Below, piece after piece: positions 1-64,000 of a stretch of DNA of 64,000 bases. The first letter of the stretch is position 1. Every line of letters begins with the position of its first letter. Made by a program: the position numbers and the translations under genes. This DNA is from Meandrina meandrites. Its lineage: Eukaryota; Cnidaria; Anthozoa; Scleractinia; Meandrinidae. Below the pieces are notes generated by a model, which ran no database searches, was not told the origin of the DNA, and saw nothing but the letters and a program-made list of their open reading frames with translations. The stretch covers positions 6,021,607 through 6,085,606 of the forward strand of contig OY855915.1 in assembly GCA_963693305.1 (NCBI GenBank), read 5' to 3'.

Positions 1-229
1 ACTGTATCACGAATAACGTGCTGTATATCACGTGCTGTGTGTATACCACGTGCTGTGTGGTGTGTATCACATGCTGTGTGTATCACGTGCTGTGTGTCTA
101 CCACGTGCTGTGTGTATATCACGTGCTGTGTGTATACCACGTGCTGTGTGGTGTGTATCACATGCTGTGTGTATCCCGTGCTGTGTGTCTATCACGTGCT
201 CTGTGTCTATCACGTGCTGTATTCTGTCG
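1..229. repeat. E-box-rich minisatellite
   Basis: About a dozen degenerate copies of a 16-17-bp unit resembling gtatcacgtgctgtgt fill the first 229 bases. A larger block containing the variant gtggtgtgtatcacatgctg is itself repeated (about 50-90 and 142-175). Most units carry the palindrome CACGTG or a one-base variant. All frames stay open only because the unit is free of stop codons, so the Cys-rich ORFs here are not genes. The array may continue upstream of the window. Confidence 0.9.
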
Positions 230-867
230 ACGCAGTAACTTGACCATCTGCGATTTTACCGCTTGCCATGCCCAGAGCGTCTTGACATTCTAAAGGTTTT
301 ATGGAATAAGAGACAAATGAAATTTTCGTATCTGAGATTTTTGCATAATCATTAAGTTTCAACCTTGCTAACAAGTGCTATCAACTATTTTTTCGCCAAC
401 GGTTTGCGAAACCAGCTTTTTAGCCGCTCGAGGTTGGCTGGTTGGGCAGCTCAAACTTAACTCACGGTTGACAGTTAAGTTTATTTTATTGAGTTTTGCC
501 AAATACTAGCTATGAAACTTAATGTTTGCAAAGAAATCACTTCTATGAATCTAAATGACAAAACCGTAGCTTTATTGCAACCAAATGTGTCTCCCGGGCG
601 TTATAATTTAAAGTTACAAGCAAATGAGATTAACTTTGAAAACTGTTCAGCTCAACAGTATTTCAAAAACCAAATATCGCAATCCGTTTCAATCTTCTTC
701 ACTTTTGGTAATCCGTACCCTCTTTCGTATTTGCTGTGTTATTGAAATGTTCCTTCACTGTTTTAAGTGGTTATTTTTAAATTTTGGCCACTTCCCATAT
801 CTAAATTTGGCAAAAATCCGTGACGCAGCTCCTTAAAGGGACACTCTTATCTCTCATGAGCATAAAT
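230..867. other. no gene recognised
   Basis: AT-rich non-coding DNA. The short ORFs have no recognisable domain or splice context, and no repeat boundary is visible. Confidence 0.6.
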
Positions 868-1570
868 TGGGAGGCGTGTTGGCCTAATTTTTCCTTTCCT
901 TTCTTTTCGTCTTCTTTTTTTGTGCAGCATACAGTTACTTAAGTTACTTAAAGAAAGGTATCCTAATGGTTAGTGCACTGTACGGTGGATAGAGTGGCCC
1001 GTGTTCTTGCCCTACCCGAGCTCACTGCGTTCTCTCCGCTCAGGTGTATAACTGGGTACCGGCGAATTTACTGCCGGGGGTAACCCTGCGATTTCACCGC
1101 GGTCAAACGTCCGGAGGCTGTTTTTGTTTTCTTATTACGAGAGAAATCATTCACGTTAACGTGGAAGCATCAGTAAGGATATGTCAAACAGTTGCTGAGG
1201 GTAAATATATTTTTCAGTTCCCTCAAGCGGGATTCTTTACTTTTAAAATGCTCCGCACCCAAACAAAATTGCTTTGACAATGGCGACGACAGTCGGCATT
1301 TCGCCGTTTTCAAACACTTAGAACTTTTTTAGTAAAGTTCCAAACAATTTAGTAAACCAGGAGAATACTTGTTAAGTATCAAACTTTGAACAGTGAAAAT
1401 GAAAACCTTATCTTTGAAGTAGTTTTCTTATTTTTTACGTTTTACCGCGGTGAACCCTGCGATGGACTAGCATCCCATCCAGAGGGGAGTAGAAATACTC
1501 CTAGTCGCTTTGTGCAACAGAAACCAGGATAAGCTTCCGCCTGAGGGGCCACTAGGCTCGAACGCAAACT
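868..1570 (+). mobile_element. tRNA-derived SINE, family A, split by two insertions
   Basis: The head (gggaggcgtgttggcctaat, from 868) and the body (tataactgggtaccggcgaa; ctagcatcccatccag) match the other family A copies. The copy is interrupted twice. A ~75-bp insertion at about 886-960 is flanked by the repeated hexamer CCTAAT, and a 362-bp inverted-repeat element occupies 1093-1454. Removing both restores the order seen at 1980-2285. Confidence 0.85.
1093..1454. mobile_element. MITE with 9-bp target duplication, nested in SINE
   Basis: Ends are the exact 11-bp inverted repeats TTCACCGCGGT...ACCGCGGTGAA. They extend to about 18 bp with one mismatch (next bases cAAACGT versus aAAACGT). The element is flanked by direct repeats CCCTGCGAT at 1084-1092 and 1455-1463. 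The target is SINE sequence that is intact in sister copies. A 9-bp duplication fits Mutator-like elements, and Merlin is another possibility. There is no coding capacity. Confidence 0.85.
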
Positions 1571-1979
1571 GTTTATCATGTGCATGAATTCTAAAAGTCA
1601 TATCCAAAAGATGTATTTACATCGATGGAATTCTAAAAGCAATGGGCTGGTTTTCTTAAAAATTACTAAACTTGTGAACTAACGCTATAAAATCACTGTT
1701 CTCGTGAGGTCCGTGAGGTACACGTGCATAATGTTTTGATCTCAAATTCAAACAGTCGAACAGACTTTTTCAAATTCTGTATTTGTGTCTTGGAAAAAAA
1801 CCGCTAAAACTACTAACAATGTTGCTCTCCAATTCCGTTCAATACTTTACTTTAGACGTTTTTTCGCGCATGAGCGAAGTAACTGAGTCATTATTTTAGC
1901 AAAGGTTTGACCAAAAGTGCAGCAAAGTCACCTTGACAATGCCTAACATCTGCAAATTAAGAACTATCTGTTGACAGTG

Positions 1980-2285
1980 TGGGAGGCAAGATGGCCTAAT
2001 GGTTGCGAGCACGGTGGACTCCGGATCGAACGGTCCGGGTTCGATCCCTGGCCGAGATCATTGTGTTGTGTTCTCGGGCAAGACACTTTACTCTCACGGT
2101 GCCTCTCTCCACCCAGGTGTATAAATGGGTACTGGCGAAATAATGCTGAGGGATAACTCTGCGATGGACTAGCATCCCATCCAGGGGAGAGTAGAAATAC
2201 TCGTAGTCGCTTAATGCTGCAGAAACCGGGATAAACGCCTCGAGTCAGTATGGACCACTTGGCTCGACGCAGACTTAACCTTTTT
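1980..2285 (+). mobile_element. tRNA-derived SINE, family A
   Basis: Has an A-box-like segment (ggcctaatggttgcgagc) and a B box (ggttcgatccc), followed by a conserved body (gggcaagacactttactctc; ctctccacccaggtgtataa; gatggactagcatcccatcc; ctcgtagtcgctt) and a tail ending in cagacttaacc. This is the most complete undisturbed copy before 32 kb. It is not a functional tRNA gene, because no tRNA-like stems can be built past the B box. Confidence 0.85.
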
Positions 2286-3293
2286 TTGTTGACACTGTTT
2301 TACGATTTGTGATAAATTTCTTGTGATATACTTCTTATGATATGGTTGGACGTCTTAACTTTGTGAAGGAAATCGAGTGCTCAAAAAATCGGGATTCGAC
2401 TGTAGAAGGCATGAAGTACCATTTTGCACAATCGACGAAGGCCTCACTTTCTCGAGATTTCAGTTAAGGCTTTTCCCTAAATCGTTACTTTGGGAATAGT
2501 GCAAAGATAACCCCAAACTACCCCTGTAATGCTCCCCGACCCCTTCCCCCTCCGGGATGGACTCTTCTGTGAAAGGGACGGGAGTGTTCGTCGTCTCGCC
2601 TTTGAGTAAAATTTGCGGATTTTAGCCTCACTTTACAGGGTGTTCAGGACGAAACGCCAAAGGTTTTACACATCAAGGTAACTTTCTGGATAGCACGTTA
2701 GAAATAAAAAAATAAACGCCGTCATAACATGTTGGCTATTTGGACCGATCGGGCATGAAAATTTAATATTTCTTCATAAATGATAGCATTTCGTGACATC
2801 GTCTTGAAAGTCATTTTTTTAAACTTACTGTAGCTATTATTTGTGTGTCTGTTTTATAATGGCATCTTTCAGGGGTCAAATAAGGCTTGAGCCCAGTGTT
2901 CCAGTAAGTTTTTGAAGCAAGGCACTAGGTACAAGAACTGAGAAGTTATTTTGTTGACAATACATGAAGTAACAGAAAACTGCTGTCTGCTTGCAGGCAC
3001 GTGTTTAATCGTACGTGCAGCGCAGGACACGATCGAAGACTCAAGAGTCTCAAGAACGTTTTGACTTCACAGATGGATTTAAAAACACTCTTACATTGAA
3101 CCATTTTGCCTTGTAAACTTCAAAGCAACACAAGAAAGAAAGGAGAGAAAGAAAATTTATTGTGTGGCTGTTTAAGGCCCTAAGTTGAAACTGAAAAAGG
3201 GGTTGCCAGGCCGGGTGCTTCGGTATGTTTTTCTTGTCGTCTAAAAACAGCTGAAAGCGAAGTAGAGTCGCCTCTTGTCACTAGGAGACGTTA
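2286..3293. other. no gene; partial dispersed repeat
   Basis: About 2530-2890 shares short blocks with 49,950-50,220 (gctgttcaggac; atggcatctttcaggggtc; gcttgagccca versus cttgaacccacgcccagatt). They appear to be two diverged copies of one non-coding repeat. No exon is recognised. Confidence 0.45.
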
Positions 3294-3302
3294 GAGCACA
3301 CA

Positions 3303-3465
3303 TAGACTTTCAAAGTCCTTCGACGTGCGGTTTAGGTATGTCACGTACGAAGGCTCTCGCGACTTCGTCACTCGCGGTCGTCGCTCGGCGACTCGCTGCT
3401 CGTCGCTCCGCGACGCTTTTCGGCTCGCTACGCTCGCCAAAAGAGGGCGACTTGGTGCAAGTCTA
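3303..3465. mobile_element. TAGnCT-type MITE, 9-bp target duplication
   Basis: A 163-bp element whose ends are TAGACTTTCA...TGCAAGTCTA (9 of 10 inverted). It is flanked by exact direct repeats GAGCACACA at 3294-3302 and 3466-3474. The interior is strikingly GC-rich and CpG-rich (clusters of cgtcgctc, gcgac and cgctacgctcg) compared with its AT-rich surroundings. The ~60-residue ORFs on both strands are products of this composition. Confidence 0.8.
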
Positions 3466-3679
3466 GAGCACACACAGCCATAGCCAAGTCAAATTGCCTA
3501 CAGAATTATAGCGGACTAAATTTTGTGATTTCTCTTTTGCCCTGAATTTGATTTTCTTCTAATATCTTTGTTTTGAAAACTTTAAATTTTCCATTTCATT
3601 TGTCGGGTCAGGTAACTCTCTCTATCAGGATTTTGACCCGAGACCCGTCTCTTATCTGGAACACTGCTTGAGCCACGAG

Positions 3680-3783
3680 TAGTCTCCTTTGCAGCCGTTG
3701 TTTGGGCTCGTCACGCAACGTTCCCTCTCGTGGGGGAGGGAACGTTGCGTGACGAGCCCAAACAACGGCTGCAAAGGAGACTA
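3680..3783. mobile_element. palindromic TAGnCT MITE
   Basis: A 104-bp almost perfect palindrome beginning TAGTCTCCTTTGCAGCCG and ending with its reverse complement; only a few bases (about tcgtgg) separate the ~47-bp arms. GAGCCACG lies at 3670-3677 and again directly after the element at 3784-3791, a probable 8-bp duplication with a 2-base offset on the left. The interrupted target (gagccacgcccagattg) is itself repeat sequence also seen near 50,200. Confidence 0.8.
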
Positions 3784-3791
3784 GAGCCACG

Positions 3792-4801
3792 CCCAGATTG
3801 TGTTCAGTTCTAACTTTCCGACGAGCATCCTCGCCCTCTTAACATGAGAGTGTCCCCCCCGGTCACATCCTTAAAAAAAAAGAAAAAAGAAAAAAAATGC
3901 AAAAATGCATTTCAGGGGACGTTCATTGGCAAGCTACCAAAACACCCTAACACAGCATGCGAAAAATGGCGTTATTCAGCGACACTGGTTTCTTCTAGTC
4001 TAACGATCTACATTTAAAGTGACGTATATAAAAAAACCCATCAAATCAGAAAAGATCTCAAAATACCAGCTTACAGTATAGAAAACGGGTACAGGTGAAC
4101 CAACAAGGAAGAAGGATTGTACAGATTTTGGAACATTGAGACCGATTACGATCAGTAAAGATGAAAAACTCTATATTAAAAGGAGATGCGAAACACGAAC
4201 ATTTCTCAATTACAACTTTTGATTAAAGCATGCCAGCAGAATTGTACTCCATTTGGAAATGAACTTGGTTCATTCCAAACGTTTTGGAGAAGTTTCCAGG
4301 GCACGTTCGAGAACTGATAATCAAGGAGAACAGAAATTTCGAGTTGATCTAGAAAGCAGCTATTTCATAACAGCCGGGTGCCATGAAAAGATCCGCGGAG
4401 CTATTTTTACTCTTTATCATCTTGCCAGAAACTCTATTTAAAAAAGATTAATATGTCAAATCTGGAGTTGAAGTTTCTGCAGTTTTCAATTTGAGTTGTT
4501 TTGATGCCGCTTAAGAGGTTAGAATTGAGAACATTTGATACTGATGTAAGTACCGCGAGGGAGGACAGATTTTTTCATTTATGGGACTTGCGGTTATTGT
4601 TTGGCAGCATTTGGCATTGAGATAAAATAGCAAAAATTTCAACCATTCGAAAGCATTTCCTGTGCCACCCGTGCAAAATAACACTCTTCTCTAAAAGTGT
4701 GATAGTCTAGTTCCATGATTTTTAAAGACAAGTTTTGATCAAAAAGTTGCAGAAGTACGCAACAATTTCGAGACCACCCATGCTCCGCTCTTCCTGAGTG
4801 T

Positions 4802-4832
<31 letters not shown>

Positions 4833-5985
4833 GGGGGGAGGGAGGAGGGGGCGGAGGGTGTACTTTATACAGCAGTCATACAGGGAGGCTCCACTCAAAA
4901 GGGGTACCTTTTTCAAGCTGGAGGTTTATGAAAAGGCATGGATTTCGCGAGTTAGAGATAGAGTAAAGGCAAGGATAGGGAAAACTGTCATTTAGGAATT
5001 TGAGAGGGTATGTAAAATAAATTGTCCAAAAAAAGGCACGATTGGATTTCGGGGCGGTATGATGAATCTTTGTTGAGTACCACACCCCCGCCCCCCCCCC
5101 CCCCCATCCCCCCGCTTTTTGCCTCATTATCGCCGGAGGCAATAAATGACCTTTATTGCACATTTGCGCTCATCTTGTCCTCACTGTTTTAATTAGTTGC
5201 CAGATACGATCGATGTTCCCGCTCCAGTGTGTTCTCTGATCCTGTGTGTGTTCCCACAAATCAACCACAACAGTGTATAATATTATTGACTTGACAAATC
5301 TAACTAACAACGGAACTCTGTTCTCGAATATACCGGTCTGGCCAGCCGGTACTAGCGCCCTAAGTTCCAAAATGACAGGAAAATCTGTAGCATCATTTAA
5401 CTGTTCACTTTTTCGCATTCACGAACAAAGACCGCAAAACTCGCGACACTTCTTTTGCAAAAACACAAAAAGAACTCGGAGATCTCACCGTGATAAAGAT
5501 GAATTTGCGCAACTTGCTGTTTACACAGTCTAGAATAAAACGAAGTCTATCCAAATCATTTCGCAAGATTTGGGCTGTAATTTTTGGAAATAGATTTTAT
5601 TGCTTATCACACCACATCAGACATTGGTTATAGACGATAAGTAACGCCTTCATTAATTCGCCTTATATATGCAGGTGTAAAGTCGATAATAAGTAGTTCG
5701 GTAGCCATATATCCTAATCGACTCGGCAGAAAGTGGCGTGAGAATTCCTAGCGCTATTTCAACCTCGTTTCCATGATCCAGGAAGAAGGGAAAAGCCCTG
5801 GGAACGAGATTGGCGCTGTTTTGCTTATGTGCGCAAAACCCGTGCCTCAAAAACTCGCGTGTTTACATCAATAAAGATTTTCTAAGACATCTCCTTGGTA
5901 AAACTTACTAATAGCAAAACGATTCACTTTGCAAACCATTTGAATAATGCGCGGTTCTCGAAACCACGGCTATAAATTTCGATTT
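3792..5985. other. no gene; simple-sequence tracts
   Basis: Non-coding. Contains a (TG)n tract at about 4797-4815 running into a ~23-base G run at 4816-4838, a C run at about 5088-5105, and a short hairpin (ctcgtttcc...gggaacgag) at about 5763-5808. The ORFs of up to 95 codons carry poly-Pro or poly-Gly from these tracts and are not genes. Confidence 0.6.
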
Positions 5986-5989
5986 TTTG

Positions 5990-6195
5990 AACACGCACAG
6001 AAACAGCTTGAAAAGTTTAGCCTTAATATTTTTAATTTGCAATCCATTTCCATCCAAGCCATTCGCAACCCAAGTCGCTTGTTAACAGTTTCAGTGCTTT
6101 AATATAGCAATTGTTAATAAAAATGGACCATTATTTTTAGGTTGCCTACAACACAAATATATATTTTGGCTCTTCAAACATCTGTTAAACAGCTC
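5990..6195 (+). repeat. dispersed repeat, copy 1 (inverted mate at 11.14-11.34 kb)
   Basis: Blocks such as gcttgaaaagtttagcctta, tgttaacagtttcagtgct, gcaattgttaataaaaatgg and ccattatttttaggt recur in reverse complement at 11,140-11,335. The two copies are therefore inverted and about 5 kb apart. There is no coding potential. Confidence 0.75.
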
Positions 6196-6374
6196 ATTTC
6201 TATGGATTCTGTCCGTCAGTAAGTGGTAAGGTAATGTTCAGTTGGCAGTTCAACACAGGTATGTCTTGCCGGCCCAACAAGCTAGCCGCGAAGGTGGCTA
6301 ATAGGAGAATACTTCAGGCGAGTGTTTTTCAAGTTTTTAGTGTTTTAAAATGCGTCGCCGGTATACCATTATGG

Positions 6375-6838
6375 AGGGGGACATTGGGGTTTGCGGTATT
6401 GCGGTATTGGCCACTTTTTCATGCGGTATTTCGGTAATTTTAATTTTGAATTGCGTTATTGCGGTATTCTCCAAACCTGCGGGATGCGTTTTCTTTGCGT
6501 TTTGGTCGACGATATTCAGTATAAAAACGTATCCTTCACTTTTTTCCGACCATTTATAGCCGTTTCCGGTCGTTTCGGAAGCACCCTGAAACGGTCTTAT
6601 TTTGTCACACATTTTAATCTACAATGTGACTGTTCTAACAACCTGTTTAAGCCGTGTCATTGTTTCCACGGTCCCACCGCTCGTTTTTGCCTCTATTTTT
6701 GCTCTCGCGTCAAGGAATCCACCAGCTATACAGGCTTACTATAAAATTGTGGTATTTTCCGATTTTTTTTGCGGTATTGCGGTATTTGTCGAATTTTTTT
6801 GCGGTAATGCGGTGTTCAGCAACCCCCAATGTCCCCCT
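6375..6838. mobile_element. hAT-like MITE, 8-bp target duplication
   Basis: A 464-bp element with ends AGGGGGACATTGGGG...CCCCCAATGTCCCCCT and direct repeats CATTATGG at 6367-6374 and 6839-6846. Near both ends it carries repeated gcggtattgcggtatt motifs, in direct orientation, as subterminal arrays. The 8-bp duplication suggests the hAT superfamily. The ORFs of 69-117 codons inside are repeat-encoded and lack recognisable domains. Confidence 0.8.
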
Positions 6839-6947
6839 CATTATGGCAAAGCGTAGATTGTTGAGTGTCACGTTTGTGAAATGGCAGGTAGCCAGTCAGA
6901 GCGCGCCTAATATAATGTCTACATTATAACACAACAAAATATTTAAA

Positions 6948-7768
6948 GTGCTACTATGATGAAATTCGCATGTTTTCTTTCGCAACCGTTTTAAAATATT
7001 AACAAGTACTCTACATGAGAAACAAAATGCCGTTTACTGTTTTCCAATATCTCTTTTCTTTCCAGAGATATTCAAGTTTTTAAAATATGCAAATTAGCAA
7101 AGTAGTGACGTCATACACTCAACCAAATTCTGATCAAATACTAAGAAAGTGATATCTCAGCCAATTTATATTGAAAGTCTCTGATTCTTTGCAGTAACAC
7201 TCTGCTAGTTGTGTTTCACAATATGAACTTGAAAACTTGGTTACCATGACAACATACTAGGTCCCAGATCCCCCCAATGCTTAACGCCTTTCTGGCCAAT
7301 TCTGGCATTCTCCGTTTATATTTGTAAATAATGCTTTACATGCGAGATCTAGCAAGCATATCAATGGATTTGGCAGACGTCTTGCCTGGGTTTAATTTTT
7401 CCGCACTGAAAAATTCTGAAATATTAAAAACAAATTGATGGGGACTGGAAAAGAGTGAGTTGCCATGGTAACATAATTTTATTACAGCTGTAGGTGTGTC
7501 ACCTGAGGAACTATTAGTCTGCCAAGTTTCAGTGGTCTCTGCAGAAAAATGACCGAGATAACTTAATTTTTGTACTTGACAAAAAATTGGGTTGAGTAGA
7601 TGATGTCATCAGTTCCCTAATTTGCATATTTTACGATTTTTTTAAGCTTAAATATCTCTGGAACTAAAATAGATATTTGAAAACGGTAAACGGCATTTTT
7701 AATCTTTCATTAAATACTCTTTGAAACACCTAAAATTGCAAGGGGTGAAAATTTGATCATAGTACCAA
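6948..7768. mobile_element. long inverted-repeat (foldback) element
   Basis: The left ~170 bp and the right ~190 bp are diverged inverted copies. Shared blocks include tactatgat, atgccgttta, ccagagatatt and atatgcaaattag. Both ends are flanked by TTTAAA (6942-6947 and 7769-7774). The centre is AT-rich and non-coding. Confidence 0.65.
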
Positions 7769-7774
7769 TTTAAA

Positions 7775-10700
7775 ATGGTATATTTTGGAATTAAACCACT
7801 GCTTTTTCAGCTGTCGAGAAAAGACAAAAGGTCTGGGTATTCAAAACACGAGAAAACAAGAGTTTTATCGTAAAAATACTTTTTCCATTTACAAAGAAAA
7901 CATATGGTGTTGAATCGTTTCGCCACGGAATTTCGTTCATCCATTACACATCTTTCACATCTTAATGCCCAAATTGTATACCAGTCAACGATTCTGTGTG
8001 CAATCTGTCACATTTTGCAAACGTTCGCGAGGATTTTTCAATCCCAGAAAATTATAACGAAATTCCTCTTAGCTGGTGAATCGTTTTGTTTACATTTTAT
8101 TCTGCAAAATAGTTAAGATAGAGAGGTTTATGAAAATATTTACTTTGACATTCTTCGAGCGTAATTAATTAATTACTTCAGTCCGTGTTTTTCAACACGC
8201 AAAACCGTTGAGATTCATACTGTTTAAAGGCAATAAAATGCCACATTATTATGTGTGAATTTTCACTGCCAATTGGAAAAAGCTGTATGCACGGAATCAA
8301 CGAAAACATGACCTTACCCAGCTTAGCGACATGATAGTTTAATTTACTCCAAGATGTTTGCAAAATGAAAACTACCAGACAACAAGGAAAATACTTTTCA
8401 TATTTTCCACTTCACAGCACTTTATTACTCGTATCAGCGGCAAACACAGAAAATAACGCATTAGCTACCACGTCTGTCGTTGCGAAATATAACTGAATGA
8501 AGATTTATCGGTTCGATTATCTTAATGGTAAAACAGTGCAGTCGATGCAACTAAAGTCACTACAAAAAAGTAAAATAAAAATTGAGCATAACTCAAGTAA
8601 GTCAAGTAAGTGAAGTACGTCGTTGCTTTGGTCGAGTGATGGGTCGGTGTTGATTTAAATTTACTCTCCCCGCGGGCTATGTAAGACCCGGGATGTGAGA
8701 AGACATTACTAACACCTATAGTTAATTGTTTGAAGGCGTACTCGTTGGTTTAATATTGTGATGAAATTTGATTGTTGTAGGCATGAGAACAGAGGCACTT
8801 GGAATATATGCGAGGAGCTATTCTCCATGAGGAGATCTCGAGAGGACAAAGGATAAATTGACTGTATCAATGAATTACTCATTTTAACATAAAGTGCATT
8901 TCCTGTGAAGCTGAAACTCACGAGTGTCAAGATACATTGTGCAGCCATGAACTGGCATTCGTGTCCGCCTGCTCTTTTTGGAGCACACAAATTTCGTGCG
9001 TCAAGAGTTATCCAAACACAAAAGCCAATTTAATAAGTGCACAGTTTTTATAAGGTGACTTTGAAGGTTCGGTTCTTGCTCGCTTATCAGGCCATTCCAC
9101 TTAAGGAACGATCAAAGGATTCCGATAGAAATCGTTTTACCGCATTTCAAGTATTTTTTACCAATTAAACATCAATTTTTCACAAGAGATATACACAAAT
9201 ACGGCTAAAGCTAATTAAATGACCGTTCTTTCACGAGCCACGATTATAGTACAGGTAGGAATGAAACAAGAGAGTAAATACCGGGTTTTATAAACCGATA
9301 AAGATGCGTTAAATAAGTCTGAGGTGCGAAATTTTTTGCGCTTCTAAAGTAATCGCTTATCGGGACCCTCAGTGGATTAAAGCTCCGCTGAGAGAGGGAG
9401 GTCAAAAAGGCGAGTCTGTAATATCAGGACACGTCACTTTGCTGGAATGAGAAAATACATCTTGTATTTTCCATAGAAATTTCAAGAAAGAAAGACGAAT
9501 TCGACTAACTACTTTAAAGTTTATGCGCGAAACGAGTATTGCAGCTAAGAATCTCACAACTATGTTTGGTATTTCTGAGTGTACCCAAGCGAAATACTGT
9601 AGATATAAACAGGTTTTTCACAGTACTGACCGGTGTTCGTCTTATACACGCCTTGTTGGCCATGATCGTCTTTGGAAAATCCGTCCAGTGAGCTCGCGAT
9701 TTTGAGACCAGCATCACGTCGAACATTAACAGTCCTGGGATAAGCGGTGTTGATCAATAATGCCAGCAGTGAAACAAGAATGGCCCTGCATGGCAATAAA
9801 AGGGAAAAAATCTAAAATCCATCCATTACAACTATAAAAACATCCGTATGTAAGCATTACCTTGAGGTCATGTTTTAATACGGCCAACTGGCTCACTTTA
9901 TCCGCGCTGGATTATTCGAGACGGTGCACGGAAAACGCCTGGGAAATTTTTATTAGAAAAATAACTCGCAGGTCACATTCTGCAATGTCTTCACGCAAAA
10001 TACCGGAAATTCATGCAGTGCACCGATTGGCCAATTTATCCCGCGTGCATTTGATATCTCAACCATTAAATAAACGATTGTGTAAAGTAAAAATGTCACT
10101 TGTAAGAAGCTGCAAGATGTAGAAATACAGTAGCCATTCGAGGAAAAGTTAGACGTTCTACTGTGTGTTTTAATGTGGCGAAAGATGTGTTAGAAAGTAA
10201 AACATGTTCGATCTTTGTTTCTCACATTATCGCGTCTGGCAGACACAGAAGAAACCGGCAATCAGATTTATGCGGTGAATGTTTTAGTCGGCCGTCTCCC
10301 CGCCCTTACCCCCCGAAGGGCACTGGCGGGGGGTACAGTTAGGGCAAAATGTCGTCTGTGATAAGTGTTCCGGGGGGACGACCTCTGATTAAGTGTAGAG
10401 GGTCTGCTAGTCCTTTCTATACCTTTCCATAAAAACTTCAAGCAGCTGAAATTGTTATAAAAAGGCGTCTGAAAGATCAAAATATTCCAAGAGGCACTCG
10501 CTTCTCTAAACTCCTTAGTACACTCGGTCCCATGAAAGTTCACCGGTATTTCTTTAGTGCCGGTGCTCCTATCCCTATCCCAGGCACTCCCCAGCCTGCC
10601 CCTGATGGGTCCTGGCGCGGCACGGGTCCTCGAATTGATAACATTACTCCTGTAAACCTTCTGGGAATTGCTCTCTGGTTTAAATTACCATCTGTTCTAA

Positions 10701-11139
10701 ATTAACCGCCTGCTCTGCAGGCCAGTTCGCAACTAAAAGAAAATCATTGATATTCACCTTGTGCCCGCTTTCACAACGTTTCACGCAACCATATGCAAAG
10801 CCGGGTCTCGGCCGTTGTTTGGTCTCGTCTAGCCTGTGTACAGCCGTCTCGCTCCCCTTCGCTTCAAACCTCGCCATATTTCTATTCACCGTTCTTCGCG
10901 CCTGGATCTATCCGTAGCTTAAATTTAACCCTCAAACCAAGCGTCTGATCAAATAAACTAAAGGATATTTTTTTTCATCATTACTATAAAGATGAATCGA
11001 TTCGTTCATAAGACGAGCCCTTATGTACATTTCGTCTACCTTTGATAGATACTGAGCTGGTACCCATACCCCCGGTATGTGGAAGGGCCCATACCCCTTC
11101 CACATACCCACAGAAAGGACAGAAAGGGGCTTTGTCAGG
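7775..11139. other. no gene recognised
   Basis: AT-rich, without exons I can support. ORFs up to 93 codons are scattered and unrelated to one another. A local hairpin of C and G runs lies at 10,300-10,340. A fragment resembling the arm of the palindromic MITE (gccgttgtttggtctcgtc) lies at about 10,812-10,830. Confidence 0.5.
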
Positions 11140-11335
11140 GATTTTAACAGATGTTTGAACAGCCAAAATTTATATTTGTGGCGTAGGAAACCTAAAAATA
11201 ATGGTCCATTTTTATTAACAATTGCTATATTAGAGCACTGAAACTGTTAACAAGCATCTTTGGCTGCGGATGGCTTGGATGGAAAAATGGATTGCAACTT
11301 GAAAAGTTAAGGCTAAACTTTTCAAGTTGTTTCCA
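11140..11335 (-). repeat. dispersed repeat, copy 2
   Basis: Reverse-complement counterpart of 5990-6195. Long near-identical stretches (for example aataatggtccatttttatt) show recent common origin. Confidence 0.75.
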
Positions 11336-11552
11336 AGCGTCGTCAAAAGTCAATATTTATAGCTTTAGTTTTATTTCTATCTGCAAATTAAGGACATGTC
11401 TTCATTTAGATGTTCAAAGATAATGTTTTTCATCGGTTCCCTAACACTAATTTCAGAACAGTTTAGACCAAAAATCTGCGAAATCCCCGTGACGTATTCC
11501 CTTTAATTTTTTACTTGAATGAATTGACCGTTCGGTGGGTCTGTTGAAGATA

Positions 11553-12120
11553 CCGTATTTTCTCAATTAAACGCCCCCGGCGTTTATTTCAAAATTGGCC
11601 TTGTGAACCTGGCGTTTATTTGAAGCCAGCGTTTAATCGGGGCCCGGCGTTTATTTATGAGGTGCAATTGTCTGTCTTTTTTTAGATTGATTTGTTATCA
11701 CCCTTCCTCCGAGACGTAAGGCAGTTTGTCAACGCGGAACGAGTTTTCCTTTCCTACCGCCCTGGCAAACTGTCCCTGAAACTTTTAAGATGATTATTAA
11801 CAAAAACAACAGTATTATATACAGCACATGAATGTTGCAATCAGGATATGCGGCAAACAGAACGCAAAGAATATCGAAAACATAGGAGCAATTATGCGTT
11901 CAAAGTTTTAAGTTTCACATAAACGTTTATTAAGGTTGTCAAAATACCATAGCGTACCAGTATGTCGAAGTAGTACTATTTAATATGGGAAAAATCAACT
12001 TGTTGGTTCGAAGGTGAATAAACGCCGGGACCTCGATTAAACGCCGCCGGCGTTTATTTAAAAAACAACCATTTTTACCCGGCGTTTATACGAGGCCGGC
12101 GTTTAATTGAGAAAATACAG
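11553..12120. mobile_element. MITE flanked by TA (mariner-like)
   Basis: Ends CCGTATTTTCTCAATTAAAC and its diverged inverse (gtttaattgagaaaatacag), flanked by TA at 11,551 and 12,121. Both ends carry small arrays of the palindromic motif AAACGCCGGCGTTTATT in several spacings. The centre is non-coding. TA flanks suggest Tc1/mariner-type mobilisation. Confidence 0.75.
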
Positions 12121-12656
12121 TAATCCCTTAATGACAGTTTCCCCCACCCCTTTGTATACTCCTACTCGTGAACTCTTTACCCTTTTATATACCTAGGGCC
12201 TGAAAAGGTAACCGCCCCCCGGGTACCCCCTTTCGGGCGGAGCCTCCCCGAATAGTCAACTACTGAGGGAATTCTCAGGGGGAAAGAAGGCCAAACCTTC
12301 CTTTTGTGAAGTGTTGAAATGTTTTATGTCAGTGAATAACTGATGTAAAGAAGTAGCTTGTAAGAAGCAGAAATGTTTCTCCTAAAGTTTAGACACATGA
12401 TCTCAGCTCGATTTTCAGTAACAAGTATAGGATACCACTAATGAAACACAAGCATACCATGGCATTGTCAAGAGGTATTTGTGAACATTTGATCTTATAA
12501 GTAACCTGGAAGTGATAGCATTGCTTTCCTATTAGCACCACGACGCCCAAAGGCGTCAACGGGCACGTCTCCCTCTCATAAACTGTCGATGCCATTTTAA
12601 TGACACTTTTTTTTTTACTATCATCGGACTGTTTTTCTACGAAAAGGAAAAGGAAG
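12121..12656. other. no gene recognised
   Basis: Non-coding. The first ~170 bases (cccctttgtatactcctactc...gcctgaaaa) resemble 51,160-51,225, so this is probably a shared dispersed repeat. Confidence 0.45.
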
Positions 12657-12757
12657 ATTATACGTCACCACCCAGAATCGAACCCGGAACCTCTGGCATG
12701 CTAGCATCCCTTTTTAGCTCTCACCAATACACTACCACGTTGATCCGCCAAACCCCC
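12657..12757 (-). mobile_element. tRNA-like SINE fragment
   Basis: On the minus strand it shows a tRNA-like 5' part (gtggtagtgtattggtgag) followed by a good B box (gggttcgattctggg). Downstream it dissolves into unrelated AT-rich sequence. Probably a decayed SINE head rather than a tRNA gene, since the acceptor ends do not pair. Confidence 0.5.
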
Positions 12758-14195
12758 GAACAATAACTGTTACATCTTGAACAGATCCATAGCCTAAGAC
12801 AATAGCGTAGATCTAACTTAGATTTAAAAATCGCCTTATATTAGGCCTAATTTCATCTAATAATCGATGCACAGTTTCGACCTATTTGGTCTAAATTAGA
12901 ACAGATATGGCATCTTCCATGCATTCCGAAAAGCTTGGTTACCAATGATGGCATCGACCGGCATCCCTGTCATTTCATCTGGGGTGGGGGGTGGGGGGGG
13001 GGGAGGTATTTCCTTATTTTAGTTTGCAGTATGTTCCGAATATTTACTCAGACAGTTTGTCAGTAGGCTTCTCACCAGAGATGTTATCAGACCTTATCAC
13101 GCTGGAATCAAATTTACTGATGAAATCAAATTGATTGATTGAATCCTAAGCGAGGTAAAGAAATTTAAACAAGATGATCAAAAAATCCGAAGCAAAACTC
13201 GAAAACATGAGCCTCATTGGGGCAGCTGCCGTCGTTATATTTTTATCCTGGTGAATCATTTGTGAACCAAAGTTGTCCAAGGGATCTGATTAATCTGCAG
13301 GAATCTGCACGCATCCTTTCGTTTTGCTGGGGAATCATTTGCGGGCCCCAGCACCAATGCTGTCATCGGCCTCGGTTAAACTTTACACATGCAGATAGAG
13401 CAATGCAATGTTTTTACTGATAAGGATTAGTATTTCCTGAGTTAAAGAGACCGTGTTTCCGCCATATGTGTCCGTAAAGTACCAAGAGGATTGATGACTT
13501 GGGATATAGATGAAAGCTGTCAACTTCGCACTGCGAACTCTTTCTAAACTGCAGGGCAAGCTGTGAAGCTGTGTCGTGAAATAAAATTCCTCTCGGCAAT
13601 TTCCAAAGCTACTTAAATCGAAATAATCTCAAAAAGAAAAACACCAAAGAAGAAACAATAAATTATACGTTACAAAGAAATGCTTTCACACAGATGGGAA
13701 CCTCAAAATAATCGTTCAATAATGTGGAAAAACATCAAAGAGGTAAAAATAAATTAAAAACAAAGAACTCAGGACGAACTTCAGCTTTTCACTTTTAGGG
13801 TAAAATTTTTTAAGATCAGCAGCAGTCTTTTTAGAAGACGTAGCTCCCGGGAGGTCGGGATACTTACCTTACTGTAAACATACGGGGTATACGCTATATG
13901 GGTATGTACCGCTGGATGGGGTCCCATTTTTCCCTTCAGCTCAGGTCTGTGATGGGATTCCAGTTTTTGCCTTTTAGTCTGAGATGGAGTCGCTGAATGG
14001 GAAAAGTCTAAACTAGGTCGTTTTGAAATATGCGAAACGGATGTAGTAGTATTGTGGAGAAAATTAAAAAAGAAAAACATCCTTTTCAGTGCCGTTCTAA
14101 GATGGGGTATACAGTTTTTAAAACAGTTTAGTCTGAGATGGGGCCACAGAGGAGCACCCACACCCAACCTGGGCACAGACTTCTGCCAACGTCCG
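12758..14195. other. no gene; includes G tract
   Basis: Contains a G-rich tract at about 12,980-13,004. The 139-codon minus-strand ORF at 13,781-14,200 has low complexity, no domain and no splice context, so it is not called. Confidence 0.5.
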
Positions 14196-14204
14196 TCCAT
14201 AAAG

Positions 14205-14351
14205 TAGGCTCGACTACCAGCCGCTGTTCGGGGAATGAGCCCGCGCTCCTCCCCGAAAAGACTTCACTTCTCTTCTTCTTTACTTCACTTCTTCTTGTCA
14301 CTTCTCGGGGAGGAAAGACCGAACACGAGAGGACGGCGGAAATCGAGCCTA
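14205..14351. mobile_element. TAGnCT-type MITE, 9-bp target duplication
   Basis: A 147-bp element with ends TAGGCTCGA...TCGAGCCTA (exact) and exact flanking repeats TCCATAAAG at 14,196-14,204 and 14,352-14,360. Inverted similarity continues inward (cctccccgaaaagac versus its mate). A CTT-rich microsatellite sits at the centre. Confidence 0.85.
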
Positions 14352-14360
14352 TCCATAAAG

Positions 14361-15805
14361 AGACGCTAATGGTACTTGACAAGGGAACTCCCATTTGCTA
14401 AGAAGCGTGCAGCCAAGATTATTTTAGTTTTCAATACATTTTTAAGTCCCCCGGAAACATTTACAGACGAATGTATCTCATGCCCGAGCCCAGCTTGCCT
14501 TACACGAACTAGCCTGCGAACGCAGACGTATTTCCAGACGTATTTTCGTTTCATTTGTATTGCATGTCATGTATTACGACAACCATCATGGCGGGCATAA
14601 TCGAGGCATAATGACGGCACAATGAAGATCAATGAAAAAGCTCACACCAAAGTATGCGCGCCGAAGTACACCAAAAGACACCCAACGGTGTCTAAAAACT
14701 TCTGGAAAGACCTCAAGTTATTCCCAAAAAGAACTCTTTACAATATACATGTTATAAAACGTTTTAAACTTCGCTACAGTTTATACTTTCCTTCGTTTTT
14801 TCGCCATCTCTAATTTTGTGAGCCCGAAATAAGCTAATTTTAGAATTTGACCGGAAAAGCTTAATTATTTGACATTTTATTTTAGGAATTTCAAATTGGA
14901 TGACATGTTATTGATAGTGTTTACCTCGGTTTGCACAAACGCTGAAACCATTGGAAATTAATATTATGCTCTCACACAGTAACAACATCCGCTCAGAGTT
15001 GAAATGCGTACTGATGAGTGATGAAGCCGAGAAAGTGAGAACGGAAGGATATATTCGGAATAATCCTCTTTATAACTATGACAAGACGGAACCGTGGAAT
15101 AGTACAAGTGGGTAATAAGATTATTATCGAATTATTTTCTCTTTCAAAAAGCTAGCTTTATGTGGCGTGATCGGATCAAACACTAATTCCCTCTCGCGCT
15201 AATTTCGTGGCTTCTTAATAACTTTACAAGAAATCTGGCTATTAATTTTTTAGGTATACTTCTTTATCTTTAGCTCGAAAGCCCCGGGGTACGGATACAT
15301 CGATCCTGCTGGACGAGGCTGACTTTTGGCAGGATCCATAATCTCCTATTATGGATCCTGGTTGGTTTTTGGTGATTCAGGTCTGAGGAGGGAGGGGGGG
15401 GGGGGGGGGGGGGTCTCAGTTTCAGCCTGTTTTGGCGGGTTTTTCGCGGCAGGTTTTGTTTTGATAAAATGTCGTTTATACGCGATTTAAAATTTATAAG
15501 TACGTACTCGCTGCAGTGTGGGGTCACGCTTCTTAGATGACAGCTGCTATTTTGGCCATCAGGTAGCCTGGGATTACGCCTACTTATTTAGTGGGTATCC
15601 CGCGGGAGTCGTGAAGCCGCGTTCACGAACCACGGCTTCGCTGCTCGCGCGCGATACCCCAAACAAGTTTGCCTGCTGGTAGGCTAGTCGCCGTGAGGCA
15701 ACCTTTTTTTCCGCTACGGTCGAAAAGCGTTAAATAACGTTACTAAATAATCTATAACCTTAGATGGTTCCAAGAAGAATGGGTATCTTTTAGGTTATCT
15801 AGCTT
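14361..15805. other. no gene; hairpin and G tract
   Basis: Holds a perfect hairpin (ggatccataatctcctattatggatcc, about 15,333-15,359) and a G run at about 15,390-15,413. A further TAGCCT...AGGCTA pair (15,552-15,688) lacks a matching flanking duplication. Confidence 0.5.
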
Positions 15806-15985
15806 GAGGAGGCAGCGTGGCCGAGTGGTTAGAGCGCCGGACTGGAAATCCGGAGCTCACGGGTTCAAGTCCCATTCTGACCACAATCTGGATTTGTTCT
15901 CGGTTGTCCCGAGTTCAACTCCTCGGTCATGCTTGTAAATAGCCAACTGGTCTGCCTCCTGCCAGTTGGGATATTTAACCATGTT
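15806..15985 (+). mobile_element. tRNA-derived SINE, family B
   Basis: The head folds like a tRNA: ggccgagtggttagagc as D arm, ccgga-ctggaaa-tccgg as anticodon arm (anticodon GGA, Ser-like) and gggttcaagtccc as T arm. The acceptor ends mispair. A non-tRNA body follows (cggttgtcccgagttcaact; gtaaatagccaactggtctg; gccagttgggatatttaac) and is shared with 40,506-40,680. It is therefore a SINE rather than a tRNA gene. Confidence 0.85.
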
Positions 15986-17348
15986 ATATTTTTTATGTTC
16001 AGTCTTTGTTTCATACACACGGCCCCACAAGCTTCTAGCTTTAAACACAAACCGTGTATAAATAAAGTTGCTTTACGAATTACCATTTTTTTTCTGAGGT
16101 CGTAGGTCTCGGCGGCATAACTATCGAACACAATGTGTCGGGAGCTCCCTGCCCCCCACCCACCCCAGGCCCCACTGCGGGAGAGAACTTCGCATGCAAT
16201 ACACGATCATAATATACAGATTGATTGACAATATCATGATTCTTTCTTGAACGAAAACCCCATTTAAGTCTCTGTAAATTGATTCTTTGCTACAAGTACC
16301 ATCATAAAAAGGCACTTACCTTAAACTCGACTAACTCTTCACCACCGACCTTGATCAATGAGCGAGGTAAGACTGTTCAAGCCCTTTACAGCCTCTCTGT
16401 ATTATTTAAAAGAAAATACATTTTATCAGTGAACTTGTAAGCGTAAACCAAAGACGTTTTTGCTCAATTTTTTTTCTTTGGATACTTGAAATGACTTATT
16501 TAAATAAAATTACTTAATGCTGTTACATAATCTCTCTAATTCTTTTTCTTTTATAAAAGATAAAAACTCGTCGAACTCGAATGGCACTGAATCATATCGG
16601 CCATTATACAGAAGGTCATGGCGGCTTGCTTTGTTTATCATTGAGATGATCTGGTTATCTGGAGTCGTTGCTTATCTGTTCAAAACACTCAGATAAGCCA
16701 AACTGCAATGACAGATAAACCCATAACAAGTATCACAAATATCACTGACCTGGATCAGTGAAAAAAAGTATACTCTAAAAATACATACACCTTAATTATT
16801 CGATGGTTCAGCATATAATACGCGCGGATATTTTGCGAGTTGCGTAGTATTTTTCAGAGCCCAAGGGGCGAGGAAAAATACTATTATTATTCCACTAATA
16901 AAATAAAGTTTGGTTCGGCCATTTTGTCTCTTCGCTTTCAGTCCGTATTTTTGCCCTGTTCTACAGTGTAATAACGTGGCATATTTTGAGCGTTCTTTTG
17001 CCCTAATATGGTAAAATGGCGCAATAGTAGAATAATAAACGTCGTTATTATTTATATCCGGGTGGCAGGAAAAATACCTCGATCTCGTTTCTGTGCCGTT
17101 TTCGACAAGTAAAGGAACTTCAGATCTTGTGTAAAGCTCCTAATTACGTAAAAGGTTCGATTGTTTCAAACCGAAATATTAGGGGATTTTGATTTTATTT
17201 TGCAAATTTTGTTTTCTTTTTGGTGTTTACCTGCATGCCGAATGTCTGACGAAAGGATCGGTGGCTTGTTATCTATTCAGTATGTCTGTTAGAAAGCACT
17301 TTCGTATCACTGCCTTCCTCCAAGGGTAGATACCGGGATAAAGTAATG
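15986..17348. other. no gene recognised
   Basis: AT-rich intergenic sequence with scattered short ORFs and no domain or clear repeat boundary. Confidence 0.5.
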
Positions 17349-17543
17349 AGATCTGGGAACTATTGGGGTGGAATTCAAGCGGACATCCAAAGTTAAGCCT
17401 GATCAAGCGTTGTTTGAAGATCTAAGAATGGGAGATAAAGAGGCAAGAAGAAAGGCAAGGGAAACAGAAAAAGCGATTGCCCTTGCAAGCAAGATAGTCA
17501 AAGACAAGGGCCGATTTTCAATTTACCTTATTATAGGAAATTA
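17349..17543 (+). pseudogene. possible coding remnant, highly charged
   Basis: An open stretch of about 64 codons without an ATG start, bounded upstream by TGA and ending in TAA. Its core reads GVEFKRTSKVKPDQ... then MGDKEARRKARETEKAIALA, a charged helical composition unlike the surrounding random ORFs. I do not recognise a family. It lies directly upstream of a Penelope-like signature, so it may be part of that relic. Low certainty. Confidence 0.3.
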
Positions 17544-17750
17544 ACAAGAAGATTAACGAAATAAAAGTTACTTGACGTTTCGACGACTTCATGCCGTCAT
17601 CATCGAAAGTGAAATGTCAAAAAATTAACATTAGATATATAATCAAAAATAGAAGTGTGAAAAAGAAATACATAATTACATAAAGCATGACAAGCGCGTA
17701 TTAAACAAAAAGTTTGTTTTAATACGCGCTTATCGTGCTTAATGTAACGA
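17540..17750. mobile_element. possible Penelope-like element terminus
   Basis: The segment ttgacgtttcgacgacttc followed by atgccgtcatcatcgaaa resembles the GTTTCGACGAC/GATGATGACGG signature I associate with termini of Penelope-like retroelements, where hammerhead-type ribozymes occur. A second hairpin follows at about 17,692-17,745 (aagcgcgtattaaac...gttttaatacgcgctt). There is no reverse transcriptase. The family call is from memory and tentative. Confidence 0.35.
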
Positions 17751-18618
17751 TGGTTATGTCCAAGAGGATAGCTCACTTTTTCTTCTTTGTTGTGCAAAAT
17801 GTTAATCGTCTTTCTGTCTTTCCATTTTGAGCTATTAAACCTCGAGTTCTGTTGTTGGACGTTGTTTATATTTTGTCTTGTGAAAAGCGCAGGTTACTAG
17901 AGAAATTATTGCGTAAATATATTCCACACTGAAATTCGCCTTTTAATATAAAAGTTCATGTAAATGTAACTTTTCCCGGGAACTTTTAGAAAATTCGCGT
18001 TAATTTTATAACGCGTAGATTTTGTTCGCGTTGTTAAGATGCTTTGTTATCTTCCTACAATAAGGTAGGTTCTATTCATGGAGACTAACAAAATAGCGTC
18101 ACGTTCTGGTATAAAAGGGATGCGATCGATTGGTCAACAATTCTGCCAGGATAAACAAGACCACGCAAGAACTACTTACACCGGGATTTGTTGCTAAGGA
18201 AGCACTTATGGAAGGAATTGATGTTAATACTAGTCGATTGGGAGAAATTTTTCCAATGACATAAAAACGCTCACCTTTCTTTGCAGAAAGTTCACAAAAT
18301 TAAGTTCGCCGAAGTTCGCCAATATTTCGATTCTGCCGCCATCTTTGTCCCAATGGTCAGCTGACTTAGCTGAGTAGTTTCTAATCTCCTTCCGTCCGAC
18401 CTTCCGTCCGTTTTCCGACCGCAACTCGTCACCAGGGCAAACCGCAAGGTTTCTGAAAACACTGCTGGGAGTCTTAGTGCATAAAAATATTCATTCGCTT
18501 TTTTTTAATCCAGCCTTGCCTTAAAATTTAATAAAGCCTAGCCAAGTATTTGCTTTTTGTAGGGTTTGGTTGAGCAGTGTTGAATAATGTCTGTAATTCA
18601 TGTAAATTCTGATGACAA

Positions 18619-18626
18619 CCGGAAGT
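18619..18626 (+). promoter_or_regulatory. ETS-type site upstream of the large gene
   Basis: CCGGAAGT matches the ETS consensus and lies about 80 bases upstream of the proposed start codon at 18,708. Metazoan promoters of broadly expressed genes often use such a site near the start. No TATA box is obvious. Transcription start is not determinable here. Confidence 0.35.
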
Positions 18627-18707
18627 ACAACCCAGCTGAAACAGAAGCCGGTTACTTCCATATATGGAATTGCCTTTGCATACATTATCATGTGATCACT
18701 CGTAAAC

Positions 18708-21700
18708 ATGGCTGAAACAGCGGAAGAGTGTCCTACTTCGTCCGAAAATGAGGTACATTTGTCAATCTTTTCCTTTCATAATGACTTATTGCTACCGATT
18801 TATGTTTAAAGCGTGGGGTTAAGTCTTAAACGTGCCCAATTGTTGTTTCTTGGCAGCGAGCGTTTGTTTGCAGTGCGAATTTACATGAAAAATTCATCAC
18901 GGTGAAAACGCTGCGCACCGCGCGGCAAATGTACGATTTGCGGCGGGTTTTGTTGTGCTGTGTAAACTAAACGAAAGCCGTGATATAGTGTATTGCCATC
19001 TTGTTATAGTCAATAATGTTTAAAATAAGTCTCCATGTTATTTCATGTCTTGAAACTTTTTGTTTTAAAAGCTTTGTTTTCTTGTTCCAAGTGGTAATTT
19101 ACTAGGCTCAACAAAGTGTATTGGGCTTGTCAGTTTACGCACAGAAATTAGCATTATAAAATTAAAAGTTTAGTCTACAAATAGCTTGTTGGCTAGAAAG
19201 TGGTTTATTTCTTAAGGAGAGCTTAAATTTAATTTTACGGCAGACAAAAATATAATGCATTTAAGCCTGCATGTTTCAAGTCGCATTCGCTGTCGGGTGT
19301 ATGCCAGGCTAATTATACTTCTTTGGTTTGTACTTTCTGTCCTATTGTTCGGCGAAGCGTCGTTGCTGAACGCTTTGTTAATGGTAAATTGTGTCTTGTT
19401 TTAATAATGTTTATCACAGACCTTGCTTTTCACATCTTTATTTATACTTTTTCACTTGTGTCAAGACACGTTTTCGCTCAGTAAACACAAATCGAACAGT
19501 TAATCAAATATTGTCAATTTCATACTTTGTTAGTGTATAAATATCAGTGACTCTCAAGCATAAAAAGCTCATAAATTGATTGATTGTAAGTCACAGATAA
19601 GGGAAAGCTTTGGAAATTAGCTTTCTAAAAACGCAGTGCCGCATCTTCGTAAACCATGTGCGACAAAATACGTGTTAATCGTCTTTGAAATATTTATTAC
19701 AAATTATTACTTTTAATGAAATCTAAACGTTAAAAAGAATATCAAAAATTAAAGATACGTGGTGGTAAAATCTTGATACCCATAAAAATAAGCCCTCAGT
19801 CCATATTTTAGACCGAATTTAAATGCAATCAATATTTAGTTAAACATTCACATTGACGTATTTACTATCGGTATGTTGAGAATTCTTAGTAAATTTGCAT
19901 TACTGCCATTGAGAATTATACATGTAACACTATTGATTGCCTCTTGTACTCAAATTACAAAAGTATCGAAGTATATGCTGAACTTCTTGTATACCATTCC
20001 TGTAAACATCACAATTCCTTATGGTTCTGTTTATAACTGAAAATATGTTTGCTGCATTTTTTTGTCAACAGGTAATATTTTTTTAGGTGACATTTTTGTT
20101 GACATTTTCCTTTGCTCTTATGACATGGTTCAGTGATTACAGACAGTATTTTTATCAACACGTCAAATTTTCATTTGAAAAACAAATTCTAGAAAATGAA
20201 CTAACTACAAAGTTCTTTTGTTTTGTAAACAATGTGTACTTTTAAAGCTGTTGTACCCAATGGAAAAATATTTTAAATTATAGTGACGTTATGAACTTGC
20301 TAATATTAATTTTTAAGGGGGGTCCTTCTTAACTACAGATCTAGAGCAGTTGCTAGGGAATTCCTGAAGACCAGTTTTAGTGGCAAGCCATTTTGAATCG
20401 TTTTGTAACGCTGAATGGTAAATTTTGTGGGGCAGGAAATACCTGCTTGAAATATTGACAATGCGCCTGCATAACTAGTGCCAGTCCTAAACCGCGCGTT
20501 AGAATTTAAAATCCCTAAAACTTGGAGGAAAAAAGGAAGAGTTCTGAATTTTTTAAAGAATCGGAGATAACATAGCCTTCTTTATAATCCTACGTATGGG
20601 ATTACCGTTTACAAGAAAGAAAAAAGCGCTACTGAAGAAAGTCTGAAAATACGGGTGTTTATTATGTCATAACTTTTACAATAATGCAAATTTTGTAAAA
20701 CCCATACGAAGCATTAAGCATGTGGACATTCTTTATCTATTGGCACTGATTTTAACTTTCAGTTTCATATGCCCTTTCAGTTTTAGGGTTTTTTCTATTC
20801 TGGCCACGCCACTTGTCAAATATGGCCGTTATTTGAAACTCTTGAAGGACTCTTCAATTGAACAAAGTTGCGAAAAAAGCTTATCCGTAGCAGGTCAAGT
20901 TTCCAAAATATGGCGGTTAGATACCTTCCTTAGCAACAACTTAGTAGTTAAGAAGGACCCCCCTTAAGTATATGTCATTGAATAAAACTGGATTTAGGTC
21001 CTTGAAAGTCCTTGTTAAGTCACTGAATTTTGTTGCAAAAAAGCTTACCAATCCTTAATACATGTACTGCATTTAACAGATTTCACTTGATAATTAACAT
21101 TTAACTTGAGGGTAAAAAGGTATTGAACTGATCTTCAAAATCTTTAAAAGTTACTATGGCATATTAAATTCTTGTAATACATTCAAGTGTCATGTGGTCT
21201 AACTAATACATTTACCATGGAGATACCCTATTGATTCCAGACCAAAACTTTCGGATTTCTATACCCTATCACAGACTAAACTGCTCGAAAACTGTACCTT
21301 TTACAGTGGCACATACCCATATACCGTAAAATTCCGGTTATAAGCCCCAGGCTTATACAACTTCGTAAGGGGTTTTGGGTGGGCTTATAAGCAGAGGGGC
21401 TTATATCCGGGGGAGCTTATAAGCGGAATAAAAAAAAAACGTTTCGAAACCAGCCACTGCAGTGTTGATCGAAATACGTTTTCAAGTTAAAAAGTCATAA
21501 TGAAGCAACATTTAGCCCTGTTCAGTACTGTCATCCAGCAGAGGGGGGCTTATATCCGGGGGGGCTTATAACTGGATGTATTTTATTGTTTCCAGGTAGA
21601 TGGGGCTATAACCGGGGGAGCTTATAAGCGGGGGTGGCTTATAACCGGAATTTTATGGTAGCCTACTGTAAATGATTGCTACAGGCATAGCAACCTGAGA

Positions 21701-24700
21701 AAGTGTTGGGAGTAATCTGCAATGGACCAGCATCCCATGCAGGGGGAGTAGCAATATATTACTTGCAAAAAGTTTCGGACGATTGTACAGTGGATTCAGG
21801 TTGAGCATTTAACAGCCTCAGTTGTCGCGTTCGTTGTCACGGTTGAATTGATTGCCTCGCGAGGCAAAATGACAGATGTTGCTAGGCAGGAATGACGATG
21901 TCCTGTCTGGGAAAAAGCACGTTGTGGTTTTCCTAGGTAGAACGTTGGCATTCCCACCTAGCAACGTCATTTTGCCTCGCAACGCAAATCAATTCAACCG
22001 TTACAACGAATGCAACAACTGAGACTGTGAAGCACTCAACCTGAATCCGCTGTAACTTCTGGCAAAAAAGGTGTCTGAAAATAAAGCCGGCACCATGCCA
22101 TGCATTCAAGGGCAATATGCATTATAAGGCTAGCACCCAGACTAGACTTTGCTAGTTCTTTTTATCAATGGAAAGGAATTTTTTTTCCTTTTTGGAGCAA
22201 ACTCTAGTTGAGACACTGCTTGAGATAATGTAATGGCTTGATAGAATTTGCATTATTTCCACACTGGTATATCTGTAGAACCTTGAGTGTGCAGTCATTT
22301 TCACAAAATTTACTTTAGCTATGTTTTCGCTTTAGCTATGTTTTCACAAAGTGCTCAATATTTTTGTCTGAAATGAGATAAAAAGTGTCCAAAAATTAAA
22401 TATCCTTATTCAGATATTTTAACGTCCGAACTTTTTTGCGAGTTACTCCTAGTCACTTCATGCTACAGACAGTACCAGGATAAGCTCTGGCCATGTGATC
22501 CACGTTGGTCTGAGTGCAGGTTACACTTTCACCCTATTCAGTTTGTGATTGTTCTTATATTTTCAGACGTCAGGCTTGTCAGGTTCCATTGAGTCTATAG
22601 ACTTGTCCTGTATCCATGTAAGTACTGCGTAACTTTAATTGTTATATATACATCCTTGTAAGAGGAAAATAATTAGTGTTTATTAGCTTGATCTTTTTGT
22701 TTCAGATTATCTTTGATAATGAGACAAAGGAAAAGAAAAACATTCGAAACTAAACCATGCCCAGAATCTAAGCACAAAAGAAAACAAAACCATCTACACA
22801 AACTTATTCCTTGTAATGAACTTTCTAGTTAGTATAAATATCATATAATTTTAATATCTTTAATGTAAATTATTACATTGTCAGTAGTGTTAAGATCGTA
22901 TGTTACCGGTAATTAGTGCGAGTGTTGTACTGTTTGTAGTCTTAGTTTTGTATCGTATGCAATGTAACGTGTAGAACATTTTGGAATAGAAAAAAATGTA
23001 AAAATAGAAAAATCTACGCAAACTTTCCTACCAGTGTAAATTATGTTTAAAATTGAGAAAAACAAATGTATTCTATCCAAGCTTGTCTTAGGAAAAGTTT
23101 CTAAAGGAATGCTGTCATGTTTAGTTTGCCAATGCTGTTAATACTTTTGCTCAGTAATGCACATGTAGTTGTACTTCTGGTGTGCATGACACTTATTTAA
23201 CTTGAATTTATTATTTGTATGCTGTTGTTTACAATTTGGTATGTTCCTTTGTTTTATATAATTTTCATTATTTATCATCTACACCAGAACAAAGGAAAAT
23301 ACCAAATTGTACCAAAGGTATTTAAAAACTTGAACCACAACATACATTTGAATGCATCAAGTGCTATCCAGTCCTTTGATATTATTTACAACGTACTGTA
23401 AACTTAAAAAACAATTGTTGTTAATTTGTTGTTTCAGTGGGGATACTTAAACTATACACTCTTAAATGATCCAAAGAAAATAAAGGTAAGTAGAGTACAA
23501 GATTATAGTCTGTGTTACTAGCGCAGCTCAAATTATAAATCAGGGTTCTCATTAGAAGGTGGGACCTGGGTACCAGAACCAGGATACCCAGGCAAGTGTC
23601 AGTACCTGCTTACTTTCAAACTGAAGGTAAAATAATAACTTCACTTCAAGCGTTCTTTTCTGCCCACCTACATGTACTCTCCTATGGGTACCCTCCTACT
23701 TCAAGACTTAATGAAACTCGTGATAAATTCTATCAAATATATAGCACAGACTTAAACTTCCCCAGCTCCTTCCATTCTCCCATTCTCCCCCTTCCTTCCT
23801 TCCTTCCTTCCTTCCTTCCTTCCTTCCTTCCTTCCTTCCTTCCTTCCTTCCTTCCTTCCTTCCTTCCTTCCTTCCTTCCTTCCTTCCTTCCTTCCTTCCT
23901 TCCTTCCTTCCTTCCTTCCTTCCTTCCTTCCTTCCTTCCTTCCTTCCTTCCTTCCTTCCTTCCTTCCTTCCTTCCTTCCTTCCTTCCTTCCTTCCTTCCT
24001 TCCTTCCTTCCTTCCTTCCTTCCTTCCTTCCTTCCTTCCTTCCTTCCTTCCTTCCTTCCTTCCTTCCTTCCTTCCTTCCTTCCTTCCTTCCTTCCTTCCT
24101 TCCTTCCTTCCTTCCTTCCTTCCTTCCTTCCTTCCTTCCTTCCTTCCTTCCTTCCTTCCTTCCTTCCTTCCTTCCTTCCTTCCTTCCTTCCTTCCTTCCT
24201 TCCTTCCTTCCTTCCTTCCTTCCTTCCTTCCTTCCTTCCTTCCTTCCTTCCTTCCTTCCTTCCTTCCTTCCTTCCTTCCTTCCTTCCTTCCTTCCTTCCT
24301 TCCTTCCTTCCTTCCTTCCTTCCTTCCTTCCTTCCTTCCTTCCTTCCTTCCTTCCTTCCTTCCTTCCTTCCTTCCTTCCTTCCTTCCTTCCTTCCTTCCT
24401 TCCTTCCTTCCTTCCTTCCTTCCTTCCTTCCTTCCTTCCTTCCTTCCTTCCTTCCTTCCTTCCTTCCTTCCTTCCTTCCTTCCTTCCTTCCTTCCTTCCT
24501 TCCTTCCTTCCTTCCTTCCTTCCTTCCACCCTCTCTTACTCCCCCTTAAATAAATCAATCAAAATAAATAAATCAACTATGTTTAATGAGGGTAGCACAT
24601 AACAGTCTCGCGACTGACAAACCTGTGGCCCTCGAATTCCCGATCGAATTGGAATTTGGAAGTGTTGGTTTTTGTGGAGGGAGGAAAACCGGAGAACAGG

Positions 24701-36700: not shown

Positions 36701-39700
36701 TGTGTAGACCGGGCTAAACAAGGATGAGAGTTGATTCTCGTAAGAGTTTTCGTCAATTATCATCAACAACATCAACTGGGGCCAAACGAGAACGAGAGTC
36801 GTCGAGAGTCCGTCAAGAGTGACGTGTAATTTCAAAAAAATTGTCTCGATGAGAGCGCATGAGAGTCGATGAGAGTCGATGAGAGTGCACAAGAGTTTCA
36901 GGGTAAATGAGAGCGTGAGTTTAAACTCTCATCAATCTTCATCCGCCTTTGGCACGGGCTTAGTATTGCGCTGATTCAAAGCGCTGTCAGTGAGTTTTTT
37001 TAGACTTAACTTGCAGACCTTTTCAACTGAAGATTCGCCAACTGTGATTAAGCTCTTTTAATATTTGTTAACCTTTCTTTTTTAACATTTGCAGGTCTTC
37101 CTACAAAGTTGTCGCTAAGGTATGTTGATAGGTTCACTTTAGAAAGCAGGACTGGCGGCTGAGTTGTCAAGTGTGGGAAAAAGTCGGGTACAGGCTAATT
37201 TACACGCTTCGATTTGTTGGCCACGATAAATCGAGAAGCGAATTGCTATATGTACAGCGCAAGCAGTGCATATGTATTTTTATTGTCAAAACTTTTTCTT
37301 GGAAAACAAAATGATAGATGTAGTTTTGTTTTGCGTCAATTCAAATCTTTTGCAGGTTGCGTTTTCGTTCATAGAATCTGGCCCGACACACGAAAATCAG
37401 ATTACCCTTTTGTCGAGTTCGCACCTGATTGGCTAAAAATCAAGCGTGTGCGCACTGCTTGGTGAAATCTCGTGAAAGCACGTGTTTATGAACCAATCAA
37501 CTTCTGCGTCGGGTTGTTAAGGCACGATTTAATAAAACAGGATTAGCGTGAATTGTGATTTCAGTTTTGTAACCCTTTCAGTGAGGTTTGCTGTTTATGT
37601 TTGTCCTTCAGTTTTTATTTTGACTTACCTCAAACGTTTTAAAAAAACTGTTTTACACAAGAGGAATTAAGACGGAATCCGCCAGGACTTCGAGTAGTTA
37701 TTGGACAAAATTATGTACCAAAATTATTTGCACCTTGTTGCAAGCTTTTGTGTTACTGTTGAAATATCTTATCAAAAGAAATCTTTTCTAACAACACCAA
37801 ACATCGAAAACCAAGTTTGAAGTTCCGCTGAATTCCACTAAATCGCTTAAAACACGTGAGCTTTTGCCTATAGCTTGTGAACTTTGAATTTCATTTTCTC
37901 AGGCTCTGATAAGAAATTGTTGTACCAAAATTATATACACCTTATTGCAAACTTTTGTGTTACTGCTTCACATATCTTACCAAAAGAAATCTTTTCTAAC
38001 AACACCAAACACCGAAAAAAAATTTTGAATTTCCACTGAATTCCACTGAATCGCTTAAAGAAGATTTTACAAAATGGCTGCACGTGAGAATTTGCCTGTA
38101 GCTTGTGAACTTTGAAATTCATTTTCTCAGACTCTGATGAGAAATTGTTGTTGATGTTATCAGGGATTATTACTTACATCTTTACCTTTTATTTAGGGTA
38201 GAAAATAACGCAATAGGATTTAAATTATTCTGGTACTCGATTTTTGTACAACTTAACTAAATATTACTCGACTTCCTGGTGGATTCCGTCTTAAACCTCA
38301 GTTAACTTTTTATCCTTGGAGGTGCGGTGGCCAAATGGTTAGTGTGCTGGACTTCGGATCGAACGATCCGGGTCCGAGCCCTGGCCGGGGCACTGCGTTG
38401 TGTTCTTGGGCAAGATAGTTTGCTCTCATAGTGCCTCTCTCCACCCAGGAGTATAAATGGGTACCGGCAAATTTACTGCTGGGGGTAACCCTGCGATGGA
38501 CTAGCATCCCATCCTGGGTGGAGTAGAAATACTCCTAGTCGCTTCATGCTACGGAAACCGGGATAAGCTCCGGCCTGATGGGCCCCTTGGCTCGTATGCA
38601 GACTTAACCAACTTAACTTTTTATCCTGGGTTAACGGTAATCTGTTTTCAAACAATGCAATTTCTTTGAAGACGATTTTTAATGGCCATTTTAAACTCAT
38701 GCTACACCAGACCCCTACTCGAAAAGATTTTTACAAACTTGCAACGTGTTGTGACAAAAAAAATTCAATGATAGTTGTTTTATGCCTCAACTTGTTGCAG
38801 GCGGCTGGACGAAGAGTTTTCGCAGTTCGAAGGGGAAGGAACAGAACAGGGTATGTGATAACCTTCAATTACGGTTTCGTATAGTCTCCTTCGCAGCTGT
38901 TGTTTGGGCTCGTCACGCAACGCTCCCTCCCGGGGCGTTGCGTGACGAGCCCAAACAACGGCTGCGAAGGAGAGAAGGTTTCGTATCGTAGAACCAAATT
39001 ATAAGTAGGTTTTAAAAGAAGTAAATGTTAAATTATTGTCGCCTTTTTGATGAACCCGACATGCAATGTTGAGTGGATAATGGGAGGCGCGGTGGCCTAA
39101 TGGTTAGTGCGCTGGACTCCGGATTGAATAGTCCAGGTTCGAGCCCTGGCCGGGTCATTGCTTTGTGTTCTTGGGCAAGATACTTTACTCTCATAGTGCC
39201 TCTCTCCACCCAGGTGTATAAATGGGTACCGGCGAATTAATACAAGAGGATACCAACCCTGCGATGGGCTAGCGTCCCATCCAGCCGGGGGGGGGGGGGG
39301 GGGGTAGAAATGCTCCTAGCTACAGAAACCGGGATGAGCTTCGGCGGCATGGGACACCTGACCCGATGCACACTTTTTGAGTCGATTACATGTAATACTT
39401 CAGCAAACTTCATTTTGCTTTTGTTTGTTTTTGTTTTTTTTTTTTATCTCCAGGCATTCGACCGTACTCTGCATTTGTACCAACGATAAGAGCTGGAATC
39501 ACCTTGGGCACTGGGTTTGTAAATTTTAACTTTAGCATTTCATTTCTTAGAGCGGAGGGCAAAAATTAAATCGCGTTAACGAACTTGTCGTATTTCCCAT
39601 CATAGTTGCAGAGAAAGGCCCGCTACACACTAGCCGATTTTTCGTCGAAGAGCAGAAGATTTTTTATCGAAGAGAAAGAGTCAAAATTTATGAGACCATC

Positions 39701-42700
39701 AGCTTGCCGCAGCGTGCTCCTGTTCGACAGCCTCCTTGTTGAAAATGACGCTTGCTCATGCGACTATAGCAACGCTTTCTCATTGATAACGACGTTACCG
39801 AGCCCCGACAAAATGTCTTGGTCCACCGCACATTAGCAGACAAGGCCCGGCAAGGCCCGATCGTGTCGTAGACTTCTCTCAGGAATTCATTGCATGCTAG
39901 CCAACAAATGAAGATTTTTTTGACGGCCGACGAAAAATCAGCTATTGTGCGGCAGGCTGAAGTGTAGGAAAGTGTTGGAGATTGCCAAAGAGTCGTACGT
40001 TGTAATCCGTGAAGCGCGGGAAAGTTGCATGTGCCCTTTCAACTGATTGGTAGAAAATACCTCATCTTAGCTGTAATTGGTTAGTTCTTTCGCGCTCGGT
40101 AAACGCTAAAATAATCCGATAGCTGTTTTACTTTGAAAAAACAACGTTCTGAAAGAAATATCTTCTAAGCCTAAAGCAGTGGTTGTTGCATCTGTCTGAT
40201 TTTATTGGACGTGAAACTAAATTGCTCACATTCCTTTACAGGGTCCAAAACTTTGCCCCTCGCAAGTCCACGAAAGACGAGCTTCTCCGAGACTACTCGT
40301 CGACTCCCGAGAAGCCTCCGATGATTCGCTCGAACACGTGCACCACAATAGAGAAGCTCGGAGACTGGAGGTAAGTCTAACAAGTGACGTGAAGATGACG
40401 TGCATTATTTAATTGAAAATGAAAGTGCTGTTTTTGGCAAACTTCGCGGAATCAACTTAAAATAAGTGATGGGTTATAGGAGTTGGAGAAGTACATGAAC
40501 AAAAGGAGGCAGCGAGGCCTAGTGGTTAGGGCGCTGGACTTGTAATCCGGAGGTCCCGGGTTCAAATCCTCCTTCCTGCCACTAGATGGATTTGTCTTCG
40601 GTGGCCCCGAATTCAACTCCTCCACGCTTTGTAAATAACCAGCTGGTCAGCCTCCTGCCAGTTGGGATTTTTAACAAATTTCTGTTCTATTTGTAATATG
40701 TTTGCTTATTTACAGTGTCCACAATTAGTACAACAGTGTTAAATACCCTGACACTTAAATAAAGTAATTTATTTATTTATTTATTTTATTTTATTTATTT
40801 AATTTTTTTTTTTGTATTCCTCATATTATAACATATTGAACTTTTTGATTCCTTCATTTTCACAGCTCAACAGAAAACGCTCCGCCCATTAATCAACGCA
40901 GGACCCTTCAGTTAAGCAAAGAAACTTCAGGAGGATTCGGTTTCACTCTGCAGGTATCTAACGAAACACGGCCTTCGGTCACGGTCGTTATTGGTTTGTG
41001 AGGGCGGTTTACAGTGAAACTGCGATGTAAAGGACCCTTTTTTAATGAATTCCCCCAGTATAGCGAAGGACATTTTCCAGCCCAGCCAAATTTTCTAACA
41101 GTAATTGTATAAAATGTATGGAAACAAAATCCCGGTCTAACGATCCCCTGGTATAACGAACACATGATCCCAGTCCCTTGCTATCTGGGCTTCACTGTAT
41201 TTAACTTGGCGTTTCTGCTCCACACATTTCTCCAATTTATCGTAAGTACAGTGTTAGTGCATATATATTTAACGATTATGTTTTCTTTTCAATGGGTAGT
41301 TTTTCCATCATTGATGCATGAAAAGGGAAAACTGAATTGTCATAGGCTGTTTACAGACCCCTATTTTTTTCCGTGAAGCCGCAGAGGTTCGGACGATTGT
41401 GTCTCGTCAGTTCTCGCTCGCATAAAGAAACCAAGATGGCGGCCCCTCGAACTCAACGATCGACATCTATGACTTCACGGACGAATAGGGGACTGTGAAC
41501 AGTCTAGAATTGTCAGAACTCTCAAAGTTCCCAAAAATGGCATGTTTGTGGTCAAAAGTGGTCCAAGATAAAATGATTTTCCCGTTAGACTGTAAAATGC
41601 CACGTGGCAAAAGTATGTTCCTTACTTTTCCCTTATTTTCTGCACCCAACGTTCATATATTCTTGAAAACCTCTCCGTCACAACCCTGAAATTTCTTTGT
41701 TTGTTCACAAGAGTCAAGCTTCGCTTCTTGCAAAAAAAAAAAAAAAAAAAAGATCAAAATGGTACTTCCAGCCAAGAAAATCTTTAAATTCGGCTGGAAT
41801 GTTTTGAACTTGTTACAAAAATTAACTTCGTAGGATCAAAGCTCGATTTTTTTTCCTTTTTACGAGAGTTTGGATATATGTAAAAAGATTGGTTATATGT
41901 ACGTATTGCGGACCTATGTTTGCTTTTTGCAGACATACGGGATCGTTCAGCAGGAAGGCTCAGTGGAGTACATGACTTTTGTCCTGAGCGTCGAGGAAGA
42001 AGGACCTGCGTACATGGCGGGGCTAAGACCAGGTGAGCACCAAACGTCCTCGAATTAAACACTTCAACATTACCAGCTAATTCGTATCCTCGCTTTACCC
42101 AGGGACAAACTTACCCAACTACCCCACCCTGTCCTGTTCCAATGTTCTCATTTACCCATTCTACCATTATGATTCCGACAATGTTTGCACCTCCCGCCCC
42201 TCCCCCCTATTTCCGTATTTGCTTTGCTCAGCATTGCAGCTCGCGAGAGTGGTATGTGGAGGTCAGAAGTCAGCGAGAAGCGAGAAGCGTCAGAAGGAAA
42301 ACAGGACTCGGAGTCATAGAGGGAGTTGAGTGACTAGGTTATAGCAAGGGTAACGTGGGCGTTGGAGTCGTATGGAGATTTGGAGGAAGGGGGATTGAAG
42401 TAGGGTAACGGCAACGTGGTATTTAGGAGAGTCGTAGTAGTAGAGGGAGTTAAAGGAAGAGGAAACTAGTCCCATGGAAGATGGGGTTTTGGGAGGAGAC
42501 GGGGGAGGTACATGGCGGGGGATGGGGTCGGAGTCATTTCCCGGTTTTGCAACTCAGTCATGTCACTTTATAACGTTTTGCGTGATTGGGTTTATCATAT
42601 GTCAAGTTTTCGAGGCGTTATATCATTTGATGTTTGTCCGCAGGAGATATCATTCTAGAAGTTGACGGTATAAACGTGGAGGAAGAGGATCATAAATCGG

Positions 42701-45700
42701 TGGTCACGCGGGTTCATCAAGCTTCTGTATCGGTCAGGTACTAAATAAAATGTCAAACTGGCAGTTGATGAGAATGAAGAGAATTATTAGCGGCTTTTAG
42801 ATAGTAGTACGAGTACAAGTTTCGAATTTTGATCCAGTTACGTTTTCAGAGTCCTCGCACCCTGTTGTTGAACTTTTTAATAGGAGACTTGGTACGAAAG
42901 TGGTGTGAAACACATCATCATCATCATCATTTTATTTGCCACCTAAGAAAGCGTTAGCTCGAGGTTTGACAAGTCGAACTCGTACTCAATCTCGTACTCG
43001 GGCCTTGATCTAAAGGTCGCTATTGTTGTAATAAGTGTTTTTTTAAGGTGAATATACTGGCTATTATGCTACAGTCACTGTTAGACGCGTGCTGGATTGA
43101 CAAATGCTCATGGATTGATTGCTTCTTGTCGTTTTTTTTTTTGTCAAGACTGGTTGTGGTATTTGTGGATGCGCTTCGAAGAATGAAGATGAACACCAGA
43201 TTAAAGCTTCTCCAGGTAAAAACTTTCTCTTCAGTTCGTTCTTGCTCATGCTATATTCTATGTATTGTTAGGCCCTCTATCTTTGCGTTTTTTAGCCAAC
43301 TTTAATGCTTTAAGCGTTGGTCTGCAGAGTACTAAATCATATTAGTAGAATTCTACTAGTACACTAATGCAAATGCTGCAATGTGATTGGCTGAGCTATT
43401 GAACACTATCAGCCATTAGTGTGCAGTTGCCGAAGGTCGTCCACAAAATGCGACGTTTTTATCGTTTTTCCGAAGTTTTGGAAGGAAGTTTAGATGTAAA
43501 TGGATAAAAAAAAATTCCCGAGAAGACTAAAAGAAGGACATTAGCGTTTTCTTGACTTTAAAAGCTTGAAATTATAGAAAAACGGGTGCACGCGCGTAAA
43601 CAACTGCAAATTTACCAAGGACAATTCAATGCGTGCGATTTTGTTAAAGCGTTTAATAGTTCGATAATGCGTAGAAAAATAACTAGAAACCATTATTTGC
43701 GTTTATTTCAGTTAAAATTCTACTAATACAATTAGATTATTCGCTCTCAATTTCTATGAGGTGATAGTTGATTCGGCCTGCGGCCTCATCAACTATCACC
43801 TCATAGAAATCTCGAGCTCATAATCTAATTGTTAATTAGTGGTTTGCTACAACGAACGGCTAACGATCGAAACGTCAGCTGTCTAAGGCCTGGTTTAAAC
43901 GTCGCATTTTACATGCACCGAATACAATACTTATTCGAGTCGACTCGAATTAAAAAATTCGGCGTTTGGTTTTAAACGTCGCATTTAATTGCTGAGCTAT
44001 TGCTGAGCGTTCAATTCCAAATATAAGGTTGGTTATAAGGCTGTCCACAATACGCAAAATTTGGTCATTTCACGTTGTTGTTCCGCAAAGAACGGCAGTG
44101 AAAGTGGAACAGTCGAATATTCGACTGAACTCGCATTTAATTCAAATCTGCCAAATTTAATTCCTTTATACGTCGCATTTTACATGCACTTAATGCGGCA
44201 ATTTGATTCGGCGCATGTAAAATGCGACGTTTAAACCAGGCCTAAATTCGCTACGGCGTTAATTTACCACGCACTTTATAATAAGCATCACAAAGTGTCC
44301 TCACTGATAATAGTTCACCCAAACACACTTAATTCTGTCAAATATGAAGTAGTATACCTGCGTTCAATCCTGGACATAAGTGTCAAGTTCAAGTTGGGTT
44401 CAATTGCTCAGCGACGCAGCAAAGGTTCATCAGAAATTAGACCCTGAACCATTAATATCAGTTAAATGTATTGTTGTTTTTTTTTTTGGAACAGGCTGAA
44501 CTTGCGGACAAAGAACTTCTATTCGAAGAATTATCCAAGAAAGAAGAGGACATACTAAAAGGTTCCTGAAACTTTGATATTATAAACCTCTAATTTCAAT
44601 ATTTAGTTGAAGGGCAGTGTCACGGCTGGTGTATCGACTTTTATAAGTATGGGCCGTAGTCTCCTTTAAACTTGCTTATTATCCTGCAATAGAAAGAAAA
44701 AACACCAAAAGAGGTGAAAGCAAAGAAATGTCAACCAAAAAAGAAAAAAATAATGGTTAAAAAATTCAAAATTACATCAGAATGGCAACTTTGATTTCTT
44801 GACATCCTGTCGCAAAATCAAACTTGATGAACTGTATGTAATTCACTTCCATCCATGTATTCCTGTACTTCTTCCCCAGAATTCTTGATCTATTTTGCTC
44901 TGCAGGATCTTTTTATTCAATTCGTTTGTATATTTGGTGACATTTGGCAACACAATATGGCAATGAAGAAAGGGATTTCGATAATCAGCCAGGACAGTCC
45001 TAAAGTCCAAAGTTCAAATCTTTATTTTTATGCTTACACAAACTGCCTCAGTAATGTACACGCCCTTTTCCCCTTTTAGTGATGGAGACTGACAAAATAC
45101 ACTCGCAAGTCAGCATTGAATTAGCGGGGTGGGGAGGGGCAAGATGTGTCAAAATCGAAGTATTCCAACATAATCAGATGATAGTCAAATGCTTATTCTC
45201 ATTAACTACCTTTTAACTACCCTTTTAATTGATCACCAACCAAATTTCTGTCTTAACAGGAAAAGGAGTTGAATCTTTGGACCTCTCTCTAATGGACCTG
45301 ACACGAGAAAGAACCAGTTCCTACCTGTACACAACAGAATTAACAAGCGCCTTCAGTAAACAATCTCCAAATGTCCACGACAGTCTTCTGCAATACCGTC
45401 AAGCAGTTCAGGACAAGGCAGCTCGACGCAGGTCCCTCCCGGATCAGACCGAGTTGGGCAAACAGCGAATCGCTTTGACCACGGGTTCGGAAATCTTACA
45501 GAAGTTTTCTTCGCCAGACTTGAGCGCTCAGCGTCGTAAACCGAGTTACAAACTAATGAAAAGTTTCCGGAAGAAAAAACCGTCCGAGGAGAGCTCCAAG
45601 TTTTACGTGGACTTCGACTTGGGCAATCAGAATTCGGGGAAAGACGAGGAAATCGGAAGTGATAATTCAGCTTCCGGTATATTTGAGTCAGCGGTAACCG

Positions 45701-46125
45701 CCGCAGAACCGACATCAGCGACGAGAACAACGGTCGTACCCTGGACATTAGAACGAGAATTTCCGGCAACGAACAACTGGAGATCTTATAATGGGAAACC
45801 AAATTCTCTTTCACTCGGACAGCAGAACAATTCCAATGCACTTCGAGGATCTTCGGAAAATCCCGGTGTATCGAGTGGGAGCCGAGTTGCTTCGGGAGTC
45901 GCTGAGATGCGAAGACAGTTCGAAAAATCGTCCTCGTCAAAAACTTTGCCTTTGAAATCTGCGAGACCGATTAAAGATCAGCCTAATGGAGGCACTTTAG
46001 ACTCGAATGCTCTTCGAAGGCCAGACTTGCTAAATGCTCGCACGTCACCTCGACCCGTATCGTATTTGAAAGCTATGGATTCAGCCGGAGATAAGCCTCT
46101 TATTCCCAAAGAAAAGAAAAGATAA
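18708..46125 (+). CDS. PH-SH3-like-PDZ scaffold protein, tamalin/CYTIP-like
   Basis: Assembled from 26 exons with consistent phases: 18708-18752, 22567-22617, 23438-23485, 25380-25439, 25543-25611, 26502-26573, 28077-28207, 29442-29487, 29960-29975, 32330-32396, 32829-32869, 33252-33319, 33923-34004, 34584-35501, 36032-36133, 36424-36447, 37095-37119, 38801-38850, 39454-39514, 40242-40370, 40866-40953, 41933-42032, 42644-42737, 43149-43215, 44495-44561, 45260-46125. The sum is 3,387 nt, or 1,128 residues plus stop. The start ATG follows an in-frame TGA at 18,693. Order of parts: PH (33-174), coiled coil (about 190-262), SH3-like (267-365), Ser/Pro linker, PDZ (714-800), coiled coil (800-841), basic tail. 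The PDZ and following helix resemble tamalin/CYTIP, which bind cytohesins; those lack PH and SH3. All introns are GT/AG. A membrane-associated scaffold is inferred. Confidence 0.8.
20317..20963. mobile_element. TTAA-flanked DNA element (Kolobok or piggyBac-like)
   Basis: 647 bp with exact 20-bp inverted ends GGGGGGTCCTTCTTAACTAC and further inverted similarity inward (gttgctaaggaa). TTAA lies at 20,313-20,316 and 20,964-20,967. The TTAA target is typical of Kolobok and piggyBac. No transposase is present, and the 81-codon ORF inside is incidental. Confidence 0.85.
21324..21658. mobile_element. TA-flanked MITE with internal GGCTTATAAGC motifs
   Basis: Ends CCGTAAAATTCCGGTTATAA and its inverse ttataaccggaattttatgg, flanked by TA. 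The palindromic motif gcttataagc and variants recur at least six times inside. A diverged fragment of the same family lies at 56,855-56,940 in the hyccin gene. Confidence 0.8.
21690..22527 (+). mobile_element. family A SINE remnant with nested insertions
   Basis: SINE blocks at 21,715-21,765 (atggaccagcatcccatgca) and 22,440-22,527 (ttactcctagtcacttcatg; accaggataagctctggcc) are separated by ~670 bp. The insert is bounded by inverted ACTTGCAAAAAGTTTCGGAC / GTCCGAACTTTTTTGCGAGT. Within it lies the TA-flanked element 21,788-22,052. Confidence 0.75.
21788..22052. mobile_element. mariner-like MITE with ~110-bp inverted repeats
   Basis: Ends CAGTGGATTCAGGTTGAG / ctcaacctgaatccgctg, flanked by TA. 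The arms are inverted over about 110 bp, including tcagttgt, cggttgaattgat and gaggcaaaatgac. CAGTGG ends with a TA target are typical of Tc1/mariner. Confidence 0.8.
23438..29487 (+). CDS. PH-domain exons 3-8 of the scaffold gene
   Basis: Residues 33-174. Strand one starts WGYLNYTLLNDPKK and strands two to three read YWVDLCGSTLRLYK. A Pro/Ser-rich insertion from exon 5 precedes FIILKKGTEVTIVEPGYE, then HVFRLSF, YLFQAPTKGSMYRW and ISKIEEG. Trp159 is the near-invariant Trp of the C-terminal PH helix. Exons 3-6 are all phase 0 and 48-72 nt long. Parts such as YKSRKGK recall the PH domain of RALGPS, but the similarity is too weak to place it. Phosphoinositide binding is plausible but not provable from this. 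Confidence 0.75.
23791..24527. repeat. (CTTC)n microsatellite, about 184 units
   Basis: Uninterrupted pure CTTC tetranucleotide repeat of ~737 bases inside the intron between exons 3 and 4. It creates artificial ORFs on both strands: a Leu-Pro-Ser-Phe repeat and a Lys-Glu-Gly-Arg repeat. Degenerate CT-rich sequence resumes at 24,838-25,050 beyond a SINE. Confidence 0.95.
24600..24837 (-). mobile_element. tRNA-derived SINE, family C
   Basis: On the minus strand it begins agcagggatggcgcagtggt, with a B box (gggtttgattcccgg) and body (ctccggttttcctccctcc; ccaaattccaattcgatc). It matches the plus-strand copy at 47,173-47,360. It sits between two pyrimidine-rich tracts. Confidence 0.85.
24838..25050. 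repeat. degenerate CT-rich tract
   Basis: Imperfect ccctcc/cttccctcc repeats, probably an eroded extension of the microsatellite on the far side of the SINE. Confidence 0.8.
25090..25320. mobile_element. probable MITE related to 27,741-27,916
   Basis: Ends tatggtttcagaaaatatcc...ttctggaatgacacag are roughly inverted. The interior shares ggaatttccag and pyrimidine/G tracts with 27,741-27,916. A G run lies at about 25,218-25,237. No clean target duplication. Confidence 0.45.
26030..26283. mobile_element. hAT-like MITE, 8-bp target duplication
   Basis: 254 bp flanked by CTCCATTT (26,022-26,029; 26,284-26,291). Arms of ~45 bp share CGGTCGTTT and tacaagttgattcgcc in inverted orientation. The motif gaacgaggaatatacatt is duplicated inside. 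Confidence 0.8.
27338..27544. mobile_element. hAT-like MITE
   Basis: 207 bp with exact inverted ends GAGGCCCTGCCAGGG. Flanks read TATTAT on both sides (7 of 8 bases match if the ends are set one base inward). Located in the intron between exons 6 and 7. Confidence 0.75.
27741..27916. mobile_element. small MITE
   Basis: Ends gtgtggttccaggaaatgtc...gacttctggaaccacacat are inverted over about 24 bp with mismatches. G and C runs make the interior hairpin-prone. Confidence 0.6.
28780..28812. repeat. AAT trinucleotide tract
   Basis: Short (aat)n tract followed by further AT-rich sequence, in the intron between exons 7 and 8. Confidence 0.8.
29960..29975 (+). CDS. 16-nt microexon (exon 9)
   Basis: Bounded by ttataacag and gtaaat. 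It encodes Asn-Glu-Ser-Ala-Thr plus one base. Without it, exon 8 (phase 0) cannot join exon 10 in the frame required by exon 11, because an immediate TAA follows; with it the frame continues ...NESATDKRLKEAKLL. The choice rests on frame logic and splice sites only. Confidence 0.55.
30325..30425 (+). mobile_element. possible decayed tRNA-like SINE
   Basis: gtgagtgcctggccagtgtt followed 25 bases later by a B-box-like catgggctctattcccg. No conserved body recognised. Confidence 0.3.
32004..32276. mobile_element. MITE with AGTGTCGAAAAT-type ends
   Basis: The left end ttttcatttgagtgtcgaaa is inverted at the right (ttttacgacactcaattgaa). The 109-codon ORF across it has no domain and is element-derived. 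Ends about 50 bases before exon 10. Confidence 0.6.
32330..34004 (+). CDS. coiled-coil exons 10-13 of the scaffold gene
   Basis: Residues 180-266. Charged, helix-forming sequence includes LKEAKLLSMEQRRF, then an acidic turn (RDDVDSGMEGDVEEAYE) and a Leu-zipper-like stretch KRLQEMEDLVKQLEKEEEAF. It sits between the PH and SH3-like modules. A family A SINE (32,483-32,779) occupies most of the intron between exons 10 and 11. Confidence 0.7.
32483..32779 (+). mobile_element. tRNA-derived SINE, family A
   Basis: Near-complete: gggaggcctggtggcctaat, B-box-like ggtccgagccc, the full conserved body and tail cagacttaatt. Ends about 50 bases before exon 11. Confidence 0.9.
33543..33790. repeat. ~100-bp direct duplication
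   Basis: Two diverged copies (33,543-33,643 and 33,690-33,790) share ttccatcctcgccaacgtta, cctcacttcctaatgggttc and tcgagtattgttcta. Non-coding, in the intron between exons 12 and 13. Confidence 0.8.
34366..34554. mobile_element. foldback MITE 30 bp upstream of exon 14
   Basis: Arms of about 75-80 bp are inverted with modest divergence. Shared parts include aatagg, catttccgagtt, caaaacgagtct and gaaaccatt. The transcript could fold into a long hairpin immediately before the exon 14 acceptor (34,581-34,583). A family A SINE remnant with a G run lies just upstream (34,230-34,315). Confidence 0.7.
34584..35501 (+). CDS. large exon 14: SH3-like module and Ser/Pro linker
   Basis: A 918-nt exon, residues 266-572. 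Residues 270-365 look like an SH3 fold: CEFQSTTCKDYCLIPG, KGTELTILGQF, NNRWRCFVELP, then GSVPNSLLVEL as the last strands. A ~40-residue acidic Ser-rich insertion separates RW from the final strands. The first conserved Tyr and the paired Trp of classical SH3 domains are only partly present, so ligand binding is uncertain. The rest is disordered, with Pro-rich runs (PLPTPPLSPYSPH; PSPPSSPVTSRS) that look like phosphorylation or SH3/WW-ligand sites. Reading frame remains open past the donor to a TAA at 35,521, so intron retention would truncate the protein there. Confidence 0.75.
35523..35990 (+). repeat. ~106-bp tandem repeat, about 4.4 units
   Basis: Units start near 35,523, 35,629, 35,735, 35,841 and 35,947. 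Each contains aaaagttagaaccac, ttgtacagcataataaacag, tgctcaatagctttcatttg and catccacagact, with over 90 percent identity by eye. In the intron between exons 14 and 15. The same unit appears in a hyccin intron (57,858-58,035). Confidence 0.9.
36700..36965. repeat. gatgagagt-rich inverted repeat
   Basis: Repeated cgatgagagt units at 36,840-36,895. Outer segments (ccgggctaaacaaggatgag versus catccgcctttggcacgggc) are roughly inverted, suggesting a decayed foldback element. Confidence 0.45.
37671..38290. mobile_element. TTAA-flanked element with internal duplication
   Basis: 620 bp with ~26-bp inverted ends (GACGGAATCC...GAGTA, three mismatches) and TTAA at 37,667-37,670 and 38,291-38,294. The interior is two tandem copies of a ~215-bp unit (starting ttgtaccaaaattat at about 37,708 and 37,920). 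Confidence 0.85.
38319..38610 (+). mobile_element. tRNA-derived SINE, family A
   Basis: Full-length copy: ggaggtgcggtggccaaatg, ggtccgagccc, conserved body, cgtatgcagacttaacc tail. In intron 17. Confidence 0.9.
38882..38976. mobile_element. palindromic TAGnCT MITE, 9-bp target duplication
   Basis: 95 bp, nearly perfect palindrome (TAGTCTCCTTCGCAGCTG...gctgcgaaggagagaa) with exact flanks GGTTTCGTA at 38,873-38,881 and 38,977-38,985. Clearly related to 3680-3783 (shared tgtttgggctcgtcacgcaa). It begins 32 bases after the exon 18 donor. Confidence 0.9.
39081..39376 (+). mobile_element. tRNA-derived SINE, family A
   Basis: Full-length: gggaggcgcggtggcctaat, ggttcgagccc, body interrupted by a G run (39,286-39,304). 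In intron 18. Confidence 0.9.
39617..39962. mobile_element. probable MITE
   Basis: Inverted ends share cacta/cacaata...gctgatttttcgtcg over ~30 bp. No clear target duplication. In intron 19. Confidence 0.5.
40506..40680 (+). mobile_element. tRNA-derived SINE, family B
   Basis: aggaggcagcgaggcctagt, tRNA-like anticodon arm and B box (gggttcaaatcct), then the same body as at 15,806 (ccccgaattcaactcctcc; gtaaataaccagctggtcag; gccagttgggatttttaac). A (attt)n tract follows to 40,815. In intron 20. Confidence 0.85.
40866..43215 (+). CDS. PDZ-domain exons 21-24 of the scaffold gene
   Basis: Residues 702-818. RRTLQLSK opens the fold. The carboxylate-binding loop is GGFGF (724-728), followed by TLQTYG, MTFVLSVEEEGPAYMAGLRPGD, ILEVDGINVEEEDH, KSVVTRVHQASVSVRL. 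The TYG after the second strand, the ...VEMVTF-like third strand and GLxPGD...VxGxNVE match tamalin/CYTIP PDZ domains particularly well. The helix VDALRRMKMNTRLKLLQAEL follows, as the cytohesin-binding coiled coil does in that family. Confidence 0.9.
41343..41506. mobile_element. TAGnCT-type MITE, 9-bp target duplication
   Basis: 164 bp, ends TAGGCTGTTTACAG...CTGTGAACAGTCTA, inverted similarity over ~34 bp, exact flanks GAATTGTCA at 41,334-41,342 and 41,507-41,515. In intron 21. Confidence 0.85.
43730..43830. repeat. ~100-bp imperfect palindrome
   Basis: Arms aattagattatt...tttctatgaggtgatagttgat and their inverse meet at ggcctgcggcc. About six mismatches, clustered near the outer third. In intron 24. 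Confidence 0.8.
43886..44243. mobile_element. MITE with ~31-bp inverted ends
   Basis: Exact inverted ends AGGCCTGGTTTAAACGTC and onward through gcattttacatgc. The motif AACGTCGCATTT and close variants recur two more times inside. Flanking duplication not clear. Confidence 0.75.
45260..46125 (+). CDS. last coding exon (26), basic tail
   Basis: Residues 841-1128. Starts GKGVESLDLSLMDLTRERTS. It contains YKLMKSFRKKKPSEES, comparable in position to the basic YRSFRRR block near the tamalin C terminus. The remainder is Ser/Asn-rich and likely disordered. It ends IPKEKKR, so it lacks the C-terminal PDZ ligand present in mammalian tamalin. Acceptor is cttaacag at 45,252-45,259. Confidence 0.85.
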
Positions 46126-46925
46126 CTTAAGTAAGGGGTGGAGCTTGTGAGGACGATTAAAGAGGCAGCCTCGTTTCCATGGATCCTCATCCCGCCTCAC
46201 CCTATGAACGAGGTTTATGGACCTTTATGAGTCATCGCAGTGCTTTAGCTTGGACGAGCATGTGATAAGTTAAGACAGATGTGAGCAGGAAATTTAAGTT
46301 ACGGAGATTCTCCAAACGACCATAATAAGGTTTCCTTTCAACATTTATGGATCTCCTTTTGCCTGTTGACCAAGCAGGGTAAATGAGACGAGCCTTACTG
46401 GTAATAATGATAAAAGAAAAAGGAAAAAAAAAAACAAGAGAAATATTTTCCTTCAACAACCAGAATCGTCGAGCCCACGGTTTTCAATAAGACCGTTGCT
46501 AAGCAACATGACGTATCATGATGACGCGAGCTACGTAACAACTATCGGAGTGTTTGTGCTAGAAAACAAAATCGGAACCTTCGGAAGTAGTCGGATATCT
46601 ACGAGGACTTGCCGAATACGGCACTCAGATAAAGCGAGTGTTGTGAATTTTCGAGGTTGTTTCACTCGTGTCGTCAATGCTGCGTGTGCACAAATTGTGC
46701 AGCAACTATCTATTATTGAGAAAAAGGACCTGAATTTTGTTTCATATTTTATAGAAAATGGAATTTCCACAGTTTTTGTACCAAATTGATAGCAATAATG
46801 AAGTTCAAAGAACTTGTGAGCAATGAAGATGCGATAAAAATGTAGCATTAAGTGCCAAATTAATAGTACAGTCATGTACATATAAGTAGATTAAATAAAT
46901 TATCTGAGACACATTTCAGAATAAA
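46126..46925 (+). other. 3' UTR of the scaffold gene with AATAAA signals
   Basis: Non-coding sequence after the stop codon. AATAAA occurs at 46,894-46,899 and 46,920-46,925, giving a predicted 3' UTR of about 0.8 kb. ORFs here are incidental. Confidence 0.5.
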
Positions 46926-46978
46926 GATCCTCCAAACGTGATTAGACGCGGGTTTTCTCATCATAGGCATCCTTTCAA

Positions 46979-47147
46979 GGGCGTGTTTGAAACACGAAAT
47001 GGCGAAACAATATGAAAGATAAGAGACAGTTATATAGATCTGTAGAAAAACCCGAAACGAAACGAAACTTGCTTGCGGTTAGCTTCTATTTGTTGGTTAG
47101 GGCAGTACTCTAAAATATTTCGCCGTTTCGTGTTTTAAACACGCCCC
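46979..47147. mobile_element. small MITE
   Basis: Ends GGGCGTGTTTGAAACACG and inward ...gcgaaa are inverted at cgtttcgtgttttaaacacg. ~169 bp, no coding sequence, no clear flanking duplication. Confidence 0.6.
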
Positions 47148-47172
47148 CTCCCCCCTACCCCTTCCAAGCCCT

Positions 47173-47360
47173 AGCAGGGATGGCGCAGTGGTGATAGCAC
47201 TCGCCTCCCACCAATGTGGCTCGGGTTCGATTCCCGGACCCGTCCTTGCTCCGAAGTTTTTTTTCCTTGCTCTCCGGTTTTCCTCCCTCCACAGAAACCA
47301 ATACTCTAAATTCCAATTTGATCTGGAATCAGTGGGATCGGAAGAGCCACTATGTGGAAG
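47173..47360 (+). mobile_element. tRNA-derived SINE, family C
   Basis: agcagggatggcgcagtggt, B box gggttcgattcccgg, body ctccggttttcctccctcc and ctaaattccaatttgatctg; opposite orientation to the copy at 24,600. Confidence 0.85.
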
Positions 47361-47439
47361 ATGCCACTGTAAATTCCCATTTATTATTATTTATTTATAT
47401 ATGAAGCAGGACAAAGAAAGTTCAAGGACTGGACTAAGG

Positions 47440-47528
47440 ATAGCCTCCTGTGCAGACGTGTTTGGGGTCGTCACGCGTTCCTCGTGCGGGAGGAGTGGGT
47501 GACGAGCCCAAAGACGCTGCAGGAGGCT
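47440..47528. mobile_element. palindromic TAGnCT MITE, 9-bp target duplication
   Basis: 89 bp. The TAG starts at 47,441 (TAGCCTCCTGTGCAGACG) and the right end reads gctgcaggaggct, missing the final A. GGACTAAGG flanks both sides (47,431-47,439; 47,529-47,537). Arms are related to 3680 and 38,882 (ggggtcgtcacgc; gtgacgagccca). Confidence 0.8.
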
Positions 47529-49194
47529 GGACTAAGGTAGGATCAGTAAAAATAACAAATAAAAGGTCAAGGGATGTAATCGCCGTCTTTCCCGCTTTAT
47601 GTTGGACTAACATTGCTTCCTGTTTACCGTAGTCAAATAAAGAATCAAAAGCTCTTGACACTTAAGAGCGACTTTTTTCCATGGCCGAGTGGGAGGTGGC
47701 ACATGATGAAAAAAACCACCACTTTCATATTTAATTCAGAGATACCTTATGGTCAGTCAATCAACGTGGTGCAATTTGTTTTTTCAAAGCTATTTTTATT
47801 TTGCAGAAAATTCTCAAAAACTGTAACGAGCGCCGACAGCCATAAAATGGTCGAAATTCATAGCACGAGTAAGAGCACAAGAACTTTGCTGTTCAAACGC
47901 GCAGAATAAAGCACGCTTTTCTCAAGTTTGTATATTTGTAAAGGAGGCATTAAAGAATGATTTGAGTCTAACAACAGGATTATTAAGGCAAATTTGAATT
48001 TCTGGAGCCTGTTTGAAAATCGCTAAAATATGATTGATTAAAAATCACATTTTGGAGCAGTTTTTCAAGGAACACTTTTCCTATGCGGTATAACTCAGAA
48101 TCACTTAAGATTTGGTTTTTGATAAGTGGAAATGATGTTCTTTTTAATGGCAGAAAAAATAGCCTGGGGCTTTTAATAACTACCAAGAACTAGCCCTTTC
48201 CATTTGGACAAAATCACAACACTGACTTGTCAACAACAGCAAAGAATCGAATTACGCTTTCGTTTCTCAAAGCCAAAATTCCAACAAAATCTTACTGCTT
48301 AGCACCATACTAGATCAGAAACTCAATATATTTAGCTCACCTGGTGAAACAATTCGTTGAAGATATGTATATCCTACTTTCGTTTTAAATACTTCACTGA
48401 TTAGCACTTGGACGGTGTTTCCCAAATCGCACATTCAGAATTCAGTTCACCATTAAAAACTGTTCCGGAAGGTTCTTGCAGGAAACATCACATTGCTTGA
48501 CAGTTCCAGCCACATTCTAGTTAAAACGGCCACTTAATACAAGGGACTTGTTTTCACTTTTCTCAAAAAGCGTTTTGACCGTTGTAATCAGTGCAGGAGA
48601 TCAATAATAGCGAAAATGGCGCTGTGATCTTGACTTTTCGCTCATTATTCTGTCACGCAATGACATGTCACTCGAGAGGAGGCTCGGTTACAGATTCGAT
48701 TAATCTGCCTTTATATTTTGCTTGACGTTATATTTAGAGGACTAGAGATGAATTTTAGGTGTTGTTGGTAAAACAGTTTTAAAAAAGCATATGCAAAAAC
48801 ATATATGAAGTCAATTATTGGGAAACCGGTAAATTTATCAAACCTAAAATGGGGACGGTTCACCGAATAACTGTTGTCGTTGTTGTTTTTTTTTACGGAG
48901 TACTGCAACTGTTCTTTTTTTTCGAAGTTACTGCTGTTTCGTTTCTTTTTCGGAGCAGTTTCAACGCGATGTTGCACTGCTGTTTCGTCATTGCCTGGCA
49001 GGGATTATATATGTTTTGTTTGGAGAAAAGTGGAAATAACATTCTAAAATACCCGAGAGCTTGTTTGCAGATCAATTTGTGAAAGAAACGGAAAATAAAT
49101 TAGATTAGGCGCAGTTCCAACAATATAATGAGCGTCGCGCCATTCAAAGTTCCTTAAGCAAACAAGAACGGGTTTTGGTTTATCGCTGTTTTTA

Positions 49195-49668
49195 TTGAAT
49201 GCAGAATTTTACAGATTACAGAATGGAGATCAATTGTTCTTTTCAAAGACTAGTTGGGGATACTGCCCCCAAGATAGGCGAAGTCGAGTTGCAGAAAAAG
49301 GTTCCGTTATACTCCCTCTGCGCTCATGTGAAAAGGATATCTCGGCACACGAACTGGCTGTGGGCGTAAATGATGGTGAGTCGGAAGTCGATATCATTTT
49401 AGCACGGGCATCGACCTTCACTGTACCTTCAGTGATTTCGGACATGTCTATCTGCCCAGCTCATCGCTCCTCTTTGGGCACTGGCTGGCGAAGAGGCTCC
49501 CAACGGTGCCTCGTACCAGCAGAATTATCGAGGCATGCCAAAGAGGGGAAATCGCGCAAAGCTGACCGCGGTATCAACAAAGCGCTTTCAAGAACGATCC
49601 TTCGACGCACGGAAGTATTTGTCCCTGGTGGATCCAGTAAAATCTGTGATTTTGTAAATTTACGATAG
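49195..49668 (+). CDS. remnant of multicopy CPxHR-motif protein
   Basis: 157 codons ending in TAG. Residues about 84-120 read ISDMSICPAHRSSLGTGWRRG, then SQRCLVPAELSRH and KADRG. The Cys/His spacing (C-x2-H...C...H) suggests a small zinc-binding fold. From memory, similar CPxHR-GxxWRRG-TRCRVP segments recur in many uncharacterised cnidarian proteins, usually continuing with a Cys pair (GSGICxxC); here the end GGSSKICDFVNLR is degenerate. The first ~10 codons are likely non-coding, since a splice acceptor-like acag precedes AATGGAGATC at 49,220. It lies inside the TTAA-flanked element and may be its cargo or a dead exon. Function unknown. Confidence 0.45.
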   Translation: MNAEFYRLQNGDQLFFSKTSWGYCPQDRRSRVAEKGSVILPLRSCEKDISAHELAVGVNDGESEVDIILARASTFTVPSVISDMSICPAHRSSLGTGWRRGSQRCLVPAELSRHAKEGKSRKADRGINKALSRTILRRTEVFVPGGSSKICDFVNLR

Positions 49669-49889
49669 AAGGTAATGATAGACGAAAGGAGAATTTGCAG
49701 GTCCAAATGAAATCGATGCATTAAATTCAGCGGAAACAAAAAAAGTTGTATTTAACTAGCCATTATTGTAGCGTGAGCTAGTTTAATTAAAATGTTTATC
49801 AGTAACTTAATTTTTTTCTGTAGACTTCTTGTCGCAAATTCTTGAAACACACCGTGCGGCCTGGGACCGAGCCGAGTCCTGACCCACTC

Positions 49890-49922
49890 GAGGCTTTATT
49901 TATTTATTTATTTATTATTTTT
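49890..49922. repeat. (TTTA)n tract
   Basis: Short tetranucleotide run within the 4.6-kb element. Confidence 0.8.
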
Positions 49923-52304
49923 TATTCCTTTCCTCCTGTAATTTTTTTCTTTCACGGTCACCTCTACGTAATGGAGTTGGGGACGGGAAGTCCCATATTA
50001 AGAGATGATAGGAATGCTCGTCTTCTCGCTCAGATTTTGGTCTCACTTATAGGCTGTTCAGGACAGGACGCGAGTAAGTTTAGCTGTCAAGGCTTCGTTT
50101 AGAATTGCAGGTAAAGAAAAAACGATATCGTGCTTTGTTGGCAGGCTAGAACGATTTGGCATGGAAAATGGTATCTTCCAGGGATCAAGCAAGAAAACTT
50201 GAACCCACGCCCAGATTGATGTCCGTTTGGGGTTCCGACGAGCATTACCGTCGTTTGAATGGAATTCTGGATACGAAGTTTGTAATCATTTCAACAGGAA
50301 TAAAAAGCCTGCACAAATTACTGCAATTTTGTATTCAAGACATGACTATGACTATGACAATGACTAAGAAATTAGTTGGTTCTAGATGCAGTGCTCATTT
50401 TCAAGTCTGTAGACCCTTACAATTGGTTTGGAATAAAAAAAGGGAAACTGGAGTGGTTAAGAGCGGAGCGACTTTTTTATGACCGAGTGAGAGATTGCAC
50501 ATGCGGTCATGGCGGTCGTGCAAGGGAACGGGAGAAAACTGCTCGCTTACATTTTTTAACAGGATTGAGGGTAGAGGTTGATCGACTACTGCGTAAGTGG
50601 CAACCATCATGATGTTCAATACAAACTTCGCAAATGCGAAATCCTCAAAATACAGCTGCTAAGAATGAAGTTATCGTTTAGTTGGGATCGGACTAAGCTA
50701 CATTTACGCCAAGGAAATTACCACAACATCTGGGCAGCGGGAACACTAATGGTACAGAAACAAAACGACCCTACAAGGTTTTGGATTTCTGCAGTTTTGC
50801 ATTCAGTTGAAAAAAATATTGCCAATCTAGTTGCGTATAACTTTATTACTTCTCACAAAGCTTTCACAACATGGCTATGACTAAGTACGAAAAGAAGTGG
50901 TTAGAGTTACCCCACCCACCTCCTCCCCCCTGCCTTCCCTTAGGAGGTGGGAAACTTACAAATAGTTCCGCCATGGAGTTCAAGCCATTGCCCCTTTAAT
51001 ATACCATTTCTGACAGAAAGATAACCCTTTAAGAAGGGATGCTGCATCTCTTGTCGAAAATGTTTCACTTTAATACCCCCCTAAAATACTTACATGAAAC
51101 AACAGTTTGTTGGGTCTGTTTGAAAAGCATTTCACATAACTAAATAACAGTTTTCCTTACCCTTTCCCATACTCCAACTCGTGAGATCCTACTTTTATAA
51201 GCCTCCAGTCTGAAAAAAATTTAAGCACCTATGGGGAGAGCCACGCACCGCACAGTACCCACACCTCCAGCCCCCCGGGAGTTCGTGTTGTAGCAGTCTG
51301 TCATTGCGTGACAAACACGAGGATCCACGAGTTATGTCACGAAACCGTTCTTTGAATATCTATGTACCATTTGGGGCTCTAAACTTCGTTTAAGTGCATC
51401 TGTTCACCGTGCTATCAAGTCTCTTGTATGAACGGCTGTACGGAAGTTGACATACAGCTAAAATTGTCAAGAAATACGATGCAAACGGGAGTTCTGCGAA
51501 CAGAGACTGATTGTGTAATTAGTAACATAGCCGCTTGCCCATGGGATAAAGCAATTTGCCGACGAAAGTAGGGCAAAAACCAATGTTTAAACGCTGCTTT
51601 TGCGAGGTAAGAGTAAACCATTAAATACTTCATCTAGTATGGAGCTAAACGATAAGATTTTGTCCGAATTTTGGCTTCGTTAAAAAGAAAGCATACCGCG
51701 TAATTCGATTATTTGCCGTTGTTGACATTAGTCGCTGTTGTGATTTCCTCGAAATGCAACAGGCTATTTCTTGGCTGAAATTAGAAGCCCCAAGCAATTT
51801 TTTATATCCTTAAAAAGGACATCTTTTCTACTTATCAAAGCCTTAATCTCAAGTGATTTTGAGTTATACCGCATTAGAAAAGTGTTTCATGAAAAACTAC
51901 TCCAAAATGAAATCTGCAAACAATGAAAAAATGGTGATTTTCAAATACTCGCCTGGAATTCAAACTTTAGTTAATTGTCAAGTTATTAGACTCAAATCAT
52001 TTGTTTATGCTTCCTGTACAAAAGTCCAAATTTGAGAAAGGCCTGCTTCCTTTTGCGCCTTTGAGGAGCAAAGTTCTTGAGGCCATGCTCGTCGCTTTCG
52101 TTTCGGGCATTTTATGGCGGCGGGCGCTCGTTACAGTTTTTTAGTGTTTTCTCGAAAATAAAGATAGATTTGAACAAAAAAATTTCACCACGTTTATTGA
52201 CTCACCATAGGGTATCTGTGAGCAAAAAATAAAGGTAGTTGATTTTGTAAGCATGTGCCACATTTTTCCGATTTCACGCGGTCTTCAGAAAAATTCGCTC
52301 TTAA

Positions 52305-53380
52305 GATGTGACCAAAATTTCCAAAAACGTGGCAAACATGGAATGGAAAATATTTTTCTGGTTGAATGTAGCGGAGTGGAAAACCACCGAAAATTCCGAG
52401 GAGGAAAACCTCGCAGGGTAAATGAATTTAAGAAGTTTTCCTCTCGAAAATTGCCGTTCCATTTGCTTTTGCTTTCGGAATTTTCGGTTGATATGTTCAC
52501 ATTTTCAATTTGAACATTCGGCAGTTTTCTGGAGATTTTCCCTGGAAATTTTCATACAATTCACTCCAGTTCCGAAAGAGCCGAATCCAAAGTCCTGATG
52601 TAACTCCTATTCGGTTACGATATCAAGCCGGTAACAAGGCAACCTACGTTTTCGTTAACTGGGAGAAAGAAAACTGCACATAATAACCAGATTTTTTAAA
52701 ACCTAACATTTTACAAACTTCCTTAAACTTGAAATTGTAAAATATGTCCAAGAAGTGGTGGGTACAGTAGTAAGTGTGACACTTAAGCCCCCCACCCCAC
52801 CCCCTTAATTAAACACCTGTTTGCTCGTACACGCCAAATTTGTTTCGAAAGCATTTTTTCCCTAGAAACAAAACGTCTTGCTGATTTTCTTTAAAAAAAT
52901 ATTTGCTTCTGTTAGAAATGTTTCTTTGTTTGCGTCCCAAATAAACAATTTTGGGAAACAATGTATTTCATTGTTTCTGCAACGTTTCCGCGTTTTGTCG
53001 GGCAGGGGAGGGGGGTTCATTGAAAAGCAAAACCAATTTTCCCGCCAAAACCGCGGCTGCTGCAACCACGCGTCAAGTGTTTCATAACTCGCAGCTGTCT
53101 AGCAAATGTGAACGAAAATATCTGTCCTAAAGCAATGAAAATTAGACGGTTTTTCCGCCAAATTCACCGCAGGAAAAAGGAAGGATAGCGTTTAAGGTAA
53201 GATAATAGAAAGTCCACTTTTGAAATAGTTTACATTCAAAGCATAAACAATGAAAATAAGCGAGTACAGAACGACTCCGACATCGATGGGGACGTCGGAA
53301 CATTTTTAATCGAGGAAATATTTGTTCGCAGACCAATTGAAACATGAGCACACTTAGCTTTGTTTCATATAAGATTACAC
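52305..53380. other. intergenic, no gene recognised
   Basis: Between the convergent genes. Contains a weak inverted pair (gaaaattccgaggaggaaaa / ttcctctcgaaaattgccgt) at about 52,385-52,490. AT-rich otherwise. Confidence 0.5.
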
Positions 53381-53732
53381 TTTATTCTGAAGAATTTGTC
53401 TTTATATATAAACAAATATTATCGTATACATCCCATTTATAAAACTGTTCTTTTAAATTGTTAAAAAAGCTCTAGCTTTAAAACTCATTCACTGCCAAAC
53501 TTGAATTTCTTTTGTACTGATCACAACACATTTTCATTTTAAGTTTAGTTCTAAATATTTGGTAGTACAACAAACAATGAACCCTGGTTGATTATTTTCT
53601 CCTTTTTTTCGTTATCTTTCTGTTTGAAAATGGATGGAAATTGAAAGGATAAAAGGTAATTTTTATAAATAACTTGGTTACTCAACTATATTGGTTAGAA
53701 GGTTACACAAGATGCAGCTAGAGAAAAATTTC

Positions 53733-54118
53733 TCATAACTTGTGGTCTAAAACCTCTTCGCTGAAACTTGTTGCTAATAACTCCACACCGTCGGGTTTAT
53801 CCGAAGGAATATTGATTTCCGATAAAACAACTCGTGGTGAGTCGGAGGAGTTCGCGCTCGACCCGTGTATGGGTTGAAGTTCAATATGTTCTTTCGTCGA
53901 CAAGAAAGGGAGCTTGAAATGGCCCAGGCTATGCGTTTTCTTGTGTGACTTGCTCGCTTCTTTTGCAGACTGATCAGATGAAGAACTAGCTTTCCTTGAA
54001 TGAACTTGGACTTCAATATCTTCGGTGTCCACTGCATTATCTTTCGGAAATTCTGAGGAGTCGGCTCGTGTTACCTTCATCCCACTTGTGGACAAAGCCA
54101 GAATCTTCCCAGACGTCA
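53733..54118 (-). CDS. HYCC1: hyccin exon 10, long-isoform tail
   Basis: Acceptor ttttag adjoining TGACGTCTGG. The open frame reads TSGKILALSTSGMKVTRADS... to ...FSEEVLDHKL and TGA. It is rich in Ser, Lys and His (SRKASSSSDQSAKEASKSHKK), typical of the disordered hyccin C terminus. AATAAA on the minus strand at 53,381-53,386 gives a ~350-nt 3' UTR. Entry phase 1 fits the donor at 56,632. Confidence 0.65.
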
Positions 54119-57100
54119 CTAAAATGAACAAGAAATAAATAGATGTTACACTGAACTAACTTGCTCGGCGGTCCATAATGGGAAAATCGATACTCTTCGG
54201 CTCGGTGTATAAGCTAATCCAAGCTTCACGGAATGTCGCAACAAGTAAATTTCGTGAATTTTGAAAGAGGGATATTTAACAACACTTTATGGGGAATCTC
54301 TCTTACATACAATTTCTTTCCCTGCAGCATCAATTTGAAACGCGAGGCAAGTTGAACTTGCTCAAAAGTAAGTCAGGAATCTACGCATTTTTTAACTATT
54401 TCCCCAGTAGTTGAACAAAAATTGTCGTCAGTTCTTTTGCACAATGTTTCAAGAAACGGGTCAACTTAACTCGCAAGGGGTCTACCTAAGCAATGAAGAA
54501 ATGGACCGCGCACGCAACCAATCATAATGCTCCTTTTCATCATGTAGTGTTTGCCGATGTGTTTGTCGTCTTCGGTCAAATGATTCAAAACCACTCACCA
54601 CAAATGCTTTATGTACCTAGGCCAATCGCAAGACAAAATAAACAACACGTGATTTGCATATAAAAAAAGCGCGGAGATCATTATTGGTTGCCACAGACAT
54701 ACACCGTTTCCGGTAATGAAGCGTGGGAAAATTCGCATAGCATTGTTCTCGCACCTGATTGGTTGATGAAAAAGCAACGTGTCCACTCTTATCTCGTAAA
54801 AATGTGCACATAAATCCAACAATAAAAGCAAAAAATTATCCCCGCGACAACTTTCCATTAAAATCTCTGTTTACGATACACAGCACTATTATTGCGGTTT
54901 TCAATAACATGTGAAGACTGAAATTCGCTACCGTCAGTGATCTGAGCGGACCTCTCAGGAAACGGAAGTTCACTTCAGCCGGGTCAAAAGGTCATTCCTC
55001 TCAGTTGTGATTGGTAGATTTGACGGCAGCGAAAAACGCAATCGTTAGTTGGGCTTTGAACTTTAGAGTTAGCATATTATTGAAAGGCACAATAAGGCCA
55101 CGGAGGAAAAAGAAGAATACTGAATGTACCAAGTAATCCCATGCTCTCCTTGCAAGTTTTCTTATTTTCTTATCTCCTCCCCCCCCCCCCCCCCCCCCCC
55201 CCTCACCATCACCACCACCACCTCAGCCTAGGAAAAAAGCATGAGCTAAAATAACGTTCGGAAATATGGCCAATGCTAATTTATTTTTATTTTAATTTAT
55301 TAAACAAAATACATTACACAAGTTCAGTATTTGCACTACTAGGATATTTTTTTTTTACTTTATTCATGTTAATATCTTGTTTACCACTGACTTAGTACAA
55401 CGGTTGTAGAATTAATTTATTTTATAACAGAACATTACAAATTACGAATTAACAGTCATTTAATATTATTCATACAAATGGCAAAAAAGAAGAAGCTTCT
55501 CACGACAAACAAAATGCATTTCTGGAGAACGCAAACTGACTCGCGGTTGTAGAATTTAATTTATTTATTAAATTATGACATAAGAGCATTACAAATTAAA
55601 GAAATAAACTAACAAAGATTAAATTATTCCCAAGGGAAGGTGAGAAACAGGCTTCTCGCAAGAAGCAAAATGCATTTCTCCAGTATAAGACATGTCTCGC
55701 GCTAAACGATACTCGTCTTCTGAGGAAAAAAACTATATTTTCTGCGCAGTTTATATTACACAAGACCTTTTCATACACTGAACCTTTCTAATCAATATAA
55801 GTTACAGGAAAGTTTAACTATGTAGTGTGAGCGTACTTCCCTTAAATTTTCTAACCATTACTAATATTCACCCTAAAGAGACAGGTCACAGAAGTATAAT
55901 TTTCTGTTTTAAATAGTTTATATTTTACACACTAAACATTGAACACATATTATTGCTGTCATAATTACACATTCAATTATAGTAGTTCTAACTATATACA
56001 TCCGATCTAGATATTGTTACACACATTTTTGAATAATTTATTAAAAATATTATATATTTATATTATTACTATTTTTATCAGGTTTTATCCAGTAGTTTTT
56101 TCTTTTTTCTTAGTTCTTGTTTGACCAAACATTAACATTAGAAGTACTTTTATTTCAAAATATTCATATTAGCACTTTACTAAGAATGTAAAAGCACGTA
56201 TGTCCAGTATCAAGTTTAAAAAGTACATGTACTGTATGTTGCGAACGTTGTCTTATTCTTATTTAAACAACAACACCAAAACTGTAATTATCCAAAGCCA
56301 AACTTGATTTTCTTGTAAAACTGTGGTCAAGCAATGTAGTTGAGCACTGCACATGACCACAAATTGTATATTTTATTCCATGTTTAATAACAGATTGAAA
56401 ACTTTTCCTGCTGGCAAATGACTTTGAATCATACTTAAATTTATCAATTGAACTAAATAATTATTATATTGCTATTAAATATGAAATCATAGCCATGTGT
56501 TAAGATATTTAACTTCAGAATTATCAAACGCATCAACAGTATCAGTGTAGATTTCAGTAGCATTATCACCCTCGTCACCACCAATAGTTTCCAGACAAGA
56601 CTCGTATGAATCCCCATCTGAGCAATATATACCTGGTGCTTCCTGTTTAGTGCCACTGACTGATGGCACAGTCTTACTACTGATGGGTTGGGGTTCCTGT
56701 GTATCTGACAGGTACAACTCCAGCCCAAGGGGACCATCTCTGGGGAGGCCTCCTGTTTGGTCCAGGGAATGTTTGATGGCATTGGTTAACTAAAAATAAC
56801 AATGACAGATGTTAATATAAAAAGACTGCTTTTAAATAAGGTTTGACAGCAAACCGTAAAATTGCAGTTATAAGCCCTGGGCTCATTCAACTTCATAAGG
56901 GGTTTTGGGTGGGCTTATAAACAGAGGGGCATATATCTAGTCAAGACAGAAATTAAAGGAGTGTTCGAAGACTTATGTCCTCAATTTCATGAGACCATAC
57001 CAGGTTATGGCCTCTGGTTGTTCACTATCACATGTATAGTGTAACAAAATACAACATTTATTGTATTCTAAGCTAAAATGGAATCAATACAAAATACACA

Positions 57101-60100
57101 TCCAGGGATCCTCACCATATGAGCAGGAGCAAACAAGCTGTGAGCTGCACGCCAGTGAAGATCTTCCAGAGCCTTTGTGGCAAGTATCCTGTGACCATTG
57201 TACCTGTAACAATATCAGTCAAATCTGTAACTAAATTCTTAAATCTGATTGGTTATCAACAGGCACTAATCCAACATTTATTGCACATTGGACATCATGT
57301 CTGTGTTTTTGGACATTTTGTGAATTATACATGTACCTCATCATTTAATGACAATACAACTTTGTTACAGACAAATTATGTACCTTACTCTCCCAGCATG
57401 ATGGAAATTGTATGTAACTTTCATTGCTTAAAAGTGTCTGAGGCTTTGATTGTCATTGGGTTTTAAAACACATTTCCAAATCCTTTAACATTTTTGTGTT
57501 ATGCACACACATGAGTAAGTTGTTAGCTCCAGCTATAGGAAACCGTTTTTGTCATATACTTGCTGTTAGCATAAACATGTCACAAGAACTACTTTTGTTA
57601 TGTCAAATCAGCCTTTGAAGACCAAAGTATCTTACATGAGAAAATAAGTTCCATGTGTCATTTCCTGAATCAGCTCTGTGCTCAGTGATATCCTCGGATG
57701 GTTCACCAATCTTGACAGCTCTTCACTTGAGAATTCAGATTCTGTTTCTTCTTTACTCCTTTGACAAAGTTTGTAAAACCCACATTTAGCTAGCCTGGTG
57801 GGGGAAAAACGTTCAATCAAATTCCAAATTTTATTTGGCAAGGAATATTGCATCATCATCACATGAAAGTACCTCTAAATAGCTTTTATTTGAATGGTCA
57901 CACACTAGGGTTTAATCCACAGACTGTAAAGTTAGAATCACTGCGTACCAAATAATAAACAGCACCACATGAAATAAGCTGCTCAGTAGCTTCCATTTGA
58001 ATGGTTGCAAACTACTACTTCATCCACAGACTGAATCAAGTTCTAGATGTAGACCTATTGCTAACATTATACTTAAACTTAAGGTTTGTCTCTGAGTGAA
58101 AGGTTTAAAATCAGACCATTTTTAAAAACATTTTTGCTCAGCAAATTGACTTGCTTACTTTCCAATCAAACACTGTGACCTCCTAAGTAAACATACCTTA
58201 ATGCCATAATACAAAAGCTGTGATGAGAAGCCTCTGACATGTAGGCAATGTTTGAGTTATACTGGTACAGAATGACACTTAGCACTGAAAGCCTAAAAAA
58301 GAAAGAAAACTCCTTTGGTATCCAAGAAGCTTGGTGGCTCATTATGACTGTAGACTATAGGTAGCCACCCCTCTTACTTCTTAGTCTGTAGAGCATGAAG
58401 CGAAAAAAGTGTTCACAAGCCATTTTCCACCTCAGCTCCTTTGTTTTCACACTAGATGGACGAAGAAAAAAGAGGGCCTGCTTGTAGTCTGTCATGACTG
58501 GCACTCTCCAGAGGAGAAATTGACGAGTAGTCCAGTACCTCTTGTGAACCTCTAATTTCAGAGGCATTCTAAAACAATATTGCTCATTGTCTTCAGGGAT
58601 AGGGGCATTGTTTGTGCCCTTTGTCCTATTGTTCTTATGGCCAATCATGTGAGATGTTCAATGAGGTGCTGGTTGACTCAAATTGACAGCCCAGATGTTC
58701 ATTGCTACACTGTACAGTGTGATTGCGCGATGCAGAGGTTGTGCCACAAATTGACCCACAATTAAGCATTGCTTACCACTAGAGTTCTCGGTAGCTCAGT
58801 GGTTAGAGCATCAGACTAGTTTGTTGTGTCTTCAATTTCCATCTTCAGAAACTTGTTTCTGAGTTCTTCTCTCCACACAATCACTTCATTACCATGGAGA
58901 AAGGTTATGAATAACAATGCAAGCACCAGTATGCCAATTTTTATTACTAAGAAATGGCTTTTCTGGAGAAGATCTTCCCCTGGCAATCCCACTCAGATAA
59001 TTAGTAATGGTAACATAAAGAGGGTAACATTCCTAAAATGGCTACCAATATCCGTTGCTAAAAAATTTCCCTATCCTTTGTTTTTTCAATTAACACTGTG
59101 GTTCATTAATTTTCAGGGTGCCCCGGTTTGAGTAGTCGCACTGTAATGCTTTCAGACAGCAGTATATTAATATCTTGACCTGTGTGTAGCAGTAATTCTA
59201 TTGAGCTGTTTTCCTGGTCCTGGTAAAGTTACAATTGTCTCGCTCTGCTCATGCCGACTCAGTGCTGTCTCAGTCAGTGTGGATGAAGTTGTTAAACTCT
59301 GGTAAGGCTAAAAGCATGACAGTACCATTTGTTATTAAGTGATACATAATTTAGTTTATGTAATCAACGATTGTTGATAGAAGTAAAACTCTAATACTAA
59401 TTAAGTAGCATATTACACTGTTAAGTACAGGAGGTGCAGTGGCCTACTGGTTAGGAAGCCGACTCCGGAATAAACAGTCTGGGTTCATGCCCTGGCCGAG
59501 TCACTATGTTGTGTTGTTGGGCAAGATACTTTACTTTCAAATTGCCTTCCTTATATTAAATGGCCAATAACTTATCATGAGTTATTCAGGCATATAATGC
59601 CAGGAACTGAACCCTACGATGGACTGGCAAACTCCATCCCAGGGGGGTGTAGACCTACAGACAGTTAACTGTAGTTGCTCAATTCTAGGAAAACTGGGGA
59701 ACTGGGTAAGATCTGGCCCAATGGGCCACTAGGCCTATATTAAAGTACTGTTACAAAAAAAAAGAATCTAAATATACGGCCATCCAATAATAGTTGCCAA
59801 TTTCTTAAATCTTATGTCAAAAGCCATCCAATAACAAATAAGCCTTACTGAAGAGGCAGTATCACGAGCATCACTTCAAAAAGTCAAAAGAAATCTTTAC
59901 ATTAATGGAAACCTTCATGTAAATATAATAATCTAGCTTTGTTAAAAATAACATTAGTCCACTAAAAGTAACAAAAGAGGTATTATCATGAGTTATACAG
60001 GCACGAGATTTCAATGAAAAATTGAAACCTTCTGGCAGACGTTTTCAAACTGTACCCATGTGTCTTGGATAAATTGCTCAAAACTAATCACTCTTTGCCC

Positions 60101-63100
60101 TCTTTAACTTTTGAATCATTCCCCTAATAGCTAAGCTTGGGTGTTCTAGGCACATCTTGTAAATGAGCAGTTGAAAGCTATTTAGTCGAGATTTGACCAC
60201 AAATGCATCAAAATGCCCATGATATTGTCAGAGTGATCAACAAACTTATTTGAACTGTACCTCGTGGTAAATTGATGGTCTTGACAGTGATGGCAGTCTG
60301 AAGGACTTCATCTTCTGTTCTCCCTCTTCATTTACAACTTCCTATTATTATTAAATGTGCAGATAAAAATCATTAATTTAATAACTGCTCTACAAAGTCA
60401 AAAGTGGGAGGCACGGTGGCCTAATGGTTAGTACGCTGGACTCCGGATCGGGCGGTCCGGGTTTGAGCCCTGGCGGGGGCACTGCATTGTGTTCTTAGGC
60501 AAGATACTTAATTTCATAGTGCCTCTGTCCACCCAGGTGTATGAATGGGTACCGGCGAATTTACTGCTGGGGGTAATCCTGCGATGGACTAGCATCCCAT
60601 CCAGAGGGGAGTAGCAATACTCCTAGTCGCTTCATGCTATGGAAACCGGGATAAGCTCCAGCCTGATGGGCCCCTAGGCTCGTATACCGACTTTACCTAC
60701 AAAGTCACAGTAAGCCCAGATGATCAACTCCATCACCACTGCTACTACAGTATACTACATGCAAGTTCTAGAATGGGCAGCGATTTACATGTCACTCAAG
60801 ATTTTAATAATATATAGTGCATGTACTTACAGCATTATAGATAGCCAATAATAGAGCCTCTAGATTCCCATAAGCCTGAATTTAAAGAAAATTCCTCTGT
60901 CATTAACAAAATTCAAGTATATGCATGTGCAGGTACATGTATGCCATATAGTGAGCTTTTAAGTACATGACTCACTGTACAATTTAATTTTATATTTGAT
61001 AATTATGACCATTTCATTACTGCAATGTAATACAAACACCTGATTATAACAGCCAATAGTTTCTTTTGGCCTAAAGAAAAGCTCAGTCAATCATTTCCTT
61101 CTTCATTTTCCCATTAATATGACCAGATTTTGTTAAGCTGCCAGTGGTTGGCTCACACATCATATTTTACAGAACTTTAAATATAAATATTATATTAATT
61201 AATGATCTTTTCAATCCCATGCTCAACATATTTATTTGCAAAATATACAATGGATGGGTAATTGGCCCAGTATGAGGTAAAGATTGTTGGATATTAGCTA
61301 AGTTCTTTTTTGCATGTTTGATTGGACCAAGATGCAGTATTGGTCCATAATCATGTAAAAAATGAGTCCAAAATCAAGCCATTGTGATTGGAAAAACTTT
61401 GGTTCAGCTTGCCCACTCACAGAGCCAGCCATATGCGCTCTGAGAATTTGCCAGAGGTGTCATAAAATTCCCTGACTTAAGGTGGCTCCATATAGTTTAC
61501 CGCGCGCGCTGCTAGTACAAGCTAGTGCGCGCGCGAGCTGACGTTTACTTCGTTTACTTAGATGTTTACTTCGTTACGCCAAAAACAGGGAAAATTCACC
61601 GTGTAAAAACCTAGAAAATCCGTGTTAAAGTAAGCATAGGTCAAAAACCAAGCCAATTATCTCTGTCGCCAGTTGCCATAGTAACGAGATTAAGGTAATG
61701 AAAAAGTCTTGCTCAGATAGATTAAAGCTACAGATAATTGATTGTAGACATTATATCAAGTGTTATACGAAAAAATATTTGCAAAGGCAGAAGTAAGCTC
61801 ATGCAAATGTAATTGCAGCGACTTGCAGATTACTATATAGAGCCACCTTAAACAAGATATAAATAAACCAAGTACTAGAATAATATTAAAAAATTGTCCA
61901 AACCAGCCACTAACTTTCATGACTTTTAGCTGATCTTGACAATTTAATCTTTTTTCCACTTTCCTGGCTTGTGTCAGGTTTCTTTTTATCAGGTGACAGG
62001 TCACTTGCTCGCTGTTAGCTCTTACCATGTCTTGCTTGCTAATTTTACTCCAGTTGGCTTGCAGTTAGCTTTAAATACTCCAGTTTGCTTGCAGTTAGCT
62101 TTTATTCATTGGTTAGGGCAGCTTTAACCTGTGACCATGACCTGTGACCTGTAAAAAAACCTGCCACCTGGCTTGTGGAATCTGTGGAAATAAGTGCTAA
62201 AAGCCAATCTCACCTGTTCATCTCTTCTTGTCGTGGCTGACAAGTAGGTCCATGTTAACACAGGAACAAACTGAAGAACAAACAGTTGTCCACTTCTTCC
62301 ACTCTGACGGTACAACTCAAATAGACTATTGTAAATTGGATCACTCAACTGCAAATGAAAATATTTAACAATTATTCACCAAAGTGGAGGTGAATAGTGG
62401 TGGACATTATCCACCACTTTCACTGACACTGAGGTCAATAATTGTTTTAGTATGTAGCACACAAGCTGTATAACTAGCAGACCAAAAACATTACTTTCCG
62501 GTACCCAAAGCAACACAGGGAAGCCATTTTATTTCTCTTTGGTTACTTGGAGGTGAATAGTACTTTGCTAATTAATCACCTCCCAGTTAACCAATCAGCA
62601 TGCACCAAAAGCACTATAATTCACTTGTGTGGTATATACTAACATCTAATATTAGGATCACAAACAGCTGTAGAAAAATAAGAATCACAAGCATTAGAAT
62701 TAAGAGAGTTTGTATAGAATTTCTGAAACTATTTTCTGAAGCAACAACTTAAGACACCCATCCCAACAATAATACTGGTATTAATATAATTTAATTTATA
62801 ATTTCCCTGCATTGGACCTCTATGAAGGCTGATGCTCCAACATTGCACTTAACATGAAACAGTCCTGGTCAATGTGGTCACTGCTGCAAAATTTTCTGGC
62901 AAATTCAATGCTGGGGTGCTGGGAGTAACCCTGCAATGAACAAGCATCCCATCTGTACAGGGTAGAGTGTATTAAATTTACATGAAATTTCGAGTTTGAG
63001 TTAGAAATTTCGACTTCGAGTTAGAATTAGAATTTCGATTTTCGGAGTTAAAATTTCGAGTTCTAGTTGAAAGGAAGGGCCTGAAAAGTTACTGATTTCG

Positions 63101-63584
63101 TGATGGAAGACGAAAAACAGAAAAAAAAGAAACTAAGAAAACAAAAACGAAAAGCCCACAACATTGCGTGACATTTACGCAGTTGGTCACGCATAGTGTC
63201 GCCCTTATCAACAAATGAAAGCTAACCGCAAGCAATAGGAGTGGAACTAACCGCAAGCAAACCAGAGTGGAGCTAACCGCAAGCAACTCGATATTTTAAC
63301 TCGAACTTGAAATTCTAACTCGAACTCGAAATTTCTAACTCGAACTCGTGAAATCGACAGACCCTACAGGGTAGAGTAGAAACACTTGTAGTCACTTCAT
63401 GTTACTGAAACTGGGATAAGCACTGGCCTGATGGGCCACTCAGCTCGTATGCAGTCTTTACCTTATCCTCTTCACTTACCTGGTCTGCATACAGGTTAGG
63501 TAAGTTCTGCATTATTCCATTCACAAGATTCTTGTCATTCTTTAAATGCTGAATGTTTGATGCTGAGTCAGATTTGCAGAAAGA
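53733..63584 (-). CDS. HYCC1: hyccin (FAM126) homologue, 5' end missing
   Basis: Ten minus-strand exons: 63480-63584, 62214-62348, 60831-60875, 60261-60341, 59180-59298, 58197-58292, 57636-57794, 57116-57203, 56633-56789, 53733-54118. Phases agree throughout and give 456 residues. Diagnostic blocks match hyccin in order: LSDPIYNSLFELYRQ, LFVLQFVPVLTWTYLSA, NLEALLLAIYNAEVVNE, KMKSFRLPSLSRPSIYH, LTETALSRH, YNSNIAYMSEASHHSFC, EMTHGTYFLMYNG, ATKALEDLHWRA, LTNAIKHSL. Hyccin is a cytosolic scaffold that with TTC7 and EFR3 holds PI4-kinase alpha at the plasma membrane; human loss causes hypomyelination. The ~20-25 N-terminal residues (the EEWLSEF region) are not visible and lie beyond 63,584, probably off the window. 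The C-terminal tail is Ser-rich and poorly conserved, as usual. The symbol refers to the family; invertebrates have one copy for HYCC1 and HYCC2. Confidence 0.92.
54119..56486. other. hyccin last intron
   Basis: Very AT-rich. A C run of about 28 bases lies at 55,175-55,202 followed by (cac)n. Two similar blocks (about 55,430-55,530 and 55,560-55,690: aacattacaaattacgaatt / gagcattacaaattaaagaa; cttctc...aaaatgcatttct) are direct repeats of one another. Confidence 0.6.
56487..56789 (-). CDS. HYCC1: hyccin exon 9 read through: short isoform end
   Basis: If the donor at 56,632 (ccag-gtatat) is not used, the frame continues 48 codons through IYCSDGDSYESCLETIGGDE to a TGA at 56,487-56,489. A minus-strand AATAAA (TTTATT at 56,372-56,377) follows within ~115 bases, so a 376-residue partial product is plausible. 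The alternative joins exon 10. A second phase-1 donor (gagg-gtgata) also lies in this extension. Confidence 0.5.
   Translation of the reverse strand, partial: LTNAIKHSLDQTGGLPRDGPLGLELYLSDTQEPQPISSKTVPSVSGTKQEAPGIYCSDGDSYESCLETIGGDEGDNATEIYTDTVDAFDNSEVKYLNTWL
56855..56942 (+). mobile_element. fragment of the GGCTTATAAGC MITE
   Basis: Matches the left end of 21,324-21,658 (accgtaaaattgcagttata; aaggggttttgggtgggctt) and then breaks off; no right end. Confidence 0.75.
57858..58035 (+). repeat. ~106-bp repeat, 1.7 units
   Basis: Same unit as 35,523-35,990 and same orientation (agcttttatttgaatggtca; cacactagggtttaatccac; aaagttagaatcac), in the hyccin intron next to the exon ending at 57,794. 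More diverged than the first array. Confidence 0.85.
58783..58822 (+). mobile_element. tRNA-like 5' half, probable SINE fragment
   Basis: ctcggtagctcagtggttag and agcatcagacta resemble a tRNA D arm and the start of the anticodon arm. The 3' half is absent. Confidence 0.4.
59430..59745 (+). mobile_element. tRNA-derived SINE, family A, diverged
   Basis: ggaggtgcagtggcctactg, tgggttcatgccctggccg, gggcaagatactttacttt and acgatggactggcaaac identify it. It is the most diverged full-length copy. Lies in a hyccin intron, antisense to the gene. Confidence 0.85.
60406..60693 (+). mobile_element. tRNA-derived SINE, family A
   Basis: Full-length and well preserved: gggaggcacggtggcctaat, ggtttgagccc, gatggactagcatcccatcc, cgtataccgactttacct. 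Hyccin intron, antisense to the gene. Confidence 0.9.
61481..61847. mobile_element. TTAA-flanked MITE
   Basis: 367 bp with ends GGTGGCTCCATATAGT / ACTATATAGAGCCACC (one mismatch) and TTAA at 61,477-61,480 and 61,848-61,851. Near the left end is a GC palindrome, gcgcgcgctgctagta...gctagtgcgcgcgcg. Hyccin intron. Confidence 0.85.
62910..63460 (+). mobile_element. family A SINE 3' part, interrupted
   Basis: aaccctgcaatgaacaagca...catcccatctgtacagggta is resumed at 63,365 (acagggtagagtagaaacac; tagtcacttcatgttactga; cctgatgggccactcagctc). The 396-bp insert at 62,969-63,364 splits it. Confidence 0.8.
62969..63364. mobile_element. insertion with GAGTTCGAGTTAGAAATTTC arrays
   Basis: Flanked by TACAGGGTAGAGT (13 bp) at 62,956-62,968 and 63,365-63,377. 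The left ~95 bp and the right ~60 bp hold inverted arrays of gagttcgagttagaaatttc variants. A small internal repeat (ctaaccgcaagca) occurs three times. No ORF of note. Confidence 0.75.
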
Positions 63585-63718
63585 CTACAAGGAAACAAAG
63601 AGTACCGTTGCTCTTAGGATATACAGTAAACTTTGTAAATATTCTAAACAGGTAGAGTTGTCATACTAAAACTTTTGTGTGACGTTTTGCAACATTCATG
63701 AAGATCTCAAAGTTCTTG

Positions 63719-63936
63719 CAACCCTCCAAGTTAAGACCATTTTAGTCGCTATGGCAGCTAAAATTTCGGAGTTTGCAACTAAATTGGAACCGAAGTCTCC
63801 AGCCTGGCGACTAAAAAGGAGAAGAAGCATTGAAAGTGTGAACTTAATTTAGCGACTAAACTTTTTCACTGGTGACTGGACTTGAGCAGTTGGTGGCCAA
63901 ATGGCCACTAAGGAAAAAACTAAACTTGGAGGGTTG
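63719..63936. mobile_element. small MITE, 5-bp flanks
   Basis: Ends CAACCCTCCAAGTT / AACTTGGAGGGTTG inverted, with one extra base, and TCTTG on both sides. The interior has several gcgactaaa/tggccact segments. Confidence 0.65.
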
Positions 63937-64000
63937 TCTTGACTTTATTTACAAGTACATTTTTGTCACCAGACATGAATTCCAGATCTAGTGACATTTC

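Follow-up and report, generated by a model that had tools for sequence, protein, structure and literature searches.

Does a single coral gene encode a PH domain, an SH3-like domain and a tamalin-type PDZ domain, or have two neighbouring genes been run together? A sequence-only reading raised this question for a 64-kb stretch of DNA from the coral Meandrina meandrites, which lies on contig 13 of a 551-Mb genome assembled in 56 contigs. This stretch is hereafter called the window; positions are those of the window, and all parts of the gene described below lie on its + strand. The exon chain is a real gene, and it is a single gene. Its whole coding span, 18708..46125, is divided into 27 exons encoding 1,145 amino acids, a model that is supported by splice phases, tblastn matches and per-exon identity. 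All 26 introns are of the GT..AG type and every phase is consistent. The start codon at 18708 and the stop at 46125 coincide with those read previously, and the phase agreement reported then was reproduced; the earlier count of 26 exons and 1,128 residues was not, although dropping one 51-nt in-frame exon, either exon 2 (22567..22617, 100% identical to the Oculina protein) or exon 10 (31207..31257), restores exactly those figures. Exon 10, which encodes 17 residues, occurs in the Oculina and Acropora models and is missing from those of Stylophora, Montipora, Nematostella, Actinia and Dendronephthya; since five of the seven aligned relatives do not have it, it looks like a cassette exon. Exon 1 (18708..18752) carries the start codon and begins MAETAEE (Oculina, MAETTED; 80% identical), and exon 27 (45260..46125) supplies the C-terminal tail and the stop codon, again on the basis of the chain, tblastn and per-exon identity.

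Other features were also observed in the window. Intron 3 contains a perfect (CCTT)n microsatellite of 184.5 copies (23790-24527). Three tRNA-like matches (15811-15883, 39086-39157 and 40509-40580) were reported, three by Rfam and two by ARAGORN; similar text was seen by eye near 32489 and 38322 and in introns, and these matches are probably tRNA-derived short repeats. A Pfam scan of seven of the 33 listed open reading frames gave no match at E 0.01 for any of the seven.

To the window we compared the protein of Oculina patagonica, the nearest relative of the coral protein (87% identity), by tblastn. It produced 24 HSPs, all on exons of the model, of which 23 were below E 0.01 and which together covered 24 of the 27 exons. 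The three exons missed by tblastn measure 16, 24 and 25 nt and, when aligned to Oculina, were 100, 89 and 78% identical. By comparison, 20 shuffled Oculina proteins yielded 0-2 HSPs apiece and the reversed protein yielded three, none of them below E 0.01. The real matches far exceed these controls, and therefore the exon chain is not a product of chance. More distant queries covered progressively fewer exons: 23 for Stylophora, 22 for Acropora (one off-exon match), 16 for Nematostella and 12 for Dendronephthya (two off-exon matches each), and three for a hemichordate CYTIP-like protein (one off-exon match).

Whether both halves belong together was then judged from relatives, whose proteins are predicted annotation models. 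A whole-protein search (E <= 1e-5), in which scoring was confined to the 7,986 candidates that had most words in common with the query and which missed the octocoral relative, returned seven proteins, all anthozoan: Oculina, Stylophora, Montipora, two Acropora, Nematostella and Actinia. When the query was the PDZ half alone, two further proteins emerged: that of the octocoral Dendronephthya (1,024 aa) and a multi-PDZ protein from a fish, for which no PH domain is listed. Dendronephthya matched Nematostella at 37% over the PH, coiled-coil and SH3-like part and at 38% over the PDZ part, with the order kept. PH and PDZ occur in one chain in the predicted proteins of Oculina, Stylophora, Montipora, Acropora, Nematostella, Actinia and Dendronephthya, and the order previously proposed (PH, coiled coil, SH3-like, PDZ, coiled coil) is the same in six hexacoral genera and one octocoral. 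A partial Actinostola model has PH and PDZ without the SH3-like part. The Acropora digitifera model (P0005) is garbled within the PDZ domain and stops after the coiled coil; because its PDZ is misread and its end early, it was excluded from the conservation count, and it was also left out of alignment A4 and, together with P0004, of alignment A5.

These comparisons oppose the fallback of the sequence-only reading, in which two adjacent genes had been falsely joined between exons 13 and 20; the same mistake would then have been made by that reading, by our reanalysis and by the public annotation. Both halves are found in eight anthozoan proteins (P0001-P0004, P0006-P0008 and P0010, with the garbled P0005 uncounted), identity to Oculina is 78-94% across exons 13-20, and the phases hold there through two microexons, 17 and 18. 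The linker between the halves contains the 15-residue stretch that is conserved best in the whole protein; this, together with the conservation of the linker exons, makes a joint annotation error unlikely. What speaks for two genes is that the support for joining comes from predicted public models, and that an in-frame stop past exon 15 ends at 35521 and is followed by a tandem repeat with AATAAA, which makes an alternative transcript end possible. We regard a false join as very improbable. The repeat just past this stop (35523-35989; 106 bp, 4.4 copies, 94%) has AATAAA at 35656, 35868 and 35974, so a short PH and SH3-like transcript could end there; AATAAA was found 149 times in the window against 111 expected on both strands, which indicates no single end. 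Further downstream, read-through from exon 26 soon reaches an in-frame TGA just inside intron 26 (44495-44580, by eye), so some transcripts may encode a protein that terminates directly behind the coiled coil, where the model of Acropora digitifera stops too.

The PH domain (residues about 31-166, exons 2-8, 22612..29463) was identified by Pfam, by the AlphaFold fold of the Oculina protein and by PDB matches. As anticipated from residues 30-180, the coral protein matched PF00169 at 47-166 (E 3.5e-8; 34.3 bits, cut-off 25.1), and the Oculina model shows a PH fold with a C-terminal helix. In the precomputed Pfam list, PH was present in four of seven relatives (Oculina, Stylophora, Acropora digitifera and Nematostella); in Montipora, Acropora muricata and Actinia it was visible in the alignment but below the Pfam cut-off, as it was in four of the six relatives that were scanned (P0003, P0004, P0007 and P0008). 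Phosphoinositide-binding PH domains carry a canonical K/R-x-R or a non-canonical R/K-x-W motif (PMC3344901, excerpt). Neither motif occurred in the beta1-beta2 stretch in any of the seven relatives, and since both are missing, the coral PH domain may bind lipid weakly or may bind protein.

By profile and by VIA, the best match for the coral PH domain was Tiam1/Tiam2, with which it shares the PH fold. It could be proposed that the N-terminal half is a PHCCEx module of Tiam/SIF type, the protein being a Tiam-like scaffold minus the exchange-factor domains and plus a tamalin PDZ. However, the likeness stops at the end of the PH domain: in comparison with Tiam PHCCEx only the PH part aligned, pLDDT being low across much of the region after it, and the exchange-factor domains were not found in the coral protein by Pfam. 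Other PH domains were within about one Z unit, ARHGAP21 (6.6e-4) and ARHGAP27 (1.2e-3) were close behind Tiam2 and nearly equal by profile, and Foldseek ranked ARHGAP27 and ARHGAP9 first and Tiam1 eleventh; with the whole Oculina model as query, Foldseek and VIA in effect examined little besides the PH domain (residues 26-177). We consider a Tiam-type origin of the N-terminal half unlikely. IPCEF1 was also considered as a source of the PH domain and was set aside for its weaker profile match (0.021).

The region between the PH domain and the linker is predicted with less confidence. An acidic segment, DDVDSGMEGD (exons 12-13, 32845..33256), contains DSGMEGD in all seven rows of alignment A1 and is not kept in the octocoral Dendronephthya. 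It is followed by a first coiled-coil-like helix (residues about 248-276, exons 13-14, 33296..33985), seen in the Oculina model at 249-276 with pLDDT of 63-64 over 251-270; the helices after the PH domain are modestly supported. Modest support was likewise obtained for an SH3-like domain that a variable insert divides into two. In the model, strands form its first part (residues 287-332, exon 15, 34595..34732) and its closing strand, DILIGSVPNSLLVEL (34841..34885), and the two are separated by a variable, low-confidence insert (residues 333-368, 34733..34840, mostly with pLDDT below 50). LIGSVP and the S after the next residue were invariant in all eight aligned rows, the window included. A structure prediction of moderate confidence covering 34586-34912 gave a Foldseek list headed by SH3 domains, none of them below E 0.001, and Pfam found no SH3 match in the coral protein or in the relatives scanned. 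The earlier assignment of an SH3-like domain to residues 265-365 accordingly keeps modest model support and needs a shifted span, best placed at about 286-385. The insert varies in length among relatives; that of Nematostella (P0006, residues about 340-450) holds repeats of the MVSRREVTTE type, of which seven were counted, and corals have an unrelated stretch there.

Two conserved elements follow. The first is a proline-rich segment, TPQLSPLP(TPPLSPY), at 34949..34972, which with a conservation of 0.82 is the last among the 14 most conserved 15-residue windows listed. The second, in the linker, is GISLIVGSSSSEDE (exons 16-17, 36100..36431), a candidate SUMO-interacting motif proposed from conservation and consensus. 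No 15-residue window of the protein is better conserved than its rGISlIVGSSSSeDE stretch (0.97 over seven relatives), and GIS(L/I)IVGSSSS was present in all eight proteins checked. SUMO-interacting motifs consist of a hydrophobic hXhh core with acidic or Ser flanks, and include a serine-rich, phosphorylated kind; the consensus is degenerate, as the review warns (PMC8616421, excerpt). As judged from the sequence, I-S-L/I-I, V-G-SSSS and the acidic residues fit the hXhh form in 8/8. The ISLIVGSSSSEDE segment may serve as a switch that binds SUMO depending on phosphorylation.

The PDZ domain (residues about 729-822, exons 22-25, 40894..43176) matched PF00595 at 733-816 (E 1.3e-9; 38.7 bits, cut-off 23.2). 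Its coding sequence is interrupted by introns after GFGFTLQ, at AGLRPG/D and at SVR/L. Its tamalin type, suggested at the outset, was borne out by three comparisons. The nearest PDB entry was tamalin/GRASP 2pnt (2.4e-17), followed by CYTIP (4.5e-10), NHERF1 (5.6e-10) and Shank1 (1e-9), and the Oculina PDZ is 45% identical to the PDB tamalin. The hemichordate CYTIP-like protein, itself nearest to tamalin, matched Oculina at 40% over 132 aa, in an alignment that runs through the coiled coil after the PDZ domain. In a PDZ tree of 12 rows, five anthozoan and two tamalin/CYTIP sequences were separated from five others at 85/96, which is below the tool's firm-support mark. With the full-length profile, solely PDZ matches were found among the best 60 of 151 PDB matches. 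Within the Oculina model the PDZ domain was poorly predicted (block values of pLDDT 28-53 for residues 731-820), so its assignment rests on sequence and not on fold. A histidine at a position that we take to set class-I ligand preference is present in all seven anthozoan proteins shown and in Ptychodera. A coiled coil or leucine-rich helix follows directly (exons 25-26, 43177..44561) and corresponds to helix 819-856 of the Oculina model (pLDDT 39-70). Among C-terminal ends we looked for a PDZ ligand of the form S/T-x-V/L/I/M/F: the coral protein ends EKKR and none of the seven relatives has such an end, with Nematostella (STA) and Actinia (SSA) being arguable and the Stylophora model being without the tail end. 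NCBIfam matches were far below cut-off and concerned PDZ-bearing bacterial proteins and, on the Nematostella repeats, one collagen-like adhesin.

How old is this long form? The order is common to hexacorals, anemones and an octocoral, and it is therefore at least as old as crown Anthozoa; the PH...PDZ architecture at least predates the hexacoral/octocoral split. Outside Anthozoa no long form was found in two protein searches of limited length and sensitivity, in which 7/7 whole-protein and 8/9 PDZ-half matches were anthozoan long forms, the ninth being the fish multi-PDZ protein. Short PDZ and coiled-coil members are known from a hemichordate (the CYTIP-like protein of Ptychodera, 443 aa), from C. 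elegans (245 aa) and from mammals (PMC9983901, excerpt). We lean slightly towards a fusion, in which a PH/SH3-like gene and, downstream of it, a short tamalin gene merged in an ancestral cnidarian, with no separate short tamalin left. A search of the coral's own genome with its PDZ domain (14 candidates scored) is in line with that loss, as it gave seven matches, four at this gene and three elsewhere with 33-38% identity. These three (L003, L004 and L007, on contigs 11, 1 and 3) are in other open reading frames and presumably resemble, respectively, a myosin-18A-type N-terminus, an NHERF-like protein and an RGS12-like PDZ-PTB protein. Against the fusion it should be noted that the query of this search was the coral's own PDZ domain, and that the whole-protein search scored 7,986 candidates and missed Dendronephthya.

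It may also be that the early animal gene was long and that bilaterian tamalin, CYTIP and GRAS-1 are its shortened remnants. N-terminal domain loss is a common evolutionary event, and the sharing of the full order across Anthozoa would suit such an ancestor. However, the two limited searches gave no long bilaterian member, and the bilaterian members known here are all short; we consider an ancestral long form rather unlikely. A further search with three of the eight relatives and the PDB tamalin PDZ (7,993 candidates scored) gave 57 matches, which included Actinostola, vertebrate NHERF3 proteins, one Ptychodera CYTIP-like protein, one bacterial protease and the exon-27 open reading frame, as well as many further short matches that are presumably single-exon coral fragments. 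Vertebrate tamalin was not among the 57, an absence that is uninformative given that 7,993 candidates were scored.

The mechanism that we propose for the single gene is modelled on its vertebrate counterparts. Mammalian tamalin binds the tails of mGluR1/5 through its PDZ domain and the coiled coil of cytohesin through its leucine zipper (PMC9104363, excerpt), and GRASP links cytohesin 2 with Dock180, whose SH3 domain is bound by the proline-rich region of GRASP (PMC3599651, excerpt). By analogy, receptor tails ending in S/T-x-hydrophobic, possibly those of metabotropic glutamate receptors, would be bound by the coral PDZ domain, and an Arf exchange factor of cytohesin type would be recruited by the coiled coil, as in vertebrate tamalin. 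Table 1 of PMC1876816 (excerpt) gives ISTYL, a class-I form, for the tail of a Nematostella mGluR; in that paper the Nematostella mGluRs could not be placed in groups I-III. The PH and SH3-like modules would position the complex and bring in further partners in cis; in vertebrates, part of this role falls to separate proteins (IPCEF1/CNK3 and Dock180). In this way a receptor and an Arf exchange factor would be assembled on the scaffold together with an SH3- or PH-borne partner, and ISLIVGSSSSEDE may act in it as a phosphorylation-dependent SUMO-binding switch. We think it reasonably probable that one anthozoan gene at this locus encodes a long scaffold of tamalin type that works by the receptor and cytohesin mechanism. 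A stronger version is unlikely on present evidence: it would be a cis "Rosetta Stone" fusion of a PH membrane scaffold and a tamalin receptor/Arf-GEF scaffold, which are two in vertebrates, with the insert-split SH3-like domain and a phospho-SUMO-interacting switch timing assembly.

The gene would be the anthozoan form of a vertebrate scaffold known for metabotropic glutamate receptor trafficking and Arf-to-Rac signalling, and the domain fusion predicts which parts share one complex. This prediction can be tested, because Nematostella has the gene (predicted protein LOC5514106) and is a tractable animal. The question of relic versus fusion is answerable from existing genomes.

How does this protein compare with known scaffolds? 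The view that no described family has this domain order stands for the tamalin-related literature consulted (mostly titles and abstract starts), in which none was found; in the excerpt of PMC2824662 tamalin is mentioned once, as a protein left out. IPCEF/CNK3 is a second cytohesin scaffold (PMC3599651, excerpt). Unlike the coral modules, IPCEF1 and CNK3 are separate proteins in vertebrates, and CNK also has SAM, CRIC and PDZ domains (PMC9104363, excerpt); in profile comparison, moreover, the anthozoan PH domain matched Tiam2 and ARHGAP21/27 better than IPCEF1. The PDZ fold is also shared by scaffolds such as Shank and NHERF, but their matches were weaker (1e-9 for Shank and 5.6e-10 for NHERF, compared with 2.4e-17 for tamalin), and the NHERF3 and MPDZ rows fell outside the tamalin group in the small PDZ tree, which held no Shank. 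The closest system consists of tamalin/GRASP, CYTIP and GRAS-1, all built from a PDZ domain and a coiled coil (PMC9983901, excerpt). In the coral protein, however, the PDZ domain starts near residue 729, behind the PH domain, helices, SH3-like domain and linker; the conserved proline-rich segment, which recalls that of tamalin/GRASP, is positioned before the PDZ domain; and there is no conserved C-terminal PDZ ligand. Its length is 1,145 aa, compared with 245 aa for C. elegans GRAS-1 (PMC9983901, excerpt), and its PH domain is above the Pfam cut-off, whereas the vertebrate type is short and without PH or SH3. By its size and added domains and by its C-terminus, the coral gene is thus set apart from the plain tamalin members, with which it has in common the type of PDZ domain, the coiled coil directly after it and the PDZ histidine.
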